A stretch of 57,857 nt of DNA from Chloroflexia bacterium (GTDB lineage: Bacteria; Chloroflexota; Chloroflexia; Thermomicrobiales; CFX8), in assembly GCA_030431755.1 (NCBI GenBank), contig JAUIIK010000016.1, forward strand, positions 1-57,857, given 5' to 3'. The notes below the pieces were generated by a model. That model was not told where the DNA came from and did no database searches. It saw only the letters and a list, made by a program, of their open reading frames with translations. Shown here in pieces: positions 1 to 57,857 of this stretch (positions are counted from its first letter, which is position 1; each line of letters starts with the position of its first letter). The position numbers and the translations under genes were made by a program.

Positions 1-315
1 CTGGTTGATGTCGCGCACAGAGCAAGCAAACTTGATGCTCTACCTCTGGCACTTTACTTGTGGATTGCCCGGATTCAGTGCGCAGCGAACACCTTGCAGT
101 AGGCTCGACACTAACAACATGGTCATCCCGACGCAGGAGGGATCTCGCAACGAGCGTGCCACCTGTCGGCGAGACGAGATGCTGGCAACAACGCCGTAGC
201 GCCAGAGCCCTCTACCTGCGGAGCACTACGTTGCGCTCGAAGATCCCTCGTTGCCTCGGGATGCCAATCTTGGAGCGGGATCTGTACCAGGGATGTACGC
301 GGCGATCTGACAGTG
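1..315. other. intergenic stretch with a dispersed repeat
   Basis: I see no convincing gene here; the open frames are short and unlike the coding style of the neighbours. The main content is one copy of a dispersed element at 121-265. Its flanks (about 90-120 and 266-300) also resemble the flanks of the copy near 25.4 kb, so the shared unit is probably about 200 bp long in those two places. Confidence 0.5.
121..265. repeat. dispersed MITE/REP-like element, copy 1
   Basis: The left end reads CATCCCGACGCAGGAGGGAT and the right end GATCCCTCGTTGCCTCGGGA followed by TGCC, an imperfect inverted pair. The same two ends, in the same order, occur at 1556-1710 and 25385-25539. This copy is about 10 bp shorter than the other two. 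No coding capacity is seen. Confidence 0.7.
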
Positions 316-1422
316 TCAGTGTGTACCAGCGGATGTGCCCCAAACCCCGTGGGCGACATCGGCGGTGAGCTTCAGCTTCTCAGCCTGCTTCTCGAATCCA
401 AGATGGTTGCCGCTTGCGACGGAGGCAAAGCCGCATTGCGGACTGAGCGCCAGCCGGTCGAGCGGGATGTGCTGCGCCGCCTCGTTGATCCGCCGGACCA
501 GCGCGTCCGGCGTCTCCAGCTCGCCGCGCTTGGTCGAAATCAACCCGAGCACGACGGCCTTGTCCTCGGGCACCTCGGCCAGCGGCTCGAAGCTACCGGA
601 GCGATCATCGTCGTATTCGAGTAGCAGCAGCGACGCCGCACAGCGCTGGAAGACGCGCCGCGCGATAGCGTCGTAACCGCCGCGCGCCATGTAGCGGTTG
701 GCGTCGTTGCCACGGCAGATGTGCAGCGCGAAGGTCGCGTCGGATTCGTGCCCGGCGATGACGGCGTTGATCATGTCGATGCCGTCATCGAGCATATAGT
801 CGGTCTCGAAGCCCTTGGCACGAAACCACTCCTGCTGGTGCGGGTCGATGAGCATCCCGAGCTCAGGCGCGTCGAACTGGATGTAGTCGCAACCGAGCCG
901 GATAAGCTCCGCAACCTCGTCACGCAGGATGTCGGTGACGTCGGCCATATAGGCGGCGGGATGCGGGTAGGCGGCCTCGGAGATACCGGGCACCCAGTAG
1001 TAGGCGTACATCGTTGGCGAGGGGATCGTCATCTTCGTCGGCTTGTCGGTTCTGGCGCGGAGGTAGGTGAACTCTTCCGCCGAGAGTCGCCGCTTCATCC
1101 TAATCTTGCCGGTCAGCCCGACGGTTACCGGATCGCGCTGGCGGTTGCCCTCCATGTCGAACCAGTCGACATAGTTGTCCTCGATGCGCTCAAAGCCCTC
1201 CGAGGCCTGGACGAGCTGGCTGGCGAAGACATTGCGGCGCATCTCGCCATCGGTGACGATGTCGATCCCGGCCTCCTCCTGCACCTGGATACAGTAGTCA
1301 ACGGCACGGTCCTCGACTGCCTTGAAGGCCCGCTGGTCGATCTTCCCGGCGGCGAGCGCTGCGCGCGCATCGAGTAGCTCCTGTGGACGCAGCAGGCTCC
1401 CGACGTTCTCAGCCCGTAGCAT
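316..1422 (-). CDS. cobalamin-independent methionine synthase (MetE C-domain)-like protein
   Basis: This 368-residue protein resembles the stand-alone catalytic (C-terminal) barrel of MetE, which moves a methyl group from a folate-type donor to a thiol through a zinc site. The likely zinc ligands are visible: His234 and Cys236 in FALHICRGN, Glu269 in LLLEYDD and Cys330 in SPQCGFAS. The N-terminal folate domain of full MetE is absent, so the true methyl donor and acceptor are unknown; such short homologues often act in catabolic or C1 pathways. I chose ATG at 1422 because AAAGGGGG lies just upstream and the family homology begins there; the frame itself stays open further upstream. It is a single gene with repeats on both sides. 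Confidence 0.85.
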   Translation of the reverse strand: MLRAENVGSLLRPQELLDARAALAAGKIDQRAFKAVEDRAVDYCIQVQEEAGIDIVTDGEMRRNVFASQLVQASEGFERIEDNYVDWFDMEGNRQRDPVTVGLTGKIRMKRRLSAEEFTYLRARTDKPTKMTIPSPTMYAYYWVPGISEAAYPHPAAYMADVTDILRDEVAELIRLGCDYIQFDAPELGMLIDPHQQEWFRAKGFETDYMLDDGIDMINAVIAGHESDATFALHICRGNDANRYMARGGYDAIARRVFQRCAASLLLLEYDDDRSGSFEPLAEVPEDKAVVLGLISTKRGELETPDALVRRINEAAQHIPLDRLALSPQCGFASVASGNHLGFEKQAEKLKLTADVAHGVWGTSAGTH

Positions 1423-1555
1423 CGCATCCCCCTTTACCTGGTGGTGTTCATTGCTGTCTCCCGAGATCGTCGCAGGGATGCACGGGACATGCAACCGGTT
1501 GTTTCTTCCACGCAATGCCCGGATCGGCTTGTATGATCAGCATCCGGAATCGTCT

Positions 1556-1710
1556 GGCATCCCGAGGAAGACTTTGAGTCCAAGGGATCTTGTTGCCAGC
1601 GTGTTGTCAAGCGGTGCAGCGGCTTCGTTAGGGCCGCACGATGTATGACCGCGATACGTTCGCTATGTTGCTCGTAGATCCCTCAGGCGCGAAGCCTTCT
1701 TCGGGATGCC
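1556..1710. repeat. dispersed MITE/REP-like element, copy 2
   Basis: This is a 155-bp element running from GGCATCCCGAGGAAG to CTTCTTCGGGATGCC, so the outermost 15 bases form an imperfect inverted repeat. Inner AGGGATCTT and AGATCCCT also face each other. It has the same length as copy 3 at 25385-25539. It lies in the gap between the MetE-like gene and the phosphatase gene. Confidence 0.75.
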
Positions 1711-1737
1711 AAGCAACTATGCAACTGTGACGATGAG

Positions 1738-1773
1738 TGGACCGGCCCGAGGCGGGGTTGCCGGGCCGGTCCA
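1738..1773 (-). terminator. strong hairpin downstream of the phosphatase/ABC gene group
   Basis: TGGACCGGCCC and GGGCCGGTCCA form a perfect 11-bp stem about 35 nt past the phosphatase stop codon on the minus strand. There is no clear U tract, so it may end transcription only partly or protect the mRNA 3' end. Confidence 0.45.
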
Positions 1774-1806
1774 GAGGAGTGAGGGAAACAGCGATTCAGT
1801 TGGTGG

Positions 1807-2556
1807 TCAGGCCTTGTCGGCGTCGATGAGCAGCCGGTCGCGGACGAGGTCGAGCGCGTCGGCCGAGAGCCCGGTTGCTTCGAGGTAGGCCGTGCCGGGG
1901 CCATACTCCTCGTCGACGACACTCAGGATCTTGACCATCGACTCGGGATCGGCCCGCAGAAGCGCCCTTGGGATGTTCTTGTACGGTCCCAGCTCGCCGG
2001 CCTCCCAGCGCGCTTCGAGGTGCGGCGTGATGTAGGTCGAGCTCAGGGCGTAGTCCTCAATGATCACCTCGTCGGCGACGCCGAGCGACCGCAGGATCAA
2101 CGCAGACAGCACCCCGGTGCGGTCTTTGCCGGCTGTGCAGTGAAAGACCGCCGGATAAGAGGTCTCGTCTGCGAGGCGCTCGAAGACCGTCTTGATGCTC
2201 GGCTGCGCGGACTCCAACATGCGGACATAGATGGGATGGAGATCCTCGCCCAGATCCCGTTCGCTCGGCGGCGGCGCGTCGGTGATGAAGGGCATGTGGT
2301 GGTGAATGACGCCGGCGTCGTAGAGCGTGCCGAGGCCGTCATACTCAAGCTCGTGGGCTGTGCGCAGGTCGAAGACGGCGACGATACCGAGCAAGCCCAG
2401 CCGCCGGACATCCTCGGCTGTGAGACCGTGCAGCGCGTCGCTCCGGTAGAGCCTGCGCCAGCGCAGTACGCGGCCGTCCGCCGCCTCGTAGCCGCCCAGA
2501 TCGCGGAAGTTGAAATTCCCCTGGAGCGGGATATGCCGTTCGTAAGTCGTAACCAC
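1807..2556 (-). CDS. protein-tyrosine phosphatase family protein
   Basis: This 249-residue protein belongs to the bacterial tyrosine/serine phosphatase family (Tyr_phosphatase_3 type; relatives include Mycobacterium PtpB). The signature loop VFHCTAGKDRTGV gives the nucleophile Cys140 and phosphate-binding Arg146. The N-terminal NFRDLGGY motif is also typical. No signal peptide is seen, so it should be cytoplasmic. It may act on phosphoproteins or phosphoinositides; the substrate cannot be told from sequence. It lies 30 bp after the DppC-like permease on the same strand and may be the last gene of that operon. Confidence 0.88.
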   Translation of the reverse strand: MVTTYERHIPLQGNFNFRDLGGYEAADGRVLRWRRLYRSDALHGLTAEDVRRLGLLGIVAVFDLRTAHELEYDGLGTLYDAGVIHHHMPFITDAPPPSERDLGEDLHPIYVRMLESAQPSIKTVFERLADETSYPAVFHCTAGKDRTGVLSALILRSLGVADEVIIEDYALSSTYITPHLEARWEAGELGPYKNIPRALLRADPESMVKILSVVDEEYGPGTAYLEATGLSADALDLVRDRLLIDADKA

Positions 2557-2586
2557 TGGCTGTTCCTTTCACAGCGAACGCGCTAT

Positions 2587-3501
2587 CTAGAAGTCTGACG
2601 GGGCGTTTGAGCCGATTCTCGAGAGAATCAATGTCGAAGAGAGCCGGGCCGAGAGCACGGTCAGAAAGATCGCGATGCCCGGGAAGACGAAGAGCCACCA
2701 GCCGCCGGTAAAGACGTGCGCCTGCCCATCAGCGATCATTCGGCCCCAGGAGGTGTCCGGCGGCTGAACGCCAAGCCCGAGGAAGCTCAGACCGGCCTCC
2801 GCCAGCATGACCGTCGCGAAGTCGAAGACGGCGATAACCAGCAATACCGGCGCGAGGTGCGGCAGGATGTGCCGGAAGAGAACCCGTGGCGAGCCCGCGC
2901 CAATCGCGATAGCGCTCTCGACGAAGGGCTGCTGTTTGACCGAGAGCGTCTGTGCACGCGCCATCCGGGCGTAGCTGATCCAGCCCATCAGCGAGAGCAG
3001 CAGAATCAAGTTGAGCAGCGTCGTTCCGATGAGGTAGAGCAGGAAGATCGCCAGGAGGATCGTCGGGAACGCCATCTGAATATCTACTAGCCGCATGATG
3101 GCGTGATCGGCGATGCCGGAGCGATAGCCGGCCAGCAGCCCCGCGGCCGAGCCGAAGACCCCGGAGACGATCATCGCCAGAAACGCGATGCCGAGCGAGA
3201 TACGCGCGCCGATCACGATCCGGGAGAGGACATCCCGGCCGAGCTGGTCGGTCCCAAGCACGTAGAGCGTGCCGTCAGCGGTGCGCGTCATCGGCGGGCT
3301 GAGACGGGCCCGCAGGTCCTGCGCTTGCGGATCGTTCATCGGCAACGCCGACCCTGCGATGGCCAGCAGGACCATCAAGCCGAGGACGATGACGCTGGCG
3401 CTCTGGAGCGGCCGGCGGCGCAGGTGTCGGAAGAGCTGGCGCGGCGGACGTTGGGTCTTCTCGGACGGCAGCGCGCCGGCAAGCGTGCGTTCGGCACTCA
3501 T
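2587..3501 (-). CDS. peptide/nickel-type ABC transporter permease (DppC/OppC family)
   Basis: This 304-residue inner-membrane permease is the second of a pair. It has a charged N-terminal cytoplasmic tail, a first membrane segment near residues 36-54, the OppC_N-type region after it, and a binding-protein-dependent transport domain. The typical C-terminal stretch EAGLSFLGLGVQPPDTSWGR is present. It overlaps the end of the DppB-like gene by 4 bp (ATGA), so translation is probably coupled. Solute could be oligopeptides, nickel chelates or other compounds carried by family-5 binding proteins. Confidence 0.92.
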   Translation of the reverse strand: MSAERTLAGALPSEKTQRPPRQLFRHLRRRPLQSASVIVLGLMVLLAIAGSALPMNDPQAQDLRARLSPPMTRTADGTLYVLGTDQLGRDVLSRIVIGARISLGIAFLAMIVSGVFGSAAGLLAGYRSGIADHAIMRLVDIQMAFPTILLAIFLLYLIGTTLLNLILLLSLMGWISYARMARAQTLSVKQQPFVESAIAIGAGSPRVLFRHILPHLAPVLLVIAVFDFATVMLAEAGLSFLGLGVQPPDTSWGRMIADGQAHVFTGGWWLFVFPGIAIFLTVLSARLSSTLILSRIGSNAPSDF

Positions 3502-4418
3502 GAAAGTCTCACTCTCGGATCAAGATAGGCATATGCAAGGTCGACGAGCAGATTGACGCCGGTGACGGTGATCCCAACATAGAAGACCGTCGCAGAGAGG
3601 ACCGGCAGATCGCGCTGATGGACGGCCTGGAGTCCGACCTGCCCCAGCCCTGGCCAGGCAAAGATCGACTCGATCAGGACCGCGCCGTTGAGTAGCGCCG
3701 CGAGCATCGCGCCGAGCACGGTGATCGTCACGATGGCGGTGTTCTTGAGCACATGCCGCCGGACGACGACGAACTCGCGCAGGCCTTTCGAGCGGGCGAC
3801 CGCCACATAGGGCTGTCGGAACTCATCGACCATGCTGGCGTGGATCACCTGGGTGATCTGGCCTGTCGCCGGCAGCGCCAGCGCGACAGCCGGCAGGATG
3901 AGCTGCTGCCAGGAGCCGTAGCCCGAGGTCGGCAACGCCGAGAGCTTCACGGCGAAGACGAAGATCAGCCCCAGCGCCAGCCAGAACGACGCGATCGACG
4001 CGAGCGCCGTCGAGACCGACGTGACGAGCGTCTCGGGCCAGCGGCCTGGATTGCGCGCGGCAATGGTTGCGGCCGGTATCGCAATGGCGAAGGTCAGGAT
4101 CATCGCCGCCGCTGCGAGGAGCATCGTTGCCGGGATGCGCTCGATCACAACCTCCGAGGCGGGCCGGTTCTGAAAGAGCGATTCGCCGAAATCGCCCCGC
4201 GCCGCGTCGGCCGCAAAGTCAAAGAATTGCTCGTGCGCCGGCCGGTCGAAGCCGTGCAGCTCGACCAGCGCCTGGCGGTCTTCCTCGGTGTTCAGCTCCC
4301 GGTCGACCATCAGGAAGACCGGATCGCCGATGTAGTAGGTGCCGATGAAGACGAAGACGAGCAAGCCCGCCACGACGCCTACGGCGCTCAATAGCCGGCG
4401 GGCGACGTAGCCGCGCAC
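3498..4418 (-). CDS. peptide/nickel-type ABC transporter permease (DppB/OppB family)
   Basis: This 306-residue permease has an N-terminal membrane helix (about residues 9-30), a periplasmic loop of about 60 residues, and further helices. The stretch VARSKGLREFVVVRRHVLKN matches the EAA-type loop that contacts the ATPase. It follows the binding protein by 1 bp and overlaps the next permease by 4 bp, a tight operon. No gene for an ATP-binding subunit is present nearby. Confidence 0.92.
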   Translation of the reverse strand: MRGYVARRLLSAVGVVAGLLVFVFIGTYYIGDPVFLMVDRELNTEEDRQALVELHGFDRPAHEQFFDFAADAARGDFGESLFQNRPASEVVIERIPATMLLAAAAMILTFAIAIPAATIAARNPGRWPETLVTSVSTALASIASFWLALGLIFVFAVKLSALPTSGYGSWQQLILPAVALALPATGQITQVIHASMVDEFRQPYVAVARSKGLREFVVVRRHVLKNTAIVTITVLGAMLAALLNGAVLIESIFAWPGLGQVGLQAVHQRDLPVLSATVFYVGITVTGVNLLVDLAYAYLDPRVRLS

Positions 4419-4419
4419 C

Positions 4420-6195
4420 TCAGTCGCTCACCTTGATGTCGTCGAAACGGATGTAGGTGTTGGCCGGCAGCGTCGTCTCGACGTTGGGAGCCAGCCCGTG
4501 GACCTGCTGCACGGCGGCAACCCAGGCGCGCGGCGTCTCCTCTTCGTGCAGGCGCTGGGCAATCGACTGGAGCAGATCGAGCCGTTCCTGGCCGGTCAGA
4601 CCTTGCAGCTCCTGGAACTCGGCGTCGAAGCCGGGGTCGCAGAAGGTCCCGGTGCCTTCGCAGCCGTACTTGTCGAAGAGACCGGAGGCGATCTCGCCGA
4701 AGTTGCCGCTGCTGGTCGTCTCCATGTAGAGCGCCGGCTGCTCCTCGAAAGCCTGGCCGCCGATCTCGTTGTACTGGCGCGGCTCGACCTTGTTGAGCGT
4801 GATACTCAGGCCAATCGCCTCGAACGAAGCTTTGTAGATCTCAGCGAGCTGGTCTTCCTCGGGGATGCGGCCCTCGCCGTAGACGAACTCGAGCTCGGTC
4901 CCGGCCAAACCCGCGTCGTCGATCAGCGCCGCCGCCTGATCCGGATCATAGGGGAACGGTTCGAGATCAACCGGCTGGAAGCCGAAGAAGGCCAGCGGCG
5001 TCGCCGCGCCGCCGAAGATCGCGTCGACAATCGCCTCGCGGTCAATGGCGTAGTTGAGCGCCTGACGCAAGCGGATGTCGTTGGTCGGCTCGATCTGGTT
5101 ATTGATGCGGATGCTGGTCGATTGGAAGCCACCGCCGACGACCGAGTTCTCGAGCGTCGCTGCCTGTTCCGCGCCAATGTTGTAGGCGAAGTGCGCCTCG
5201 CCCGCCTGAACCGTCTGGGCGCGGACGCTCGACTGTTCGCGGAAGATGTAACGGACGCTGGCCATATTCGGGCCATCGGGGTTCCAGTAGTCTTCGTAAC
5301 GCGACAGGGTCACGTTCTGGCCGCGTTCCCAGCCCTCGAACTTGTAGGGACCGGTGCCGATCGGCGTTTCACCAAGCGCTTCGATGCCGTTCTCCTCAAT
5401 GAACTGCTTCGGCAGCGCCGCGAAGCCGATCCGGATCGAGAGGCCCGGCAGCTCGGTGTCGGGGATGCTCGTTACGACGTCGATGGTGTAGTCATCGACG
5501 ACCTCCCAGGCTTCGATTGTCCGCAGGAACGAGGTCTTGCCGACCGAGTCGAGCACTTCCTGGTCAGTCATCGTTTCGTAGGAGAATTTCGCGACCTCGG
5601 CATTGAATTCTTCGCCATTGTGGAACGTCACGCCCTCGCGCAGCTTGAAGCGCCAGCGGGTCGGCTCGACCAGCTCCCAGGACTCAGCCAGCCAGGGCAC
5701 AAGCTCGACCTCGACCGTGCCGGACTCGTTGATCGTCAGGCGCGGTTCGACGAGCGTCTGGTAGATCTGGCGGGTGATCAGGCCCTGGTCGTAGCCGGCG
5801 AACCAGGGCAGGAGGTCGACCGGTTCCAGGGCGCTCGCGACGACGAACTCCTCGTCCCAGAGCGCGACGCTACCGGCGGCGGCGGTCGGTTCCGGCTCTG
5901 TGTCCTCCGTGGCGCTCGGCTCATCGTCTGGGGCTTCAGTCGCCGTCGTTTCGGGCTGCTCCGCGTCGGCCGTCGTCGCGGTGGGGTCGGAGGATGCGTC
6001 CAATCCCGCGTCTGTCGTGGCGGTCGGTTCCGCGCCGCCGCCGCTCCCGGAGTCGTCGCCGTCGTCATCATCGTCGTCATCGCCACAGGCCGCGAGCAGC
6101 GGGCTCACCAGTGCTGCGCCGGCAACCGAACCCAGCCCGAGCCGCAGCGCGGAGCGCCGCCGCAACTGACGATCCAACAGAGTTCTCGCCTCCAT
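4420..6195 (-). CDS. family 5 extracellular solute-binding lipoprotein
   Basis: This 591-residue protein starts with an arginine-rich, Tat-like leader (RRRSALRLGLGS) and the lipobox LLAAC, giving lipid-modified Cys37. A long acidic and Thr/Glu/Pro-rich linker follows (about residues 38-110), which would hold the binding domain away from the membrane. The rest is a SBP_bac_5 domain like DppA/OppA. GGGGAGAGG lies just before the ATG. The gene heads the operon with two permeases. The repetitive linker is typical of acidic lipoproteins and explains the many false open frames on the opposite strand. Confidence 0.92.
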   Translation of the reverse strand: MEARTLLDRQLRRRSALRLGLGSVAGAALVSPLLAACGDDDDDDDGDDSGSGGGAEPTATTDAGLDASSDPTATTADAEQPETTATEAPDDEPSATEDTEPEPTAAAGSVALWDEEFVVASALEPVDLLPWFAGYDQGLITRQIYQTLVEPRLTINESGTVEVELVPWLAESWELVEPTRWRFKLREGVTFHNGEEFNAEVAKFSYETMTDQEVLDSVGKTSFLRTIEAWEVVDDYTIDVVTSIPDTELPGLSIRIGFAALPKQFIEENGIEALGETPIGTGPYKFEGWERGQNVTLSRYEDYWNPDGPNMASVRYIFREQSSVRAQTVQAGEAHFAYNIGAEQAATLENSVVGGGFQSTSIRINNQIEPTNDIRLRQALNYAIDREAIVDAIFGGAATPLAFFGFQPVDLEPFPYDPDQAAALIDDAGLAGTELEFVYGEGRIPEEDQLAEIYKASFEAIGLSITLNKVEPRQYNEIGGQAFEEQPALYMETTSSGNFGEIASGLFDKYGCEGTGTFCDPGFDAEFQELQGLTGQERLDLLQSIAQRLHEEETPRAWVAAVQQVHGLAPNVETTLPANTYIRFDDIKVSD

Positions 6196-6543
6196 GTGCC
6201 TCTCCCCATAGTGTGTTGTCTATGAACGGCGCCGCGGTCCCGTTGGCGGCGTCGCCGTTTCGAGGATAGGCACGGCAGATGATCAACAGGTTTTGCTCTG
6301 GTAAGCGCTGGCTGAACGTTCGGCACATGTTGTGAATGTGTTGCAAACAGTGCGCTAACAGGCGGCGGCGCAGAGACCGCCCTGGACGCCGTTGTACGGG
6401 CTCAATGTGGCAGGCCAGGATCAGTCAAGCCTCTTGGAGAGGCGCAAGGTACTGTAGGCCCGGCGAACGCATGTCCAGCGCGGTTCTATAGACTCATGGC
6501 ACGCCGGCAGATGGCTGCCGCGCTGAACGCGAAGCTGGAGAAC
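6196..6543. other. divergent intergenic region
   Basis: This gap separates the minus-strand ABC operon from the plus-strand CNNM gene and should hold both promoters. I could not assign convincing -35/-10 boxes or operators. An upstream in-frame ATG at 6496 could add 16 residues to the CNNM protein. Confidence 0.35.
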
Positions 6544-7848
6544 ATGAACATCGCCTTCGAGATCGTCGTCATCGTCGTGTTGGTGCTGCTCAACGGGCTA
6601 CTGGCGATGGCCGAGTTTGCCGTCGTCTCCGCCCAGCAGGTGCGGCTCCAGGAGCGGGCCAACAATGGCAGCGCCGGCGCCCGGGCGGCGCTTGCGCTCG
6701 CAGACGCGCCGGACCGCTTCCTGGCGACCGTGCAGTTCGGGATTACGCTCATCGGCATCCTTGCCGGCGCGGTCGGTGGGGCGACGCTGGCCGGACGCGC
6801 TTCCGGCGCGCTCGACGACGTCGCGGTTGTCGGCCAATACAGCGACGCCGTCGCCTTCACACTCGTCGTCGGCGCGACGACCTATCTCTCGCTGGTCTTT
6901 GGTGAATTGGTCCCGAAGCGGCTGGCGCTCCAGCAACCGGAATCAATCGCGGCCATCCTGGCACGCCCATTGACGACGCTGGCGCGGATCGGCCGGCCCA
7001 TCGTCGCGCTGCTCAGCTACTCGACACGCGGCGTCTTGCGCTTGCTCGGCGTTCCGGAGACTGTCGAGAACCAGGTGTCGGAAGAGGAGATTCGCATTCT
7101 TATCGAGCAGGGCGCGCGCAGCGGAGCGATCGAGGAGACCGAGGAAGCCATGGCGCTTGGGATCTTCGACCTGGCCGACCTCACGGCCAGCGACATCATG
7201 ACGCCGCGCCGCCAGATCGTCTGGGTCGACGTCGAAGCGTCCGAGCCGGAGAACCGGGCGCGGATGGCCGAGAGCGGGCATTCCTACTACCCCGCCTACG
7301 ACGGCTCGCCCGACCATGCGCTGGGCTTCGTCGCGATCAAGGATCTCTGGCGCGAGCGGGACTTCGACCTGCGCGGAGTTGTGACGCCGCCGCTCTACGT
7401 GCCGGAGTCCGCGCCGGCCTTCGGCGTGATGGAGCTCTTCCAGCAGACGGGCATCCGCCGGGCGCTCGTCGTCGATGAGTATGGCGCGATCCAGGGACTC
7501 GTCACGCTCCACGACCTGCTGGAGGCCATCGTCGGCGAGCTCGACGCGGCCATCGACGCCGATCAACCGATCATCGAGCGTGAGGACGGCTCCTGGCTGG
7601 TCGATGGCATGACGCCACTCCACGAGCTGCGCGACATCTTGCAGGTCGATCTCGCGCCGGTGGACGATCCGGGGCGCTACCAGACGCTCGGCGGCCTCGT
7701 CATGGCGGAGCTCGGCAAGGTGCCGATACCGTCGGAGCACTTCGAGCGCGCCGGTCTGCGTTTCGAGGTCGTCGATATGGATCAGGCGCGGGTCGACAAG
7801 GTGCTGGTCACGCGCACCGCTCCAGCCGATCTCGCAGGGCTAGAGTGA
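6544..7848 (+). CDS. CNNM/HlyC-CorC family membrane protein (DUF21, CBS pair, CorC_HlyC)
   Basis: This protein of about 434 residues has three parts: an N-terminal DUF21 membrane domain (about residues 1-180, with NGLLAMAEFAVVSA and LVFGELVPKRLALQ), a pair of CBS domains in the middle (DIMTPRRQ marks the start), and a C-terminal CorC_HlyC domain. Family members are linked to Mg2+/Co2+ export or resistance; the old name hemolysin is misleading. I chose ATG 6544 because GGAG precedes it (closely spaced) and homologues begin with this hydrophobic stretch; 6496 is an alternative. A paralogue lies at 40409-41761. Confidence 0.88.
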   Translation: MNIAFEIVVIVVLVLLNGLLAMAEFAVVSAQQVRLQERANNGSAGARAALALADAPDRFLATVQFGITLIGILAGAVGGATLAGRASGALDDVAVVGQYSDAVAFTLVVGATTYLSLVFGELVPKRLALQQPESIAAILARPLTTLARIGRPIVALLSYSTRGVLRLLGVPETVENQVSEEEIRILIEQGARSGAIEETEEAMALGIFDLADLTASDIMTPRRQIVWVDVEASEPENRARMAESGHSYYPAYDGSPDHALGFVAIKDLWRERDFDLRGVVTPPLYVPESAPAFGVMELFQQTGIRRALVVDEYGAIQGLVTLHDLLEAIVGELDAAIDADQPIIEREDGSWLVDGMTPLHELRDILQVDLAPVDDPGRYQTLGGLVMAELGKVPIPSEHFERAGLRFEVVDMDQARVDKVLVTRTAPADLAGLE

Positions 7849-8298
7849 CACCAGCACATCCAGCGTCGTCCGCGCCAACGCGGGATAGAGCCGCGCGGTC
7901 TCGATCCGGGCGAGCGCCAGGAGACAGACCGGCGCCCACGGGAGCAGATGATCTTCGAGGAACCGAGCGGCCTGCGCCTCGTCCCGCTCGAACAGGTGCG
8001 CCAGAAACAGCAGCTCCAGCCCGAGATGATCGGCGGGCCCAGCACGCCACTCTGGCCGAATCTGAAACCCAGCCCGCCGATACTCCAGTTCGACACGCTC
8101 CGCCGGGCCGCTGTTCAGCATCGCCTCGTCATCGAGAAAGAGCGATGCGTAGGGCGGCGCAAGCTGCAGGACGACCCGGCTATACTCCAGCGCCGCCGCC
8201 TCCGGCGTTACCTCTGGAACAACAGCATCGAGGCCGGGCAACAACGCCAGGCGGCCCAGCATCTCCCCATCCGGCTCCAACAACCAGGCAGTCCCCAA
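7840..8298 (-). CDS. TorD/DmsD-like molybdoenzyme chaperone, probably N-terminally shortened
   Basis: The 152 residues resemble the TorD/DmsD/NarJ chaperones, all-helical proteins that bind the Tat signal of molybdoenzymes and help cofactor loading. The recognisable segment is LAPPYASLFLDDEAML, matching the PPYxSxYL region of the family. Full members are usually about 200 residues. The only usual start codon is TTG at 8298 with no clear Shine-Dalgarno; the frame is open back to a stop at 8377-8379 but contains no other start, and that stretch is partly the heptamer repeat. No molybdoenzyme gene is in the window. The 3' end overlaps that of the CNNM gene by 9 bp. It could be a decaying gene. 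Confidence 0.6.
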   Translation of the reverse strand: MGTAWLLEPDGEMLGRLALLPGLDAVVPEVTPEAAALEYSRVVLQLAPPYASLFLDDEAMLNSGPAERVELEYRRAGFQIRPEWRAGPADHLGLELLFLAHLFERDEAQAARFLEDHLLPWAPVCLLALARIETARLYPALARTTLDVLVSL

Positions 8299-8336
8299 CA
8301 GCCGTAGAAGATGGGCAACGTCAGCCCCCCGATTGT

Positions 8337-8370
8337 TTCCCTGTTCCCTGTTCCCTATTCCCTGGTCCCT
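8337..8370. repeat. heptamer tandem array (TTCCCTN)
   Basis: The array reads TTCCCTG, TTCCCTG, TTCCCTA, TTCCCTG, GTCCCT with strict 7-bp period. It begins one base after the stop codon of the dehydrogenase gene on the minus strand. It resembles the short tandemly repeated heptamers known from cyanobacteria. Confidence 0.8.
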
Positions 8371-8371
8371 A

Positions 8372-9340
8372 CTAATTCACCTGCGAATGGGCCGGCATGC
8401 CGTTCAGGACGTTGCAGACGTTCGTCATCGCGAGGTAGAGCGAACGGTCGAAGGCTTCGCGGGTCGAGCCGCCGATGTGGGAGGTGAGGATGACGTTGTC
8501 GAACTCGACGTAGGGATTGTCCGGGTGCGGCTCAACCCGGAAGACATCGAGCCCGGCGGCGGCCACCCGGCCCGCCGAGAGCGCTGAGACGAGCGCCGCT
8601 TCCTTGACAATCGGGCCACGCGCCGTGTTGATCAGAATCGCCGAGGGCTTCATCAGGTCGATCGCGTCTTCGTCGATCAATTCGTTGGTGAATTCGGTCA
8701 ACGGAACGTGCAGCGTGATGAAATCGGACTCCCGCAACAGCCGCTCCAGTGGGACATAGGAGATCGCGTTCTGGTTGGCGAAAGTAATGTCCCAGTCGAT
8801 GTCGTTGGCCAGCACGTTCATCCCGAAGGCTTTGCCGAGCAGCGCGCTCGACTTGCCAACGCGGCCCAGCCCGACGACGCCGAGCGTCTTGCCCCAGAGC
8901 TCGCCGCCATCCCGCAGCGCGCCGTCGGAGACCCAGCCATCGGAGCGGATCGCCTGGTCGTTCGGGAGGATCTTCCGGGCCAGGTTCAGCATCATGCCGA
9001 AGGCCAGCTCCGAGACGGCGTGGTTGTTGCAACCGGCGCAATTGGCGACGACAACGTTGTGCTCCGCCGCGGCTTCGAGGTTGATGTGGTCGAATCCGAC
9101 GCCCCCGGCCGAGACGACCTTCAGGTGCGGGGCGGCGTCGAAGACGGCGGGCGTGATCTGCTCGAGACCAGTGATGATGCCGCCGGCGGTCTCAGCCAGC
9201 CCGACCAACTGCTCTTCATCGACCGGATGGCTGATCGGCTTCTCGATCAGACTACACCCGCGCGAACCGAGAAACTGTTCAACATACCCGCGATCGCCGT
9301 CGCGAAACTTCTTTGAAAGAACCAGCACTTCTTTGGACAT
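8372..9340 (-). CDS. D-2-hydroxyacid dehydrogenase, phosphoglycerate dehydrogenase-like
   Basis: This 322-residue NAD(P)-dependent enzyme interconverts a 2-hydroxy acid and a 2-oxo acid. The Rossmann motif LGVVGLGRVGKSS is followed, about 20 residues on, by the acidic residues of ANDID that should bind the adenine ribose. Catalytic residues are visible: Arg in NTARGPIV, Glu in FRVEPHP and His in TSHIGGSTREA. It lacks the C-terminal ACT domain of long SerA, so it may act in serine synthesis or on another hydroxyacid. A TorD-like fragment follows on the same strand. Confidence 0.9.
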   Translation of the reverse strand: MSKEVLVLSKKFRDGDRGYVEQFLGSRGCSLIEKPISHPVDEEQLVGLAETAGGIITGLEQITPAVFDAAPHLKVVSAGGVGFDHINLEAAAEHNVVVANCAGCNNHAVSELAFGMMLNLARKILPNDQAIRSDGWVSDGALRDGGELWGKTLGVVGLGRVGKSSALLGKAFGMNVLANDIDWDITFANQNAISYVPLERLLRESDFITLHVPLTEFTNELIDEDAIDLMKPSAILINTARGPIVKEAALVSALSAGRVAAAGLDVFRVEPHPDNPYVEFDNVILTSHIGGSTREAFDRSLYLAMTNVCNVLNGMPAHSQVN

Positions 9341-9461
9341 GCGCCTGCTTTTCCTGTCTACACTGCGACATTCACCGAGATCGGATTCATTCTAGACTGG
9401 CGGGGCGCGACGCTGGGTAGAGTTCCACAGGCGCGCCGTGAAGCAGGAACAGGGACCGCCA

Positions 9462-10223
9462 ATGGCCGTTGCAATCGAACAGCTCGCGAGCGAGGTTGCC
9501 GGCGACGCCGGGGACGTCACCGACCGCGCCCGACACCTAACCGCCTGGCTCCATAGTGAACTGGAGTGGGTCGCAACCGACTACCGGCAGCGCTCCGTCG
9601 ACGAGATCATCGAGCGGCGTGCGGGCAACTGCGCCGAGCAGGCTCAGGTGCTCGACGCTCTCCTCCAGGCGACCGGCATCGAGACGCGCTGGATGGCCGA
9701 GGTCAACGTCCACCCGCCCAGCGAGCGTCGCCAGGCCGACAGCGAGGCGTTGGTGGCGGAGTACGCGACACGCGCGACGGTCTTTGGTTACCAGCACAAC
9801 GATCACCGCTGGTTGGAGGTCCACGATCCCGCAAGCGGCTCCTGGCTGCCGGTCGATGCAACGCTGGCGCTTGTTGATTACCCCGACTGGGTAGAAGCCC
9901 GGCTTGGTTTCGGCGCGCGGCCGGACCTGGCCGCCGAGATGCTTGTTCCATTCTGCGTCGTTGTCCTCGACCGGCAGCGGGTGCTCGGCGAGAACCGGAC
10001 AGTCCACTACCTAGTCGATCAGTTCAATGCTCGCTACGACGGGCGGTTGAGCGAACTGGCGGGGTGGACCGCCTGGCGTGACGAGGTTGCGACGCTGGGC
10101 GAGATCGGCGCGCAGACGTTCGCCGGCAAGCATGATCTGCACGGCGAACGCGAGCGTATCTCCAGCCTCTACAAGACCTATTTGCAGCTTGTCGACGAGG
10201 CGCGCGAGCGCGGAATCGGATAG
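9462..10223 (+). CDS. transglutaminase-like cysteine hydrolase
   Basis: This protein of about 253 residues has a transglutaminase-like (papain fold) core. The Cys sits in RRAGNCAEQAQVLDALLQA, the His in HRWLEVHDP and the Asp in SWLPVDATLAL, in the order expected for the catalytic triad. There is no signal peptide, so the protein is probably cytoplasmic. Such proteins are usually proteases or amidases rather than cross-linking enzymes. ATG 9462 is preferred over GTG 9438 because AGGGA lies 6 nt before it. Substrate unknown. Confidence 0.8.
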   Translation: MAVAIEQLASEVAGDAGDVTDRARHLTAWLHSELEWVATDYRQRSVDEIIERRAGNCAEQAQVLDALLQATGIETRWMAEVNVHPPSERRQADSEALVAEYATRATVFGYQHNDHRWLEVHDPASGSWLPVDATLALVDYPDWVEARLGFGARPDLAAEMLVPFCVVVLDRQRVLGENRTVHYLVDQFNARYDGRLSELAGWTAWRDEVATLGEIGAQTFAGKHDLHGERERISSLYKTYLQLVDEARERGIG

Positions 10224-10281
10224 TTGACTCCAAGGCTCCCGACTATCCGTATATCGGGTCGATCCCACTGCTATACTCGCA

Positions 10282-10316
10282 CCAAGCGATCGTCGCTTGG
10301 CGGCAGGTTTCTGCCG
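10282..10316 (+). promoter_or_regulatory. two adjacent hairpins in the aminotransferase leader
   Basis: CCAAGCGATCGTCGCTTGG (perfect 8-bp stem, 3-nt loop) is followed directly by CGGCAGGTTTCTGCCG (6-bp stem). A possible -10 box TATACT lies at 10272-10277, only 5 bp before the first hairpin, and the GTG start is about 40 bp after the second. The first palindrome may be an operator, or both may form a structured leader. Confidence 0.4.
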
Positions 10317-10357
10317 ATATTTTCAACTCACCGGTTTCAGCGAGGGGGAAGAGCAGC

Positions 10358-11731
10358 GTGGCTGTAGCAACCGCCGATAAACTAACGAAATCCGCACTCG
10401 ATCACGTCTGGATCCACAGCGCTACGTGGCAAAACCTCGCCGAAGAAAAGGGCATGAAGGTCTTTGACCGCGGCGAGGGCGCGCGGCTCTACGACGTCTA
10501 CGGCAAGGAATACCTCGACGGCATCGCCGGCCTCTGGGTGGTCAACGCCGGCCACGGCCGCGCTGAGATCGGCGAGGCGATGAAGGAGCAGGCGGCGCGC
10601 CTGGCCTATGTCTCGGCCGGCAACTACACGACCGTCCCGGCCGTGGCCCTCGGCGAAGCGATCGCCGACCTCTTGCCCGGCGACCTCGACCGCGTCTTCT
10701 TCTGCTCGGGCGGCTCTGAAGCCGTCGAGAGCGCGATGAAGATCGCCAAGCAGGTCCAGGCCATGCGCGGCTTCCCACGGCGCTACAAGATCATCGCCCG
10801 GCGCGGCTCGTACCACGGCATGACCTTCGGCGCGATGAGTCTCACCAGCATCCGCGCCGAGAAGTACTTCGGCCCCTTCATGGCCGGCGTCTACCACGTG
10901 CCTTCGCCGAACAATTATCGCGCCCAGTTCCCGGGCCTCGAAGGCGAAGCCGACGAGATCGCCTGCGCCAACGCCTTCGAGAAGGAGATCGAATTCCAGG
11001 ATCCCGAGACGGTCGCGGCGATCATCGCCGAGCCGATCTCGACCGCCAACGGCGTCCAGATCCCCGGCAAGGCCTATTGGAAGCGGCTGCGCGAGATCTG
11101 TGACAAGCACGGCGTGCTGTTGATCGCCGACGAGGTCATCAACGGCTGGGGCCGGACCGGCACCTACTTCGCGATGGAGCAGTACGACGTCGTGCCGGAC
11201 ATCATGACGATGGCCAAGGGCCTCTCCTCCGGCTACGCGCCGATCGCCGGCGCGGCGGTCCGCTCCGAGATCTACGAGCCCTTCAAGGATCACAAGGATG
11301 TCTCGCTCGGCCACCTCTTGACCTTTGGCGGCCAGGCCGTCGCAGCGGCGGCGGCGTTGAAGAACATTGAGATCTTCAAGGAAGAGGACCTGCCGGCGCA
11401 GTCGCGCGACAAGGGCGAGTACCTGATGCGGCAGCTCAAGGAGCTCGAAGCGCACCCGGCGGTCGGCCAGGTGCGCGGCCTCGGCCTGATGGCCGGCGTC
11501 GAGCTGGTCAAGAACAAGGAGACCAAGGACAAGTTCGCCAAGGACTCCAAGTTCGTCAAGCGTGTCGACGAGCTGATGAACGAGAAGGGCATGCTGACCC
11601 GCGTCTGGGACATCATCCACGTCGCGCCGCCCTTCGTCGTCACCCACGACGAGCTCGACCGCATGGTCACGATCATCGACGACTCCCTGACCCAGGCCGA
11701 GCAGGAGTTCGGCGACGAGATCGAGAGCTAG
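10358..11731 (+). CDS. class III pyridoxal-phosphate aminotransferase (omega-amino acid:pyruvate type)
   Basis: This 457-residue enzyme belongs to the class III aminotransferases, which move an amino group from an omega-amino acid or amine to a 2-oxo acid, usually pyruvate. Visible marks are FCSGGSEAVESAMKIAKQ (cofactor phosphate site), RRGSYHGMTFGAMS, the Asp motif LLIADEVINGWGRTG and the Schiff-base Lys in MTMAKGLSSGY. Its length and the N-terminal WIHSATWQNLAEEKG fit beta-alanine/taurine/putrescine-type transaminases; the substrate cannot be fixed. GTG start is supported by GAGGGGGAA upstream. A clear terminator follows. Confidence 0.92.
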   Translation: MAVATADKLTKSALDHVWIHSATWQNLAEEKGMKVFDRGEGARLYDVYGKEYLDGIAGLWVVNAGHGRAEIGEAMKEQAARLAYVSAGNYTTVPAVALGEAIADLLPGDLDRVFFCSGGSEAVESAMKIAKQVQAMRGFPRRYKIIARRGSYHGMTFGAMSLTSIRAEKYFGPFMAGVYHVPSPNNYRAQFPGLEGEADEIACANAFEKEIEFQDPETVAAIIAEPISTANGVQIPGKAYWKRLREICDKHGVLLIADEVINGWGRTGTYFAMEQYDVVPDIMTMAKGLSSGYAPIAGAAVRSEIYEPFKDHKDVSLGHLLTFGGQAVAAAAALKNIEIFKEEDLPAQSRDKGEYLMRQLKELEAHPAVGQVRGLGLMAGVELVKNKETKDKFAKDSKFVKRVDELMNEKGMLTRVWDIIHVAPPFVVTHDELDRMVTIIDDSLTQAEQEFGDEIES

Positions 11732-11750
11732 CGCTCACCAACGTCGAACC

Positions 11751-11786
11751 AACACCCGCCACTCGATCTAAGTGGCGGGTGTTTTT
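11751..11786 (+). terminator. Rho-independent terminator
   Basis: AACACCCGCCACT and AGTGGCGGGTGTT form a perfect 13-bp stem with a 7-nt loop, followed by TTT. It lies 20 bp after the aminotransferase stop codon. Confidence 0.9.
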
Positions 11787-11891
11787 CATCCCCCTCCTAC
11801 CCGACGATGAAGTGCTAGCAGCTTTCAGGCAGACATCTGGGTGAAGGCATAAGAGGCTGCCTCCTCCTACGCGCAGTATCGCCGAGAATCC

Positions 11892-12920
11892 TCAAACAAC
11901 TGTCACCCGAAACCAGCCTACTCGGAGCGGGGTCTGTTCGGACCAGAGGCCGAGGAATTCACCGGCGGCGAAGCTGCCGTCTTCGATCTCGCCGACTTCG
12001 ACGCCGTCGATGAACATCGAAATCTCGTCACCAGTGAACTCGAAGCGGTAAAGATGTGGTCCGGGCGCAAGCGCAATTGGCGACGCGAACCACTCTTCGG
12101 TTACACGTTGCGTACTACGCCGGAGCGTCGCGCCCAGCGACACAACCGCGTTCTCGGCGCTCTCCTCAATGTCGGACTCGGTGGCCTGCCAGCGCAGACC
12201 GAGTTCGTTCCAGCCTGCGCCGCCTGCGCGGGCGACGAGCCCGAAGCTCCCGTAGCTATCCGCCAGCACCTCCGCCTGAAACTCAACGACCATAGACTGC
12301 CAGGGCTGGACCTGGGCCGGCGCTTCGAGCCAGGGGTCACGCCCGAGCTGGCTGCCATCGTTGACGAGGTAGCCCGATTCAACGCTCCAGTCCGACGCGC
12401 CAATCCAGCCGTCGATACCAGTAGACCAGTCGGAGAGGTAGATCACAGTTCCATCCGGCGGCGGCGGGATCTCCGGTGGCGCGGGGGTCGGTGTCGCTGG
12501 TGGCGGCGCGGGCATGCTCGTCGCAGTCGGAAGCGTCTCGGTTGGGGCCGGTTCAACGCTTGTCGCTGCGCGCGCCGAGTCGACGAGCCGGTCAATCACC
12601 TGCGTCGACGGCACAAGCCAGGCGTTGTCCGCGTTGCGGCTGACCGGGACGGTGATGTCGAGCGGCATCCAGGGGTTTGCAAGCCCTCCGCGCGTTTCGG
12701 CGGTGAGTCGCACGTCTGCGCCATCGGATCGAATCGTCTGGGTGTCGGTTTGGATATCACGCACGTCGAGGTTACGGCTCGTAGTCCAGGCGATGAATCC
12801 GCCGCGCGCGGCACTCGCTGCGACCTCGGCAGCGTCAGGTCCCTCCGCTGCGTCTCCTCCGCAGGCCGGGAGAATCGCCAGCACGAAGCACAATCCCCCG
12901 AACCAGTACAGGCGGCGCAC
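11892..12920 (-). CDS. secreted lipoprotein with C-terminal laminin-G/concanavalin-like domain
   Basis: The 342-residue protein begins with a lipoprotein signal ending in AILPAC, so Cys20 is the lipid anchor. Residues about 30-115 form a small domain of unknown type. A Pro/Thr/Ala-rich linker spans about 120-155. The C-terminal part (about 160-342) has beta-rich spacing with WSTGIDGWIGASDWSVESGY and FEFTGDEISMFIDGVEVGEIEDG, typical of concanavalin-A-like/DUF1080-type jelly rolls that bind or cut sugars. No catalytic residues can be named. Role is unknown; it may bind cell-surface or exogenous polysaccharide. Confidence 0.75.
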   Translation of the reverse strand: MRRLYWFGGLCFVLAILPACGGDAAEGPDAAEVAASAARGGFIAWTTSRNLDVRDIQTDTQTIRSDGADVRLTAETRGGLANPWMPLDITVPVSRNADNAWLVPSTQVIDRLVDSARAATSVEPAPTETLPTATSMPAPPPATPTPAPPEIPPPPDGTVIYLSDWSTGIDGWIGASDWSVESGYLVNDGSQLGRDPWLEAPAQVQPWQSMVVEFQAEVLADSYGSFGLVARAGGAGWNELGLRWQATESDIEESAENAVVSLGATLRRSTQRVTEEWFASPIALAPGPHLYRFEFTGDEISMFIDGVEVGEIEDGSFAAGEFLGLWSEQTPLRVGWFRVTVV

Positions 12921-13063
12921 ATTGGAATGAAACCAGCGACCGACGATTGCGAGCCTCCCAACTGCCTCATTGGAAGGTAACGTCTGGGCATCGCTGAGTA
13001 TAGTGGCCAGTGCCTAGCGTGCAGGTAGAAAGCCAGAGTGAATTGGAGAAGCGCGAAGGCGGC

Positions 13064-13297
13064 TCAGGCCGGTTCGATGAGCTCGTGCTGGTAGCGCACC
13101 CCGATCTCCCGCGCGGACTTGTCGTCGGGCTGCACCCAGACATCGGAGTAGCGTCCACCCCGGCGCGCCTCGACCGCGATGACCTTGCCCGCGCCGTAGC
13201 CGTCGATCTGGACACGCTGCCCGACCCTGAATTTCGCCTGCTGTTGCTTCTTCGTCTTGCGGCCGGACGATGTTGCCCGGCCCTTTCGGCGAGCCAT
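13064..13297 (-). CDS. small basic protein with SH3/KOW-like barrel, unknown function
   Basis: The 77-residue product has a Lys/Arg-rich N-terminus (MARRKGRATSSGRKTKKQQQ) and a short beta-barrel-like body with FRVGQRVQIDGYGAGKVIAV, similar in pattern to KOW, SH3-like or CarD-type RNA/protein-binding folds. It may bind nucleic acid. A perfect TAGAACA-TT-TGTTCTA palindrome lies 30 bp upstream, over the likely promoter. The overlapping open frame at 12967-13311 is judged a shadow. Confidence 0.6.
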   Translation of the reverse strand: MARRKGRATSSGRKTKKQQQAKFRVGQRVQIDGYGAGKVIAVEARRGGRYSDVWVQPDDKSAREIGVRYQHELIEPA

Positions 13298-13326
13298 CGC
13301 ACCACTTTCATCGTTGAACGCGGCTA

Positions 13327-13342
13327 TAGAACATTTGTTCTA
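13327..13342. promoter_or_regulatory. LexA/SOS-box-like palindrome
   Basis: TAGAACATTTGTTCTA is a perfect 16-bp inverted repeat containing GAAC-N4-GTTC, the core of the Gram-positive LexA (SOS) box. On the minus strand it abuts TAGAAT, a possible -10 box for the small gene ending at 13064. It may also affect the plus-strand LLM oxidoreductase gene starting at 13446. Confidence 0.5.
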
Positions 13343-13445
13343 TTCTATCACTTGCCTGTGACTTAGTGTCGCCGCACGAGCGCTCTCCCGGGCTAAGATC
13401 ATTGCGAACGTTCGATACCAAATGCAAATGGACTGGAGCACAACG

Positions 13446-14399
13446 ATGAAACTCGGCGTCATGATCGAAGGTCAAGAAGGGCTCAACTGGGAGCGCTGGA
13501 AGAACATCGTCGACAGCACCGACCAGCTCGGCTTCGAGTCCGTCTGGCGCTCCGACCACCTCTACTCGGTCATGGGCAAACACGAGCGCGAAACGCTGGC
13601 GCTCACACCATCGCTGACCGCCGTGCCCCTCTGGAGCGACCGGCTCGTCTTCGGCCAGCTCGTCTCGCCGGTCAGCTTCCGGGAGCCGGTGCACCTTGCC
13701 TACGAAGCCGCAACGCTCGACAAGCTCTCCGACGGCCGCTACATGTTCGGCATCGGCGCGGGCTGGAACGAGAGCGAGCACCGCGCCTTCGGCTTCCGGC
13801 TGCCGCCACTCAAAGAGCGCTTCGACCGCTTCGAGGAGTCACTGAAGCTCATCACCTTGCTCTGGAGCGGCGAGCGCGTCGACTTCCAGGGCGAGTACTA
13901 CCAGCTCGATATGGCGCAGGCGGCGCTAACCCCAACGGACGGCAAGGCGCAGATCCTGATCGGTGGCGGGGGCGAGCGGCGCACGTTGCGGCTCGTCGCG
14001 GAGTACGCGGACGAGTGGAACGTCACGCCGACGCCGCCCGACGTCTACAACCACAAGGTCAACGTATTGGAGCGGCACTGCGCCGACGTTGGCCGCGACC
14101 CGTCCGAGATCACCAAATCGATCATGCTCTCGCACGTCATCGGGCGCGACGAGCAGGAGCTCCATGAACGCGCCCGCAAGCTCATGGCGATAACCGGCCG
14201 CGAGGATCAGGAGCCGGCGGAAGTGCTCGATGGCATGCGTGAGCGCGGCCTGCTCGTCGGCACACCTGACGAGGTCGTCGAATCTATCAAGATACGTGAA
14301 GACCAGGGCCTCGACCGGATCATGCTCCAGACGCTCGACATGGACGACATCGCGGTCCTGGAGCTCATCGCTACCGAGATCATGCCTCGGGTGTCGTAG
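13446..14399 (+). CDS. LLM-class (F420- or flavin-dependent) oxidoreductase
   Basis: This 317-residue protein has the luciferase-like monooxygenase TIM barrel used with F420 or FMN. MKLGVMIEGQEGLNWERWK at the start, WRSDHL near residue 40, GRYMFGIGAGWNESEHRAFG and ILIGGGGERRTLRLVAEYAD are standard family landmarks. Because cofD and cofC are in the same window, F420 is the likely cofactor. ATG 13446 is chosen because GGAG sits 7 nt before it. The 3' end overlaps the convergent acetyltransferase gene by 20 bp. Substrate unknown. Confidence 0.88.
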   Translation: MKLGVMIEGQEGLNWERWKNIVDSTDQLGFESVWRSDHLYSVMGKHERETLALTPSLTAVPLWSDRLVFGQLVSPVSFREPVHLAYEAATLDKLSDGRYMFGIGAGWNESEHRAFGFRLPPLKERFDRFEESLKLITLLWSGERVDFQGEYYQLDMAQAALTPTDGKAQILIGGGGERRTLRLVAEYADEWNVTPTPPDVYNHKVNVLERHCADVGRDPSEITKSIMLSHVIGRDEQELHERARKLMAITGREDQEPAEVLDGMRERGLLVGTPDEVVESIKIREDQGLDRIMLQTLDMDDIAVLELIATEIMPRVS

Positions 14400-15285
14400 A
14401 GGCTTCGCCCAGGCGGCGTTCCCAGCGTGCGTCGCCATCGACGATCTCGAATCCGCAGGCGGCGTAGAGACCGTTGGAAGGAACGTCGTCGGCGTTGCTG
14501 TTGACGTAGGCCATCGTCGCGCCGAGCGCATGTAAACGGCACAGCCCTTCCTGGATCACGCAGCGGGAAAGCCCGCGGCGGCGGTGATCCGCGTGGGTTC
14601 CAACAGGCTCGAAAAGCCCCTTGCGGTTGACTTCGTCGAACCAGACGAGGGCGTACGAGGCGATCTCCCCATCGGGCGCAACGGCAACAAGGTCAAGGTC
14701 CTGCCGGTAGATTGGAGAGGCCATCGCCCGGCGGTGTTTTTCGACCGTCATTTGCGAGGGGTGAAAGGCGCTCCGGTGGGCGGCAACCCGTGATTCAATC
14801 TCCTGCTCACCCGCGAATGAGCGAACCGCATAGCCGTCAGCGAGCGGCAGGGCTGGCGGCGCTTCAGCGAGTGGCTGGGACCAGACGTTGTATCCGCGCT
14901 CGTTTGCCACAAAACCGCGGGCCTTGAGAATATCGACACGAGACGCGTCACTCTCGAGCACGTTGACCAGCAACGTCACATCCTGGTCTGTCTGCCCGGC
15001 AATCCAATCGTCGAGAATCGCAGCTTCCAGCTCGCGGTGTTCTGGGTGTGAAGTAAGGTCGAGCAATCTGCCGTTGGGCCAGCTGAACGCGATGAGTTGG
15101 TCGTCTTCGAACCAGAGCCGAGAGGTCCGCAGCGCCTCCGGATCGTCTTCGTTTACAAGCCACCACTCAAGATCCCCAAGAAATATGATCGACGGTGCCG
15201 GTCCTGGTCCGTTTGCCTGCCGCAGCAGACCGTGGACCAGGAGCCGGTCGCGCTCATCGCGGTACGGCCTACTTACTACTGTCAT
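14380..15285 (-). CDS. GNAT-family N-acetyltransferase, tandem-domain type
   Basis: The 301-residue protein has a C-terminal GNAT domain (about 150-295) with a recognisable acetyl-CoA loop: PVGTHADHRRRGLSRCVIQEG, followed by NSNADDVPSNGLYAACGFEIV. The N-terminal half is probably a degenerate second GNAT fold, as in mycothiol-synthase-like proteins. The acceptor is unknown. ATG 15285 overlaps the end of the rhodanese gene by 17 bp, so the two are likely co-translated. An upstream start at 15321 is less likely. Confidence 0.8.
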   Translation of the reverse strand: MTVVSRPYRDERDRLLVHGLLRQANGPGPAPSIIFLGDLEWWLVNEDDPEALRTSRLWFEDDQLIAFSWPNGRLLDLTSHPEHRELEAAILDDWIAGQTDQDVTLLVNVLESDASRVDILKARGFVANERGYNVWSQPLAEAPPALPLADGYAVRSFAGEQEIESRVAAHRSAFHPSQMTVEKHRRAMASPIYRQDLDLVAVAPDGEIASYALVWFDEVNRKGLFEPVGTHADHRRRGLSRCVIQEGLCRLHALGATMAYVNSNADDVPSNGLYAACGFEIVDGDARWERRLGEASTTPEA

Positions 15286-15679
15286 CCCAGATCGGCTCAA
15301 TCTCCTCGACCGGACGGCCATCGGCGGCCCAACCGGTGAAACCTGGCCCGAGGTGGGCTACGTTCGTGAACCCGAGATCCTGCATCGCGATGGTCGCCAG
15401 CGCCGAACGGCCGCCGGTCGCGCAGTGGAGGACGATACGCCGGTCGAGGTCGAAACCGTCGCGGTGCATCGGGCTGGCCGGGTCAACGATGAACTCGAGT
15501 AGCCCGCGCGGCACATGGACCGCGCCTGGAATCGCGCCGGACTGCTCACGCTCGACTTGCTCCCGGATGTCGACGACCAACGCGCCGCCCTCGATCTCGG
15601 CCGCAAGCTGTTCGTTGTCGAGGTTATCGATCTGTCCACGCGCCTCGGCAACCATCTCCATCGCTGTCTTCCGCGCCAC
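15269..15679 (-). CDS. rhodanese-like domain protein
   Basis: This single-domain protein of about 136 residues carries the rhodanese active loop CATGGRS in VLHCATGGRSALATIAM; the Cys is the expected persulfide carrier. The N-terminal region has the usual VVDIREQVEREQSGAIPGAVHVPRG pattern. It may transfer sulfane sulfur or detoxify cyanide or sulfide. GTG 15679 is favoured because AAGGAAA precedes it at 7 nt; ATG 15697 is an alternative. Confidence 0.88.
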   Translation of the reverse strand: MARKTAMEMVAEARGQIDNLDNEQLAAEIEGGALVVDIREQVEREQSGAIPGAVHVPRGLLEFIVDPASPMHRDGFDLDRRIVLHCATGGRSALATIAMQDLGFTNVAHLGPGFTGWAADGRPVEEIEPIWDDSSK

Positions 15680-16288
15680 TGGCGTTTCCTTTCGCATAAA
15701 GCTTGATCATGGCACTGCATGCCAACAGGATTCTATCCCGGCTCGGAAGAACTATCACACGTATGCGCCACCCGTGGCAGAAGATCCGGCCCGCACGATC
15801 CGCAGCCTTTCAAGCATAAGTGCTGAACGACTCGGGTCTGTGGGAAGACTCGCCAAAGTGACCGTCGGTCACGCCGCTGCTCGTGGCTGACCTGACCCTC
15901 GGCTACCAACTGCACTGATATTGTGAAACGGCTAGCTTCGCCTAATAACAAAATCCAGGCATGCGTAGCGCCGATTGCCAGGCATTTAGGCCATAGCACC
16001 AGCCATATAGAGGAGATCGAACCACACCCAGGCAGATTAGATAGACAAGTCCAGCAGGCGCGTGCGCGATGAGCCTAGGACTTTTGGGTCTATCGTGCTG
16101 GCAATTGCGACTGCTACCGTGTGCACGGATGCGAATCTTCGCATGACAAATGTCCTAGATAGAGCAAGTCAGCGTTATATGCTGCGGCATGTCTTCGGCA
16201 TTTATGGTTGGCCTCTTGGGTTGCGTATGCCATAGGGCACATATTGCCTGAGGTTCCCATTGCGCAACAGGAGAATCGGAGTACCGGA
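15680..16288. other. AT-richer intergenic region upstream of the GTPase island
   Basis: No gene is supported in these roughly 600 bases. The base composition turns visibly less GC-rich from about 15.7 kb, and this continues to about 19.1 kb. The promoter of the following four-gene group should lie here; TTATATGC near 16175-16182 is a possible -10 region but I cannot pair it with a good -35 box. Confidence 0.4.
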
Positions 16289-17014
16289 TTGGTTGAGGTA
16301 TTTGGCCCAGAGCGGCAATTGTCAGAACGCTACGCGCTCAAGGCGGCGTTCGACACCATGCAGCAGGGCTGTGGCTTTCTCGAGTTTCCGCCTACACGAT
16401 CCGATATGCGCCCGATCCCATTTCGCCACGGGCAACTGTCCTTCCAATCTGAATCTATTGCGCTAGCTACAGCTACCGAATTCGTTCGCGCATTCGTCGA
16501 ACAACTTACGCACGATGGCACGGCCGAGCTAACACTGCAGATTGACCCGATTCCACGAATCAATCGATGGCAGATCGATGCGCGCGAATGGATCGCTCAG
16601 CCGCTACTCGACGAGTGCAACCCGGACGCGGCACGTCTGCGGAGGGAACTCTCTATCCAACTGCAGCGCAGCACAACCCTTCGCAACCGACCGTTGCGTA
16701 CTGCCCGCGTGCCGTCCGTCGGACGAGCAATGACGCATCGCGACTACATCGTCGTTGGCGCATTGACGGGAACGCGACTAACACTTTCAGGTCTACACCA
16801 CGCTCTACCCACGTTATCAATGGAAGCCTGCACGGAGATCGTTCTGCGCCATCTCCTGTTCGGCAATCTCTACTTTGAACAACCCACAGGACGGGTTGGC
16901 CTGGCGGCAGCGAGTCCATCAGCAACGACACAGCCGAGCCGGCAGGAAGCGCAGAAGAGCGGTAGTTGGTTGGGGCGGTTGCGCACCAAGCTTACGAGTC
17001 TTGCCTCGTCTTAG
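16289..17014 (+). CDS. PATAN/DUF4388-like protein with C-terminal winged-helix-like region (GTPase partner)
   Basis: I do not recognise this 241-residue protein with certainty. Residues about 15-110 fit the PATAN/DUF4388 pattern: a GFLEF strand, IPFRHGQLSF, then helices and a second half-repeat. The C-terminal half contains LTLSGLHHALPTLSMEACTEIVLRHLLFGNLYFEQP, which reads like a winged helix. A basic amphipathic tail (SWLGRLRTKLTSLASS) closes it. DUF4388 proteins are known neighbours of MglA-type GTPases. TTG 16289 is preferred because GGAG lies 7 nt before it; TTG 16208 would add 27 residues. It sits 76 bp before the GTPase gene. Confidence 0.55.
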   Translation: MVEVFGPERQLSERYALKAAFDTMQQGCGFLEFPPTRSDMRPIPFRHGQLSFQSESIALATATEFVRAFVEQLTHDGTAELTLQIDPIPRINRWQIDAREWIAQPLLDECNPDAARLRRELSIQLQRSTTLRNRPLRTARVPSVGRAMTHRDYIVVGALTGTRLTLSGLHHALPTLSMEACTEIVLRHLLFGNLYFEQPTGRVGLAAASPSATTQPSRQEAQKSGSWLGRLRTKLTSLASS

Positions 17015-17090
17015 GATCGCCGAGCCGCAAGCTTATCGGGCCACTGGCCATCTTGATCGATGGTCGCACGGCAAGGAATGAGTAGAACAA

Positions 17091-17615
17091 TTGGAAGTTA
17101 TACGCTTGGTCACATTTGGAAGCGTCAACGCCGGCAAGACCACGTTCATTCGATCGCTAAGCGAGATTCCGCCAATCACAACCGACGCCATTGCGACTGA
17201 CCATGTTGCGAGTACCAAGCGCACGACAACTGTCGCGATGGATATGGGCAAGCTGACCGTTGATGAGGACCTGGTGCTCCACATTTACGGAACACCAGGC
17301 CAGGAACGCTTCGACTTTATGTGGGAGATGCTTGCCGAGCATGCCTTTGGCTATGTCTTTCTAGTCAACGCGAGTGAACCCGAGGATCTCCTCGAAACGA
17401 AGAAGATTCGAGAATTCGTGCTTGCCCAGCACCCTCGACCGCATGTCATCGGCGTCACGAAGACCGATCTCACACAATCGTGTGATCTCGGCGAAATCGC
17501 GGAGGGAATCGGCACCGATATCTTCAACCTGATCCCGCTCGATGCCCGCGATACCGGTCAGTGTATAGATGTGGTCCTCGCATTGCTCGCGCAAGTGGAA
17601 GCCGCAGCAATGTAA
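17091..17615 (+). CDS. Ras-like small GTPase of the MglA/CvnD type
   Basis: This 174-residue protein has the small-GTPase motifs in order. G1/P-loop is GSVNAGKT (10-17). A switch I stretch TTTVAMDMG lies around 45-53. G3 is YGTPGQERF (66-74), in which the usual Asp of DxxG is missing, as is normal for prokaryotic CvnD/Rup-type GTPases. G4 is TKTD (123-126), with Thr in place of Asn, and G5 is LDARD. There is no C-terminal lipidation motif. Such GTPases work with Roadblock proteins, and one is encoded two genes downstream. TTG start; AAGGA lies 13 nt upstream and the family N-terminus fits. Confidence 0.88.
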   Translation: MEVIRLVTFGSVNAGKTTFIRSLSEIPPITTDAIATDHVASTKRTTTVAMDMGKLTVDEDLVLHIYGTPGQERFDFMWEMLAEHAFGYVFLVNASEPEDLLETKKIREFVLAQHPRPHVIGVTKTDLTQSCDLGEIAEGIGTDIFNLIPLDARDTGQCIDVVLALLAQVEAAAM

Positions 17616-17726
17616 GTCGTTTCATTCTTGCGCCACGAAAGGAGCCCAGCTACCCAGAATCAACAACGGTCTGTGGACCGGCAGCGAAGGCACGGCAACC
17701 AGGAAGTGAGAAGGAAGTGATACGAA

Positions 17727-18314
17727 ATGGAATTCCAAGAGGCGTATAGCGCGCTGACGCAGCTCGGCGGATTTACTGATGACGATGCGGCGCAACTTCA
17801 GAAGCATCGTGCAGTGTTCGAGGAGATGGCGCCGGCGATCATCGATGGCTTCTACGAACGGCTAACCTCCTACCCAGACGCTGCCGCCGTCTTCCGTGAC
17901 GGCGAAATCGCGGACAACAAACCGCGTGTGACAGCCTGGTTCCTGTCACTCACGAGTGGTGACCTGAATGAAGAATTCTGGCGTCATCAGGTGTATGTTG
18001 GATACCTCCACATTCTTCGCGGCGTCAAGAACACGTACACCCTCGGCATGATGAGTTTCGTACAGACAGCCGTAGGCGACGCGCTCGCCGAAATGATCGA
18101 AGACACCGCGGAAGCCGAGCGCACCATCGAATCGTTCAACCGCATCACATCAATGGTTGCAGGACTGATCGGCGAAGGATTCACCGCCGGCACAGTCGAA
18201 GCACTCATTAGCGTTGCGGGCTTGTCTGAAGACCTCGTGAAGAACATGCGCAACCTCACGGTTCGCGATGAGATGCAGCAGTACAAAGCCACGAGCTTCA
18301 GTTACGCAGAGTAA
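17727..18314 (+). CDS. stand-alone protoglobin / globin-coupled sensor domain
   Basis: The 195 residues match the globin-coupled sensor/protoglobin family. The segment HQVYVGYLHILRGVKNTYTL fits the family pattern around the haem-binding proximal His, here His95. The FYERL motif near residue 42 is also typical. Known relatives (HemAT, archaeal protoglobin) bind O2, CO or NO through haem. The C-terminal helix pair (about 155-190) ends with no kinase, cyclase or methyl-accepting domain, so any output must pass to a partner protein. Its neighbours, a GTPase and a Roadblock protein, are the obvious candidates. AAGGAAG precedes the ATG. Confidence 0.82.
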   Translation: MEFQEAYSALTQLGGFTDDDAAQLQKHRAVFEEMAPAIIDGFYERLTSYPDAAAVFRDGEIADNKPRVTAWFLSLTSGDLNEEFWRHQVYVGYLHILRGVKNTYTLGMMSFVQTAVGDALAEMIEDTAEAERTIESFNRITSMVAGLIGEGFTAGTVEALISVAGLSEDLVKNMRNLTVRDEMQQYKATSFSYAE

Positions 18315-18359
18315 ATCGAGGGAAGGTCCCTCGATAGAACAGACAGGAGACAGATCCAC

Positions 18360-18728
18360 ATGGCAGACAAGAAGGCCATCGACTCAGCAATCAACGGACT
18401 CACCAGCAACAACCCGGACGTAGAAGGCGCAGCACTCATCGGCTCCGACGGCCTGATGATCGCCAGCGCACTCAAGAACGGCTTGGACTCTGAGCGCATT
18501 GCCGCAATGAGTGCCGCACTGCTTTCCATGGGTGTGCGCGCATCGCAGATGATGGAAATGGGCGGCTTCGCCGAGATGACGGTGCGCGGCGACGAGCAGC
18601 TCAACACGCTCTACTCAGTTGGGGAAACAGCGGTCCTCTCAGTCCTGGCCGGCTCAAGCGCAAATCTGGGACTCATCAACATTGAGTCCCGCTCGGCGGT
18701 CAGGGACCTGACAGCTGCGCTCGACTAG
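18360..18728 (+). CDS. Roadblock/LC7 domain protein
   Basis: The 122 residues form one Roadblock/LC7 domain: VEGAALIGSDGLMIASAL (first strands), SERIAAMSAALLSMGVRAS (central helix) and a C-terminal AVLSVLAGSSANLGLINIE strand pair. Family members such as MglB and CvnB bind prokaryotic Ras-like GTPases and can raise GTP hydrolysis. AGGAGA sits 9 nt before the ATG, a strong site. It is the last gene of the group, 45 bp after the globin gene. Confidence 0.9.
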   Translation: MADKKAIDSAINGLTSNNPDVEGAALIGSDGLMIASALKNGLDSERIAAMSAALLSMGVRASQMMEMGGFAEMTVRGDEQLNTLYSVGETAVLSVLAGSSANLGLINIESRSAVRDLTAALD

Positions 18729-18746
18729 CATCTGAAGGCTTCCCAG

Positions 18747-18778
18747 CTGACCGTGCTGCAGCATGCACGCGGTCAGCC
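18747..18778 (+). terminator. hairpin just after the Roadblock gene
   Basis: GCTGACCGTG and CGCGGTCAGC pair (one G-U pair and one near-end mismatch) around an inner TGCTGCAGCATGCA region, 18 bp after the stop codon. No U tract follows, so it may be an mRNA-stabilising stem rather than a terminator. Confidence 0.4.
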
Positions 18779-18851
18779 AACAACGCCAGATCCAGCGCTG
18801 GACTTCAGCGCGCCCCGTGCCTCCGATAAGTAACCAGGTACTTCATGATGT

Positions 18852-18883
18852 ACCCCGTCCAATGATCATTGGACGGGGTTTAG
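18852..18883 (+). terminator. perfect palindromic terminator-like hairpin
   Basis: CCCCGTCCAATGA is followed directly by its exact reverse complement (18853-18878), flanked by A on the left and TTT on the right. It is likely the terminator of the four-gene group. Because the palindrome has no loop spacer it could also bind a dimeric protein as DNA. Confidence 0.65.
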
Positions 18884-19147
18884 CGTAGGTGATACCTGTC
18901 TCTCACAACTTCCGCGCTGACGCGTCGTCATACAAACCTATTGAACACAAATCGCGTTCTCCACCGCATCCTATCCCGATGTCCGCCCGCCGGAGTCCAC
19001 CATTCACAGCCCGCACGTCGTGGCAGGTACCGCCACGGTGGCAATGGCACGGCAAATGCCCGAGCGGTGACAACGGTCGTCACGCGAGCGCGTGTAGGAT
19101 AGTCTCAACGACCACGTTGCGACATGCGCCACAAAGGAGAGCATGAG

Positions 19148-19795
19148 TTGAAACTGAAATTCTACGCCCAGTCGGCCTTCTACATCGAAGCCAGCGACGG
19201 CACCCGCATTGTCATCGACCCGTTCGAGCACACCGAGCGCATCCGCTACGACGCGACCTTTGACGAGGCCGACATCGTGCTGGTGACCCACAACCACGGC
19301 GACCATGCCAACATCGACGCCGTGCCGGGCGACCATCGCGTTGTCCAGGGAGTCGGGACGCAGGCAGTGCGGGGGATGCCCTTCCTCGGCATCGGCAGCT
19401 ACCACGACAAAGCAGAGGGCGCGGAGCGCGGCCCGAACACGATCTTCGTCTTCGAGGTCGACGGCGTCCGCATCGCCCACCTCGGCGACCAGGGCTGCGA
19501 GCTGGAAGCGTCGCAGATCGCCATGCTCACAGGCGTGAACCTGATGATCGCGCCGATTGGCGGAGGTTTCACGCTGGAGCCGGAGCTGATCTGGAAGCTG
19601 GCCGAAGAGGTGCAGCCCAACATCTTCGTGCCCTGCCACTTCAAGACTGAAGATATCGACCTGCCCTTCATCACCGTTGATGAGTTCGTCGCAGACAAAG
19701 ACAACATCCGGTTGTTGGGCAGCAGCGAAATCGATCTGACCGGCGACGACCTGCCGGAGCCGATCGAGGTCCTGGTCATGGAACGCTCGCGGTGA
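19148..19795 (+). CDS. metallo-beta-lactamase fold hydrolase (UlaG-like)
   Basis: This 215-residue protein has the metallo-beta-lactamase fold. The metal motif is VTHNHGDHANIDAV (HxHxDH with Asn between), and FVPCHFKTEDIDL gives a late His. The N-terminal FYAQSAFYIEASDGTRIVIDP is typical of the UlaG/DUF-type hydrolases. The TTG start fits AAAGGAG 8 nt upstream; the nearby ATG is out of frame. It overlaps cofD by 4 bp, so it is translated with the F420 genes; a role in F420 or nucleotide metabolism is possible but unproven. Confidence 0.82.
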   Translation: MKLKFYAQSAFYIEASDGTRIVIDPFEHTERIRYDATFDEADIVLVTHNHGDHANIDAVPGDHRVVQGVGTQAVRGMPFLGIGSYHDKAEGAERGPNTIFVFEVDGVRIAHLGDQGCELEASQIAMLTGVNLMIAPIGGGFTLEPELIWKLAEEVQPNIFVPCHFKTEDIDLPFITVDEFVADKDNIRLLGSSEIDLTGDDLPEPIEVLVMERSR

Positions 19796-20763
19796 GCGCC
19801 GGCGACGACTCTCCGCGCGTCGTCGCGCTGGCGGGCGGCGTCGGCGGCGCGAAGCTGGCACACGGGTTAGCGCTGACAGGGCTTGGCGAGCGGCTCTCAG
19901 TCGTCGTCAACACCGGCGACGATTTCACGCTTTACGGGTTGCATATCTCGCCGGACCTCGACACCGTGCTCTATACGCTCGGCGGCCTCGCCAACCCGGA
20001 AACCGGCTGGGGCGTGGCCGGCGACACCCTCATAACCCACGAGATGCTGGGCGAGTACGGCATCGAAACCTGGTTCATGCTCGGCGACAAAGACCTGGCG
20101 ACCCACATCCTCCGCACCGAGCGGCTCCGCAACGGCGACAGCCTATCGGAGATCATGGGCGACCTCGCCCAGGGGCTCGGCATCAACGCCAGGCTCCTGC
20201 CGATGACAGATGACCCGGTCGCGACGAAACTCGCGACGGACGCGGGTCTACTCGACTTCCAGGAGTACTTCGTCCGCCGCCGGCATGGCGACGACGTCCA
20301 TCGGATCGAATTTGACGGGATAGATGCTGCCCGGCTCCCGGAACCGGTAGGCGCGGCACTCGACAGCGCCGACGTGATCGTCATCTGCCCCTCGAACCCC
20401 TTCGTCAGCGTCGACCCGATTCTCGCGGTACCGGGGCTGCGGGAGCGAATGCTCGCGTCGCCGGCGCCAGTCGTCGCCGTCAGCCCGATCATCGGCGGCG
20501 CAGCGGTCAAGGGTCCCGCCGCGCAGATGCTGGCCTCGCTCGGCCACGACGTCTCGGCGGCCGGCGTCGCCGCCTACTACCGGGAGTTCGTCGATGTCAT
20601 GGTGATCGACACCGTTGACAAGAATCTTGCCGGCGACGTCGAAGCGCTCGGGATGACTGTCGCCGTGACCGACACGCTGATGCAAAGCGACGCCGACCGG
20701 CGAGCGCTAGCGGCGTTTACTCTTGAGGTCGGCCGCAGCCAACGCCTTGCACGCGCCGGATGA
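19792..20763 (+). CDS. cofD: 2-phospho-L-lactate transferase (coenzyme F420 synthesis)
   Basis: This 323-residue protein is CofD (FbiA in mycobacteria). It joins the phospho-lactyl (or phosphoenolpyruvyl) part to 7,8-didemethyl-8-hydroxy-5-deazariboflavin, giving F420-0 or its dehydro form. The N-terminus VVALAGGVGGAKLAHGLAL is the family signature, followed by NTGDDFTLYGLHISPDLDTVLYTL and LTDDPVATKL-type substrate residues (MTDDPVATKLATDAG). GTG start overlaps the upstream gene by 4 bp, and its own stop overlaps cofC by 4 bp, so all three are coupled. Confidence 0.95.
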   Translation: MSAGDDSPRVVALAGGVGGAKLAHGLALTGLGERLSVVVNTGDDFTLYGLHISPDLDTVLYTLGGLANPETGWGVAGDTLITHEMLGEYGIETWFMLGDKDLATHILRTERLRNGDSLSEIMGDLAQGLGINARLLPMTDDPVATKLATDAGLLDFQEYFVRRRHGDDVHRIEFDGIDAARLPEPVGAALDSADVIVICPSNPFVSVDPILAVPGLRERMLASPAPVVAVSPIIGGAAVKGPAAQMLASLGHDVSAAGVAAYYREFVDVMVIDTVDKNLAGDVEALGMTVAVTDTLMQSDADRRALAAFTLEVGRSQRLARAG

Positions 20764-21389
20764 GCGTTACCGCCGTTATTCCAGTTAAAGGACTAAGTGG
20801 GGCCAAGCAGCGGCTCTCCGCGCGCCTCAATCCAGCCGAACGCAAGCGGCTCGTCCTGCGGCTCCTGGCACGCGAGCTTGAAGTTCTCGGCACGATCTGT
20901 CACGTCGAGCGGATCATCGTCGTCACCTCCGACGAACGTGTGCGGGCCGTTGCGGAAATGCAGGGCGCGGTTGTGGCGTTAGAGCCAGACGACGGGGTAA
21001 ACGCGGCGATCACGGCAGGTGTCGAGGCCGCGGCCCGGTTTGGGGCGGAGAACGTTGTCGCCCTGCATGGGGATCTGGCCTTTGTGACGGCCAGCGATCT
21101 CGAAGCCCTGATCGAGGCCAGTGTCGACGGGGTCTTCGCCATCGCGCCGGACCGCCGGGGAGAGGGAACGAACGCGATCGTGCTACGCCGTACCGCGCCA
21201 ATCGAACTGCGCTTTGGCGCAGGCAGCTATGCCCGCCACATCATCTCGGCTCAACGTGCCGGGCAGGAGGTGCGCGAGATAACGAGGGCTGGCCTGAGCT
21301 TCGATCTGGACACTCCGTCGGACTTGATCGAGTTCCGGCGGCGGCTGCGGTCGGCGAGCCGCCAGGCGCTGGAGCGACGCACTAGATGA
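20760..21389 (+). CDS. cofC: 2-phospho-L-lactate guanylyltransferase (coenzyme F420 synthesis)
   Basis: The 209-residue protein is CofC (FbiD in actinobacteria), which activates 2-phospholactate or phosphoenolpyruvate with GTP for CofD. The nucleotide-binding start AVIPVKGLSGAKQRLSARLNP is characteristic, as is the ELRFGAGSYARHIISAQRAG region near the end. ATGA overlap with cofD shows an operon. No fbiC/cofGH or fbiB/cofE gene is in the window, so other steps must be encoded elsewhere. Confidence 0.95.
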   Translation: MSVTAVIPVKGLSGAKQRLSARLNPAERKRLVLRLLARELEVLGTICHVERIIVVTSDERVRAVAEMQGAVVALEPDDGVNAAITAGVEAAARFGAENVVALHGDLAFVTASDLEALIEASVDGVFAIAPDRRGEGTNAIVLRRTAPIELRFGAGSYARHIISAQRAGQEVREITRAGLSFDLDTPSDLIEFRRRLRSASRQALERRTR

Positions 21390-21530
21390 GCCTGGCATGA
21401 GCGGGATAGCTGGTTGGATAGGATTCTCGGCGATGTCCTGGCCGGCGCGCGCTTCAGCGACCGACTACGGCCGTCACGACAGCATGTCTCGATCCGGTCC
21501 AGCAAGACGGCGGCCGGGAGCGTGAGGGAA

Positions 21531-22382
21531 ATGAACGCGGACCTTCCGGCCGAGTACGCGCCGTCACGCGGTAGCGCAGAGCCAACGACACAATTGGCGC
21601 GTCCGGCGATGTCCCTTGGGATGCTCGTCCGTCACCCGCTACGGCTCCTGCCGTCGCTGCTGCTGGGCCTGCTCTTCCTGGCCGGCTGGCAAATGGTTGT
21701 GATGACGGATTCGGTTGCGGATTTCCTCCTGCCCTCGCCTGCCACAGTGGCGCGCGCCTTCTGGCGGGGTCTTGAGAGCGGGCTGTTCTGGCGCTACTCA
21801 CGGACGACGCTACAGGAGAGCCTGATCGGGTTCACGTTGGGCGCGCTGGTGGCGCTCCCGCTTGGCTACGGTCTCGCCCGTAGCCGCTGGATCGCGACGG
21901 CAATTCAGCCCTACCTGGCGGCGAGCCAGGCGCTCCCGGCGGTGGCCCTCGCGCCGATCCTGACGCTCTGGCTGGGCTATGGCCTCCGGCCGATCGTCGT
22001 CCTCTGCGCGCTGATCGTCTTCTTTCCAATGGTGATCAACACCGCCGTCGGCATCGCCAACGTCGACCGCGAGGTGATCGCCGCCGCCCGCGTCGACGGC
22101 GCCGGCTTCTGGCCGATGGCTCGCTACATCGAGATGCCGCTGGCGTTGCCGGTCCTGCTGGCCGGTATGCGGACAAGCCTGACCCTCTCGGTCACCGGGG
22201 CGATTGTCGGCGAATTCGTGTTGGGCGACCGCGGCCTGGGCGGGTTGCTGGAGATCGCGCGGGGCAACTTCGACACCCCGCTCGTCTTCGCCACGATTGT
22301 GATGCTGATGTTGTTGGCGATGGCGCTCTACTATTGCGCCTGGGGATTGGAACGTATCTTGATTCGGAAGCTCGGACTGTGA
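21531..22382 (+). CDS. ABC transporter permease (SsuC/ThiX/NMT1-associated type)
   Basis: This protein of about 283 residues has a Pro/Ala-rich N-terminal tail, then membrane helices starting near residue 40 (LLPSLLLGLLFLAGWQMVV). YSRTTLQESLIGFTLGALVALPLGYGLARS and AAARVDGAGFWPMARYIEMPLALP mark the SsuC/TauC/ThiX family permease. It follows cofC by about 140 bp and overlaps the binding-protein gene by 4 bp. The start is uncertain: 21531 has GGAG 10 nt upstream, while 21609 would remove most of the tail. There is no ATPase gene beside it. Confidence 0.85.
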   Translation: MNADLPAEYAPSRGSAEPTTQLARPAMSLGMLVRHPLRLLPSLLLGLLFLAGWQMVVMTDSVADFLLPSPATVARAFWRGLESGLFWRYSRTTLQESLIGFTLGALVALPLGYGLARSRWIATAIQPYLAASQALPAVALAPILTLWLGYGLRPIVVLCALIVFFPMVINTAVGIANVDREVIAAARVDGAGFWPMARYIEMPLALPVLLAGMRTSLTLSVTGAIVGEFVLGDRGLGGLLEIARGNFDTPLVFATIVMLMLLAMALYYCAWGLERILIRKLGL

Positions 22383-23395
22383 AACTGACACCAAACCGCT
22401 ACCTGGCTCTGCTCTTGCTCCTGATTGTTCCGTTGGCGCTCGCCGCCTGTGGCGATGATGACGATAGCGGGGATAGTGAACCGCAAGCCGTCACCATCGG
22501 CCTGACCTTCGTGCCGAACATCCAGTTCGCGCCGTTCTACGTCGCCGACTCGCTCGGCTACTACGAGGAGGCCGGGCTGGAAGTGGAACTGAACCACCAC
22601 GCCGTCGGCGCGGACCAGTTCGGCCCGCTCGTCGCCGGCCAGGAGGATCTGCTGATGGCGTCCGGTGACGAGGTTATCCAGGTGCGGGCACGCGACGTCG
22701 AGGTCGTCTATACCGCCGTGGTCTACCGGGAGTATCCGGTGGCGCTGATCGTGCCTGCTGATTCCGACATCGAAGCCATCGAGGATCTCGCCGGCAAGAC
22801 CGTCGGCGTGCCGGGTGAGTATGGCGCGAACTGGATTGGCCTGCTGGCGTTGCTCGACTCCGCTGGCATGACGGCCGACGACATCAACGTCGAGAGCATC
22901 GGCTTCACCCAGGCGACGGCCCTGCTCGCCGGTCATGTCGACGCCGTAATGGGCTATATCAACAACGAGCCAATTCAGATCGAGAGCGCCGGGACACCCG
23001 TCCGCACCTTCTCGGTCGATGACGTCAGCCCGCTTGTTGCCAACGGCCTCGTCGTCACTGACGAGTACCTCGACGACGAGCCCGATCTCGTTCGAGCGAT
23101 GATTGAGGCAACCCTGCGCGGCGTGCAGTACGCGATCGACAACCCCGAGGAGACGGTCGAGATCGCCAAGGACTATGTGCCGACCTTGACCGACGCCGAG
23201 CAGGAGGCAAGCGCCCTGCAGGTGCTCCAGGCGACGATCCCGCTCTGGGAGGCGCTGGACGGCGAAGAGCTCGGATCCGGCGACCCGGCCGATTGGGAAG
23301 CGATGGAAGCATTCCTGCTGGAGTACGGCTTGCTGGAGGCTGAGGTCGACATCGACGACGTCTTCACGACTGACTACCTGCCGGAGGGCGATTAG
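22379..23395 (+). CDS. NMT1/THI5-type ABC substrate-binding lipoprotein
   Basis: The 338-residue lipoprotein has the lipobox LALAAC (Cys24) followed by an acidic run. The mature part is an NMT1/THI5-like periplasmic binding domain: FVPNIQFAPFYVADSLGYYEEAGL, VAGQEDLLMASGDEV and GKTVGVPGEYGANWIGL. Family members bind pyrimidine precursors of thiamine, riboflavin precursors, taurine, nitrate or sulfonates; the ligand here is not clear. GTG start overlaps the permease stop (GTGA). Two thiamine-diphosphate enzymes in the window make a thiamine link attractive but unproven. Confidence 0.88.
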   Translation: MKLTPNRYLALLLLLIVPLALAACGDDDDSGDSEPQAVTIGLTFVPNIQFAPFYVADSLGYYEEAGLEVELNHHAVGADQFGPLVAGQEDLLMASGDEVIQVRARDVEVVYTAVVYREYPVALIVPADSDIEAIEDLAGKTVGVPGEYGANWIGLLALLDSAGMTADDINVESIGFTQATALLAGHVDAVMGYINNEPIQIESAGTPVRTFSVDDVSPLVANGLVVTDEYLDDEPDLVRAMIEATLRGVQYAIDNPEETVEIAKDYVPTLTDAEQEASALQVLQATIPLWEALDGEELGSGDPADWEAMEAFLLEYGLLEAEVDIDDVFTTDYLPEGD

Positions 23396-23398
23396 GAC

Positions 23399-23797
23399 TT
23401 AGCGCGCCGGATCGAACCGGGCCTCGACACTCTCGACGAGAACTGCGGTCGCATGTGGGTTCTCGTCGAGCTGGTCATCGAGTGCAGCATGCACCAGGTA
23501 CTCGAGGAACGGCTCTGGCGATCCATCGATGAAATGTCCGACATCGGCAAGCGCGGCGCTGACACGCGGGCCGGGTGAAAACCCGAGTTCGTCGCTAAAC
23601 CCGGTGAGCCGCCCAAGCGCGACCAGGCGCAGATCGTCCGCGCGCAGCTCCCGTACATGCTCGGCCATCGCCTCCAAGAACGCTGCGGTCGATAGCCCGC
23701 AACGATCAGTAGCGCGAGCTGCATCGTCAGCGTGCCAGTTGGCCATGTCCGCGAAATACTGAGTGAGGTAGGTCTGCGTACCGTCTGATCGAGTCAT
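23399..23797 (-). CDS. hypothetical protein
   Basis: I do not recognise this 132-residue protein. It is mostly helical, acidic and Ala-rich, with no membrane segment or signal peptide. DLRLVALGRLTGFSDELGFSPGPRVSAAL and EPFLEYLVHAALDDQLDENP are its most regular parts. It lies 3 bp from the convergent lipoprotein gene and 33 bp downstream of the Dabb-like gene, with which it may form an operon. Confidence 0.6.
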   Translation of the reverse strand: MTRSDGTQTYLTQYFADMANWHADDAARATDRCGLSTAAFLEAMAEHVRELRADDLRLVALGRLTGFSDELGFSPGPRVSAALADVGHFIDGSPEPFLEYLVHAALDDQLDENPHATAVLVESVEARFDPAR

Positions 23798-23830
23798 ATC
23801 AACGAGCTCCCGTAGGTATGCAACACACGC

Positions 23831-24181
23831 TCAAATAGCGGTTGCGGCGTCCGAGTCGAGCAAGCCATCGGTCTGGACGTCCACTTGTGCGACCCGCTCG
23901 AGATGATCCGGCAGGATGCTGAAGGTCTTGATGAAGACATCGTTGCAACCTGGCTGGTTCGACAATTGCTCGAATTCCGGCGCGGCGAAGTAGGCATCGA
24001 TATGCCGCTGGTTGCTGAAGGTCAGTAGGTAAGCCAGTTCCGCGCGGTTTCCGAGGGCCACAGCTGACTCCAACCCCGGCAGCCGGTCCAGCAAGGCCTG
24101 ATGGGCATCAACCAGTGTTTCGCAGGGTCGCTGCGGGGCCAGGAAGTGGAACGAAACGAAGACAGCATCTAATTTGGACAC
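23831..24181 (-). CDS. Dabb-like (stress-responsive alpha/beta barrel) small protein
   Basis: The 116 residues have the length and strand-helix pattern of the dimeric alpha/beta barrel (Dabb/ABM) families: AVFVSFHFLAP strand, LLDRLPGLESAVALG, then AYLLTFSNQRHIDAYFAAPEFEQL. Members include small monooxygenases and stress proteins of unknown activity. No catalytic residue can be named. GTG 24181 follows GAGGG at short distance. Confidence 0.55.
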   Translation of the reverse strand: MSKLDAVFVSFHFLAPQRPCETLVDAHQALLDRLPGLESAVALGNRAELAYLLTFSNQRHIDAYFAAPEFEQLSNQPGCNDVFIKTFSILPDHLERVAQVDVQTDGLLDSDAATAI

Positions 24182-24413
24182 ATGCCCTCAACTCTCTAGG
24201 AAAGCTCCTTGATGTTGATACTAGAACCACGCCAGTTCCGGCGGGAAGATGTCGGGTAGTCACGCCGGGCACAAGTTGGGATACAGCCCTTCCAGGCCGT
24301 CTTTGCAGCGCCTCAACTTCGCCCTGGTACGCCCCCGGCAACGCCCTACGCCGGGTTGGAAAGTCGCGACTTGGAACCGAGATGCCCAGGGGGCAGGTGA
24401 AAATCTGTGTGGC
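24182..24413. other. intergenic, nothing recognised
   Basis: No gene, repeat copy or hairpin that I can support was found between the Dabb-like gene and the 3' end of map. Confidence 0.35.
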
Positions 24414-25172
24414 TTAGGGGGCGGTAAGGACGAGCGGCCCGTCCTTTGTAATCGCGATGGTGTGTTCGAACTGCGCCGAGCGCGCGCCATCGACGGTCAC
24501 GATCGTCCAGCCATCGTCGAGGAGATCGACGTCTTCCGAGCCGGCGACGATCATTGGCTCGATCGTAAAGACCATGCCCTCTTTGAGCTCAGGCCCGCGT
24601 CCGGACTCGCCATAGTGCGGGAAGCTGGGCGCTTCGTGGAGGTTGCGGCCAACGCCATGGGCGAAGAGGTTGCGGACGACGTTGAAGCCGGCTTCTTCGA
24701 CAATCTGCTGGATAACGGCTGAAATATCAGAAAGGCGTGTGCCAACCTGGGCCGTCTCGATCCCGGCGTCGAGCGACGCGAGGCAGACATCCATCAGGCG
24801 CTGGGACTCCGCGTCGATCTCGCCAACCGGGAAGGTGATCGTCGCGTCACCGTGCCAGCCATCGAGCCGCGCGCCGATATCGACCCCGATGATGTCGCCT
24901 GCCTGGAGCGCCAGATCGCCGGGGATGCCGTGGACGACGACGTCATTGACCGCGACGCAGGTGCTACCGGTGAAGCCGTTATAGCCCTTGAAGGAAGGCT
25001 CCGCGCCGTGCGAGCGGATGAAGTCCTCGATGAGCTCGTCGAGCTCGCCGGTCGTGACGCCAGGCTGGATATGCGGCTCGATCATCGCGAAGGTGTCCGC
25101 GACCAGTTTGCCGGCGGCCCGCAGCTTCTTGATCTGCCGGTCGTTCTTGAGTTGAATCTTCCGTCGTGCCAT
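24414..25172 (-). CDS. map: methionine aminopeptidase, type I
   Basis: This 252-residue enzyme removes the N-terminal Met from new proteins. The dimetal ligands of the pita-bread fold are all present: Asp98 (GVDIGA), Asp109 (WHGDAT), His172 (AHGVGR), Glu205 (FTIEPMI) and Glu236 (AQFEHTI); His81 in VVVHGIPG contacts substrate. No N-terminal zinc finger extension is present, so this is the short type Ia form. ATG 25172 begins the typical ARRKIQLKNDRQIKKLR start; longer upstream frames lack homology. Unlike many bacteria, it is not next to adk/secY or infA here. Confidence 0.95.
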   Translation of the reverse strand: MARRKIQLKNDRQIKKLRAAGKLVADTFAMIEPHIQPGVTTGELDELIEDFIRSHGAEPSFKGYNGFTGSTCVAVNDVVVHGIPGDLALQAGDIIGVDIGARLDGWHGDATITFPVGEIDAESQRLMDVCLASLDAGIETAQVGTRLSDISAVIQQIVEEAGFNVVRNLFAHGVGRNLHEAPSFPHYGESGRGPELKEGMVFTIEPMIVAGSEDVDLLDDGWTIVTVDGARSAQFEHTIAITKDGPLVLTAP

Positions 25173-25993
25173 CCCGATCTGCCCACTCCAGTTGCAATCG
25201 CGCCCTAACCGCTGAAGGATGCCATACCCGGCAATTTCCGAGGCCCCGTCAGGAGGTTGGCCACTTCCCGCAACGGCAGCGTTTCGCCACAACCTTCGCG
25301 CATCGAGGTAAAGCGTGCGCTAGCGGTGCGCTCGAAAGCCGGCGGCAAGCACCGCCTTGCAGTAGACGCCATCGCAACAACCGTGGCATCCCGACGCAGA
25401 AGGGATCTTGTCGCGAGCGTGTCACATGCCGGAGCAGCAGACGGTGATCGACCGCGCGGTAGCGATTGCGGCAGTCATCTGCGATGCGTGGCGCTGGCGA
25501 TCGAAGATCCCTCGGGCGCAAAGCCTTCCTCGGGATACCAGGTTCGAAGCGGGACCTGCGTCAAGGATGCTGCTCGGCGGCGTGTGGTGGAAGAAACAGG
25601 CAGATTCCTCCGGTCCGACGCCGATCTCGATGCAGGCATGGTGGAGATGGCCGACTCCTACGACATCGCCGGCGATCTCATCGCGAGCGACGGCCCACCG
25701 TTGGACAATTGGTCTAGAGTGCCTGCCGTGATTGTGCGGCCAATCCAGCCTTCAAATGTATTGCACGACAGGGTGCGTAGCTCGCGGCCGCAAATGATCG
25801 TTGAATCAACGCGCGATCTCGCACTCTATGACCAAACAGCAACCACGGCGTCCTCATCCCCATCATGTACGGAAACTTCCACAAAGTTAGTCGATGGCGT
25901 ATAGTACGGGCCAAGGTGCCATCATCAACGGTGAGGACGCAAATGGGGACGTCCACGGCACGATCAGTCAAATTCATCAGGGAGGTACTGGCG
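25173..25993. other. long intergenic region with repeat copy 3 and possible gene remnant
   Basis: This 820-bp gap holds the third copy of the dispersed element (25385-25539). From about 25580 to 25730, one frame reads like former coding sequence (RRVVEETGRFLRSDADLD, then MVEMADSYDIAGDLIASD), but it has no start, continues into non-coding text and I cannot name it. TATAGT at 25900-25905 may be the -10 box of the subtilase gene. Confidence 0.4.
25385..25539. repeat. dispersed MITE/REP-like element, copy 3
   Basis: A 155-bp element from GGCATCCCGACGCAGAAGGG to GCCTTCCTCGGGATACC. It matches copy 1 at the left end and copy 2 at the right end (CAAAGCCTTCCTCGGGAT against CGAAGCCTTCTTCGGGAT). The 35 bp to its left (CCTTGCAGTAG...) also match the left flank of copy 1. 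Confidence 0.75.
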
Positions 25994-28900
25994 ATGCGAG
26001 GATTATTCCGGCGTTCGCTCGTTGTCCTGCTCACGCTGACGCTGCTGCTACCAGCGACCGTGACAGCACAGCCGGCAGGCGGACCCGCGCCAGGGGAGAT
26101 TCGCACGGGCGCGGACGACGCGACCCAGAAGATTCACGAGGATCTCGCCGCCGAGCTCGAAGATGCGCCGGCCAGCAGCGATATCTGGTTCGTCGGCCAC
26201 GCGGCCACCGGGGTCAATCTCGACGCCTACACCAGCCGCTGGTTCGCCCGGCCGGACCTCGGGACCGGCATCGTCGGCATCATCGGCTATGCCACCCCGG
26301 CCGAGATCGTCAAGATCGCATCGGACAATGCTGTCTATCAGCTCCAGCTGCCGAAGTCGATCTTCGATGTGCCGAAGCCGGCGGACTCGGACGCGCCAGG
26401 TATTCTCAATGAGAACATCAGCCCACAGATCAGCACCGAGCCCGGCCCCGGTCCGGCGCCGGAAGGCTGGTTTCACACCGGTCAGGCGATCCACGGCTCG
26501 CAACAGGCCTGGGACAAGGGCTACACCGGCAATGGCGTCGTCTACATGTCGAACGACTCCGGCGCGGACTACTGCCACCCGGACCTCCACGGCACCTGGG
26601 CCTACGTCAGCGACGGCAACTCGCCCTACTATGGCTTGCCGATGATGTTCGACTCCTACTCGATGCTGCTGCTCAGCAACGACCTGCAATTCGGCACCAA
26701 CTTCTTCGCCACCGGCCAGACCGACTACGCCGACACACGGGCGACAGCCTCGGGCGCGTCGTTCGGCTACATGCCGCTTGGCGCGAGCTCGAGCCACACC
26801 TATCAGACGACCGGCACGAGTCTGAGCGGCACCTACCACTACGGCTCGCACCCAGATAACACTCTCGCCGCCAACGCTGCCATCCTCAGCGGCGCGTTCG
26901 GCAGCGGCGGGGCCGTCGGCGGAGAGCGGGCGGCGATTCTCGTCGTCGATGAGAACACGCCCGGCGTCTACGACACAGTCTATGTCGACATCAACTACAA
27001 CTTCGACTTCTCGGACGACACGCCGGCGCGTCTGCCGCGCGACTTCAGCTCCCAGGAAGCGGCCTGTCTCGACTACAACAATGACGGCCTGAACGACGTC
27101 TCCGGCGGCCTCGTCTACTTCGTCGCCGACGGCGCGAATCCGATCCCAGCGATGGACTGGCTCTGGGGCCCGGCCGTCTTCGGCGCGGGCGACCTCGTCG
27201 CCTTCCACGTCATGGATTCCCTCGGCAGCCCGGGCGGCAACCACGGCATGGGCACGACGTCTGTCGCGACCGGCCAGGGCGTCGTCAGCGGCAGCACCAT
27301 CGCCGGCCCGAACGGTCCGCCACAGGCCAACGGCCAGGGACTCGTCGTCGGACCGGGACGTGACGTCAAGTCCACCCAGAACGGCGACTTCTACGCCTCG
27401 GCCTTCGTCGAGGACGCAACGCTCTTTGGCGTCTTTGGCTATGACGGCACACCGCTCACCGGCGATGAAGTCCAGATCATCAGTAACTCCTGGGGCTCCA
27501 GCGGCACCGACAATGATGGCTGGGATGAGCAGTCGCAGCTGATCGACGCAATCAACCGCGCCGCCGGCATGTATACGACGCAGCTCTTCTCGACCGGCAA
27601 CGGCGCGGCCGGCTACGGCACGACCTCACCGCCATCGCCGTCCAGCGGCATCTCCGTCGGCGCGTCGACGCTCTATGGCTCCATCGGTCAGTTTGAAGCG
27701 ATTGCCTCGGAGGATCAGATCATCGGCGGCGACGCCATGTCCTGGTCGAATCGCGGTCCCGGCGCGGTCCCGGGTCAGACCGGCGTTGATGTCATTGCAA
27801 CCGGCGCGTTCGGCACCGGCGATGTGGCACTCAACGAGATTCTCGACGGCTCGATTGCGACGGGTCAGTTCGGCGGCACATCGATGGCCGCGCCGGTCGC
27901 GGCCGGCAACCTGGCGCTGATCTTCCAGGCCTGGTTCGAGCGCACCGGCTCCTGGCCGACCTTCGACGAGGCCAAAGAACTGCTGATGAGCTCATCCAGC
28001 AACACCGACCATGACGCCTGGACGCAGGGCGCGGGCCTGGTCAACGCCGACTACGGCACTGATATCGCAGCCGGCAACGGCGGCTCATGGGTGACGCCGT
28101 CCGAGTGGACCGTCGGCGACTACCGCGGCGATGACTTTCCGGCCTTCGGCCACATCATTGAGCCGGGTGCGTCGGACACCCAGACCTTCGCCTTCCAGAG
28201 TGCTGGCGGTGGCACGGACCGCATCGACATCCAGCCAATGCGGCTCACCCAGATTGGCACGCACGACTACTCCTTCACCTCGAACCGGCAGTTCGAAGAT
28301 CACGGCAACTTCACGACGCCGGACTATGCTTGGCAGATCGACCAGGATATCCCCAACGGGACCGATCTGCTGATGGTCCGGGTCACGATCCCTTACGACG
28401 AGTTTGACCCGAACAACGACCTGAGCGAGCCCTTCAGCAACTGGCGGGTACACCTCCAGAACTGGACCGACCTCGACGGCGACAACCGCTTCTGGGTCGA
28501 CTCCAACGGCAACGGCAAGGTCGATCTCGGCGAGATGGATGCCAACGAGCACATCCGCGTCAGCTACGGCTACAACATGGGGCCGACCCAGCAGGCGCGC
28601 ATGGCCAATCCACTCGACCGGATGGACGACGGTTTGCTGCTGACCTTCCGGCACCGGGACAAGATAACCAACGTCGCGGTGACCCACCTGGAGGTTGAGG
28701 TCAGCTACTGGCAGTGGACGCCGTGGGACTGGGTCGACGTCGGCGGACGCCGGCGTGGCGCGCCCTTCGAGCAGATCACCGTGCCGGGCGGCGGAACGAC
28801 GAATCTGACTGCCACGATCACAGTGCCCGAGGACACGCCCTACGGCATGTATGAGGGCGGGCTGATGATCGACGGCAACGTCAACATGCAGCTGATCCCG

Positions 28901-30034
28901 ATCACCGTGGCCGTCGCCGCCAACGACACCTCGTTCGAGTTCGGCGGCAACGCGCCGGCCAACACGCTCTACGACAACGGCCACATGTTCGGCTATACCG
29001 ACTACAGCTGGCGCGCCGAGTCCGGCGACTGGCGCTTCTTCTGGACCGACCTCGACGGGGCGGATCTTGAGATCCCGCGCCGGGTGCTCAACCACCCGGA
29101 CAACGGCACGCCCTACCTCGTGGTCGACAACCACTGGTCGGGCGCGGGAACTGACATCGACACGCTCATCTACGGCCCCGCCATCGGCGACTTCAACCCG
29201 AGCGGCATCTTCGGTCCGTACACGCTGGAGCTTGCCGGCGGCAGCCCGAACCTCTATCAGGGCAGCGGCCGCTGGGGCTACGACACATCGTCCGGCGGAC
29301 CGCGCGAGATCGTCGCTGCGCCAGTCGAAGAAGGGCTCCAGGGGATCTACCTGCACCAGGTCAAGGTCGACGGCTCAATGCACAACGAGCCCTTCCACGG
29401 CTATGTCGGCATGATCGACGTCGCGCCGGGCGTCGTTGAAGGCACCGGGCGCTCAGGAACGGCGACGCTCAGCGTCTACAGTGAGCTGGGCTTCGAGGGG
29501 CTCGTCGCGTCGGGCTACGGCGTCAGCTCGCCGGAGACGACGACTGAGACGATCCTCCAGGACGACCCCAACGATCCATCAACGGCGTCGTTCTCACGCC
29601 AGGTCACGCTGACCAACGGCGCGGAGCTGACGGTTAACACTTGCTGCACCGGCGCGAGCTCGGACATCGACCTCTACGTCTACGGCCCAGACGGCTCGTT
29701 GCTGGCCTCCTCGGCCACGGCATCCGACGAGGAGTTCGTCACGATCCGTTTCCCGGCCGACGGCACGTACACGATTGAGGTCCATGGCTGGGCAGTGACC
29801 GGCGGCAGCGACACCTTCGAGCTGACGATCAACGCCGTCCAGGGCACCGACATCGACGCGACAGCCCAATCGGGCGCGCTCGATGCCGGTGGGACGAAGG
29901 AGATCACCGTGAGCTGGGATCTCGCGGGACGGCCGGCCGGCGTTTACAACGGCGTCGTGCTGCTCGGACCACCGGACGCACCCGGACTGATCACGGTACC
30001 GGTCGAGATCACGATTCCTGGCCGGACGCGCTAG
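25994..30034 (+). CDS. very large secreted subtilisin-like (S8) serine protease with PPC domain
   Basis: The 1346-residue precursor begins with a classical signal peptide (SLVVLLTLTLLLPATVTAQ). The S8 triad is readable: Asp188 in YMSNDSGADYCHPDLHG, His417 in GGNHGMGTTSVATG and Ser630 in GGTSMAAPVAAG, with the oxyanion Asn in LFSTGNGAA. The Asp-His distance of about 230 residues is far longer than normal, so a beta-rich, Asp/Asn-rich insert (possibly calcium binding) splits the catalytic domain. Residues about 690-1180 are further beta-rich domains. A PPC domain (about 1190-1290) contains DIDLYVYGPDGSLLASS and TYTIEVHGW. ATG 25994 is preferred because GGGAGG lies just upstream. It probably degrades external protein. 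Confidence 0.9.
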   Translation: MRGLFRRSLVVLLTLTLLLPATVTAQPAGGPAPGEIRTGADDATQKIHEDLAAELEDAPASSDIWFVGHAATGVNLDAYTSRWFARPDLGTGIVGIIGYATPAEIVKIASDNAVYQLQLPKSIFDVPKPADSDAPGILNENISPQISTEPGPGPAPEGWFHTGQAIHGSQQAWDKGYTGNGVVYMSNDSGADYCHPDLHGTWAYVSDGNSPYYGLPMMFDSYSMLLLSNDLQFGTNFFATGQTDYADTRATASGASFGYMPLGASSSHTYQTTGTSLSGTYHYGSHPDNTLAANAAILSGAFGSGGAVGGERAAILVVDENTPGVYDTVYVDINYNFDFSDDTPARLPRDFSSQEAACLDYNNDGLNDVSGGLVYFVADGANPIPAMDWLWGPAVFGAGDLVAFHVMDSLGSPGGNHGMGTTSVATGQGVVSGSTIAGPNGPPQANGQGLVVGPGRDVKSTQNGDFYASAFVEDATLFGVFGYDGTPLTGDEVQIISNSWGSSGTDNDGWDEQSQLIDAINRAAGMYTTQLFSTGNGAAGYGTTSPPSPSSGISVGASTLYGSIGQFEAIASEDQIIGGDAMSWSNRGPGAVPGQTGVDVIATGAFGTGDVALNEILDGSIATGQFGGTSMAAPVAAGNLALIFQAWFERTGSWPTFDEAKELLMSSSSNTDHDAWTQGAGLVNADYGTDIAAGNGGSWVTPSEWTVGDYRGDDFPAFGHIIEPGASDTQTFAFQSAGGGTDRIDIQPMRLTQIGTHDYSFTSNRQFEDHGNFTTPDYAWQIDQDIPNGTDLLMVRVTIPYDEFDPNNDLSEPFSNWRVHLQNWTDLDGDNRFWVDSNGNGKVDLGEMDANEHIRVSYGYNMGPTQQARMANPLDRMDDGLLLTFRHRDKITNVAVTHLEVEVSYWQWTPWDWVDVGGRRRGAPFEQITVPGGGTTNLTATITVPEDTPYGMYEGGLMIDGNVNMQLIPITVAVAANDTSFEFGGNAPANTLYDNGHMFGYTDYSWRAESGDWRFFWTDLDGADLEIPRRVLNHPDNGTPYLVVDNHWSGAGTDIDTLIYGPAIGDFNPSGIFGPYTLELAGGSPNLYQGSGRWGYDTSSGGPREIVAAPVEEGLQGIYLHQVKVDGSMHNEPFHGYVGMIDVAPGVVEGTGRSGTATLSVYSELGFEGLVASGYGVSSPETTTETILQDDPNDPSTASFSRQVTLTNGAELTVNTCCTGASSDIDLYVYGPDGSLLASSATASDEEFVTIRFPADGTYTIEVHGWAVTGGSDTFELTINAVQGTDIDATAQSGALDAGGTKEITVSWDLAGRPAGVYNGVVLLGPPDAPGLITVPVEITIPGRTR

Positions 30035-30188
30035 CCGCGACGGTGACCGTAAGGAATGATGAACGAGGAGTGGGCGTCGGCCCGCTCCTCGTTTCCATTT
30101 GCGTGCAACGCCAGATTGACACCAGGGCGTGCCGCCGCCTAGGCTCGAAGCCGCAACATCGTTCGCACACCTCGAGCGGAGCGCAAGC

Positions 30189-31607
30189 ATGGACTACCAG
30201 AAAGAAAAGACGGACCGTTTCGGACTGCCGTTGACGACAACGTCCCAGGCCGCCGTCGAGCTCTATGTCGACGGCATGGACCGTATCCTCTCGGGCAATC
30301 TCGGCGCCGAGCAGAGCCTGCGGAGCGCCGTCGCTGAAGATGAAGGCTTCGCAATGGCCTACGCCGCGTTGGCCGGCATCGACCTGCGCCAGCGCCGCTT
30401 CGAAGACGCCCGGACCAACGCGACCAGGGCACGCGAGCTGGCCAACGGGCTGACGCGCCGCGAGCGCAGCCACATCGAAACGGCGACTGAGATGATCGTT
30501 GGGCGCGCGCCACGAGCGATGCAGCTCACCGACGAGCACCTCGACGAGTTCCCCGGCGACGCGAACATCCTCCAGCAATACACCTATCTCAACTTCGGCA
30601 GCGGCGACCGCGAGCGCAACGCCCGGACGCTCGGCCTGCTGGAGTCCATCGAGGACGCCTACGGCGACGAGTGGTTCTACACCGGCACGCGGTCGTTCTA
30701 TCTCCACGAGCTCGACCGCTTTGACGAGTCACGCCACTACGCCGAAGCCTCGCTGCGGGGCAACCCACGCAACGGCAATGCCTCCCACAACATGGCCCAC
30801 TGCTTCTATGAGACAGCCGACTACACTGGCGGCATCGAGTTCATCGCCCAGTGGGTCGACGACTACGACGCCCGCGCGCCGTTCTTCTCGCACCTCAACT
30901 GGCACCTGGCGCTGTTCGAGCTCACCCAGGGACGCTACAAACGCGCCCACGAGATCTACCGCCAGACGATTCGCCCGAGCGTCCTTGAGCAGGCTGGCGG
31001 TCTCGGCCCGCCGCTCGCCGACGCAACGTCGTTGCTCTGGCGCTTCCGGCTCTACGGTTACGCCGTGCCGGAAGAGGAGTGGGCCGAGGTGGCGAAGTTC
31101 TCGCGCGACGCCTACCACGCCGGCAGCTTCGCCTGGCAGGACATGCACGCCGCGCTAGCCCTCGCCGCGACCGGCGATACGACGACGCTGGACGAGATGA
31201 CCAGCCGTCTCAAGCGCCGGGCGGAGCGCGGGAACGCGATGGACGCGGAAGTGACGCTGCCACTGGTGCGCGGCATCGAAGCCTTCGCCCGCGGCGACTA
31301 CGACGAAACCGTGAAGCTGATCGAGCCGGTCGCGCCGCAGATGGTTCGCGCCGGCGGCAGCCAGGCCCAACGGCAGGTCTTCGATGAGACGCTGCTCCAG
31401 GCCTATCTCAACGCCGAGATGTACGAGCGTGCTGAGAACATGTTGCGCCAGCGGCTCGAACACCGCCACTCGGCGCGCGACTTCTTCTGGCTTGCCGAGG
31501 CCCAGCAGGCGACCGGCGACGCAACCGCCGCGACAACCAGCCGTGAGAATGCGCGCACCGCCTGGGCCGGCGCCGATACCGACGCCCCGGAACTCGCGGC
31601 GGACTAA
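30189..31607 (+). CDS. tetratricopeptide repeat protein, TTC38-like
   Basis: This 472-residue all-helical protein resembles the TTC38 family of degenerate TPR proteins. Repeat-like pairs include AMAYAALAGIDLRQRRFEDA, EASLRGNPRNGNASHNMAHC and TLLQAYLNAEMYERAENML; HLNWHLALFELTQGRYKRAH is the most typical TTC38 segment. There is no signal peptide or membrane helix. No enzymatic function is known for the family. ATG 30189 follows GGAG by 8 nt; an upstream GTG-type extension lacks homology. It lies about 155 bp after the protease gene. Confidence 0.82.
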   Translation: MDYQKEKTDRFGLPLTTTSQAAVELYVDGMDRILSGNLGAEQSLRSAVAEDEGFAMAYAALAGIDLRQRRFEDARTNATRARELANGLTRRERSHIETATEMIVGRAPRAMQLTDEHLDEFPGDANILQQYTYLNFGSGDRERNARTLGLLESIEDAYGDEWFYTGTRSFYLHELDRFDESRHYAEASLRGNPRNGNASHNMAHCFYETADYTGGIEFIAQWVDDYDARAPFFSHLNWHLALFELTQGRYKRAHEIYRQTIRPSVLEQAGGLGPPLADATSLLWRFRLYGYAVPEEEWAEVAKFSRDAYHAGSFAWQDMHAALALAATGDTTTLDEMTSRLKRRAERGNAMDAEVTLPLVRGIEAFARGDYDETVKLIEPVAPQMVRAGGSQAQRQVFDETLLQAYLNAEMYERAENMLRQRLEHRHSARDFFWLAEAQQATGDATAATTSRENARTAWAGADTDAPELAAD

Positions 31608-31621
31608 GATCACCGTGACTC

Positions 31622-31693
31622 GTAGGGCCGGGGCTCGTCCCCGGCCGCTGTTGCGCCAGAACGAAAGAGGCCGGGGATGAGCCCCGGCCCTAC
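31622..31693. repeat. 72-bp palindromic element / bidirectional terminator
   Basis: Two 25-bp ends are inverted copies of each other with one mismatch, and each end is itself a hairpin (GCCGGGG-CTCGT-CCCCGGC). It lies between two convergent genes, where it could stop transcription from both sides. The shape is that of a REP doublet. Confidence 0.7.
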
Positions 31694-31721
31694 GTGGCCC
31701 AATGGACTGTTGCGGGTCCGA

Positions 31722-33167
31722 TTACAGCGCCGAGACGCCCTGGACGTAAACGGTCGTCGAGTAAGAGGCGGAGCCGTCTTCGGGGAAGAAGCTGCCGGAG
31801 ATGGCGATGACCGGCTGGAGCGCCAGGCCGTGCTTCGGGCCGGCGGCGGAGGTCAGCATATAGCTCACCTCGAAGTGCTCGGCGACGAACTCGCCAGCCT
31901 CACGGGGCGCCGAACTCTGCGGCCAGTAGCCGCCGCCCGCCTGGACCTGCTGCCAGGCCTGCTCGGCCGTCACCAGCGCGACATCGCTCGAATCGGTCAC
32001 CTCAAGCCAATAGCCGGAAATGCTGACGATCCGGTCCTCGTCGTCGAGCACCAGCGTGATCGTCATTGGATGGCCGACAGCCGGGTTCGGCAAGCTGCGG
32101 TCGCCGAGCGGGACGTGGATGAAACGCTGGCCGTTATCGTTCGTCTGGAGCACCGGGTGGACATCGCTGTTGCCGACCGGAATGCCGAACTCACGCAGCC
32201 AGTCGACGGCCGCGTCAGTCAAGTCCTCGATGTCACCGGCCGAATAGGGCTCGGGCAAGGTGCAGGAGAACGCGCCGCTCTCGGGCGACCAGGTGAAATT
32301 GATCGAGCCTTCGCCTGATGTCAGAGCATAGATCGTCTTGCCGCCACGCTCGCGGGTGTCGATCTGGGCCTCGATGCCGAGGAACTCGGAAACGCTCCGC
32401 AGGATTAGATCAGGGTGGACATAAGGCGACGAGAAGCGATAGGCGGTCCCGCTACGGTCGAGGCTGATCGACGCGGGGTCGATTGACTGGCTATAGGTAA
32501 CGTCGAGGGAAGCGTCTATCGACGGGGCAGCGACGGTCGCAAGCGCGCCGAGCTCGACGTGCCGCGAGTCGACCGGCGGCAGCTCGACGACGGCGCGTTG
32601 CACGTCCACGGCGGACGTTTGGGTCTGCCCCTGCTGCGACTGGAACGCGCCCTCTTGAGCCGCCTCGTCGTCAGCGCCGGCGCTGGATGCGCTATCGGCG
32701 TCCACGCCGCGCACGGCGGGTTCGATGCCGACGGCGGTCGCCGACACCAACGCGCCCGAGGCGGTCGTCGTCGGGGCCACCGTTGCGAAGCGCGCGACCT
32801 GATTTACCGCGGCTTCCGAACGCGCGTTGTCGCCGGAGAATGCCATCCAACCGGTCACCGCGCTCGCCACGAGGACGACGGTGAGCGCTCCAAATAGAGC
32901 CGGCACCGGATAGCGGCGCGGGCCGGTGCGGGGCCGGAGGGTGACGAGCCGAGGACCTGGATCAACGAGGTCACGCTTGAGCTGGGCGCGAAATTCGGGG
33001 TCGGGCTGATCCTTGTCGAGCTGCTCCATGAGCAACCGGGCGAGATCGGCCAGATCTTCAGTATCGCCGTCATGCACCGGCGAGGGCTGTCCAGATTGTA
33101 GGCGGTCGATTTTCCGGCTCAGGCGGTCTGCCTGGTGTGAAGTCTGATCTTGCCCGTCAGACGGCAT
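31722..33167 (-). CDS. membrane-anchored probable anti-sigma factor
   Basis: The 481-residue protein has a cytoplasmic N-terminus of about 85 residues (with LARLLMEQLDKDQPDPEFRA, a helix typical of transmembrane anti-sigma regulators), one membrane helix at about 87-110, and a large outside part. The outside part has a low-complexity Ala/Ser linker and a beta-rich domain from about residue 225. I could not assign that domain. It overlaps the ECF sigma gene by 11 bp in the same direction, which is the main reason to call it the anti-sigma partner. No zinc (ZAS) motif is seen. Confidence 0.65.
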   Translation of the reverse strand: MPSDGQDQTSHQADRLSRKIDRLQSGQPSPVHDGDTEDLADLARLLMEQLDKDQPDPEFRAQLKRDLVDPGPRLVTLRPRTGPRRYPVPALFGALTVVLVASAVTGWMAFSGDNARSEAAVNQVARFATVAPTTTASGALVSATAVGIEPAVRGVDADSASSAGADDEAAQEGAFQSQQGQTQTSAVDVQRAVVELPPVDSRHVELGALATVAAPSIDASLDVTYSQSIDPASISLDRSGTAYRFSSPYVHPDLILRSVSEFLGIEAQIDTRERGGKTIYALTSGEGSINFTWSPESGAFSCTLPEPYSAGDIEDLTDAAVDWLREFGIPVGNSDVHPVLQTNDNGQRFIHVPLGDRSLPNPAVGHPMTITLVLDDEDRIVSISGYWLEVTDSSDVALVTAEQAWQQVQAGGGYWPQSSAPREAGEFVAEHFEVSYMLTSAAGPKHGLALQPVIAISGSFFPEDGSASYSTTVYVQGVSAL

Positions 33168-33753
33168 AACCTTCTTTGAACCTCGCTCGCAGGTTGACCA
33201 GCGCCCGATGGACAAGTTGCTTGACCGCTCCTTCGGAGCGTCCCATCAGATCGCCGATCTCCCGGTTCTTCAGGCCATGCGAGAACTTCAGAATCAAGAC
33301 GCGCTGCTGATCCGGAGGGAGCGTCTGCACCAGGGCGTTGAGCTCCTCGGATTGTTCGTCACGCGCGACGTAATCGACAGGGTCGTCGTCTGAAAGCTCC
33401 TGGGGCCTGAATACGGATACGTCCTCGACTGGAAATTCCCGGCTGCCGGTGCGGCCGCGGCGGTTGATGACATTCGCCGCGATCCGAAACAACCACGCGC
33501 CAAAGGGAAGTCCACGCCACTCATACTTGGGCAGCGCCGCCAGTGCTTGCTGAAACGTCTGCGCGGTCACATCCTCGGCGTCGTGATGAGTGCCCACGCG
33601 ACGGTATGCGTACCGGTAGACTCGGTCGACATACAGTTCGTAGAGCGCTCCGAACTCCTTCGGATCCGCCTGCGCTGCGGCAACAAGCTTGCCCTCATCA
33701 ACCGTACCATCGAGACGGCCGGCTTCGGTGGGCTGTGTCACACGTTTCAACAC
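33157..33753 (-). CDS. ECF-type RNA polymerase sigma factor
   Basis: The 198-residue protein has sigma region 2 (about 30-100, with FGALYELYVDRVYRYAYRRV and DAEDVTAQTFQQAL) and region 4 (about 140-195, with LPPDQQRVLILKFSHGLKNR and SEGAVKQLVHRALVNLR). It lacks regions 1 and 3, as expected for ECF factors. GTG 33753 is chosen because AAGGGG lies 9 nt upstream; starts at 33798 or 33831 would add residues without homology. It is translationally linked to its probable anti-sigma factor. Confidence 0.92.
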   Translation of the reverse strand: MLKRVTQPTEAGRLDGTVDEGKLVAAAQADPKEFGALYELYVDRVYRYAYRRVGTHHDAEDVTAQTFQQALAALPKYEWRGLPFGAWLFRIAANVINRRGRTGSREFPVEDVSVFRPQELSDDDPVDYVARDEQSEELNALVQTLPPDQQRVLILKFSHGLKNREIGDLMGRSEGAVKQLVHRALVNLRARFKEGYAV

Positions 33754-33937
33754 TGTCCGACGCCCCTTCCGGGTGGAAAAGTCGAAGACAGCATCCATGG
33801 TTACGGAAAGTTCAGACTGTTTTGTCACCACCCCTGGCGACCAGTATCAGTTCCCGTTCCCCGGGCTGCACACGAGCGAAATCTCGCTCACACAGGACGA
33901 TCGTACCCATCGAACCTGAGAGCAACCTGAAACCTGA

Positions 33938-34312
33938 TTAATCCGGGCTATGCGCCGGTGTATCTGGGACGGTTTCTTCGTCGCTGCCGGCAAACCAGGC
34001 AGCCACCGTCGCCAGCCCGCCGGTCCAGATTGCGCCGGCAATTGCCGCGACGAGCGCGAACGTGTCGTTGGCGATCAAGCGATCCATAACGATGAAGGCC
34101 GGCACACCGGCGGCGAGCGCCAGGAGTACACCCATGAAGGCGGCTTCGCGGTCATTGAGCTTCAGCTGCTTGCCGGCGATAAACCCGCCGATGGCTGGCG
34201 CAACCGGCCCAGTGATGAAATGCAGAATCGGTGGCAGAACTGCCAGCACCGCGATAACGAGCGTGAGCGCCGCTCCGAGGACGACGCGGACTGGTGCAGG
34301 CAAATGTCTCAT
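33938..34312 (-). CDS. small integral membrane protein, unknown function
   Basis: The 124 residues contain about four hydrophobic segments (7-30, 35-48, 57-77 and 84-107) with a short charged loop KQLKLNDREAAF. The C-terminus is acidic. I do not recognise the family. It stands alone between the ECF sigma gene and the AhpD-family gene. Confidence 0.65.
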   Translation of the reverse strand: MRHLPAPVRVVLGAALTLVIAVLAVLPPILHFITGPVAPAIGGFIAGKQLKLNDREAAFMGVLLALAAGVPAFIVMDRLIANDTFALVAAIAGAIWTGGLATVAAWFAGSDEETVPDTPAHSPD

Positions 34313-34533
34313 CCTTCCCGGATATCGATTGTCTCCCGCAGGCCCACGGTCGCGGGACCATCCATTCTACGGCGTCGACAGGACGACATCCGCCGAACCG
34401 CGATGGTAAGGACATCTCACCATCTTGGATGGCGAGCGTTCGCAAGGAATCTCGTTATCACGACGGCGCCGGAGGGGACAGCGCTCCACTGAAACCAGGC
34501 GGTACGCGCGCCATCGACCGCGTACGTAGCGGC

Positions 34534-35079
34534 TCAATCTTCGAGCCCGATACCGAGCCCGTCAGCCGTGCGGTTCACATAAGCGTAGTAGGCCGTGACC
34601 TGATTGATATCGAGAATGTCGGTGTCGCTGAACCCGACCTCGCGTAACCTGACCACGTCAGCTTCGACCATGTTCCACGGTTCGAGCGTCAGCTTCTCGA
34701 CATAGACGAGCATGGTCCGCTGCCGGTCGTCAATCGCCGCTGTGTGGAAATCGTCAATCAGTTCCCCGGCAAGGTCCGGGTTGCGTGTGAGACGGCCAAG
34801 ACCGGCCGAGTGATGGACGACTCAGTAGTGGCACTTGTTGAGCGCCGAGACGACGACCCCGATCATCTCGCGTTCAGCAAAACTCAACCCGGACTTGCCG
34901 TGCATGACGGTGTGATAGAGGTCTGCATGGGCGCGGAGTGTATCCGGGTTCAGGCTGTGGATGGCCATGATATTGTCGACCTTGCCGGTGCGCCGGTCCC
35001 GCTCCTGGTCGTAGAGTTCCCGTAGCTGCCCCTCGGCGTCTTCGTCCGCAATGATCTCGATCCAGGCCCGGTTCGCCAT
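34534..35079 (-). CDS. AhpD/CMD-family peroxidase-related protein, probable selenoprotein (Sec86)
   Basis: Reading through an in-frame TGA at 34822-34824 gives a 181-residue protein of the carboxymuconolactone decarboxylase/AhpD family, in the peroxidase-related group. The first 85 residues (AHADLYHTVMHGKSGLSFAE, REMIGVVVSALNKCHY) and the part after the TGA (VVHHSAGLGRLTRNPD, then VNRTADGLGIGLED) are both well conserved in type. The TGA falls where the second Cys of NxCxYCxxHH belongs, giving Cys83-x-x-Sec86. A hairpin with a GGUCUU loop follows. This family includes known bacterial selenoproteins. Role: thiol/selenol peroxide or peroxynitrite reduction. ATG 35079 has GGGGGTGG before it. The alternative is a nonsense mutation. 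Confidence 0.8.
34793..34808 (-). promoter_or_regulatory. candidate bacterial SECIS hairpin
   Basis: On the minus strand CGGCC-GGTCTT-GGCCG forms a 5-bp stem with a 6-nt loop. The loop GGUCU starts 18 nt after the TGA, the same distance and loop core as in the E. coli fdhF SECIS. The stem is shorter than in classic cases. Confidence 0.65.
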
Positions 35080-35207
35080 CTTCACCACCCCCAGCCGCAC
35101 AGTCGATTCGCTTCCTCCAGCCTACCCGCTTCGTCGTCGCCTGTGAACGCATCGGTTAGGCTTAAGCCCGCCCCGGACAATCACTGTCCAGATCGGAGTC
35201 CCAGACA

Positions 35208-36566
35208 TTGCTCGACACACGCATACGCCCCCTGAACGACGCGCCGGACGACAGCGACGGTGACTGCGTCATCTATCTGATGTCCCGCGATCAGCGCGTC
35301 GCCGACAACCACGCGCTCTTAGCCGCCCAGCGAGATGCGCTCGAACGCAAACTGCCGCTCATCGCGCTCTTCAAGCTCTACCCAACCGTCGCGAACCGCG
35401 TCCGGCAGCACTACCAGTTCATGCTCGGGGGCTTGGAACAGGTAGAGCGGCGGCTGAACGAGCTGAACATCCCACTCATCGTCACGACCGACAGTCTCGA
35501 CGCGGCCCTGGAGGAGCTGTCACCTGCCGCCCTCTACTTCGACTTCTCGCCACTGCGCGGCCCCCAGGCGCTCCGCAAGCGGCTCGCGCGCACGGCGGCA
35601 TACCCGGCGTACGAGGTTGATGCCCATAACATCGTGCCGGTCTGGGTCACATCTGAGAAACAGGAGTACGCCGCCCGCACGATCCGCCCGAAGCTGCATG
35701 CCCACCTCGACGATTACCTGACCGATCCAGAGCAGATCGAGCGGCATCCGCACGGTCCGCAGTCGCTCGCCCAGACCGATTGGGACCAGGTCTGGAACCA
35801 CATCGTCGTCAGGAGACCCGACGGCTACAACCCACCTTTCGAGCCAGGCGAGGACGCCGCCCGAGCGGCGCTGGACAGCTTCATTCACGAGCGGCTGGCG
35901 GCCTACGACGCGGACCACAACGACCCGGTCCACAACGGGCAATCCGGGCTTAGTCCCTATCTGCACTTCGGGCAGCTGGCAAGCCTGCGGGCGGCGCTCG
36001 AAGTGACGGCATTTGCGCGCGAGCATGGCGACGATGAGCAGATCCAGATCTCCGCCGAGGCATTCATCGAGCAGCTCATCGTCCGCAAGGAGCTGTCCGA
36101 CAACTTCTGCTACTACAACGCCAACTACGACAACTGGCATGGCCTGCCGGACTGGGCCAGGGCGACGCTGGACGAACATCGCGGTGATGCCCGCGCACAC
36201 CTCTACGACCTCGATGAGTTCGAATCTGCGGCCACCCACGACGAGGCTTGGAACGCCGCCCAGACTGAACTGATGACGACCGGTAAGATGCACAATTACA
36301 TGCGGATGTACTGGGCTAAGAAGATCCTCGAATGGACGCCCGACCCGGAAACCGCCATCGATATCGCGATCACGCTGAATGACCGCTTCGAGCTCGACGG
36401 TTACGACCCGAACGGCTACGTCAACATCCTCTGGGCTATCGGTGGCCTCCACGACCGCGCCTGGCAGGAGCGCCAGGTCTACGGCAAGGTCCGCTACATG
36501 AACGCCAACGGTCTCAAGCGCAAATTCGACATCGAGAGGTACATCGAGCGCTGGATCGGGAGCTAG
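35208..36566 (+). CDS. phr: class II CPD photolyase
   Basis: The 452-residue flavoprotein repairs cyclobutane pyrimidine dimers with light. Class II marks include YLMSRDQRVADNHALLAAQ near the start, ELSDNFCYYNANYDNWHGL in the FAD domain, and MHNYMRMYWAKKILEW and PNGYVNILWAIGGLHDRAWQ, which bind FAD and the flipped dimer. TTG start has GGAG 9 nt upstream. The last 39 codons are duplicated at 37865-37978. The gene is divergent from the AhpD-family gene, and its stop overlaps the next minus-strand gene by 4 bp. Confidence 0.93.
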   Translation: MLDTRIRPLNDAPDDSDGDCVIYLMSRDQRVADNHALLAAQRDALERKLPLIALFKLYPTVANRVRQHYQFMLGGLEQVERRLNELNIPLIVTTDSLDAALEELSPAALYFDFSPLRGPQALRKRLARTAAYPAYEVDAHNIVPVWVTSEKQEYAARTIRPKLHAHLDDYLTDPEQIERHPHGPQSLAQTDWDQVWNHIVVRRPDGYNPPFEPGEDAARAALDSFIHERLAAYDADHNDPVHNGQSGLSPYLHFGQLASLRAALEVTAFAREHGDDEQIQISAEAFIEQLIVRKELSDNFCYYNANYDNWHGLPDWARATLDEHRGDARAHLYDLDEFESAATHDEAWNAAQTELMTTGKMHNYMRMYWAKKILEWTPDPETAIDIAITLNDRFELDGYDPNGYVNILWAIGGLHDRAWQERQVYGKVRYMNANGLKRKFDIERYIERWIGS

Positions 36567-37054
36567 TCTTTAGTGCGAATCACCAACAGGCGTGCTAGTG
36601 CCGGAAGGAAGAAACAGGAGATCGGAACCAGAAGAATTACGGTCCAACGCAAGATCCGATTCGCTTGTGTACTAGTGCCGGGTGCGATCTGGTGGATGAT
36701 CGGTAGAAGAACGAAGATCGAGGCGAATCCCACGGCAGCCTGCAGGAATCCCAGAGTAGCGCCGGTGCGAGCTGCATGCTGATGACCTCGCAACCTCAGC
36801 AGGAGACTACATCCTAGTAGTTGACCGAGCCAAAGGCCGACGATCAACCCAATGATCCCGAAGACTATCGAATGGATATCTGGGAACGGAAAGCTGCGTC
36901 CATCATCCGGTTGTTCCATACCTAGGCCAACAAAGTAGCCAAACGCCGCGAAAGCCGTGCCCAGCAGCGCCCCGAAGATGAGAGCACCGGTCGTTGCCGT
37001 CAGCAGACCGCGGCGAGTTTCTTGCGCTGGACATGCGATCTCCCGAGCATCCAT
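36563..37054 (-). CDS. four-helix membrane protein, unknown function
   Basis: The 163-residue protein has four hydrophobic stretches (about 18-43, 64-86, 100-120 and 133-155). I do not recognise it. ATG 37054 is chosen because GGGAGG sits 5 nt upstream. The gene uses less GC-rich codons than its neighbours and lies inside the segment bounded by the two copies of the photolyase 3' end, so it is probably part of an inserted cassette. Confidence 0.7.
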   Translation of the reverse strand: MDAREIACPAQETRRGLLTATTGALIFGALLGTAFAAFGYFVGLGMEQPDDGRSFPFPDIHSIVFGIIGLIVGLWLGQLLGCSLLLRLRGHQHAARTGATLGFLQAAVGFASIFVLLPIIHQIAPGTSTQANRILRWTVILLVPISCFFLPALARLLVIRTKD

Positions 37055-37165
37055 GGCGACCTCCCTACGAGCGGTGGTTGCGTCAACGTCAACAATCAGA
37101 CGCTGGCAATGAGAAAGATGTTCCCCAGGCGCGCAAGGCATAGAATTCTGTGCGAGCGCTGTCAA

Positions 37166-37196
37166 TGGACACCTAACATCTGAGATAGCGTATAAT
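37166..37196 (+). promoter_or_regulatory. candidate promoter of the RHH gene
   Basis: A perfect -10 box TATAAT at 37191-37196 with TGGACA at 37166-37171 (19-bp spacing) lies 42 bp before the ribbon-helix-helix ATG. The region is strongly AT-rich compared with the surroundings. Confidence 0.55.
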
Positions 37197-37237
37197 TTAC
37201 TCAAATAATATCCCAATATGTGTTGGAGGAAACCCTC

Positions 37238-37471
37238 ATGGCAACTGTCGCGAATCACAAGGACCGTATCCGGATTAACCTCGATGTTTCACCCGAGCTG
37301 AAGCTGCTGCTTGAGCGTCTCGCACAAGAGACAGGTGCCACCCAAAGCGACGTGCTTCGAAAAGCGATCGTGCTCATGGAAGTGGCGGTGGAGGCGAAGC
37401 AGTCCGGCCAGAAGCTCTACGTTGGCGAGGCGGCACCCCCCGGCCAATCACGAGAGATCATCGGCATTTGA
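37238..37471 (+). CDS. ribbon-helix-helix DNA-binding protein
   Basis: The 77 residues contain a ribbon-helix-helix fold: RIRINLDVSPELKLLLERLA (strand and helix 1), QETGATQSDVLRKAIVLMEVA (helix 2). Such proteins are dimeric repressors or antitoxins. ATG 37238 has GGAGG 9 nt upstream. It overlaps the next gene by 4 bp (TTGA), so the two form a coupled pair, arranged like a regulator plus small membrane effector. Confidence 0.8.
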   Translation: MATVANHKDRIRINLDVSPELKLLLERLAQETGATQSDVLRKAIVLMEVAVEAKQSGQKLYVGEAAPPGQSREIIGI

Positions 37472-37782
37472 GTAGCCGTGAGCCTCTGGATCTCAATCGG
37501 CTCGCACAGGATGCACGCGTGCAGATTGAGATTCGCACTCCGGAGTCTGACGACGAACGCGCGGCCAGGATCAAACGGGCAGGCGACGACGATCGACACC
37601 AACGTCAGATATTCTGGGCTGTCTTTGGCGTTGTCATTGTTGCAGCCGCAATTGCGCTCATTATTGCCCTGCTATCGAACAATCAGGGCAACGCCGATTG
37701 GGCACGCACGCTGTTCTCATCAATCATTGCCGGCCTCGTCGGCTATGTCGTCGGCGGCGGTGGCAAGCCCTCGGATTCATGA
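37468..37782 (+). CDS. small two-helix membrane protein, partner of the RHH protein
   Basis: The 104-residue protein has a charged N-terminal half (about 1-45, rich in Asp/Arg) and two membrane helices (about 49-70 and 82-98) ending in [14 protein letters not shown] do not recognise the family. TTG 37468 overlaps the stop of the RHH gene, indicating translational coupling. It could be a toxin-like membrane effector, but nothing in the sequence proves this. Confidence 0.6.
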
Positions 37783-37796
37783 CGCGGGTCCCGCAT

Positions 37797-37978
37797 CCAG
37801 CGGTCGCAACCTCAGCAGGAAGCTCAACTCCGCGACACTGACCGCGACGAGCGGGGCCACTACTCACGACCGCGCCTGGCAGGAGCGCCAGGTCTACGGC
37901 AAGGTCCGCTACATGAACGCCAACGGTCTCAAGCGCAAGTTCGATATTGGGATGTACATCGAGCGCTGGTCGAAGTAG
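37797..37978. pseudogene. rearrangement scar: MFS 3'-end fragment joined to photolyase 3'-end fragment
   Basis: 37865-37978 repeats the last 38 codons of the photolyase gene; the first 74 bp are identical to 36450-36523, then the copies drift but keep reading frame and stop. 37797-37855 resembles the 3' end of the MFS gene at 38962-39020 (roughly three quarters identical by eye, minus-strand sense). The two fragments meet at about 37860. No start or complete domain is present. Confidence 0.75.
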
Positions 37979-38890
37979 CTACGGTAGCCAGCGCTTCGCA
38001 AGCTTGGCGGCGACGGTGTAGGCGGGATCGAAGACGTTGCCGATGTCGTAACGGATCGCCTGCCCGAAGAGCATCGAGGATGCGACGTAGTCGAGGCCGT
38101 AGTCGGTCTCCAGCCAGCGCATGAGCTCGGTCGTTGCGTGCTGCAGGGCCTGATCCAGAGGCCGGGCGTTACCAAGGGCAATCAGCTCCTGATCGGTCTC
38201 GATCCGCGGCCAACCGCTGACCTTCCCTTTCAAAACATGCACGGTGAATGCAACATCCATGGAAATTTCGATGCCGGAACCGACGATCTCGCCATCGCCC
38301 TGCACGGCATGACCGTCGCCGATAAAGAACAGCGCGCCCTCCTGAAAGACGGGGAAGGTCATCGTGACGCCCTCGATACAGCCACGGTAGTCCATGTTCC
38401 CGCCGTGCTGCGCTGAGGTCGCAGTGGAGATTGCTTCACCTCTCGCGGGAGCAACCCCGAGACAGCCGATCATCGGCGCCAGCGGCAGGCGAATTGGCCC
38501 AATCGAGGACTCAGGTTTCAAGGAAGTGGCGAGCCAGGCATTCAGATCAACGTCCCATTCGCTCGTCTGGCGCTGCGGAAGTTCCGGCACGAACTCCGGG
38601 TCCACGACGTTTGGCGCAACGACCGAGCCGCTCCAACCTCGCCGCCGGTTGGGGCGCACATGATCGAGCCGCACCGCGAGCGTGTCGCCCGGCTGCGCGC
38701 CCTCAACGAAGAACGGGCCCGTCATCGGGTTCCCGCCCGGCGTGATGCGCTCATTCGTCGCATCGAGCCCACCCGCGTCGACGGTCGTTGTTTCGACCGT
38801 GTCGCCCTCACGAATACGCAGAACCGGATCGTGCGACCCCATCGATCCATAGTAGACATCCGGTGTGAATTCATGTGTGACCAACGACAA
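37979..38890 (-). CDS. acetamidase/formamidase family protein
   Basis: The protein of about 303 residues belongs to the FmdA/AmdA family of zinc amidases that release ammonia from formamide or acetamide. Visible parts are HDPVLRIREGDTVETTTVDA, VEGAQPGDTLAVRLDHVRP, HGGNMDYRGCIEGVTMTFPV and FIGDGHAVQGDGEIVGSGIE, the last two covering the usual active-site region. The start is unsure: TTG 38890 precedes the family homology closely, while TTG 38941 would add 17 residues. It lies directly after the photolyase fragment, sharing no bases with it. Confidence 0.85.
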   Translation of the reverse strand: MSLVTHEFTPDVYYGSMGSHDPVLRIREGDTVETTTVDAGGLDATNERITPGGNPMTGPFFVEGAQPGDTLAVRLDHVRPNRRRGWSGSVVAPNVVDPEFVPELPQRQTSEWDVDLNAWLATSLKPESSIGPIRLPLAPMIGCLGVAPARGEAISTATSAQHGGNMDYRGCIEGVTMTFPVFQEGALFFIGDGHAVQGDGEIVGSGIEISMDVAFTVHVLKGKVSGWPRIETDQELIALGNARPLDQALQHATTELMRWLETDYGLDYVASSMLFGQAIRYDIGNVFDPAYTVAAKLAKRWLP

Positions 38891-38956
38891 CCAGCCTGTT
38901 CTTCCGAAGTCACGGTGAAGTGCCAGCGCGCAATATAGCAAGGAAACGACCAGGGA

Positions 38957-40153
38957 CTACTCCAGCGCCCGCAACCTCGGCAGGAACACCAACGCCGCAA
39001 TGCCGAGCGCGACGAGGAGGGCGGCCATCAACGAGGTGGTCCACTGGACACCGATGAACTCGGTCAGGAAGCCGGCGGCGACGGTGCCGAGCGGGACCAT
39101 GCCGCGATTGAGGAAGAAGACGCTCATCACGCGGCCGCGCATCTCGTCTGATGCGTGGGTCTGCAATAGCGTGTTGTTGAGCGCCATGTAGGTCGTCTGG
39201 CCCGCGCCGACGCCGAGCAGCAACGCGTAGGAGAGCGTCGGGTCGGTCGAGCGGCTGAAGGCGAAGAGCATGACCCCAAAGGCGATCATCACGATCAACA
39301 TGACTCGGCCACGGTGGCGCATATTCGCGGTGCCGGCGATCGTCAGCGCGCCGATCATCGCGCCGATGCCGGTGAAGGCGACGAGCACGCCGTAACCCTC
39401 GTTGCCGATGCCGAGCACCTCGTCGGCGAAGATCGGCAGCAGCGTCATGTACGGCATCCCGAGAATCATCGGCGCAAGCGCCAGCAGGATTAGCGAGAGC
39501 AGAATGTCGCTGGCTCTAATGTACGACAGGCCATCGCCAATCGAGCGCAAGAGCGAGCGGCGCTTAACATCGGCAGCGAGCGGCGGGATGACCATCAGCG
39601 CGAGCGTCCAGATTAGGATTGTCGTCGAGAGCCCATTGACGAGGAACACGCCACCGGTCCCGATGACCGTGATCAGGATGCCGCCGATTGAGCCGCCGAG
39701 GATGCGGGTCAGGTTCATCGTCGCCGAGTTCAGCGCGATCGCGTTGGTCAAATCTTTGCGCTCGACGATGTCGGAGAGCATCGCTTGCCGCGTCGGCATG
39801 TTGATACTCATCACGATTCCGCGACCAGCGGCGATGGCGAAGACATGCCAGACCTGGACGACGTCGGTCAGGACAAGCGCTGATAACAGCAGTGCCAGGA
39901 ACATGGCGCTGAACTGGGTTAGCTGGAGCAGGCGGCGGCGCTCCATGCGGTCCGCCAGCGCGCCGCCAAAGAGCGTGAAGACGAGGATCGGGGCGGCCCG
40001 GAAAAGCGCCAGCAAGCCGAGAAACGCGCCGCTGCCGGTCAGCTCCCACATCAGCCAGTTGAAGGCGACGTTGTCCATCCAGTCGCCGATATTGCTGAGC
40101 AGCGTGCCGATCCAGAAGTAGCGATAGTTGCGGTGCCTGAGCGAGGCGAACAT
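38957..40153 (-). CDS. MFS transporter (enterobactin-exporter-like/multidrug type)
   Basis: The 398-residue protein has 12 membrane helices. ASLRHRNYRYFWIGTLLSNIGDWM at the start and LFGGALADRMERRRLLQ (motif A between helices 2 and 3) are typical of the MFS_3/EntS-like exporters. The frame stays open upstream to about 40298 and reads like a natural tail (YLVPGTLFKAG), but has no ATG, GTG or TTG before 40153, so the N-terminus is either as given or disturbed. Substrate unknown. Confidence 0.88.
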   Translation of the reverse strand: MFASLRHRNYRYFWIGTLLSNIGDWMDNVAFNWLMWELTGSGAFLGLLALFRAAPILVFTLFGGALADRMERRRLLQLTQFSAMFLALLLSALVLTDVVQVWHVFAIAAGRGIVMSINMPTRQAMLSDIVERKDLTNAIALNSATMNLTRILGGSIGGILITVIGTGGVFLVNGLSTTILIWTLALMVIPPLAADVKRRSLLRSIGDGLSYIRASDILLSLILLALAPMILGMPYMTLLPIFADEVLGIGNEGYGVLVAFTGIGAMIGALTIAGTANMRHRGRVMLIVMIAFGVMLFAFSRSTDPTLSYALLLGVGAGQTTYMALNNTLLQTHASDEMRGRVMSVFFLNRGMVPLGTVAAGFLTEFIGVQWTTSLMAALLVALGIAALVFLPRLRALE

Positions 40154-40408
40154 CCCGGCTTTGAAGAGCGTGCCGGGGACGAGATAGCGTAGCGTGCGCG
40201 CGCCGCGGCGTTGACCGGCTACCGGGGGTTCAGCTTGAACAGGTTCCTCACGTGCGATCTCTGGAGAGTCTCCTCCACGCTCACCGTCAAGATCGTATTA
40301 GTTTAGCAGCACTTCACGAAAATACGAGGGAATCCGCCTGGCGGCCGCGCCACTGGTATCATCAGCGGGATAGCTATTCATATCGTGCTAGGGGGCTGTA
40401 ACCACTCG

Positions 40409-41761
40409 ATGGACGGTGAATTAACGACGACCATCCTCAAGCTGGTCGCCGTTATCGGACTTGTCGCGGCCAATGGATTCTTCGTCGCGACGGAATTCTC
40501 GCTCGTGTCCGTTCGGAAAAGCCGCATGGAGTCGCTCGTTGCGGCGGGTAATCAGCGTGCAGCCAGCGTGCTGACCGCGCTACGAGACCTTGACGACTAC
40601 ATCGCGGCGACACAGCTCGGCATTACCATCGCCAGTATCGGCCTCGGCTGGATCGGCGAACCCGCGCTGGCCGCGCTGCTTGACCCGCTCTTTGAAGAAC
40701 TCATGCCCGAACCGATAGCCTTCGTCAGCGCCCACGCGGTCGCGTTCGCGATTGCGTTCACCGTCATCACCTTTCTCCACGTCGTCTTCGGCGAACTCGC
40801 GCCGAAGTCGGTGGCGTTGCAGTACCCGGATCACACCTCGATGGCCGTCGCGGCGCCTGTGCGTTTCTTTCTCTACGCCTTCCGGCCCGCCATCGTCACG
40901 ATGAACGGCTTCGGGCAGTGGATGCTCCGGTCGATTGGCTTGCGCGAGGTCGATCCGCACCAGCAGGCCTACACAGCGGAAGAACTGGAGATCATCGTCA
41001 CCGCCAGCACTGCCGGCGGCCAGATCGAAGATTCGGAAGAGGCGATCATCCGCCGCGCCCTGATCTTCGGCGACCAGACCGCCGAGGATGTCATGGTGCC
41101 GCGCACCGAGGTCGTGACCATCGCCGCCGACGCAACACTCGATGACCTGCGCGACATCATCAGCACCCACCCCTACAGCCGCTTCCCGGTCGAAGGGCAG
41201 AATGTCGACGAGATCATCGGGATCCTCCACGTCCGCGATGTTTTGCCGATCCTGATCGGCACGCAGTCCGCCCGCCGGCTGGACTTACGCGAGATCATCC
41301 GCGCTTCGTATGTGGTGCCATCGACGCTGCCAATCGACGATCTCCTGGCAGAGCTGAAGCGCGAAGAGGCGCACGTCGCCGTCGCCATCGACGAGTACGG
41401 CGCGATGGCGGGGATCGTGACGCTCGAAGACATCATCGAGCGGCTGGTCGGCGAAGTGCCGGACGAGTACGGCCAGCCGGCGATGTCGCCGCAGACGCAG
41501 GAAGATGGCTCGATGCTCCTGAGCGGGCTGATCCCGCTCGTCGACGTCAACGAGCACCTCGGCCTCGACCTGACACCGACCGACACGGCCAAGACGCTTG
41601 GCGGCTACGTCTTCGCCGAGATCGGGCGCGAGCCAAAGCTCGGCGACACGATCACCGCCGACGACTACATGCTCGAAATCACCGAGCTCGACGGGCTGCG
41701 TATCTCCGAGATCCGGGCGACTCCCGTTGATGAGATTCTGACCATCGACGTAACCGACTAG
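40409..41761 (+). CDS. CNNM/HlyC-CorC family membrane protein, second copy
   Basis: This 450-residue paralogue of the protein at 6544-7848 has the same plan: DUF21 membrane domain (VAANGFFVATEFSLVSVRKSR, VVFGELAPKSVALQ), CBS pair (from DVMVPRTEV) and CorC_HlyC domain (GSMLLSGLIPLVDVNEHLGL). It is probably a divalent-cation export or resistance protein. ATG 40409 has AGGGGG about 12 nt upstream; a GTG at 40385 is an alternative. Confidence 0.88.
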   Translation: MDGELTTTILKLVAVIGLVAANGFFVATEFSLVSVRKSRMESLVAAGNQRAASVLTALRDLDDYIAATQLGITIASIGLGWIGEPALAALLDPLFEELMPEPIAFVSAHAVAFAIAFTVITFLHVVFGELAPKSVALQYPDHTSMAVAAPVRFFLYAFRPAIVTMNGFGQWMLRSIGLREVDPHQQAYTAEELEIIVTASTAGGQIEDSEEAIIRRALIFGDQTAEDVMVPRTEVVTIAADATLDDLRDIISTHPYSRFPVEGQNVDEIIGILHVRDVLPILIGTQSARRLDLREIIRASYVVPSTLPIDDLLAELKREEAHVAVAIDEYGAMAGIVTLEDIIERLVGEVPDEYGQPAMSPQTQEDGSMLLSGLIPLVDVNEHLGLDLTPTDTAKTLGGYVFAEIGREPKLGDTITADDYMLEITELDGLRISEIRATPVDEILTIDVTD

Positions 41762-41871
41762 CGCGTCCAGCGCAGCCATCGCCGAGCATGCCCATCAGCC
41801 AGCACCGCTGTCGTTCGGTCTAGAATGAGCGCTGAACGGCATGCGCTCGGCAACAGGCGAAAGAAGCACAT

Positions 41872-43494
41872 ATGGCGAAAATGACCGGTGGACAGGCGCT
41901 CGTCCAATCGCTGAAGAGCTACGGGGTCGATACGATCTTCGGGCTGCCCGGCGTCCAGCTCGACAACATGTTCGACGCGCTCTACGACGAGCAGGACAGC
42001 ATCCGGGTGCTCAACACCCGGCACGAGCAGGCGACCGCCTACATGGCCTACGGCTATGCCGCTTCGACCGGCAAGGTTGGCGTCTACCTGGTTGTGCCCG
42101 GCCCGGGCCTCCTGAACACGACCGGCGCGCTCTCGACCGCCTACGCCACCAATGCGCCCGTCCTGGCGATCTCCGGCCAGGTGGCGTCGAACGAGATCAA
42201 CCAGGGCTTCGGCTCGCTGCACGAGATACCCAACCAGCTCGAAATGATCAGCCACTTGACGAAGTGGGCCAGGTACATTGAGAAACCGGCCGACGCCCCG
42301 GCAGCCGTCCGCGAAGCCTTCAAACAGCTCCGCACCGGCCGGCCCAGGCCCGTCGAGATCGAGATGTCACCGGATACCCTCGGGCAGACCGCAGATGTCG
42401 AGCTGCTCGAACCCATCACCTCCTATCCCGCGCCCGAGGCAGACCAGGACCTGGTCAATCAGGCCGCCCAACTGCTCGCGAACGCCAAGCAGCCGATCAT
42501 CTTCGCCGGTGGCGGCGCGGTGGACGCCGGCGAGCCGATCCGCGAGCTGGCCGAGGTCCTGCAAGCGCCGGTCATCATGACGCCGAATGGCCGTGGCGTC
42601 CTCAGCGACAAGCACCCGCTGGCGCTGACAATGCTCGGCGGTCGCCATGTATACGGCGACGCCGACGTCGTGCTGGCGATAGGCACCCGCTTCGACCGTC
42701 CGGCGACCGACTGGGGTATCGACGATGACATGAAAGTCATCCGGGTCGACATCGACGACGCCGAGATCGACCGCATCGTCGATCCGGAGATCGCGCTCAG
42801 CGGCGACGCCAACCGGGTCATGGCCCAGCTCTTCGATCAGGTCGACCGCAAGACCTACACCCGCCCAACGCGGGTGACAGAGCTCAAAGCGATCCGTGAG
42901 GCGGTCGACGACCAGCTCTTCGAGTTCCAGCCAAGCCACGATTTCGCCCGGACGCTCCGCGCCGAACTACCCGACGACGGCATCCTGACCGGCGAGATCA
43001 CCCAGCTCAGCGCCTATGCTGACATCGGCTTCCCGGTCTATGCCCCGCGCACGCTCATCGGCGCGGGCTACCAGGGCACGCTCGGCTTCGGCTTCGCGAC
43101 GGCGCTCGGGGTCCAGGTCGGAAATCCGGACAAGAAGGTGCTTTCAATCAACGGCGACGGCGGTTTCCTCTATACGATGCCGGAGATCTCGACGGCGGTG
43201 CGGCACAAGATCCCGCTCGTTGCCGTGGTCATCAACGACGGCGCGTTCGGCAACGTCAAGCACATCCAGCAAACGCGCTACGAGGGCCGCGAGATCGCGA
43301 ACAGCCTGCACAACCCCGACTTCGTGAAGCTGGCCGAATCCTTTGGCGCGGCCGGGCTGCGGGCGACCAACGCCGAAGAGCTCGGCCAGGCCGTGCGCGA
43401 GGGCTTCGCGAACAACCACCCGACGATCATCGACGTGCCGGTCGACCGGCTGCCGCCGATCCGCATGATCTCGCGCGGGCGCATTCGCGGCTGA
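41872..43494 (+). CDS. thiamine-diphosphate enzyme, acetolactate-synthase-like (copy A)
   Basis: The 540-residue protein has the three-domain plan of acetolactate synthase/benzoylformate decarboxylase: N-terminal PYR domain with the catalytic Glu in NTRHEQATAYMAYGYA, a central FAD/nucleotide-type domain (VIFAGGG-like IIFAGGGAVDAGEPI), and a C-terminal PP domain with the GDG...N cofactor motif (INGDGGFLYTMPE, then INDGAFGN). Many such proteins are not true IlvB but decarboxylate or condense other 2-oxo acids. No small regulatory subunit gene is nearby. A close paralogue is at 45888-47510. The stop overlaps the next start (TGATG). Confidence 0.88.
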   Translation: MAKMTGGQALVQSLKSYGVDTIFGLPGVQLDNMFDALYDEQDSIRVLNTRHEQATAYMAYGYAASTGKVGVYLVVPGPGLLNTTGALSTAYATNAPVLAISGQVASNEINQGFGSLHEIPNQLEMISHLTKWARYIEKPADAPAAVREAFKQLRTGRPRPVEIEMSPDTLGQTADVELLEPITSYPAPEADQDLVNQAAQLLANAKQPIIFAGGGAVDAGEPIRELAEVLQAPVIMTPNGRGVLSDKHPLALTMLGGRHVYGDADVVLAIGTRFDRPATDWGIDDDMKVIRVDIDDAEIDRIVDPEIALSGDANRVMAQLFDQVDRKTYTRPTRVTELKAIREAVDDQLFEFQPSHDFARTLRAELPDDGILTGEITQLSAYADIGFPVYAPRTLIGAGYQGTLGFGFATALGVQVGNPDKKVLSINGDGGFLYTMPEISTAVRHKIPLVAVVINDGAFGNVKHIQQTRYEGREIANSLHNPDFVKLAESFGAAGLRATNAEELGQAVREGFANNHPTIIDVPVDRLPPIRMISRGRIRG

Positions 43495-44354
43495 TGGACG
43501 GCGATAGACAAGACCGCCCCGACGCAACGCTCCTCGGCGACACGCCGGAGCGTTCCTACGGCGACAAGCTGGAGCGCTACGAGCGCTTTCTGGAGCCGGA
43601 ACTGCGCGGCATCATTGCCGCTCTGGAGATCGCGCCCGGCGCGCGGATTCTCGATGCCGGTTGCGGTGTTGGGCTTGTCACCCGCTGGCTGGCCGAGGTT
43701 GCCGGGCGCACCGGCAGCGTCGTCGGCCTCGATCTTTCCCACGGCCACATCGAGGCTGCCGAACGGCTGAACGGCACCCGCGAGCTACCGTTGCGCTATA
43801 TGCAGGGCGACCTCACCGCAACGATCTTCGGACCCGGCACTTTCGACCTCGTCTGGACCTACAACACGATCAACCACCTCGACGAACCTGTCGCGGCGCT
43901 TGAGACGCTGGCGGCGACGGTCGTATCCGGCGGGCGCGTCGTGCTGATCCAGGATCTCCTGCTGCCGGAGATGATCTTCGCCTGGGACGAACGCCTGGAA
44001 CAGGCCGTCGTCCAGGCATGCCGGGCTTACTACCGCGACAAGTACGGATTGTCCCATAGGCAGATCACGGACCAGCGCAACATCTACGGCTGGATGCTCC
44101 AAGCCGGGTTCGAGCAGGTCGCCGTCAAGACCGTCGTATCGGAACGTGTCCAGCCCCTGTCCCAGACCGACATCGACTATTTCCAGCACAGCGTCTTCGA
44201 GGGCCATTGGGGCGACCGGGTGCGCGACTATCTCGACGCAGCCGACTGGCAGGCGCTGCAAGCACTGACCGATCCGGAGTCCGACGACTACGCGCTCGCT
44301 CGCCCGGATTTCCACGCCATCCAAACGAGCACGGTCGCAATCGGCACGATGTGA
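43494..44354 (+). CDS. class I SAM-dependent methyltransferase
   Basis: The 286-residue protein has a Rossmann methyltransferase fold. Motif I ARILDAGCGVGLVTRWLAEVA binds S-adenosylmethionine, followed by VVGLDLSHGHIEAAERL and the post-motif FDLVWTYNTINHLDEPVAAL. Similar enzymes methylate small molecules or quinones; the acceptor is not clear. Start overlaps the stop of the upstream thiamine-diphosphate enzyme, so it belongs to that operon. Confidence 0.88.
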   Translation: MDGDRQDRPDATLLGDTPERSYGDKLERYERFLEPELRGIIAALEIAPGARILDAGCGVGLVTRWLAEVAGRTGSVVGLDLSHGHIEAAERLNGTRELPLRYMQGDLTATIFGPGTFDLVWTYNTINHLDEPVAALETLAATVVSGGRVVLIQDLLLPEMIFAWDERLEQAVVQACRAYYRDKYGLSHRQITDQRNIYGWMLQAGFEQVAVKTVVSERVQPLSQTDIDYFQHSVFEGHWGDRVRDYLDAADWQALQALTDPESDDYALARPDFHAIQTSTVAIGTM

Positions 44355-44382
44355 AGCCGGATATCAGAGGAGGGTGCAGCCA

Positions 44383-45504
44383 ATGCCGAAGGTGGATCAA
44401 GTCAAGGGCCGCAGGATTGGCCTCGGGCTCCGTGGACATGACGAAGAGCAGGCCTACCAGGGATTCACGCTGTTCTGTGCCAACACCGGACCCGGCGAGG
44501 TCTTCCTGATTGACATGGAAGGCAACGTCGCCCACACCTGGGACATGCCCTACCCGCCCGGGCTCTACGGCTACATCACCGACGATGCGGAGGGCACGCC
44601 CGTGCTCTTCTACAACGGCAAGGTCGTCGACCCGGAGGATGATAGCTTCGTTGGCCAAGCGCCCTGGAAGGGCGGCACGGTGCTTGAAGCTGACTGGGAC
44701 GGCAACATCCTGCGCGAGCTGAAACACCCCGACCACCATCACGACGGCCGCAAGCTCCGCAACGGCAACGTCTTGCTGCTCTGCATCGCCGAGCTGGAGG
44801 AAGAGCACCAGAAGAAGGTGCGCGGTGGCCGCCCCGGCTCCGAAGGCGAGGGCAACAAGATGTACGCCGACTACATTGTTGAGATGACCTGGGACGGCGA
44901 AGAGGTCTGGCGCTGGAACTCCTGGGAACACCTCGACCCATGGGAACACGGCATCGCCGCGCCGAACGAGGGACGCGAGGAGTGGACCCACGGCAACACC
45001 GTCTTCGAGATGTCAGACGGCAACATCCTCGTGAGCTTCCGCAACCCCTGCAAGGTCGTCATCATCGACCGCCAGACCAATGAGGTCATCTGGCATGTCG
45101 GGCCGCCTCACATCGCCCAGCAGCACGCGCCAAACGAACTCGAGAACGGCAACATTCTGATTTTCGACAACGGCACGAGCCGCATCCACCACAACATTCC
45201 GCACTCTCGCGTGGTCGAAATCGACCGGGAAACACGGGAAGAAGCCTGGTCCTACCAGGAGAAATACCCGAGCGACTTCTTCAGCCCGCTCATCTCCAAC
45301 GCCAGCCGCCTGCCAAACGGCAACACCCTGATCTGCGAAGGCTCTTTCGGCCGCTTCTTCGAGGTCACTCCGGAAGGCGAGGTCGTCTGGGAGTACGTCA
45401 ACCCCCACTTCTGCGCCACCTCCGACGAACCCGACGCCCTGATCAGCAACCGCGTCTTCCGCTGCTACCGCTATGGGGCGGATGTGATTGAACGGATGCG
45501 CTGA
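44383..45504 (+). CDS. arylsulfotransferase (ASST)-like beta-propeller protein
   Basis: The 373-residue protein has repeated propeller motifs of the form xxNGNxLxx: LRNGNVLLLC, MSDGNILVSF, LENGNILIFDNG and LPNGNTLICEG, as in bacterial ASST, which moves sulfate between phenolic compounds. The clustered His residues (HPDHHHDGRKLRNGN, WEHGI, IHHNIPHSR) may form the active site, since ASST uses a catalytic His. Unlike E. coli-type ASST it has no signal peptide. GGAGGG lies 8 nt before ATG 44383. It follows the methyltransferase by 28 bp. Confidence 0.82.
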   Translation: MPKVDQVKGRRIGLGLRGHDEEQAYQGFTLFCANTGPGEVFLIDMEGNVAHTWDMPYPPGLYGYITDDAEGTPVLFYNGKVVDPEDDSFVGQAPWKGGTVLEADWDGNILRELKHPDHHHDGRKLRNGNVLLLCIAELEEEHQKKVRGGRPGSEGEGNKMYADYIVEMTWDGEEVWRWNSWEHLDPWEHGIAAPNEGREEWTHGNTVFEMSDGNILVSFRNPCKVVIIDRQTNEVIWHVGPPHIAQQHAPNELENGNILIFDNGTSRIHHNIPHSRVVEIDRETREEAWSYQEKYPSDFFSPLISNASRLPNGNTLICEGSFGRFFEVTPEGEVVWEYVNPHFCATSDEPDALISNRVFRCYRYGADVIERMR

Positions 45505-45506
45505 GT

Positions 45507-45540
45507 TTGTAGGTTGTAGTGAGTAGTTCGTAGTTAGCAG
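45507..45540 (+). repeat. heptamer tandem array (NNGTAGN)
   Basis: TTGTAGG, TTGTAGT, GAGTAGT, TCGTAGT, TAGCAG in 7-bp register, beginning two bases after the ASST-like stop codon. Almost the same array, in the same sense relative to its gene, follows the SDR gene at 54206-54172. Confidence 0.8.
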
Positions 45541-45562
45541 CCAGCCGCCCATGCTTGGGTTT

Positions 45563-45597
45563 CCTACAACCTACCTACTACAAACTACAACCTTCCC
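45563..45597 (-). repeat. heptamer tandem array, inverted copy
   Basis: CCTACAA, CCTACCT, ACTACAA, ACTACAA, CCTTCCC; an inverted partner of the array at 45507-45540, separated by 22 bp. The pair could fold into a long stem in RNA. Confidence 0.75.
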
Positions 45598-45703
45598 AGG
45601 TGCAGCATGACTTAACGGTCATGCCGGTCAGGACCAACGACCCGTATGCAAAAGCGGGGCTACGGGAGAAGATATTGATGGTTCTTTCCTCCCTTCCCCA
45701 GCC

Positions 45704-45754
45704 GGGCGAGTGGCCTCCCCGCAGTAGTTATTCGGCCACTCGCCCTCTTTTTTT
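45704..45754 (+). terminator. intrinsic terminator or attenuator
   Basis: GGGCGAGTGGCC and GGCCACTCGCCC form a perfect 12-bp stem with an 18-nt loop, followed by TC and seven T. It lies 200 bp after the ASST-like gene and 134 bp before the next start, so it could end the first operon or act as an attenuator in the leader of the second. Confidence 0.8.
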
Positions 45755-45887
45755 GCCCGGAAATGCGATGTTCCTCCAATCCCGCCCAGACAAGCGCGTG
45801 CATTAGAATCCTCGCTGGGATGCGTCGCCGTGCGAACAGGCGGCGCGCGTGTGATCACAGGACATCAATTCTGGGAGGAAGTGCGGC

Positions 45888-47510
45888 GTGGCAGAGATGA
45901 CCGGCGGACAGGCGATTGCCAGGATCCTGAGGAGCTACGGCGTCGATACGATCTTCGGGCTGCCCGGCGTCCAGCTCGACAACACCTTCGACGCCCTCTA
46001 TGACATGCAGGATGACATGCGCGTGTTGAACACGCGCCACGAGCAAGCGACCGCCTACATGGCGCTCGGCTATGCCCAGTCGACCGGCAAGATCGGCGTC
46101 TGTCTCGTCGTGCCCGGCCCAGGTCTGCTGAACGCGACCGCCGCCCTCTCGACCGCTTACGCCACCAGCACGCCGGTCCTGGCGCTGTCGGGACAGGTGC
46201 ACTCCGATCAGATCGAGAAGGGCTTTGGCGCGCTCCACGAGATCCCGGAGCAGCTCCGCATGATCCAGTCGGTCACCAAGTGGGCCGCTCGCGCCGATTC
46301 GCCATCGGAAGCGCCGGAGCTGCTGCGCGAGGCCTTCCGCCAGCTCCAGACCGGCCGGCCGCGCCCGGTCGAGTTCGAGATGGCGCCGGACATCATGGGG
46401 CAGGTTGAGGATATCGAGCTGCTCGACCCCGTCACCGACTATCCCGCCAGTGTTCCCGATGAAGAGCAGATCGCCGCCGCCGCAAAGCTCCTGGCCGCCT
46501 CGCAGAAACCGGTCATCTTCGCCGGGAGCGGCGTTATCGACTACCCGGACGAGATGCAACAGCTGGCAGAGGCGCTTGAAGCGCCAGTCGTGATGTCACC
46601 GGGCGCGCGCGGCGTTGTCAGCGACCGCGACTACCGCGCCCAGACGATGCTCGGCGGCCGCATGATCCTGGAGGACGCCGATGTCGTCCTGGCGATCGGC
46701 ACGCGCTTCGCGATGCCCCAGATGTTCGGTGGCTTCAACACCGACAAGCAGACCTTGATCCGGGTCGACATCGACGCGCAGGAGGTCGACCGCTTCGGCT
46801 CCGCCGACCTCGCCATCGTTGCGGATGCCGGCGAGACGATCAAGGCCTTGCTGCCGGAGCTCGGGAAGGCCAACGGCTCGCGACCATCGCGTAAGGAGGA
46901 GCTCGAAGAGGTCCGCGAGAAGGTCAACGATATCTTCGGCGAGCTCCAGCCACAGTGGGATTTCTCGATGGTCATGCGCGAGGAGCTGCCCGACGACGGC
47001 AAGTACGTTGCCGAGATTACCCAGCTCGGCTATTTCGCCCAGTTCGGCGGATTCCCCTTCTACGAGCCGCGCACCTTCGTCCACGCCGGCTACCAGGGCA
47101 CGCTCGGCTTCGGCTTCGCGACGGCGCTCGGCGTCCAGGTCGGCAACCCGGACAAGAAGGTCATCTCGATCAATGGCGACGGCGGCTTCATGTACACGAT
47201 GCCGGAGCTGGCGACTGCCGTCCGGCACAAGATCCCGCTCGTCGCAGTCGTCTTCAACGACGGCGCGTTCGGCAACGTGAAGCGCATCCAGCAGGAGAAC
47301 TACGGCGGCAAGGTCATGGCATCGAGCCTGACCAATCCGGACTTCGTCAAGCTGGCCGAGTCCTTCGGGGCCGCCGGCATCCGCGCGACCGACGCCAACG
47401 AGCTGCGGAGCGCCATCCGCGAAGGCTTCGCCAACAACCACCCGACGCTAATCGACGTTCCGGTAGGCGAGATGCCGTCGATCTGGGGTCACATCTTCCG
47501 CGGCCGCTAG
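45888..47510 (+). CDS. thiamine-diphosphate enzyme, acetolactate-synthase-like (copy B)
   Basis: The 540-residue paralogue of the protein at 41872-43494 has the same length and near-identical blocks (MTGGQA start, GLPGVQLDN, GYQGTLGFGFATALGVQVGN, ESFGAAG.RATDANEL). The catalytic Glu is in NTRHEQATAYMA and the cofactor motif in INGDGGFMYTMPE...FNDGAFGN. GTG 45888 has GGGAGGAAG upstream. The two copies differ most in the central domain and the regions around substrate loops, so they may have diverged in substrate. A kinase-like gene follows. Confidence 0.88.
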   Translation: MAEMTGGQAIARILRSYGVDTIFGLPGVQLDNTFDALYDMQDDMRVLNTRHEQATAYMALGYAQSTGKIGVCLVVPGPGLLNATAALSTAYATSTPVLALSGQVHSDQIEKGFGALHEIPEQLRMIQSVTKWAARADSPSEAPELLREAFRQLQTGRPRPVEFEMAPDIMGQVEDIELLDPVTDYPASVPDEEQIAAAAKLLAASQKPVIFAGSGVIDYPDEMQQLAEALEAPVVMSPGARGVVSDRDYRAQTMLGGRMILEDADVVLAIGTRFAMPQMFGGFNTDKQTLIRVDIDAQEVDRFGSADLAIVADAGETIKALLPELGKANGSRPSRKEELEEVREKVNDIFGELQPQWDFSMVMREELPDDGKYVAEITQLGYFAQFGGFPFYEPRTFVHAGYQGTLGFGFATALGVQVGNPDKKVISINGDGGFMYTMPELATAVRHKIPLVAVVFNDGAFGNVKRIQQENYGGKVMASSLTNPDFVKLAESFGAAGIRATDANELRSAIREGFANNHPTLIDVPVGEMPSIWGHIFRGR

Positions 47511-47529
47511 CCCCGGCAGGCCGGCGGCG

Positions 47530-48486
47530 GTGAGCTCCGAACCTAGCCACACGACGCTTGAGCAGGCTGCCACAATCGTGGCGGCCTGCAGCATCCCCAA
47601 CGCAACCGTCAGCTACCTCGCCAGCGGCGCGACGAGCGAGGTTTGGCAGGTGCGGGCAGGCGACGGCCACTATGCCCTGCGGATCGCCATCCCGAATCCC
47701 TGGGAGCCGTGCAGCTACGAGCCGGAGTTCGCTATCCGCCAGCAGCTCACCGCGATTGGCGGCCGCGTCGCCCGGCCGGTTGCCACCAATAGCGACGTCA
47801 ACACCGGCGCAGGGGCCGAGTGGAGCCTCGACGAGTACGTCGCCGGCGGCGATGCCGAACGCGCCATTGACGCTACCGTGGCGCGTGATCTCGGGGAGGT
47901 GCTCGCGCGTCTGCATGAGATTCCTGTTGAGGGATTCGGGTTGCTGCGGAATCAACGCGCCCCGCTCTGTGGTGTGACATCGACGGCGAGGGCAGGCATC
48001 ATGTCGCGGCTGCAACAGCCCTGGCCCTTCTCCGGCGACACACTCGACGACCATCCCATTGCTTCAGCAGCCCCGGAGCTACTTGGCCCGCTCCGGTCAC
48101 TCGAAGTCAGGCTGTGGGGCGTCGTAGAACCTGTCGGGTGGGCCGTCATCAACCACACCGACCTCCACCGGGGGCAGCTTGCGCTTGCCAATGGCCGGCT
48201 CGCGGCGTTGCTCGACTTCGGCGACGCGGCGGCGGGCCCACGTTGCTGGGATATCGCGTCATTTGCCTATTTCAATGGCTGGGAACTGACGCGGGCACTG
48301 CTGGCCGGATACACACACGACGCCACAACACAGCGGGAGTTGGAAGCGGACGCCAAAGCGTTCGGGGTCATCCTCGCGCTCCACCATGCTGGCCGAGCCG
48401 GGCCGCTCAACCAACCGGGCCGACTGGACGGAGCCTTGCGCTACCTCCGAGAGCGCCTGCCTGACCTTTCTGATGCTGCGACCTGA
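47530..48486 (+). CDS. APH/choline-kinase-type phosphotransferase
   Basis: The 318-residue protein has a protein-kinase-like fold of the aminoglycoside phosphotransferase family. The catalytic loop is NHTDLHRGQLAL (Asp present; the usual HGDLHxxN has Thr for Gly and Gln for Asn), and LLDFGDAAAGPRCWDIASF is the metal-binding DxD region. Substrates in this family include small alcohols, sugars and antibiotics. It begins 19 bp after the thiamine-diphosphate enzyme and is likely in the same operon. Confidence 0.8.
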   Translation: MSSEPSHTTLEQAATIVAACSIPNATVSYLASGATSEVWQVRAGDGHYALRIAIPNPWEPCSYEPEFAIRQQLTAIGGRVARPVATNSDVNTGAGAEWSLDEYVAGGDAERAIDATVARDLGEVLARLHEIPVEGFGLLRNQRAPLCGVTSTARAGIMSRLQQPWPFSGDTLDDHPIASAAPELLGPLRSLEVRLWGVVEPVGWAVINHTDLHRGQLALANGRLAALLDFGDAAAGPRCWDIASFAYFNGWELTRALLAGYTHDATTQRELEADAKAFGVILALHHAGRAGPLNQPGRLDGALRYLRERLPDLSDAAT

Positions 48487-48609
48487 GTTCGGCGCGGCGT
48501 CGATTACCAGAAATAGTCTTTTCATACTAAACAATTTAATGTAGCTTAATGAATATCGTCATCCTCCCAGCGCATGGAGCGTCCATGCCAGGAGTCGAAA
48601 GGAGGAGGA

Positions 48610-48864
48610 ATGCACGAGGCGTTTCCGATCGTTGCCGGCGTTGCGACCGGCATGGTGGCCCTGCGCGTCATGGACCTGCGGTTCCGTATTGCACTCATTG
48701 CTGTGATGAGCGTCGTCTTCGGCGTCATTGCTACCGCTATCAGCGGCGAAGCGCTCATTAGCTGGGCGTTCGTGCTGATCGACATTCCGCTTGTCCTCAT
48801 CGCGGCGGTTGCGACCGTCGTTGTTGCCCCTCGAGTCATCGAACGACTCGCTTCCCCACACTAG
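48610..48864 (+). CDS. small three-helix membrane protein, unknown
   Basis: The 84 residues hold about three hydrophobic helices (6-20, 24-44 and 50-72). I do not recognise it. ATG 48610 is directly preceded by GGAGGAGGA, a strong ribosome site, which makes this a real gene despite its size. A terminator follows. Confidence 0.65.
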   Translation: MHEAFPIVAGVATGMVALRVMDLRFRIALIAVMSVVFGVIATAISGEALISWAFVLIDIPLVLIAAVATVVVAPRVIERLASPH

Positions 48865-48879
48865 CCGCTCACGCGGCAG

Positions 48880-48924
48880 CCGGCCCCCGTCGCACCTCTT
48901 ACCCGGCGGGGGCCGGTCCTTTTC
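48880..48924 (+). terminator. Rho-independent terminator
   Basis: CCGGCCCCCG and CGGGGGCCGG form a perfect 10-bp GC stem with a 17-nt loop, followed by TCCTTTTC, 15 bp after the small membrane protein gene. Confidence 0.75.
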
Positions 48925-48993
48925 TATCTACCGCCAGTGCTGGCACACTCTCGGCACGCGCTTCTCGCGACCGACAGTGAAAGGGCCTCACGC

Positions 48994-49317
48994 ATGGCAG
49001 CTGACCCGGCGTTCGTCGAATTCATTATTGAGCAGTTGGACGGCGCTGGAACGATCACCCACAAGGCGATGTTCGGCGGCCACGGCATCTGGGAGAGCGG
49101 CGATATGTTCGCGCTAATCAGCTCCGACTCGACCCTCTACTTCAAGGTCAGCGACGAGACGAGACCGCACTACGAGGACGCCGGTAGCGAGCAGTTCATG
49201 ACTATGCCCTACTGGTCGGTTCCGGCAGACCTGCTGGAGGATCGCGGCGAGCTGCTCGATTGGGCCGAGGACGCCATCGCCGTTGGCCACGCCACGGCGA
49301 AGCGACGCAATCGCTAG
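48994..49317 (+). CDS. TfoX N-terminal domain protein
   Basis: The 107 residues match the TfoX/Sxy N-terminal domain: FVEFIIEQLDGAGTITHKAMFGGHGI, then GDMFALISSDSTLYFKVSDETR and MPYWSVPADLLEDRGELLDWA. In gamma-proteobacteria TfoX promotes competence gene expression; outside them this single domain has no known role. AAAGGG lies 8 nt before ATG 48994. Confidence 0.85.
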   Translation: MAADPAFVEFIIEQLDGAGTITHKAMFGGHGIWESGDMFALISSDSTLYFKVSDETRPHYEDAGSEQFMTMPYWSVPADLLEDRGELLDWAEDAIAVGHATAKRRNR

Positions 49318-49371
49318 CTGTCCCACCCGGAACAACTCAGGCAGCTACTGAGTCCGTCGCCTATGCAAGCG

Positions 49372-50154
49372 CTACGGCTGCAAGAAGGCCAGCACTTCCT
49401 GGACGAACAACTCCGGCGCGGTGTCCATCGCCGCGTGCTGCTGGCCGGGGAGCTCCACGACGCGACTGTCGGGCAATGCCGCGTCAACCGCGCGCGTCGA
49501 CTCCACGAAGACCGGTGGGCTAGCGCCGCCCAACAACAGCAACGTTGGCGTTGACATCTCTACAAAGCGCTCCGGCTGCACGGTGTACTCGATAACCGCC
49601 CGGTGCTCGCGTGGCAGTGTCTGGGCCGTTGCGAGACGGTGCGGCCAGGACGGCGACTGCCGCATCTGGTCAATCGCTGGCTCCGGCACACCGACGCTAT
49701 CGCGCAAGAAGGTTGTCAGGACGCCATCAGCATCGTCCGCAGCGGCCAGTTCCGCGAGTCTCCGATTGTGGGCCTGGGACTCAGCCGTGTTCGGCGCGGC
49801 GACCGGCGGTTCATAGAGAATCAGCCGGGCGAGCTTGTCCGTCAGCAGGGCCGTCTCCAGCGCGACGATGCCGCCGAATGAATGCCCGAGCAGGTTGACC
49901 GGCGCGTCCAGCGAGTCAATGATCGCGAGGATGTCCTCGACCTCACGTGCGAGCGCGTAATCCTCGGCGTCGCCACTCGCGCCCCGCCCACGCCGGTCGA
50001 TGTCGACGACCTCGAAACCGGCCGCGAGATGATCCAGCACCGCGCCCCAGCGGCCGCGCGAGCCAGCCGTCCCATGCACGAGCACGAGCGGCGGCCCCGA
50101 CCCAACACGGTCGAAGCCAATCTGCGTGCCATCGGCGGAGACTACCGTTTCCAT
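49372..50154 (-). CDS. alpha/beta hydrolase
   Basis: The 260-residue protein has the alpha/beta-hydrolase fold: oxyanion HGTAGSRGRW near residue 27, nucleophile elbow LLGHSFGGIVALE and a C-terminal PGQQHAAMDTAPELF with the catalytic His. The acid is probably in the strand before DSRVVELPG. Substrate unknown. ATG 50154 has AGGT upstream and begins the domain; upstream residues lack homology. Confidence 0.88.
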   Translation of the reverse strand: METVVSADGTQIGFDRVGSGPPLVLVHGTAGSRGRWGAVLDHLAAGFEVVDIDRRGRGASGDAEDYALAREVEDILAIIDSLDAPVNLLGHSFGGIVALETALLTDKLARLILYEPPVAAPNTAESQAHNRRLAELAAADDADGVLTTFLRDSVGVPEPAIDQMRQSPSWPHRLATAQTLPREHRAVIEYTVQPERFVEMSTPTLLLLGGASPPVFVESTRAVDAALPDSRVVELPGQQHAAMDTAPELFVQEVLAFLQP

Positions 50155-50323
50155 CGCTACCTGCTTCCTCGTGTCGCGGCGGATGTCGAGCGTTGCCCCA
50201 CTATTATCCCAGTCCTGGGCGCAATCGGAGTCGGGCCGTTGCGGCTTTCCACCTTCATGCGAATGATATGATCGCAACGATCATCGATCGCGCGAGGAAC
50301 CGAGCAAGACACCGGAGCGCACG

Positions 50324-50899
50324 ATGCAATCAACGATGCCCGCACACATGACACGAGCAGTAGGCTGGGCGCGCGGCGTTGCCGCCGCATCCGGCACGCT
50401 CTACCTCGATACGGAGACGACCGGACTCGGCCGTGGCGCGGAGATCGTCGATGTCGCCGTGATCGACGGCGCGGGGCGGGTGCTAATCGACTCGCTCGTC
50501 AAACCACGCGGCCGCATCCCGGCCGACGCGACGGCCATCCACGGCATCACCAACGCGATGGTCGCGGATGCGCCGGAGTGGCGCGAGATCGCGCCCGAGT
50601 TCGGCCAGCTGCTAGCGTCGGCGACCAACGTCGTCATCTACAACGCAGACTTCGACATCCGCATCATGGACCAGTGCAACGCGCAGGCCAGCCTGCCCGG
50701 CTACCGCGCCAACTGGCACTGCGCGATGAAACAGTACGCGGCATTCGCTGGCCAGCGCCACCAGCGCTACGGCGGCTATCGCTGGCACAAGCTGACCGAC
50801 GCCGCTGCCGCCTTCGGCCACCATGAAGAGATCGAGCACCGCGCTCTGGCCGACAGCCGCCTCTGCCGCGCCGTCGTCTACGGCATGGCGGGGCGCTAA
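50324..50899 (+). CDS. DnaQ-like 3'-5' exonuclease
   Basis: The 191-residue protein is a DEDDh exonuclease: YLDTETTGLG (Exo I), VVIYNADFDIRIMD (Exo II) and EHRALADSRLCR (Exo III, with the catalytic His). Such short forms act as polymerase proofreading subunits, RNase T-like enzymes or DNA repair nucleases. GGAG is 7 nt upstream of the ATG. The gene stands alone between convergent/divergent neighbours. Confidence 0.9.
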   Translation: MQSTMPAHMTRAVGWARGVAAASGTLYLDTETTGLGRGAEIVDVAVIDGAGRVLIDSLVKPRGRIPADATAIHGITNAMVADAPEWREIAPEFGQLLASATNVVIYNADFDIRIMDQCNAQASLPGYRANWHCAMKQYAAFAGQRHQRYGGYRWHKLTDAAAAFGHHEEIEHRALADSRLCRAVVYGMAGR

Positions 50900-50951
50900 C
50901 GCGCCAGCGGACAGCCCCGCGGAAGCCGGCCGGCCCCGGCGGAGCGGTCTC

Positions 50952-53084
50952 CTAGACTCGGCGCGCTGCCTCCGGCGGGTTGACGAATGCTATCTCGGTT
51001 GCCTCGTCGGACCGCGTGCGCCGCAATGCGCTCGGCCACCAGAGCCATCGGTCGATGTCGAAGGCGAGCGCCGGCACGAGGATCGAGCGAACGATCAGCG
51101 TATCGAGCAGGACGCCGAACGCGACGAGAAACCCGAGCTCAGCCATCGATACCAAGGGCATGATCCCGAGCACCGAGAAGGTTGCGGCAAGTACCAGCCC
51201 GGCCGAGGTGATGACCCCGCCAGTCGCGGCCAGTCCGCGTAGCGTTCCCTCACGGGTGCCATGGGCGTAGGCTTCCTCATGGATGCGGCTGACGAGGAAG
51301 ATGTTGTAGTCGATACCCAGCGCGACCAGGAAGACGAACCCGAGCATCGGAACCGTCGGGTCCACTGCGCCGAAGCCGAAGAGCTGCTCGAAGAGGACGA
51401 CACTGACGCCGAGCGCCGCGCCGAACGAGAGCACGACCGTCGCGATCAGCACCAACGGCGCGACGATCGCCCGCAGCAGCAAGCCCAGGATGACCGTCAC
51501 CGCGACCAGCACAACCGGAAGAATCACGCGCAGGTCGCGCTCATTAGCTTGCGCGACATCGAGGCTTTCCGCGTCGGGGCCGCCGACCTTCGCTTCGGCT
51601 CCGGCGACGGCATGGACGTTGTCACGCAGATTGCGGACGATGTCGTAGGCCCCCTCGGTCCCTGGCTCGGCATCGAGCGTCACCGAGAAGCTGGCAACGT
51701 CGTCGAGCGTCCCGGAGGGAGTGACGGCAGAGACATCCGGCGTCGATCGGATCGCCTCTTCGACGGCAGTGGACGCAGCGCTATCTGCGATGACCGTCAA
51801 CGGGCTGCCGGCCCCGGCCGGGAAGCTCTCGGCAATGAGCTGTTGGCCCTCGATTGCCTCGGGCACATTGCGGAATTGGTCTTCCGGCGCGAGGTTCGTA
51901 TCGAGATTCACGACGCCGAGCGTCATCACGGCCAGAGCAATGGCAGTAACGGCCCAAATCGGGCGCGGCCGTCGGCCGATCCAGCCCCCGAGCCGGGCCC
52001 AGACATTGCCGCCCTCCCTGACCTCAGCGCCAACGTGGGGCACGAACGGCCAGAACAGGCGGCGGCCGAAAACGACCAGCAAGGCGGGCAGCACCATCGT
52101 CATCGAAAGCAGCGCCGCCACGACCCCGAGCGAGCCGACAACGCCAAGACTCTGATAGGAGTTCAGGTCTGACGCCAGCAGGCAGAGCAGACCAACGATG
52201 ACCGTCCCGGCCGAGGCCAGGATGGCCGGCGTGGCGCGGCGCAGCGCAATTGCCATCGCCCGGTGCTTATCGGCGTGGCGCCGCAGCTCCTCGCGATAGC
52301 GCGCGATCAGCAGCAGCGCGTAATCCGTCCCGATACCGAAGACGAGGATCGGGAGCAATCCGCCACTCTGACCGTTGACCGTCAGCAGATCTTCCTTCGC
52401 AAGCAGGTAGACGGCCGCCGTTGCGAGGAAATTGGCGACGGCAACAGCGATCAGAGGAATCAGCCAAAGGAACGGACTTCGATAGGTGAGCAACAGCAGG
52501 ATTGCGACGACCGAAGCCGTCGCGGCGATGAGTCTCAAATCCGCGCCTTCAAAGACGGCGACGAGGTCGGTCGTGTAGCCAGCCGGACCGGTGACCTTCG
52601 CCTCCAGTCCATCGCCGCTGGTGACGGTATCTCGAATGAGATCGACATCCTCGACGATCTCGCCAGCGACGAGGATGATGCTGAACAGCGCCGCACTGCC
52701 ATCATCTGAAACTGCTACCGCGTCGGGGCTGACGTCTGGAAAGGCTGTGTCGAGGGCGGTCCGGTCGCGCTCGATCTGAGCGAGGTCCGTCTCTGTCAAC
52801 CCGCCAGCGCGGTGATAGACGACGACAGCCGGCATTCTGTCGCCCTGCTGGAGCTGCTCCTCAAACAAAGCGACATCGAGCGATTCGGCGCTATCCGGCA
52901 GGAATGCTGCGGCGTCGTTCTCCTCGACCGATTGCAACCGACCGGCGAGCGGCACAACCCCAATCGTCAGGATCAGCCAGAGAGCGAGGATGACCCACTT
53001 ACCGCGGCGCCCGGACGGTATGCCGGAGAGCCGGTTGCGAAGTCCGTCTGGTTTGTGTTCCAAGACATGGGCAGGAATAGCCAT
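50952..53084 (-). CDS. MMPL/RND-family membrane exporter
   Basis: The 710-residue protein has two repeats of a membrane bundle plus a large outside loop, as in mycobacterial MmpL and hydrophobe exporters. FGIGTDYALLLIARYREELR and LGIDYNIFLVSRIHEEAYAH are the conserved proton-relay segments (Asp-Tyr pairs) of the two halves. Likely cargo is lipid or drug-like. The strong GGAGGTT site precedes ATG 53084. A helical membrane protein and an ArsR-type regulator lie upstream on the same strand. Confidence 0.9.
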   Translation of the reverse strand: MAIPAHVLEHKPDGLRNRLSGIPSGRRGKWVILALWLILTIGVVPLAGRLQSVEENDAAAFLPDSAESLDVALFEEQLQQGDRMPAVVVYHRAGGLTETDLAQIERDRTALDTAFPDVSPDAVAVSDDGSAALFSIILVAGEIVEDVDLIRDTVTSGDGLEAKVTGPAGYTTDLVAVFEGADLRLIAATASVVAILLLLTYRSPFLWLIPLIAVAVANFLATAAVYLLAKEDLLTVNGQSGGLLPILVFGIGTDYALLLIARYREELRRHADKHRAMAIALRRATPAILASAGTVIVGLLCLLASDLNSYQSLGVVGSLGVVAALLSMTMVLPALLVVFGRRLFWPFVPHVGAEVREGGNVWARLGGWIGRRPRPIWAVTAIALAVMTLGVVNLDTNLAPEDQFRNVPEAIEGQQLIAESFPAGAGSPLTVIADSAASTAVEEAIRSTPDVSAVTPSGTLDDVASFSVTLDAEPGTEGAYDIVRNLRDNVHAVAGAEAKVGGPDAESLDVAQANERDLRVILPVVLVAVTVILGLLLRAIVAPLVLIATVVLSFGAALGVSVVLFEQLFGFGAVDPTVPMLGFVFLVALGIDYNIFLVSRIHEEAYAHGTREGTLRGLAATGGVITSAGLVLAATFSVLGIMPLVSMAELGFLVAFGVLLDTLIVRSILVPALAFDIDRWLWWPSALRRTRSDEATEIAFVNPPEAARRV

Positions 53085-53313
53085 CGTCGTTGAACCTCCT
53101 TCAACGATGAAGAAATCGTCGACCAGCGAGCGGTGCTGGCGTGCGGAGGTCTCCGTGGCTATCCTTCGAGGCGGGTACCCAACGAGATGGATGCCGGGAG
53201 TTCGCTCCGCGTTTGTCTATTGGGATCTACGAGCCGCTGGCCGGGTGTTGCAGCACCATGCCGGCGGCTTACTCAGTTCGCGTCGTACCCCTCCCCTCTG
53301 CGGTCACCACCGA

Positions 53314-53613
53314 TCACTCCACCTCCCGCAGAATGCGTTCGACATTCTCAATCCGCGCCTTGACTTCGCTCAGGTCGGCGGCAACGCGGCCCTGGTCGAC
53401 CACGAGCTGCTCTTGTGTGCTGGCAAAGCGGGCCGAGAGATCCCGGTAGGCATCCTCACGGGCAGCCGAAACCCTGGCCCGCCAGGAGACGAAGAACTGC
53501 CAGATCACAACGACGGTGATCGCCGTCACCATCGCAATCCCGGCGGAGGCAATCAGCGCGTCCGGCCATTGCGTACCGGAGCTTGACGACTCCTGCAACA
53601 GCATGGGCAACAT
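53314..53613 (-). CDS. small membrane-anchored coiled-coil protein
   Basis: The 99-residue protein has one membrane helix (about 19-42) and a charged coiled coil after it (about 50-98, EQLVVDQGRVAADLSEVKAR). I do not recognise it. It starts 3 bp after the regulator gene, so it is in the same operon, and may be an accessory protein of the MMPL exporter downstream. Confidence 0.65.
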   Translation of the reverse strand: MLPMLLQESSSSGTQWPDALIASAGIAMVTAITVVVIWQFFVSWRARVSAAREDAYRDLSARFASTQEQLVVDQGRVAADLSEVKARIENVERILREVE

Positions 53614-53616
53614 GGG

Positions 53617-53955
53617 TTAACTCTCCTTCTCAGTGTCTGTGTCGCGGTCCGTCAACGTGAGCGCCGCGCACGCGATCACCTGCGGCGTCAGCGGGATCTC
53701 GAACTCCGCCACGGCATAGAACTTCATTGCCCGACCGTCCTCCGAGAGTTCAAGCGATCCGCTGACGAGCCCGGCGTCTTCCAGCTTCTTCAGATGCATG
53801 TAAAGCAGCGGGCGGCTCAGGCCGACATCGCGCGCAAGCTGGCTGACGTAGTTCCGGCCCTCAGTGAGGACCGCGATGATCCGCAGCCGGTGTGGATTTG
53901 CGAGCGCCGACAACACATCGAGCAGTGCGTCACCGGACCGCCAGGCGTCATCCAT
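53617..53955 (-). CDS. ArsR-type winged-helix regulator
   Basis: The 112-residue protein has a winged helix (about 10-90): LLDVLSALANPHRLRIIAVL, then the recognition helix VSQLARDVGLSRPLLYMHLKKLEDAGLV. No metal-binding Cys pair (CxC) is visible, so it probably senses something other than soft metals. It heads an operon with a coiled-coil membrane protein and an MMPL exporter, which it likely controls. ATG 53955 has AGGA 8 nt upstream. Confidence 0.82.
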   Translation of the reverse strand: MDDAWRSGDALLDVLSALANPHRLRIIAVLTEGRNYVSQLARDVGLSRPLLYMHLKKLEDAGLVSGSLELSEDGRAMKFYAVAEFEIPLTPQVIACAALTLTDRDTDTEKES

Positions 53956-54028
53956 GTCAGCGATCCTCTCCATATGTCAGAAATAGTTTACAGGTGTAAG
54001 ATGGAGGTGTCAATTGAGAGCCGAAGAA

Positions 54029-54163
54029 GCTCCCTCCCCTGTCCCCTCCCTCGAAACCAAGGGAGGGGAATTTGGCTGATCATCGTGAGTCTTCAGGGAC
54101 GCACACGAACTAGCGACAGGATCCCCCTCCCTCGGTTTCGAGGGAGGGGACAGGGGAGGGAGC
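54029..54163. repeat. 135-bp element with perfect 30-bp terminal inverted repeats
   Basis: The left 30 bases (54029-54058, starting GCTCCCTCCCCTGTCCCC) are the exact reverse complement of the right 30 bases (54134-54163). Next to each end a further CCCTCC/GGAGGG hairpin occurs (for example CCCCTCCCTCG...AAGGGAGGGG at the left). No open frame is inside. It looks like a MITE or REP doublet. Confidence 0.8.
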
Positions 54164-54171
54164 GGCTGTTA

Positions 54172-54206
54172 CCTACAAACTACTCACTGCAACCTACAAC
54201 CTCTCC
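54172..54206 (-). repeat. heptamer tandem array (NNGTAGN on minus strand)
   Basis: On the minus strand, directly after the SDR stop codon: GGAGAGG, TTGTAGG, TTGCAGT, GAGTAGT, TTGTAGG. It matches the array after the ASST-like gene in both sequence and orientation relative to the gene. Confidence 0.8.
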
Positions 54207-54207
54207 C

Positions 54208-54981
54208 CTACGGGTTGCTCGGCGGCAGGAAGGCCCGGCCGGCGGAGCTGCCGCCGTTGACCATCAGCACCTCGCCGGTGATGAAGTCGGCCTCGGGGGA
54301 GGTGAGGAAGAGCGCCGCGTTGGCGATGTCTTGCGGTTGGCCGATACGGCCCCAGGGGATCGAGTTGGTCAGGGTGGACTTGTACTCGTCGGAGATGGGC
54401 GAGACCGCGCTGTTGACCTCGACCAGGCCCGGCGCGATGCAGTTGACCCGGATGTGGTGCGGGGCTAGCTCCAGTGCCAGCACCTTCGTGAACATGACGA
54501 CGCCCGCTTTGGAAGCGCAGTAGTGGGCCGCGCCGACCCGGCCGCTCTGGTACGCGCCGGATGAGATCGTGAGGATGTTGCCGCCCTGGCCGCTCGCAAT
54601 CATCGAGCGCGCCGCCGCCCGGCCGGTGAGGAAGACGCCGCGCATGTTCGTCTCCATCACCCGATCCCACTCCTCGACCTCCAAGTCGACGACTGGCGTG
54701 TTCGGGTAGATCCCGGCGTTGGCGACGACAACCGTTGGCGGTCCGAAGGTCTCCTCGACATGCCCGAAGAAGCCGTCGACCTGGGCCTCGTCGCGCACGT
54801 CGATGACGCCCGCTTCGAGGCGGTCCGGCTCACCGAGCTGAGTCGCGGCAGCTGCAACCGTGCTCTCGCGGTAGTCGCAGATGGCAACTCGCGCGCCGGC
54901 AGCGAGATACCCCTGAGCGATTCCCAACCCTATCCCGGCTGCCGCGCCGGTTACGATGACGATGTCGTTTGACCTATCCAC
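54208..54981 (-). CDS. short-chain dehydrogenase/reductase (SDR)
   Basis: The 257-residue classical SDR has the nucleotide motif IVTGAAAGIGLGIAQGYLAA (TGxxxGIG), the NAG motif VVVANAGIYP, the catalytic Ser in TISSGAY and the Tyr-Lys pair in HYCASKAGVVMFTK. The C-terminal GEVLMVNGGSSAG is typical of reductases such as FabG or glucose dehydrogenase relatives. The substrate cannot be told. NADP preference is unclear. Confidence 0.92.
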   Translation of the reverse strand: MDRSNDIVIVTGAAAGIGLGIAQGYLAAGARVAICDYRESTVAAAATQLGEPDRLEAGVIDVRDEAQVDGFFGHVEETFGPPTVVVANAGIYPNTPVVDLEVEEWDRVMETNMRGVFLTGRAAARSMIASGQGGNILTISSGAYQSGRVGAAHYCASKAGVVMFTKVLALELAPHHIRVNCIAPGLVEVNSAVSPISDEYKSTLTNSIPWGRIGQPQDIANAALFLTSPEADFITGEVLMVNGGSSAGRAFLPPSNP

Positions 54982-55060
54982 ACGCTACTCCCTCTGTCCT
55001 TATGCTTGACGGCTCCGCGCTATTCAACTACGAATCACGGGCGAGAACGGGGGAACCGCT

Positions 55061-55903
55061 ATGCCATTCGAACGCCTGGAGCTGCCAGGCGGCGCGCGTT
55101 GCGTCGTGACACTGACATTCGACAACTTCGGGGAGTCCTTTGACCTGCTGCGCTACGGCCACGCCGGAGGCGCGAACGCCGACGGCGTCTACGCGCCACG
55201 GCGCGGCGTCGAACGGGTGCTCGATCTGCTGGAGCGCCACGAGATACCGGCGACCTTCTTCGTCGAGGGCTGGAACGCCCACAAGTACAGCAGCCTGGCT
55301 CGGGAAGTCGTCGATCGGGGGCACGAGATCGCCGGTCACGGCTGGATGCACGAGCGCTGGAACGAGCTCGACCGCGAGACCGAGATCGACCTGATCGAGC
55401 GCGCGACGGAAGCGATCACCGAAGCGACCGGCAAGCGCCCAACTGGATGGAGAGCTCCATCCGGCCTGACGACGCGCTGGACCATCCAGCAGCTCAAGAC
55501 GATGGGCTACGACTACGACAGCTCATTTGGCGATGACGACGTGCCCTACTGGCTGCAAGTCACCAGCGACGGCGATGCCGAGATCATGGAGCTGCCCTGG
55601 ACCTGGACGCTTGACGACGCACCTTATTACGCCCATCCCGGCACGATCCACCAGCCCAGCCGGGTGATTGATCTCTGGATCGAGGAGTTCGAAGCGGCCT
55701 ACGAGATGACCGGCTACTTCATGCTAGTCTGTCACCCGCGTTACGCCGGACGGCCATCCCGCATCCGCGCGCTCGACCGGCTGATCGAGCACATCAAGGG
55801 CTATGACGGTGTCTGGTTTGCGCGCTGCGACGAGCTGGCGACCCACAGCGCAGGCGCAAACACAACGCCACACCATCCAGCCCCGGAGACTCACAATCCG
55901 TGA
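55061..55903 (+). CDS. polysaccharide deacetylase family protein (NodB homology)
   Basis: The 280-residue protein has the NodB domain: TLTFDNFGESFDLLRYGH (first Asp region), EIPATFFVEGWNAHKY, GHEIAGHGWMHERWNEL (metal His pair HxxxH) and GKRPTGWRAPSGLTTR (the RxPxG-like motif). The first motif has TFDNF rather than TFDDG, so one metal-binding Asp may be replaced, as in PuuE/allantoinase-like relatives. No signal peptide, so a cytoplasmic amidase role is likely. It overlaps the next gene by 4 bp. Confidence 0.85.
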   Translation: MPFERLELPGGARCVVTLTFDNFGESFDLLRYGHAGGANADGVYAPRRGVERVLDLLERHEIPATFFVEGWNAHKYSSLAREVVDRGHEIAGHGWMHERWNELDRETEIDLIERATEAITEATGKRPTGWRAPSGLTTRWTIQQLKTMGYDYDSSFGDDDVPYWLQVTSDGDAEIMELPWTWTLDDAPYYAHPGTIHQPSRVIDLWIEEFEAAYEMTGYFMLVCHPRYAGRPSRIRALDRLIEHIKGYDGVWFARCDELATHSAGANTTPHHPAPETHNP

Positions 55904-56910
55904 GGCATTTCGATACGCTCACCAAACGCGGCCGGGCACGGCGCTTGCGAAGCCTTGCCCGGCAGGCGCTGGAGTCCTACGACCTCGACGTGACGCGCGT
56001 CCGGCTCGTCAACAACGAATCGAACTGCACCTTTCGGGTCGACACACGCGATGCGGGTAGCTACGCATTGCGCGTCAACCTGCCGGGCATGCGCTCCGCC
56101 GCCGAGATCCGTTCGGAACTGCTCTGGCAGGAGGCGCTCTGGCACGACACCGACATCCCGCTGCCCCGGCCGGTGCGGACGCGAACGGGGGAGCTCGTCG
56201 TCGAAGCCCGCAACAAGCGCGTTCCGGAAGCGCGGCTCTGCAACGTCTCGAGCTGGGTATTCGGCCGGACGCTGTCGTATGCCAAGACGCCGGAGAACTT
56301 CAGAAAACTCGGCGTGCTCTCGGCCCGCATCCACGCGCACGGCCGCGGCTTCCAGCTACCGGCGGGTTTCGCGATGCCGACGCTCGACACAGTGCTCCCC
56401 GCCGGACGCGACGATGTGCTCTTTGACGGCGGCCAGCTTGAGACGCTGGCGCCGCCCACGCAACAGCTCGTTCTATCAATTCGCGCCGCGCTGGAGCCCG
56501 AGCTTGGTCGGATATACGCGCCCGGCTCGGCCCCGCAACTCATCCACGGTGACCTGCACTGGTGGAATGTGCTGATCTATCGTGGCCACCTGCAACCGAT
56601 CGACTTCGAGGACTACGCTCTGGCGTTTCCCATTCAGGAGATCGCGATCACCTTCTTCTACGTCCTCTGGGACGAGCGCTTTGATGAGCTGCTGCAAGCA
56701 TTCCGGGCAGGCTACGAGTCGATCTCAGGCTGGCCGGAGCAGCGTCCGGGGCAGTTCGAGCTGCTGATGGGCCAGCGGGCACTCGACCTGCTCAACCTGT
56801 TGATGAACTCGCCCTACGCCGAGGATAAAGAGTTCCTTGTCGAGTTCGTCGATATCGTCGACCGGGTCTATCGAACGCACTTCGAGCGCTGGAGGGCGCT
56901 CAACAGCTGA
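55900..56910 (+). CDS. APH-type kinase, HywG-like small-molecule phosphotransferase
   Basis: The 336-residue protein has an aminoglycoside-phosphotransferase/choline-kinase fold: Gly-poor N-lobe with NNESNCTFRVDT, catalytic loop LIHGDLHWWNVLIYRG (HGDLHxxN) and metal motif PIDFEDYALAFPIQEIAITF (DFED). It overlaps the deacetylase gene by 4 bp and is followed 23 bp later by a paralogue, so the three form one operon. Substrate unknown; homoserine, choline or sugar amine kinases are near relatives. The call name only describes the fold; no specific relative is claimed. Confidence 0.82.
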   Translation: MRHFDTLTKRGRARRLRSLARQALESYDLDVTRVRLVNNESNCTFRVDTRDAGSYALRVNLPGMRSAAEIRSELLWQEALWHDTDIPLPRPVRTRTGELVVEARNKRVPEARLCNVSSWVFGRTLSYAKTPENFRKLGVLSARIHAHGRGFQLPAGFAMPTLDTVLPAGRDDVLFDGGQLETLAPPTQQLVLSIRAALEPELGRIYAPGSAPQLIHGDLHWWNVLIYRGHLQPIDFEDYALAFPIQEIAITFFYVLWDERFDELLQAFRAGYESISGWPEQRPGQFELLMGQRALDLLNLLMNSPYAEDKEFLVEFVDIVDRVYRTHFERWRALNS

Positions 56911-56933
56911 CTGGAGGGGCGGCATGCAACCAT

Positions 56934-57857
56934 TTGCATTTCTGACAACACAGGGCCGCGCCAGGCGCTTGCGGGCGCTCGCCGCCGAGGCGCTGCAACA
57001 CTATGACTTCGAGGTCGAACGCCTGCGACTGGTGAACAACGAGACCAACTGCACTTTCCGCGTCGATACGACCGCTGGCGAAACGTACGCGCTACGGATT
57101 AGCCTCCCGGAAGTCCACACGTTCGACGAGATTCAGGCCGAGGTCGACTGGCAGCTGGCGGTCGGTCGCGAGACGAGCATTGCCACGCCAACGCCGGTCG
57201 CGGCAGCCTCGGGCGACTACATCGTCACCGCCGGCGCGCCGGGCGTACCGGAAGAGCGCCACTGCGTCCTCTTCAGCTGGTTGCCGGGCCGCGATCTCGA
57301 AGGGGTTGCGACCGCTCAGACATTCCGCGAGTTTGGCGCGCTGGCGGCGAAGCTCCACCAACACGGCGCGGAATATGAACCGCCGAATGGCGATGTCATT
57401 CGCCGGCTGGACAAGCTCTACCCCTTCGATGACCCGGACAAGATCGTGGAAGAGGAGACGGCGGCACACTTCCCGCCGGCCGCCTATGCCATGTTGCTCG
57501 ACATGCGCCAAGCCGCGCAGGACGAGATCGACTGGCTCTATGGCGGAGAGCGGCGGCCGCAGATCATCCACGGCGACCTGCACTGGTGGAACGTGATGTC
57601 CTATCGCGGGCGGCTCCAGGTCATCGACTTCGAGGATCTCAGCTGGGGTTTCGCCGTCCAGGACATCGCCATAACGCTCTACTACACCGCCCGCAGCGAC
57701 GCCTATCCAGAGCTTCGCGCGGCATTTCAGGCCGGCTACGAATCCGTCGCGCCCTGGCCGGAGCTGTATCCAGGGCAGATCGAGCTACACATGGTCCACC
57801 GGGCGATTGACCTCTTCAACTTCGTGCTTGGCTCGACCTATCGCGAGGATCGCGCGA
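56934..57857 (+). CDS. APH-type kinase, second copy (cut by window end)
   Basis: A paralogue of the preceding gene: 308 codons are visible and the frame is still open at the last base. Matching parts are TTQGRARRLRALAAEAL, RLVNNETNCTFRVDT, IIHGDLHWWNVMSYRG (catalytic HGDLHxxN) and VIDFEDLSWGFAVQDIAITL. GGAGGGG lies just before ATG 56934. The C-terminal 20-30 residues are missing from the window. Tandem paired kinases suggest two related substrates or a heteromer. Confidence 0.85.

Follow-up and report, generated by a model that had tools for sequence, protein, structure and literature searches.

Does the minus-strand frame described here belong to a broken gene, or is its one internal TGA read as selenocysteine (Sec)? 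The frame lies in a 57,857-nucleotide stretch of Chloroflexia bacterium DNA, called the window throughout. Translation of positions 35079–34534 (-) gave 181 residues and a terminal TGA, with the lone internal TGA (34824–34822) in the context NKCHY(U)VVHH, exactly the frame that the original prediction had described (Table 1). The read-through product was matched by the model for AhpD-like peroxidase-related enzymes (TIGR01926) at 147.4 bits, compared with a cut-off of 81.8, over nearly the full length of both (residues 5–177 of 182; model positions 1–173 of 178), and Pfam CMD also matched. Because the TIGR01926 match runs across the TGA, both halves belong to one protein, which agrees with their earlier assignment to a single AhpD/CMD peroxidase-related protein. 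We put the probability at about 95% that the frame encodes a functional selenoprotein belonging to the AhpD-like 'peroxidase-related enzyme' subfamily, with the UGA predicted to encode Sec. Gene callers for which TGA can only mean stop would annotate a pseudogene, or two broken halves, at a place that appears to hold a single redox enzyme, the product of which is probably selenium-dependent.

Table 1. Positions of the gene and of its predicted functional elements in the window.
Feature	Position	Strand	Remarks
Predicted Sec-containing AhpD-like / peroxidase-related enzyme gene (TIGR01926)	34534..35079	-	ATG 35079, terminal TGA 34536–34534; TIGR01926 147.4 bits, Pfam CMD 44.4 bits
Predicted selenocysteine codon, in-frame UGA (residue 86, second position of CxxU)	34822..34824	-	From homologue alignment
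Predicted bacterial SECIS apical hairpin, CGGCC-GGUCUU-GGCCG	34793..34808	-	Loop starts 18 nt after UGA; -8.5 kcal/mol
Cys83 codon; predicted to be the resolving partner of Sec in CxxU	34831..34833	-	Invariant in aligned close relatives
His90 codon, spaced like the conserved active-site His of AhpD (redox Cys + 4)	34810..34812	-	Invariant in aligned close relatives; putative role, from AhpD
Glu71 codon, spaced like the conserved active-site Glu of AhpD (first Cys - 12)	34867..34869	-	Invariant in aligned close relatives; putative role, from AhpD

Relatives were drawn from the order, the phylum and named genomes, the nearest being 61% identical to the window protein. Identity reached 45% or more in 22 sequences (window gene included); the homologous codon was TGA in 21 of these and TGC in the remaining one, L076. 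The 20 relatives with TGA at this exact codon spanned the Chloroflexota, Acidobacteriota, Bacillota and Actinomycetota, the named carriers being metagenome-assembled genomes of these phyla (Acidimicrobiales within the Actinomycetota); in homologues more distant than 45% identity, the codon was TGC or TGT (Cys, in many) or TGA. The TGA had been placed at the second Cys of a CxxC motif, and the Cys codons found in the same column, in L076 and in many of the more distant homologues, agree with this placement. On a tree of 55 rows, the Sec/Cys label required only 4 changes, compared with 16.5 when labels were shuffled, and the window gene fell among Chloroflexota Sec forms, next to the single Cys form L076, which sits on a long branch. 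Viral contigs were scanned as well and contained no relatives. Two more TIGR01926 Sec forms, L048 and L049 (genomes G003 and G001, from the same family and order), carry CVYU and CHYU and are 30–33% identical to the window protein.

These comparisons bear on two simpler accounts of the internal stop. A nonsense mutation, leaving either a decaying pseudogene or only an 85-residue N-terminal fragment, would be consistent with a frame that is open but for one internal stop, and TGC or TGT can become TGA in a single step; however, the same codon is TGA in four phyla, no further internal stops were found among the aligned close relatives, the two sides of the codon are similarly conserved (identity to the window before and after the TGA is 0.63 and 0.59 for L068, and 0.57 and 0.62 for L057) and the genome carries Sec machinery, all of which makes decay highly improbable. 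The random frame damage in close relatives that would have spoken for decay is absent, the TGA instead being kept in all 20 of those noted above. A sequencing or assembly error that altered a single base of what is really a Cys codon, conceivable in a draft genome of 272 contigs, is very unlikely indeed, to the point of being negligible, because the codon is conserved: the same TGA appears independently in the 20 relatives, and the GGTCT hairpin downstream of it fits Sec forms, not Cys forms.

The same draft (5.15 Mb, 97% complete, 2.8% contaminated) encodes all four components of Sec decoding, the absence of which would have weighed most heavily against the original prediction. Each match exceeded its curated cut-off: selA at 506 bits, selB at 318 bits (632 amino acids, with the SelB beta-barrel and the SelB-wing_2 and wing_3 winged-helix domains), selD at 363 bits and the tRNA-Sec gene selC at 78 bits (gathering threshold 47), the last also called by ARAGORN as tRNA-SeC(tca), anticodon TCA. 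Contamination of the bin was considered as a source of these genes and rejected as unlikely, because the contigs that carry them share the GC content (0.63–0.65) and tetranucleotide profile (r = 0.93–0.98) of the window; as controls, pieces of the window compared with its remainder gave r = 0.85–0.94, and loci from other genomes, which were shorter, gave r = 0.16–0.73. Across the order, selA was found in 46 of 61 genomes and Sec decoding is therefore a property of the lineage, the window gene being one indication of how widely Sec is decoded in it.

Two further loci in the genome of the window carry in-frame TGA codons. The selD gene (L022; genome G000, contig C13, 10733–11668 and just upstream) has one near the N-terminus, in STAG-U-ASKLAPA, because of which SelD is itself a predicted selenoprotein. 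A second Sec-type AhpD-like paralogue (L010 / L099; G000 contig C172, 33–467) has the motif GCVF-U-TLSH, and a strong hairpin just 3' of its TGA (GCCGGU...GCCGGC) outperformed 100 of 100 synonymous shuffles.

That the window frame stays open through the TGA would also be expected if TGA were an ordinary sense codon (under an alternative code, for example TGA = Trp) or were read through without selenium. This we regard as barely credible: the window gene itself terminates at TGA, as do 18 of the 39 long non-overlapping window open reading frames (picked mechanically), the homologue column holds Cys, not Trp, the Sec-specific genes selA, selB and selD are all intact, and the window suggests that other conserved genes of the genome are without in-frame TGAs. 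Conservation, together with the Sec machinery, led us to reject the pseudogene, recoded-TGA and base-error readings alike, and the earlier view that this is a real Sec codon and not a broken gene draws support from the machinery, the conserved TGA and the comparative SECIS results below, all of them sequence-based.

A functional Sec codon in bacteria would be expected to have a SECIS hairpin, and a candidate lies where it had been predicted: the TGA is followed by 13 nt and then by CGGCC-GGTCTT-GGCCG, with GGTCT beginning after exactly 18 nt. The window has 1,539 TGA trinucleotides, counting both strands. GGTCT follows at this distance in 3 cases, and only one of these, the TGA of the window gene, is also accompanied by a stem of 5 bp or more; the full pattern is satisfied at 5 of 115,582 positions. 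The arrangement resembles that of the E. coli fdhF SECIS, in which a GGUCU apical loop core likewise starts 18 nt after the UGA; it differs from the fdhF element in that its stem is a plain 5 bp. In L068, L056 and L058 the stem is 6 bp long and a single U bulges out of its 3' strand.

Judged within the window, the hairpin is less distinctive. The sequence is GC-rich, and looser bSECIS-like hairpins follow 42% of its TGAs; because they are so common by chance, the hairpin alone is unconvincing. In a broad scan of bSECIS energies, 72% of synonymous shuffles scored as well as the window sequence, and an Rfam search of the window gave no match. The 5 bp stem, acknowledged as a weak point from the outset, is a real one: in single-sequence folding, the hairpin was not part of the minimum free energy (MFE) fold of the isolated 41–53 nt RNA (z-scores -1.0 to +0.2), which is predicted to fold otherwise. 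A preferred fold of the isolated RNA is, however, a desirable property that lies outside the published bSECIS model; as set out in a 2026 review, that model calls for a loop of 3–9 nt, an upper stem of 4–16 bp, G in the first two loop positions, a distance of 16–37 nt from the UGA and an MFE of at most -7.5 kcal/mol (PMC13188914). The window hairpin falls within these limits, having a 6-nt loop (GGUCUU) on a 5 bp stem, a distance of 18 nt from the UGA and, taken by itself, an energy of -8.5 kcal/mol.

Clearer support came from relatives. We counted stems of at least 5 bp in a narrow SECIS register and compared the counts with those expected after synonymous recoding, in which codons were drawn anew according to local usage and each protein was left unchanged. 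Of the close Sec forms, 19 of 21 had such a hairpin, where 8.5 were expected (nominal P = 8 × 10−8); of the distant ones, 10 of 18 did, where 4.8 were expected (nominal P = 0.004). The codon for the apical Gly was GGT in 14 of 16 cases (3.3 expected, nominal P = 1 × 10−8), although these P values overstate the case, because they treat related sequences as independent and because the register was chosen after the sequences had been inspected. The identical test revealed no excess in Cys forms of the same family (5 of 26 versus 4.4 expected, P = 0.45, with the same reservation), and Gly occupied the apical position in only 1 of these 26. Pairing was kept while the stem sequences differed (CGGCC/GGCCG in the window, GACGG/CCGTC in L071, GAGCG/CGCTC in L059, CGGCGC/GCGCCG in L065 and, with a bulged U, GCGGCC/GG(U)CCGC in L068), and a second register, ACGGAG...CUCCGU or CUUCGU, was found in L061, L062, L064, L074, L075 and L077. 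We therefore consider the predicted SECIS element weak from the window sequence alone and solid by comparison, noting that the support came from the narrow-register comparative test and from neither folding nor the broad energy scan. Taken with the full machinery in the genome, the retention of both codon and RNA signal across four phyla indicates that the TGA is almost certainly read as Sec.

For Sec insertion, SelA and SelD would produce Sec-tRNA(Sec) on the selC product (anticodon UCA) and SelB would bind the hairpin downstream of the UGA to deliver Sec, yielding a 181-residue protein with the redox pair Cys83-His-Tyr-Sec86. Glu71 and His90 flank this pair at the spacings of the active-site Glu and His of AhpD, so that E71, C83, U86 and H90 together make up a CxxU motif with the flanking Glu and His. 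If the enzyme works as AhpD does, a (hydro)peroxide or a comparable electrophile would most likely be reduced by the Sec selenolate, which would then form a selenenylsulfide with Cys83 and be regenerated by one of the thiol systems of the cell. The analysis shows the frame, the machinery, the conserved codon and a hairpin that is conserved although its stem sequence varies; Sec insertion in the cell, the peroxidase activity and the reductant are inferred.

A selenoprotein with a role other than that of a peroxidase, for example one resembling carboxymuconolactone decarboxylase or acting in thiol-disulfide exchange, is unlikely, albeit a serious contender. It would accord with the Pfam match to CMD (44 bits), with the nature of TIGR01926, which is a mere subfamily model named 'peroxidase-related', and with the putative or uncharacterized names of the solved relatives 3c1l, 2pfx, 2oyo and 2prr (E values of 1.8 × 10−32 to 1.3 × 10−21). 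Against it, CxxU, Glu71 and His90 retain the AhpD catalytic spacing, and Sec stands in place of the redox Cys. The four structures are related to the window protein in sequence, and the CxxC of 3c1l and 2pfx aligns to its CxxU; they carry Cys, whereas the window protein is predicted to carry Sec.

Sec forms of AhpD-like proteins, on which the original prediction had drawn as known, have been described from the Sargasso Sea (PMC1088965) and, as CxxU families, from GOS data (PMC2398784), and an 'AhpD-like protein, TIGR01926, CxxU' appears among known prokaryotic selenoproteins in the 2026 review (PMC13188914). The catalogued protein and that of the window share the family model (147 bits) and the motif with Sec second, and ordinary sequence divergence was the only difference found. 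The catalogued family may be identical to those called 'AhpD-like' in the two earlier surveys. NF041238 (AhpD_rel_CFYUT) likewise describes an AhpD-related alkylhydroperoxidase-related (seleno)protein with CxxU; it differs in that the window protein, at 46.9 bits against a cut-off of 175, falls outside it. Since TIGR01926 CxxU is already catalogued, the window gene extends a known family and is a real, ordinary addition to it; a literature search for alkylhydroperoxidase selenoproteins in Chloroflexi found no paper. Its main value is as a well-supported example with a natural set of Sec and Cys relatives.

Beyond the gene itself, we see roughly even odds that it belongs to a mostly-Sec subfamily (about 45–60% identical, four phyla) in which Sec has prevailed over Cys and been long kept, with two SECIS registers, the GGUCU loop and the ACGGAG...CUCCGU stem shifted by about two bases, in neighbouring lineages. 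Such a subfamily would offer a good natural set in which to measure Sec/Cys exchange and SECIS drift within one enzyme.

In other genomes of the phylum, a TIGR01926-related group has GGAP-U-LGxH in place of CxxU, a predicted Sec site without the partner Cys (GxxU). All 8 of its loci (L040, L041, L053, L054, L103, L105, L106 and L107) have the TGA, TIGR01926 accepts one member at 96 bits, and the closest Cys relatives carry GAKPC (L104 and L109); in the passages covered from the catalogue of the 2026 review, AhpD-like families appear with CxxU only (PMC13188914). Elsewhere in the window, a 105-nt direct repeat (36450–36554 and 37865–37969, 95% identical) consists of the 3' end of a photolyase-like gene (35208–36566), copied 1.4 kb downstream without the remainder of the gene.
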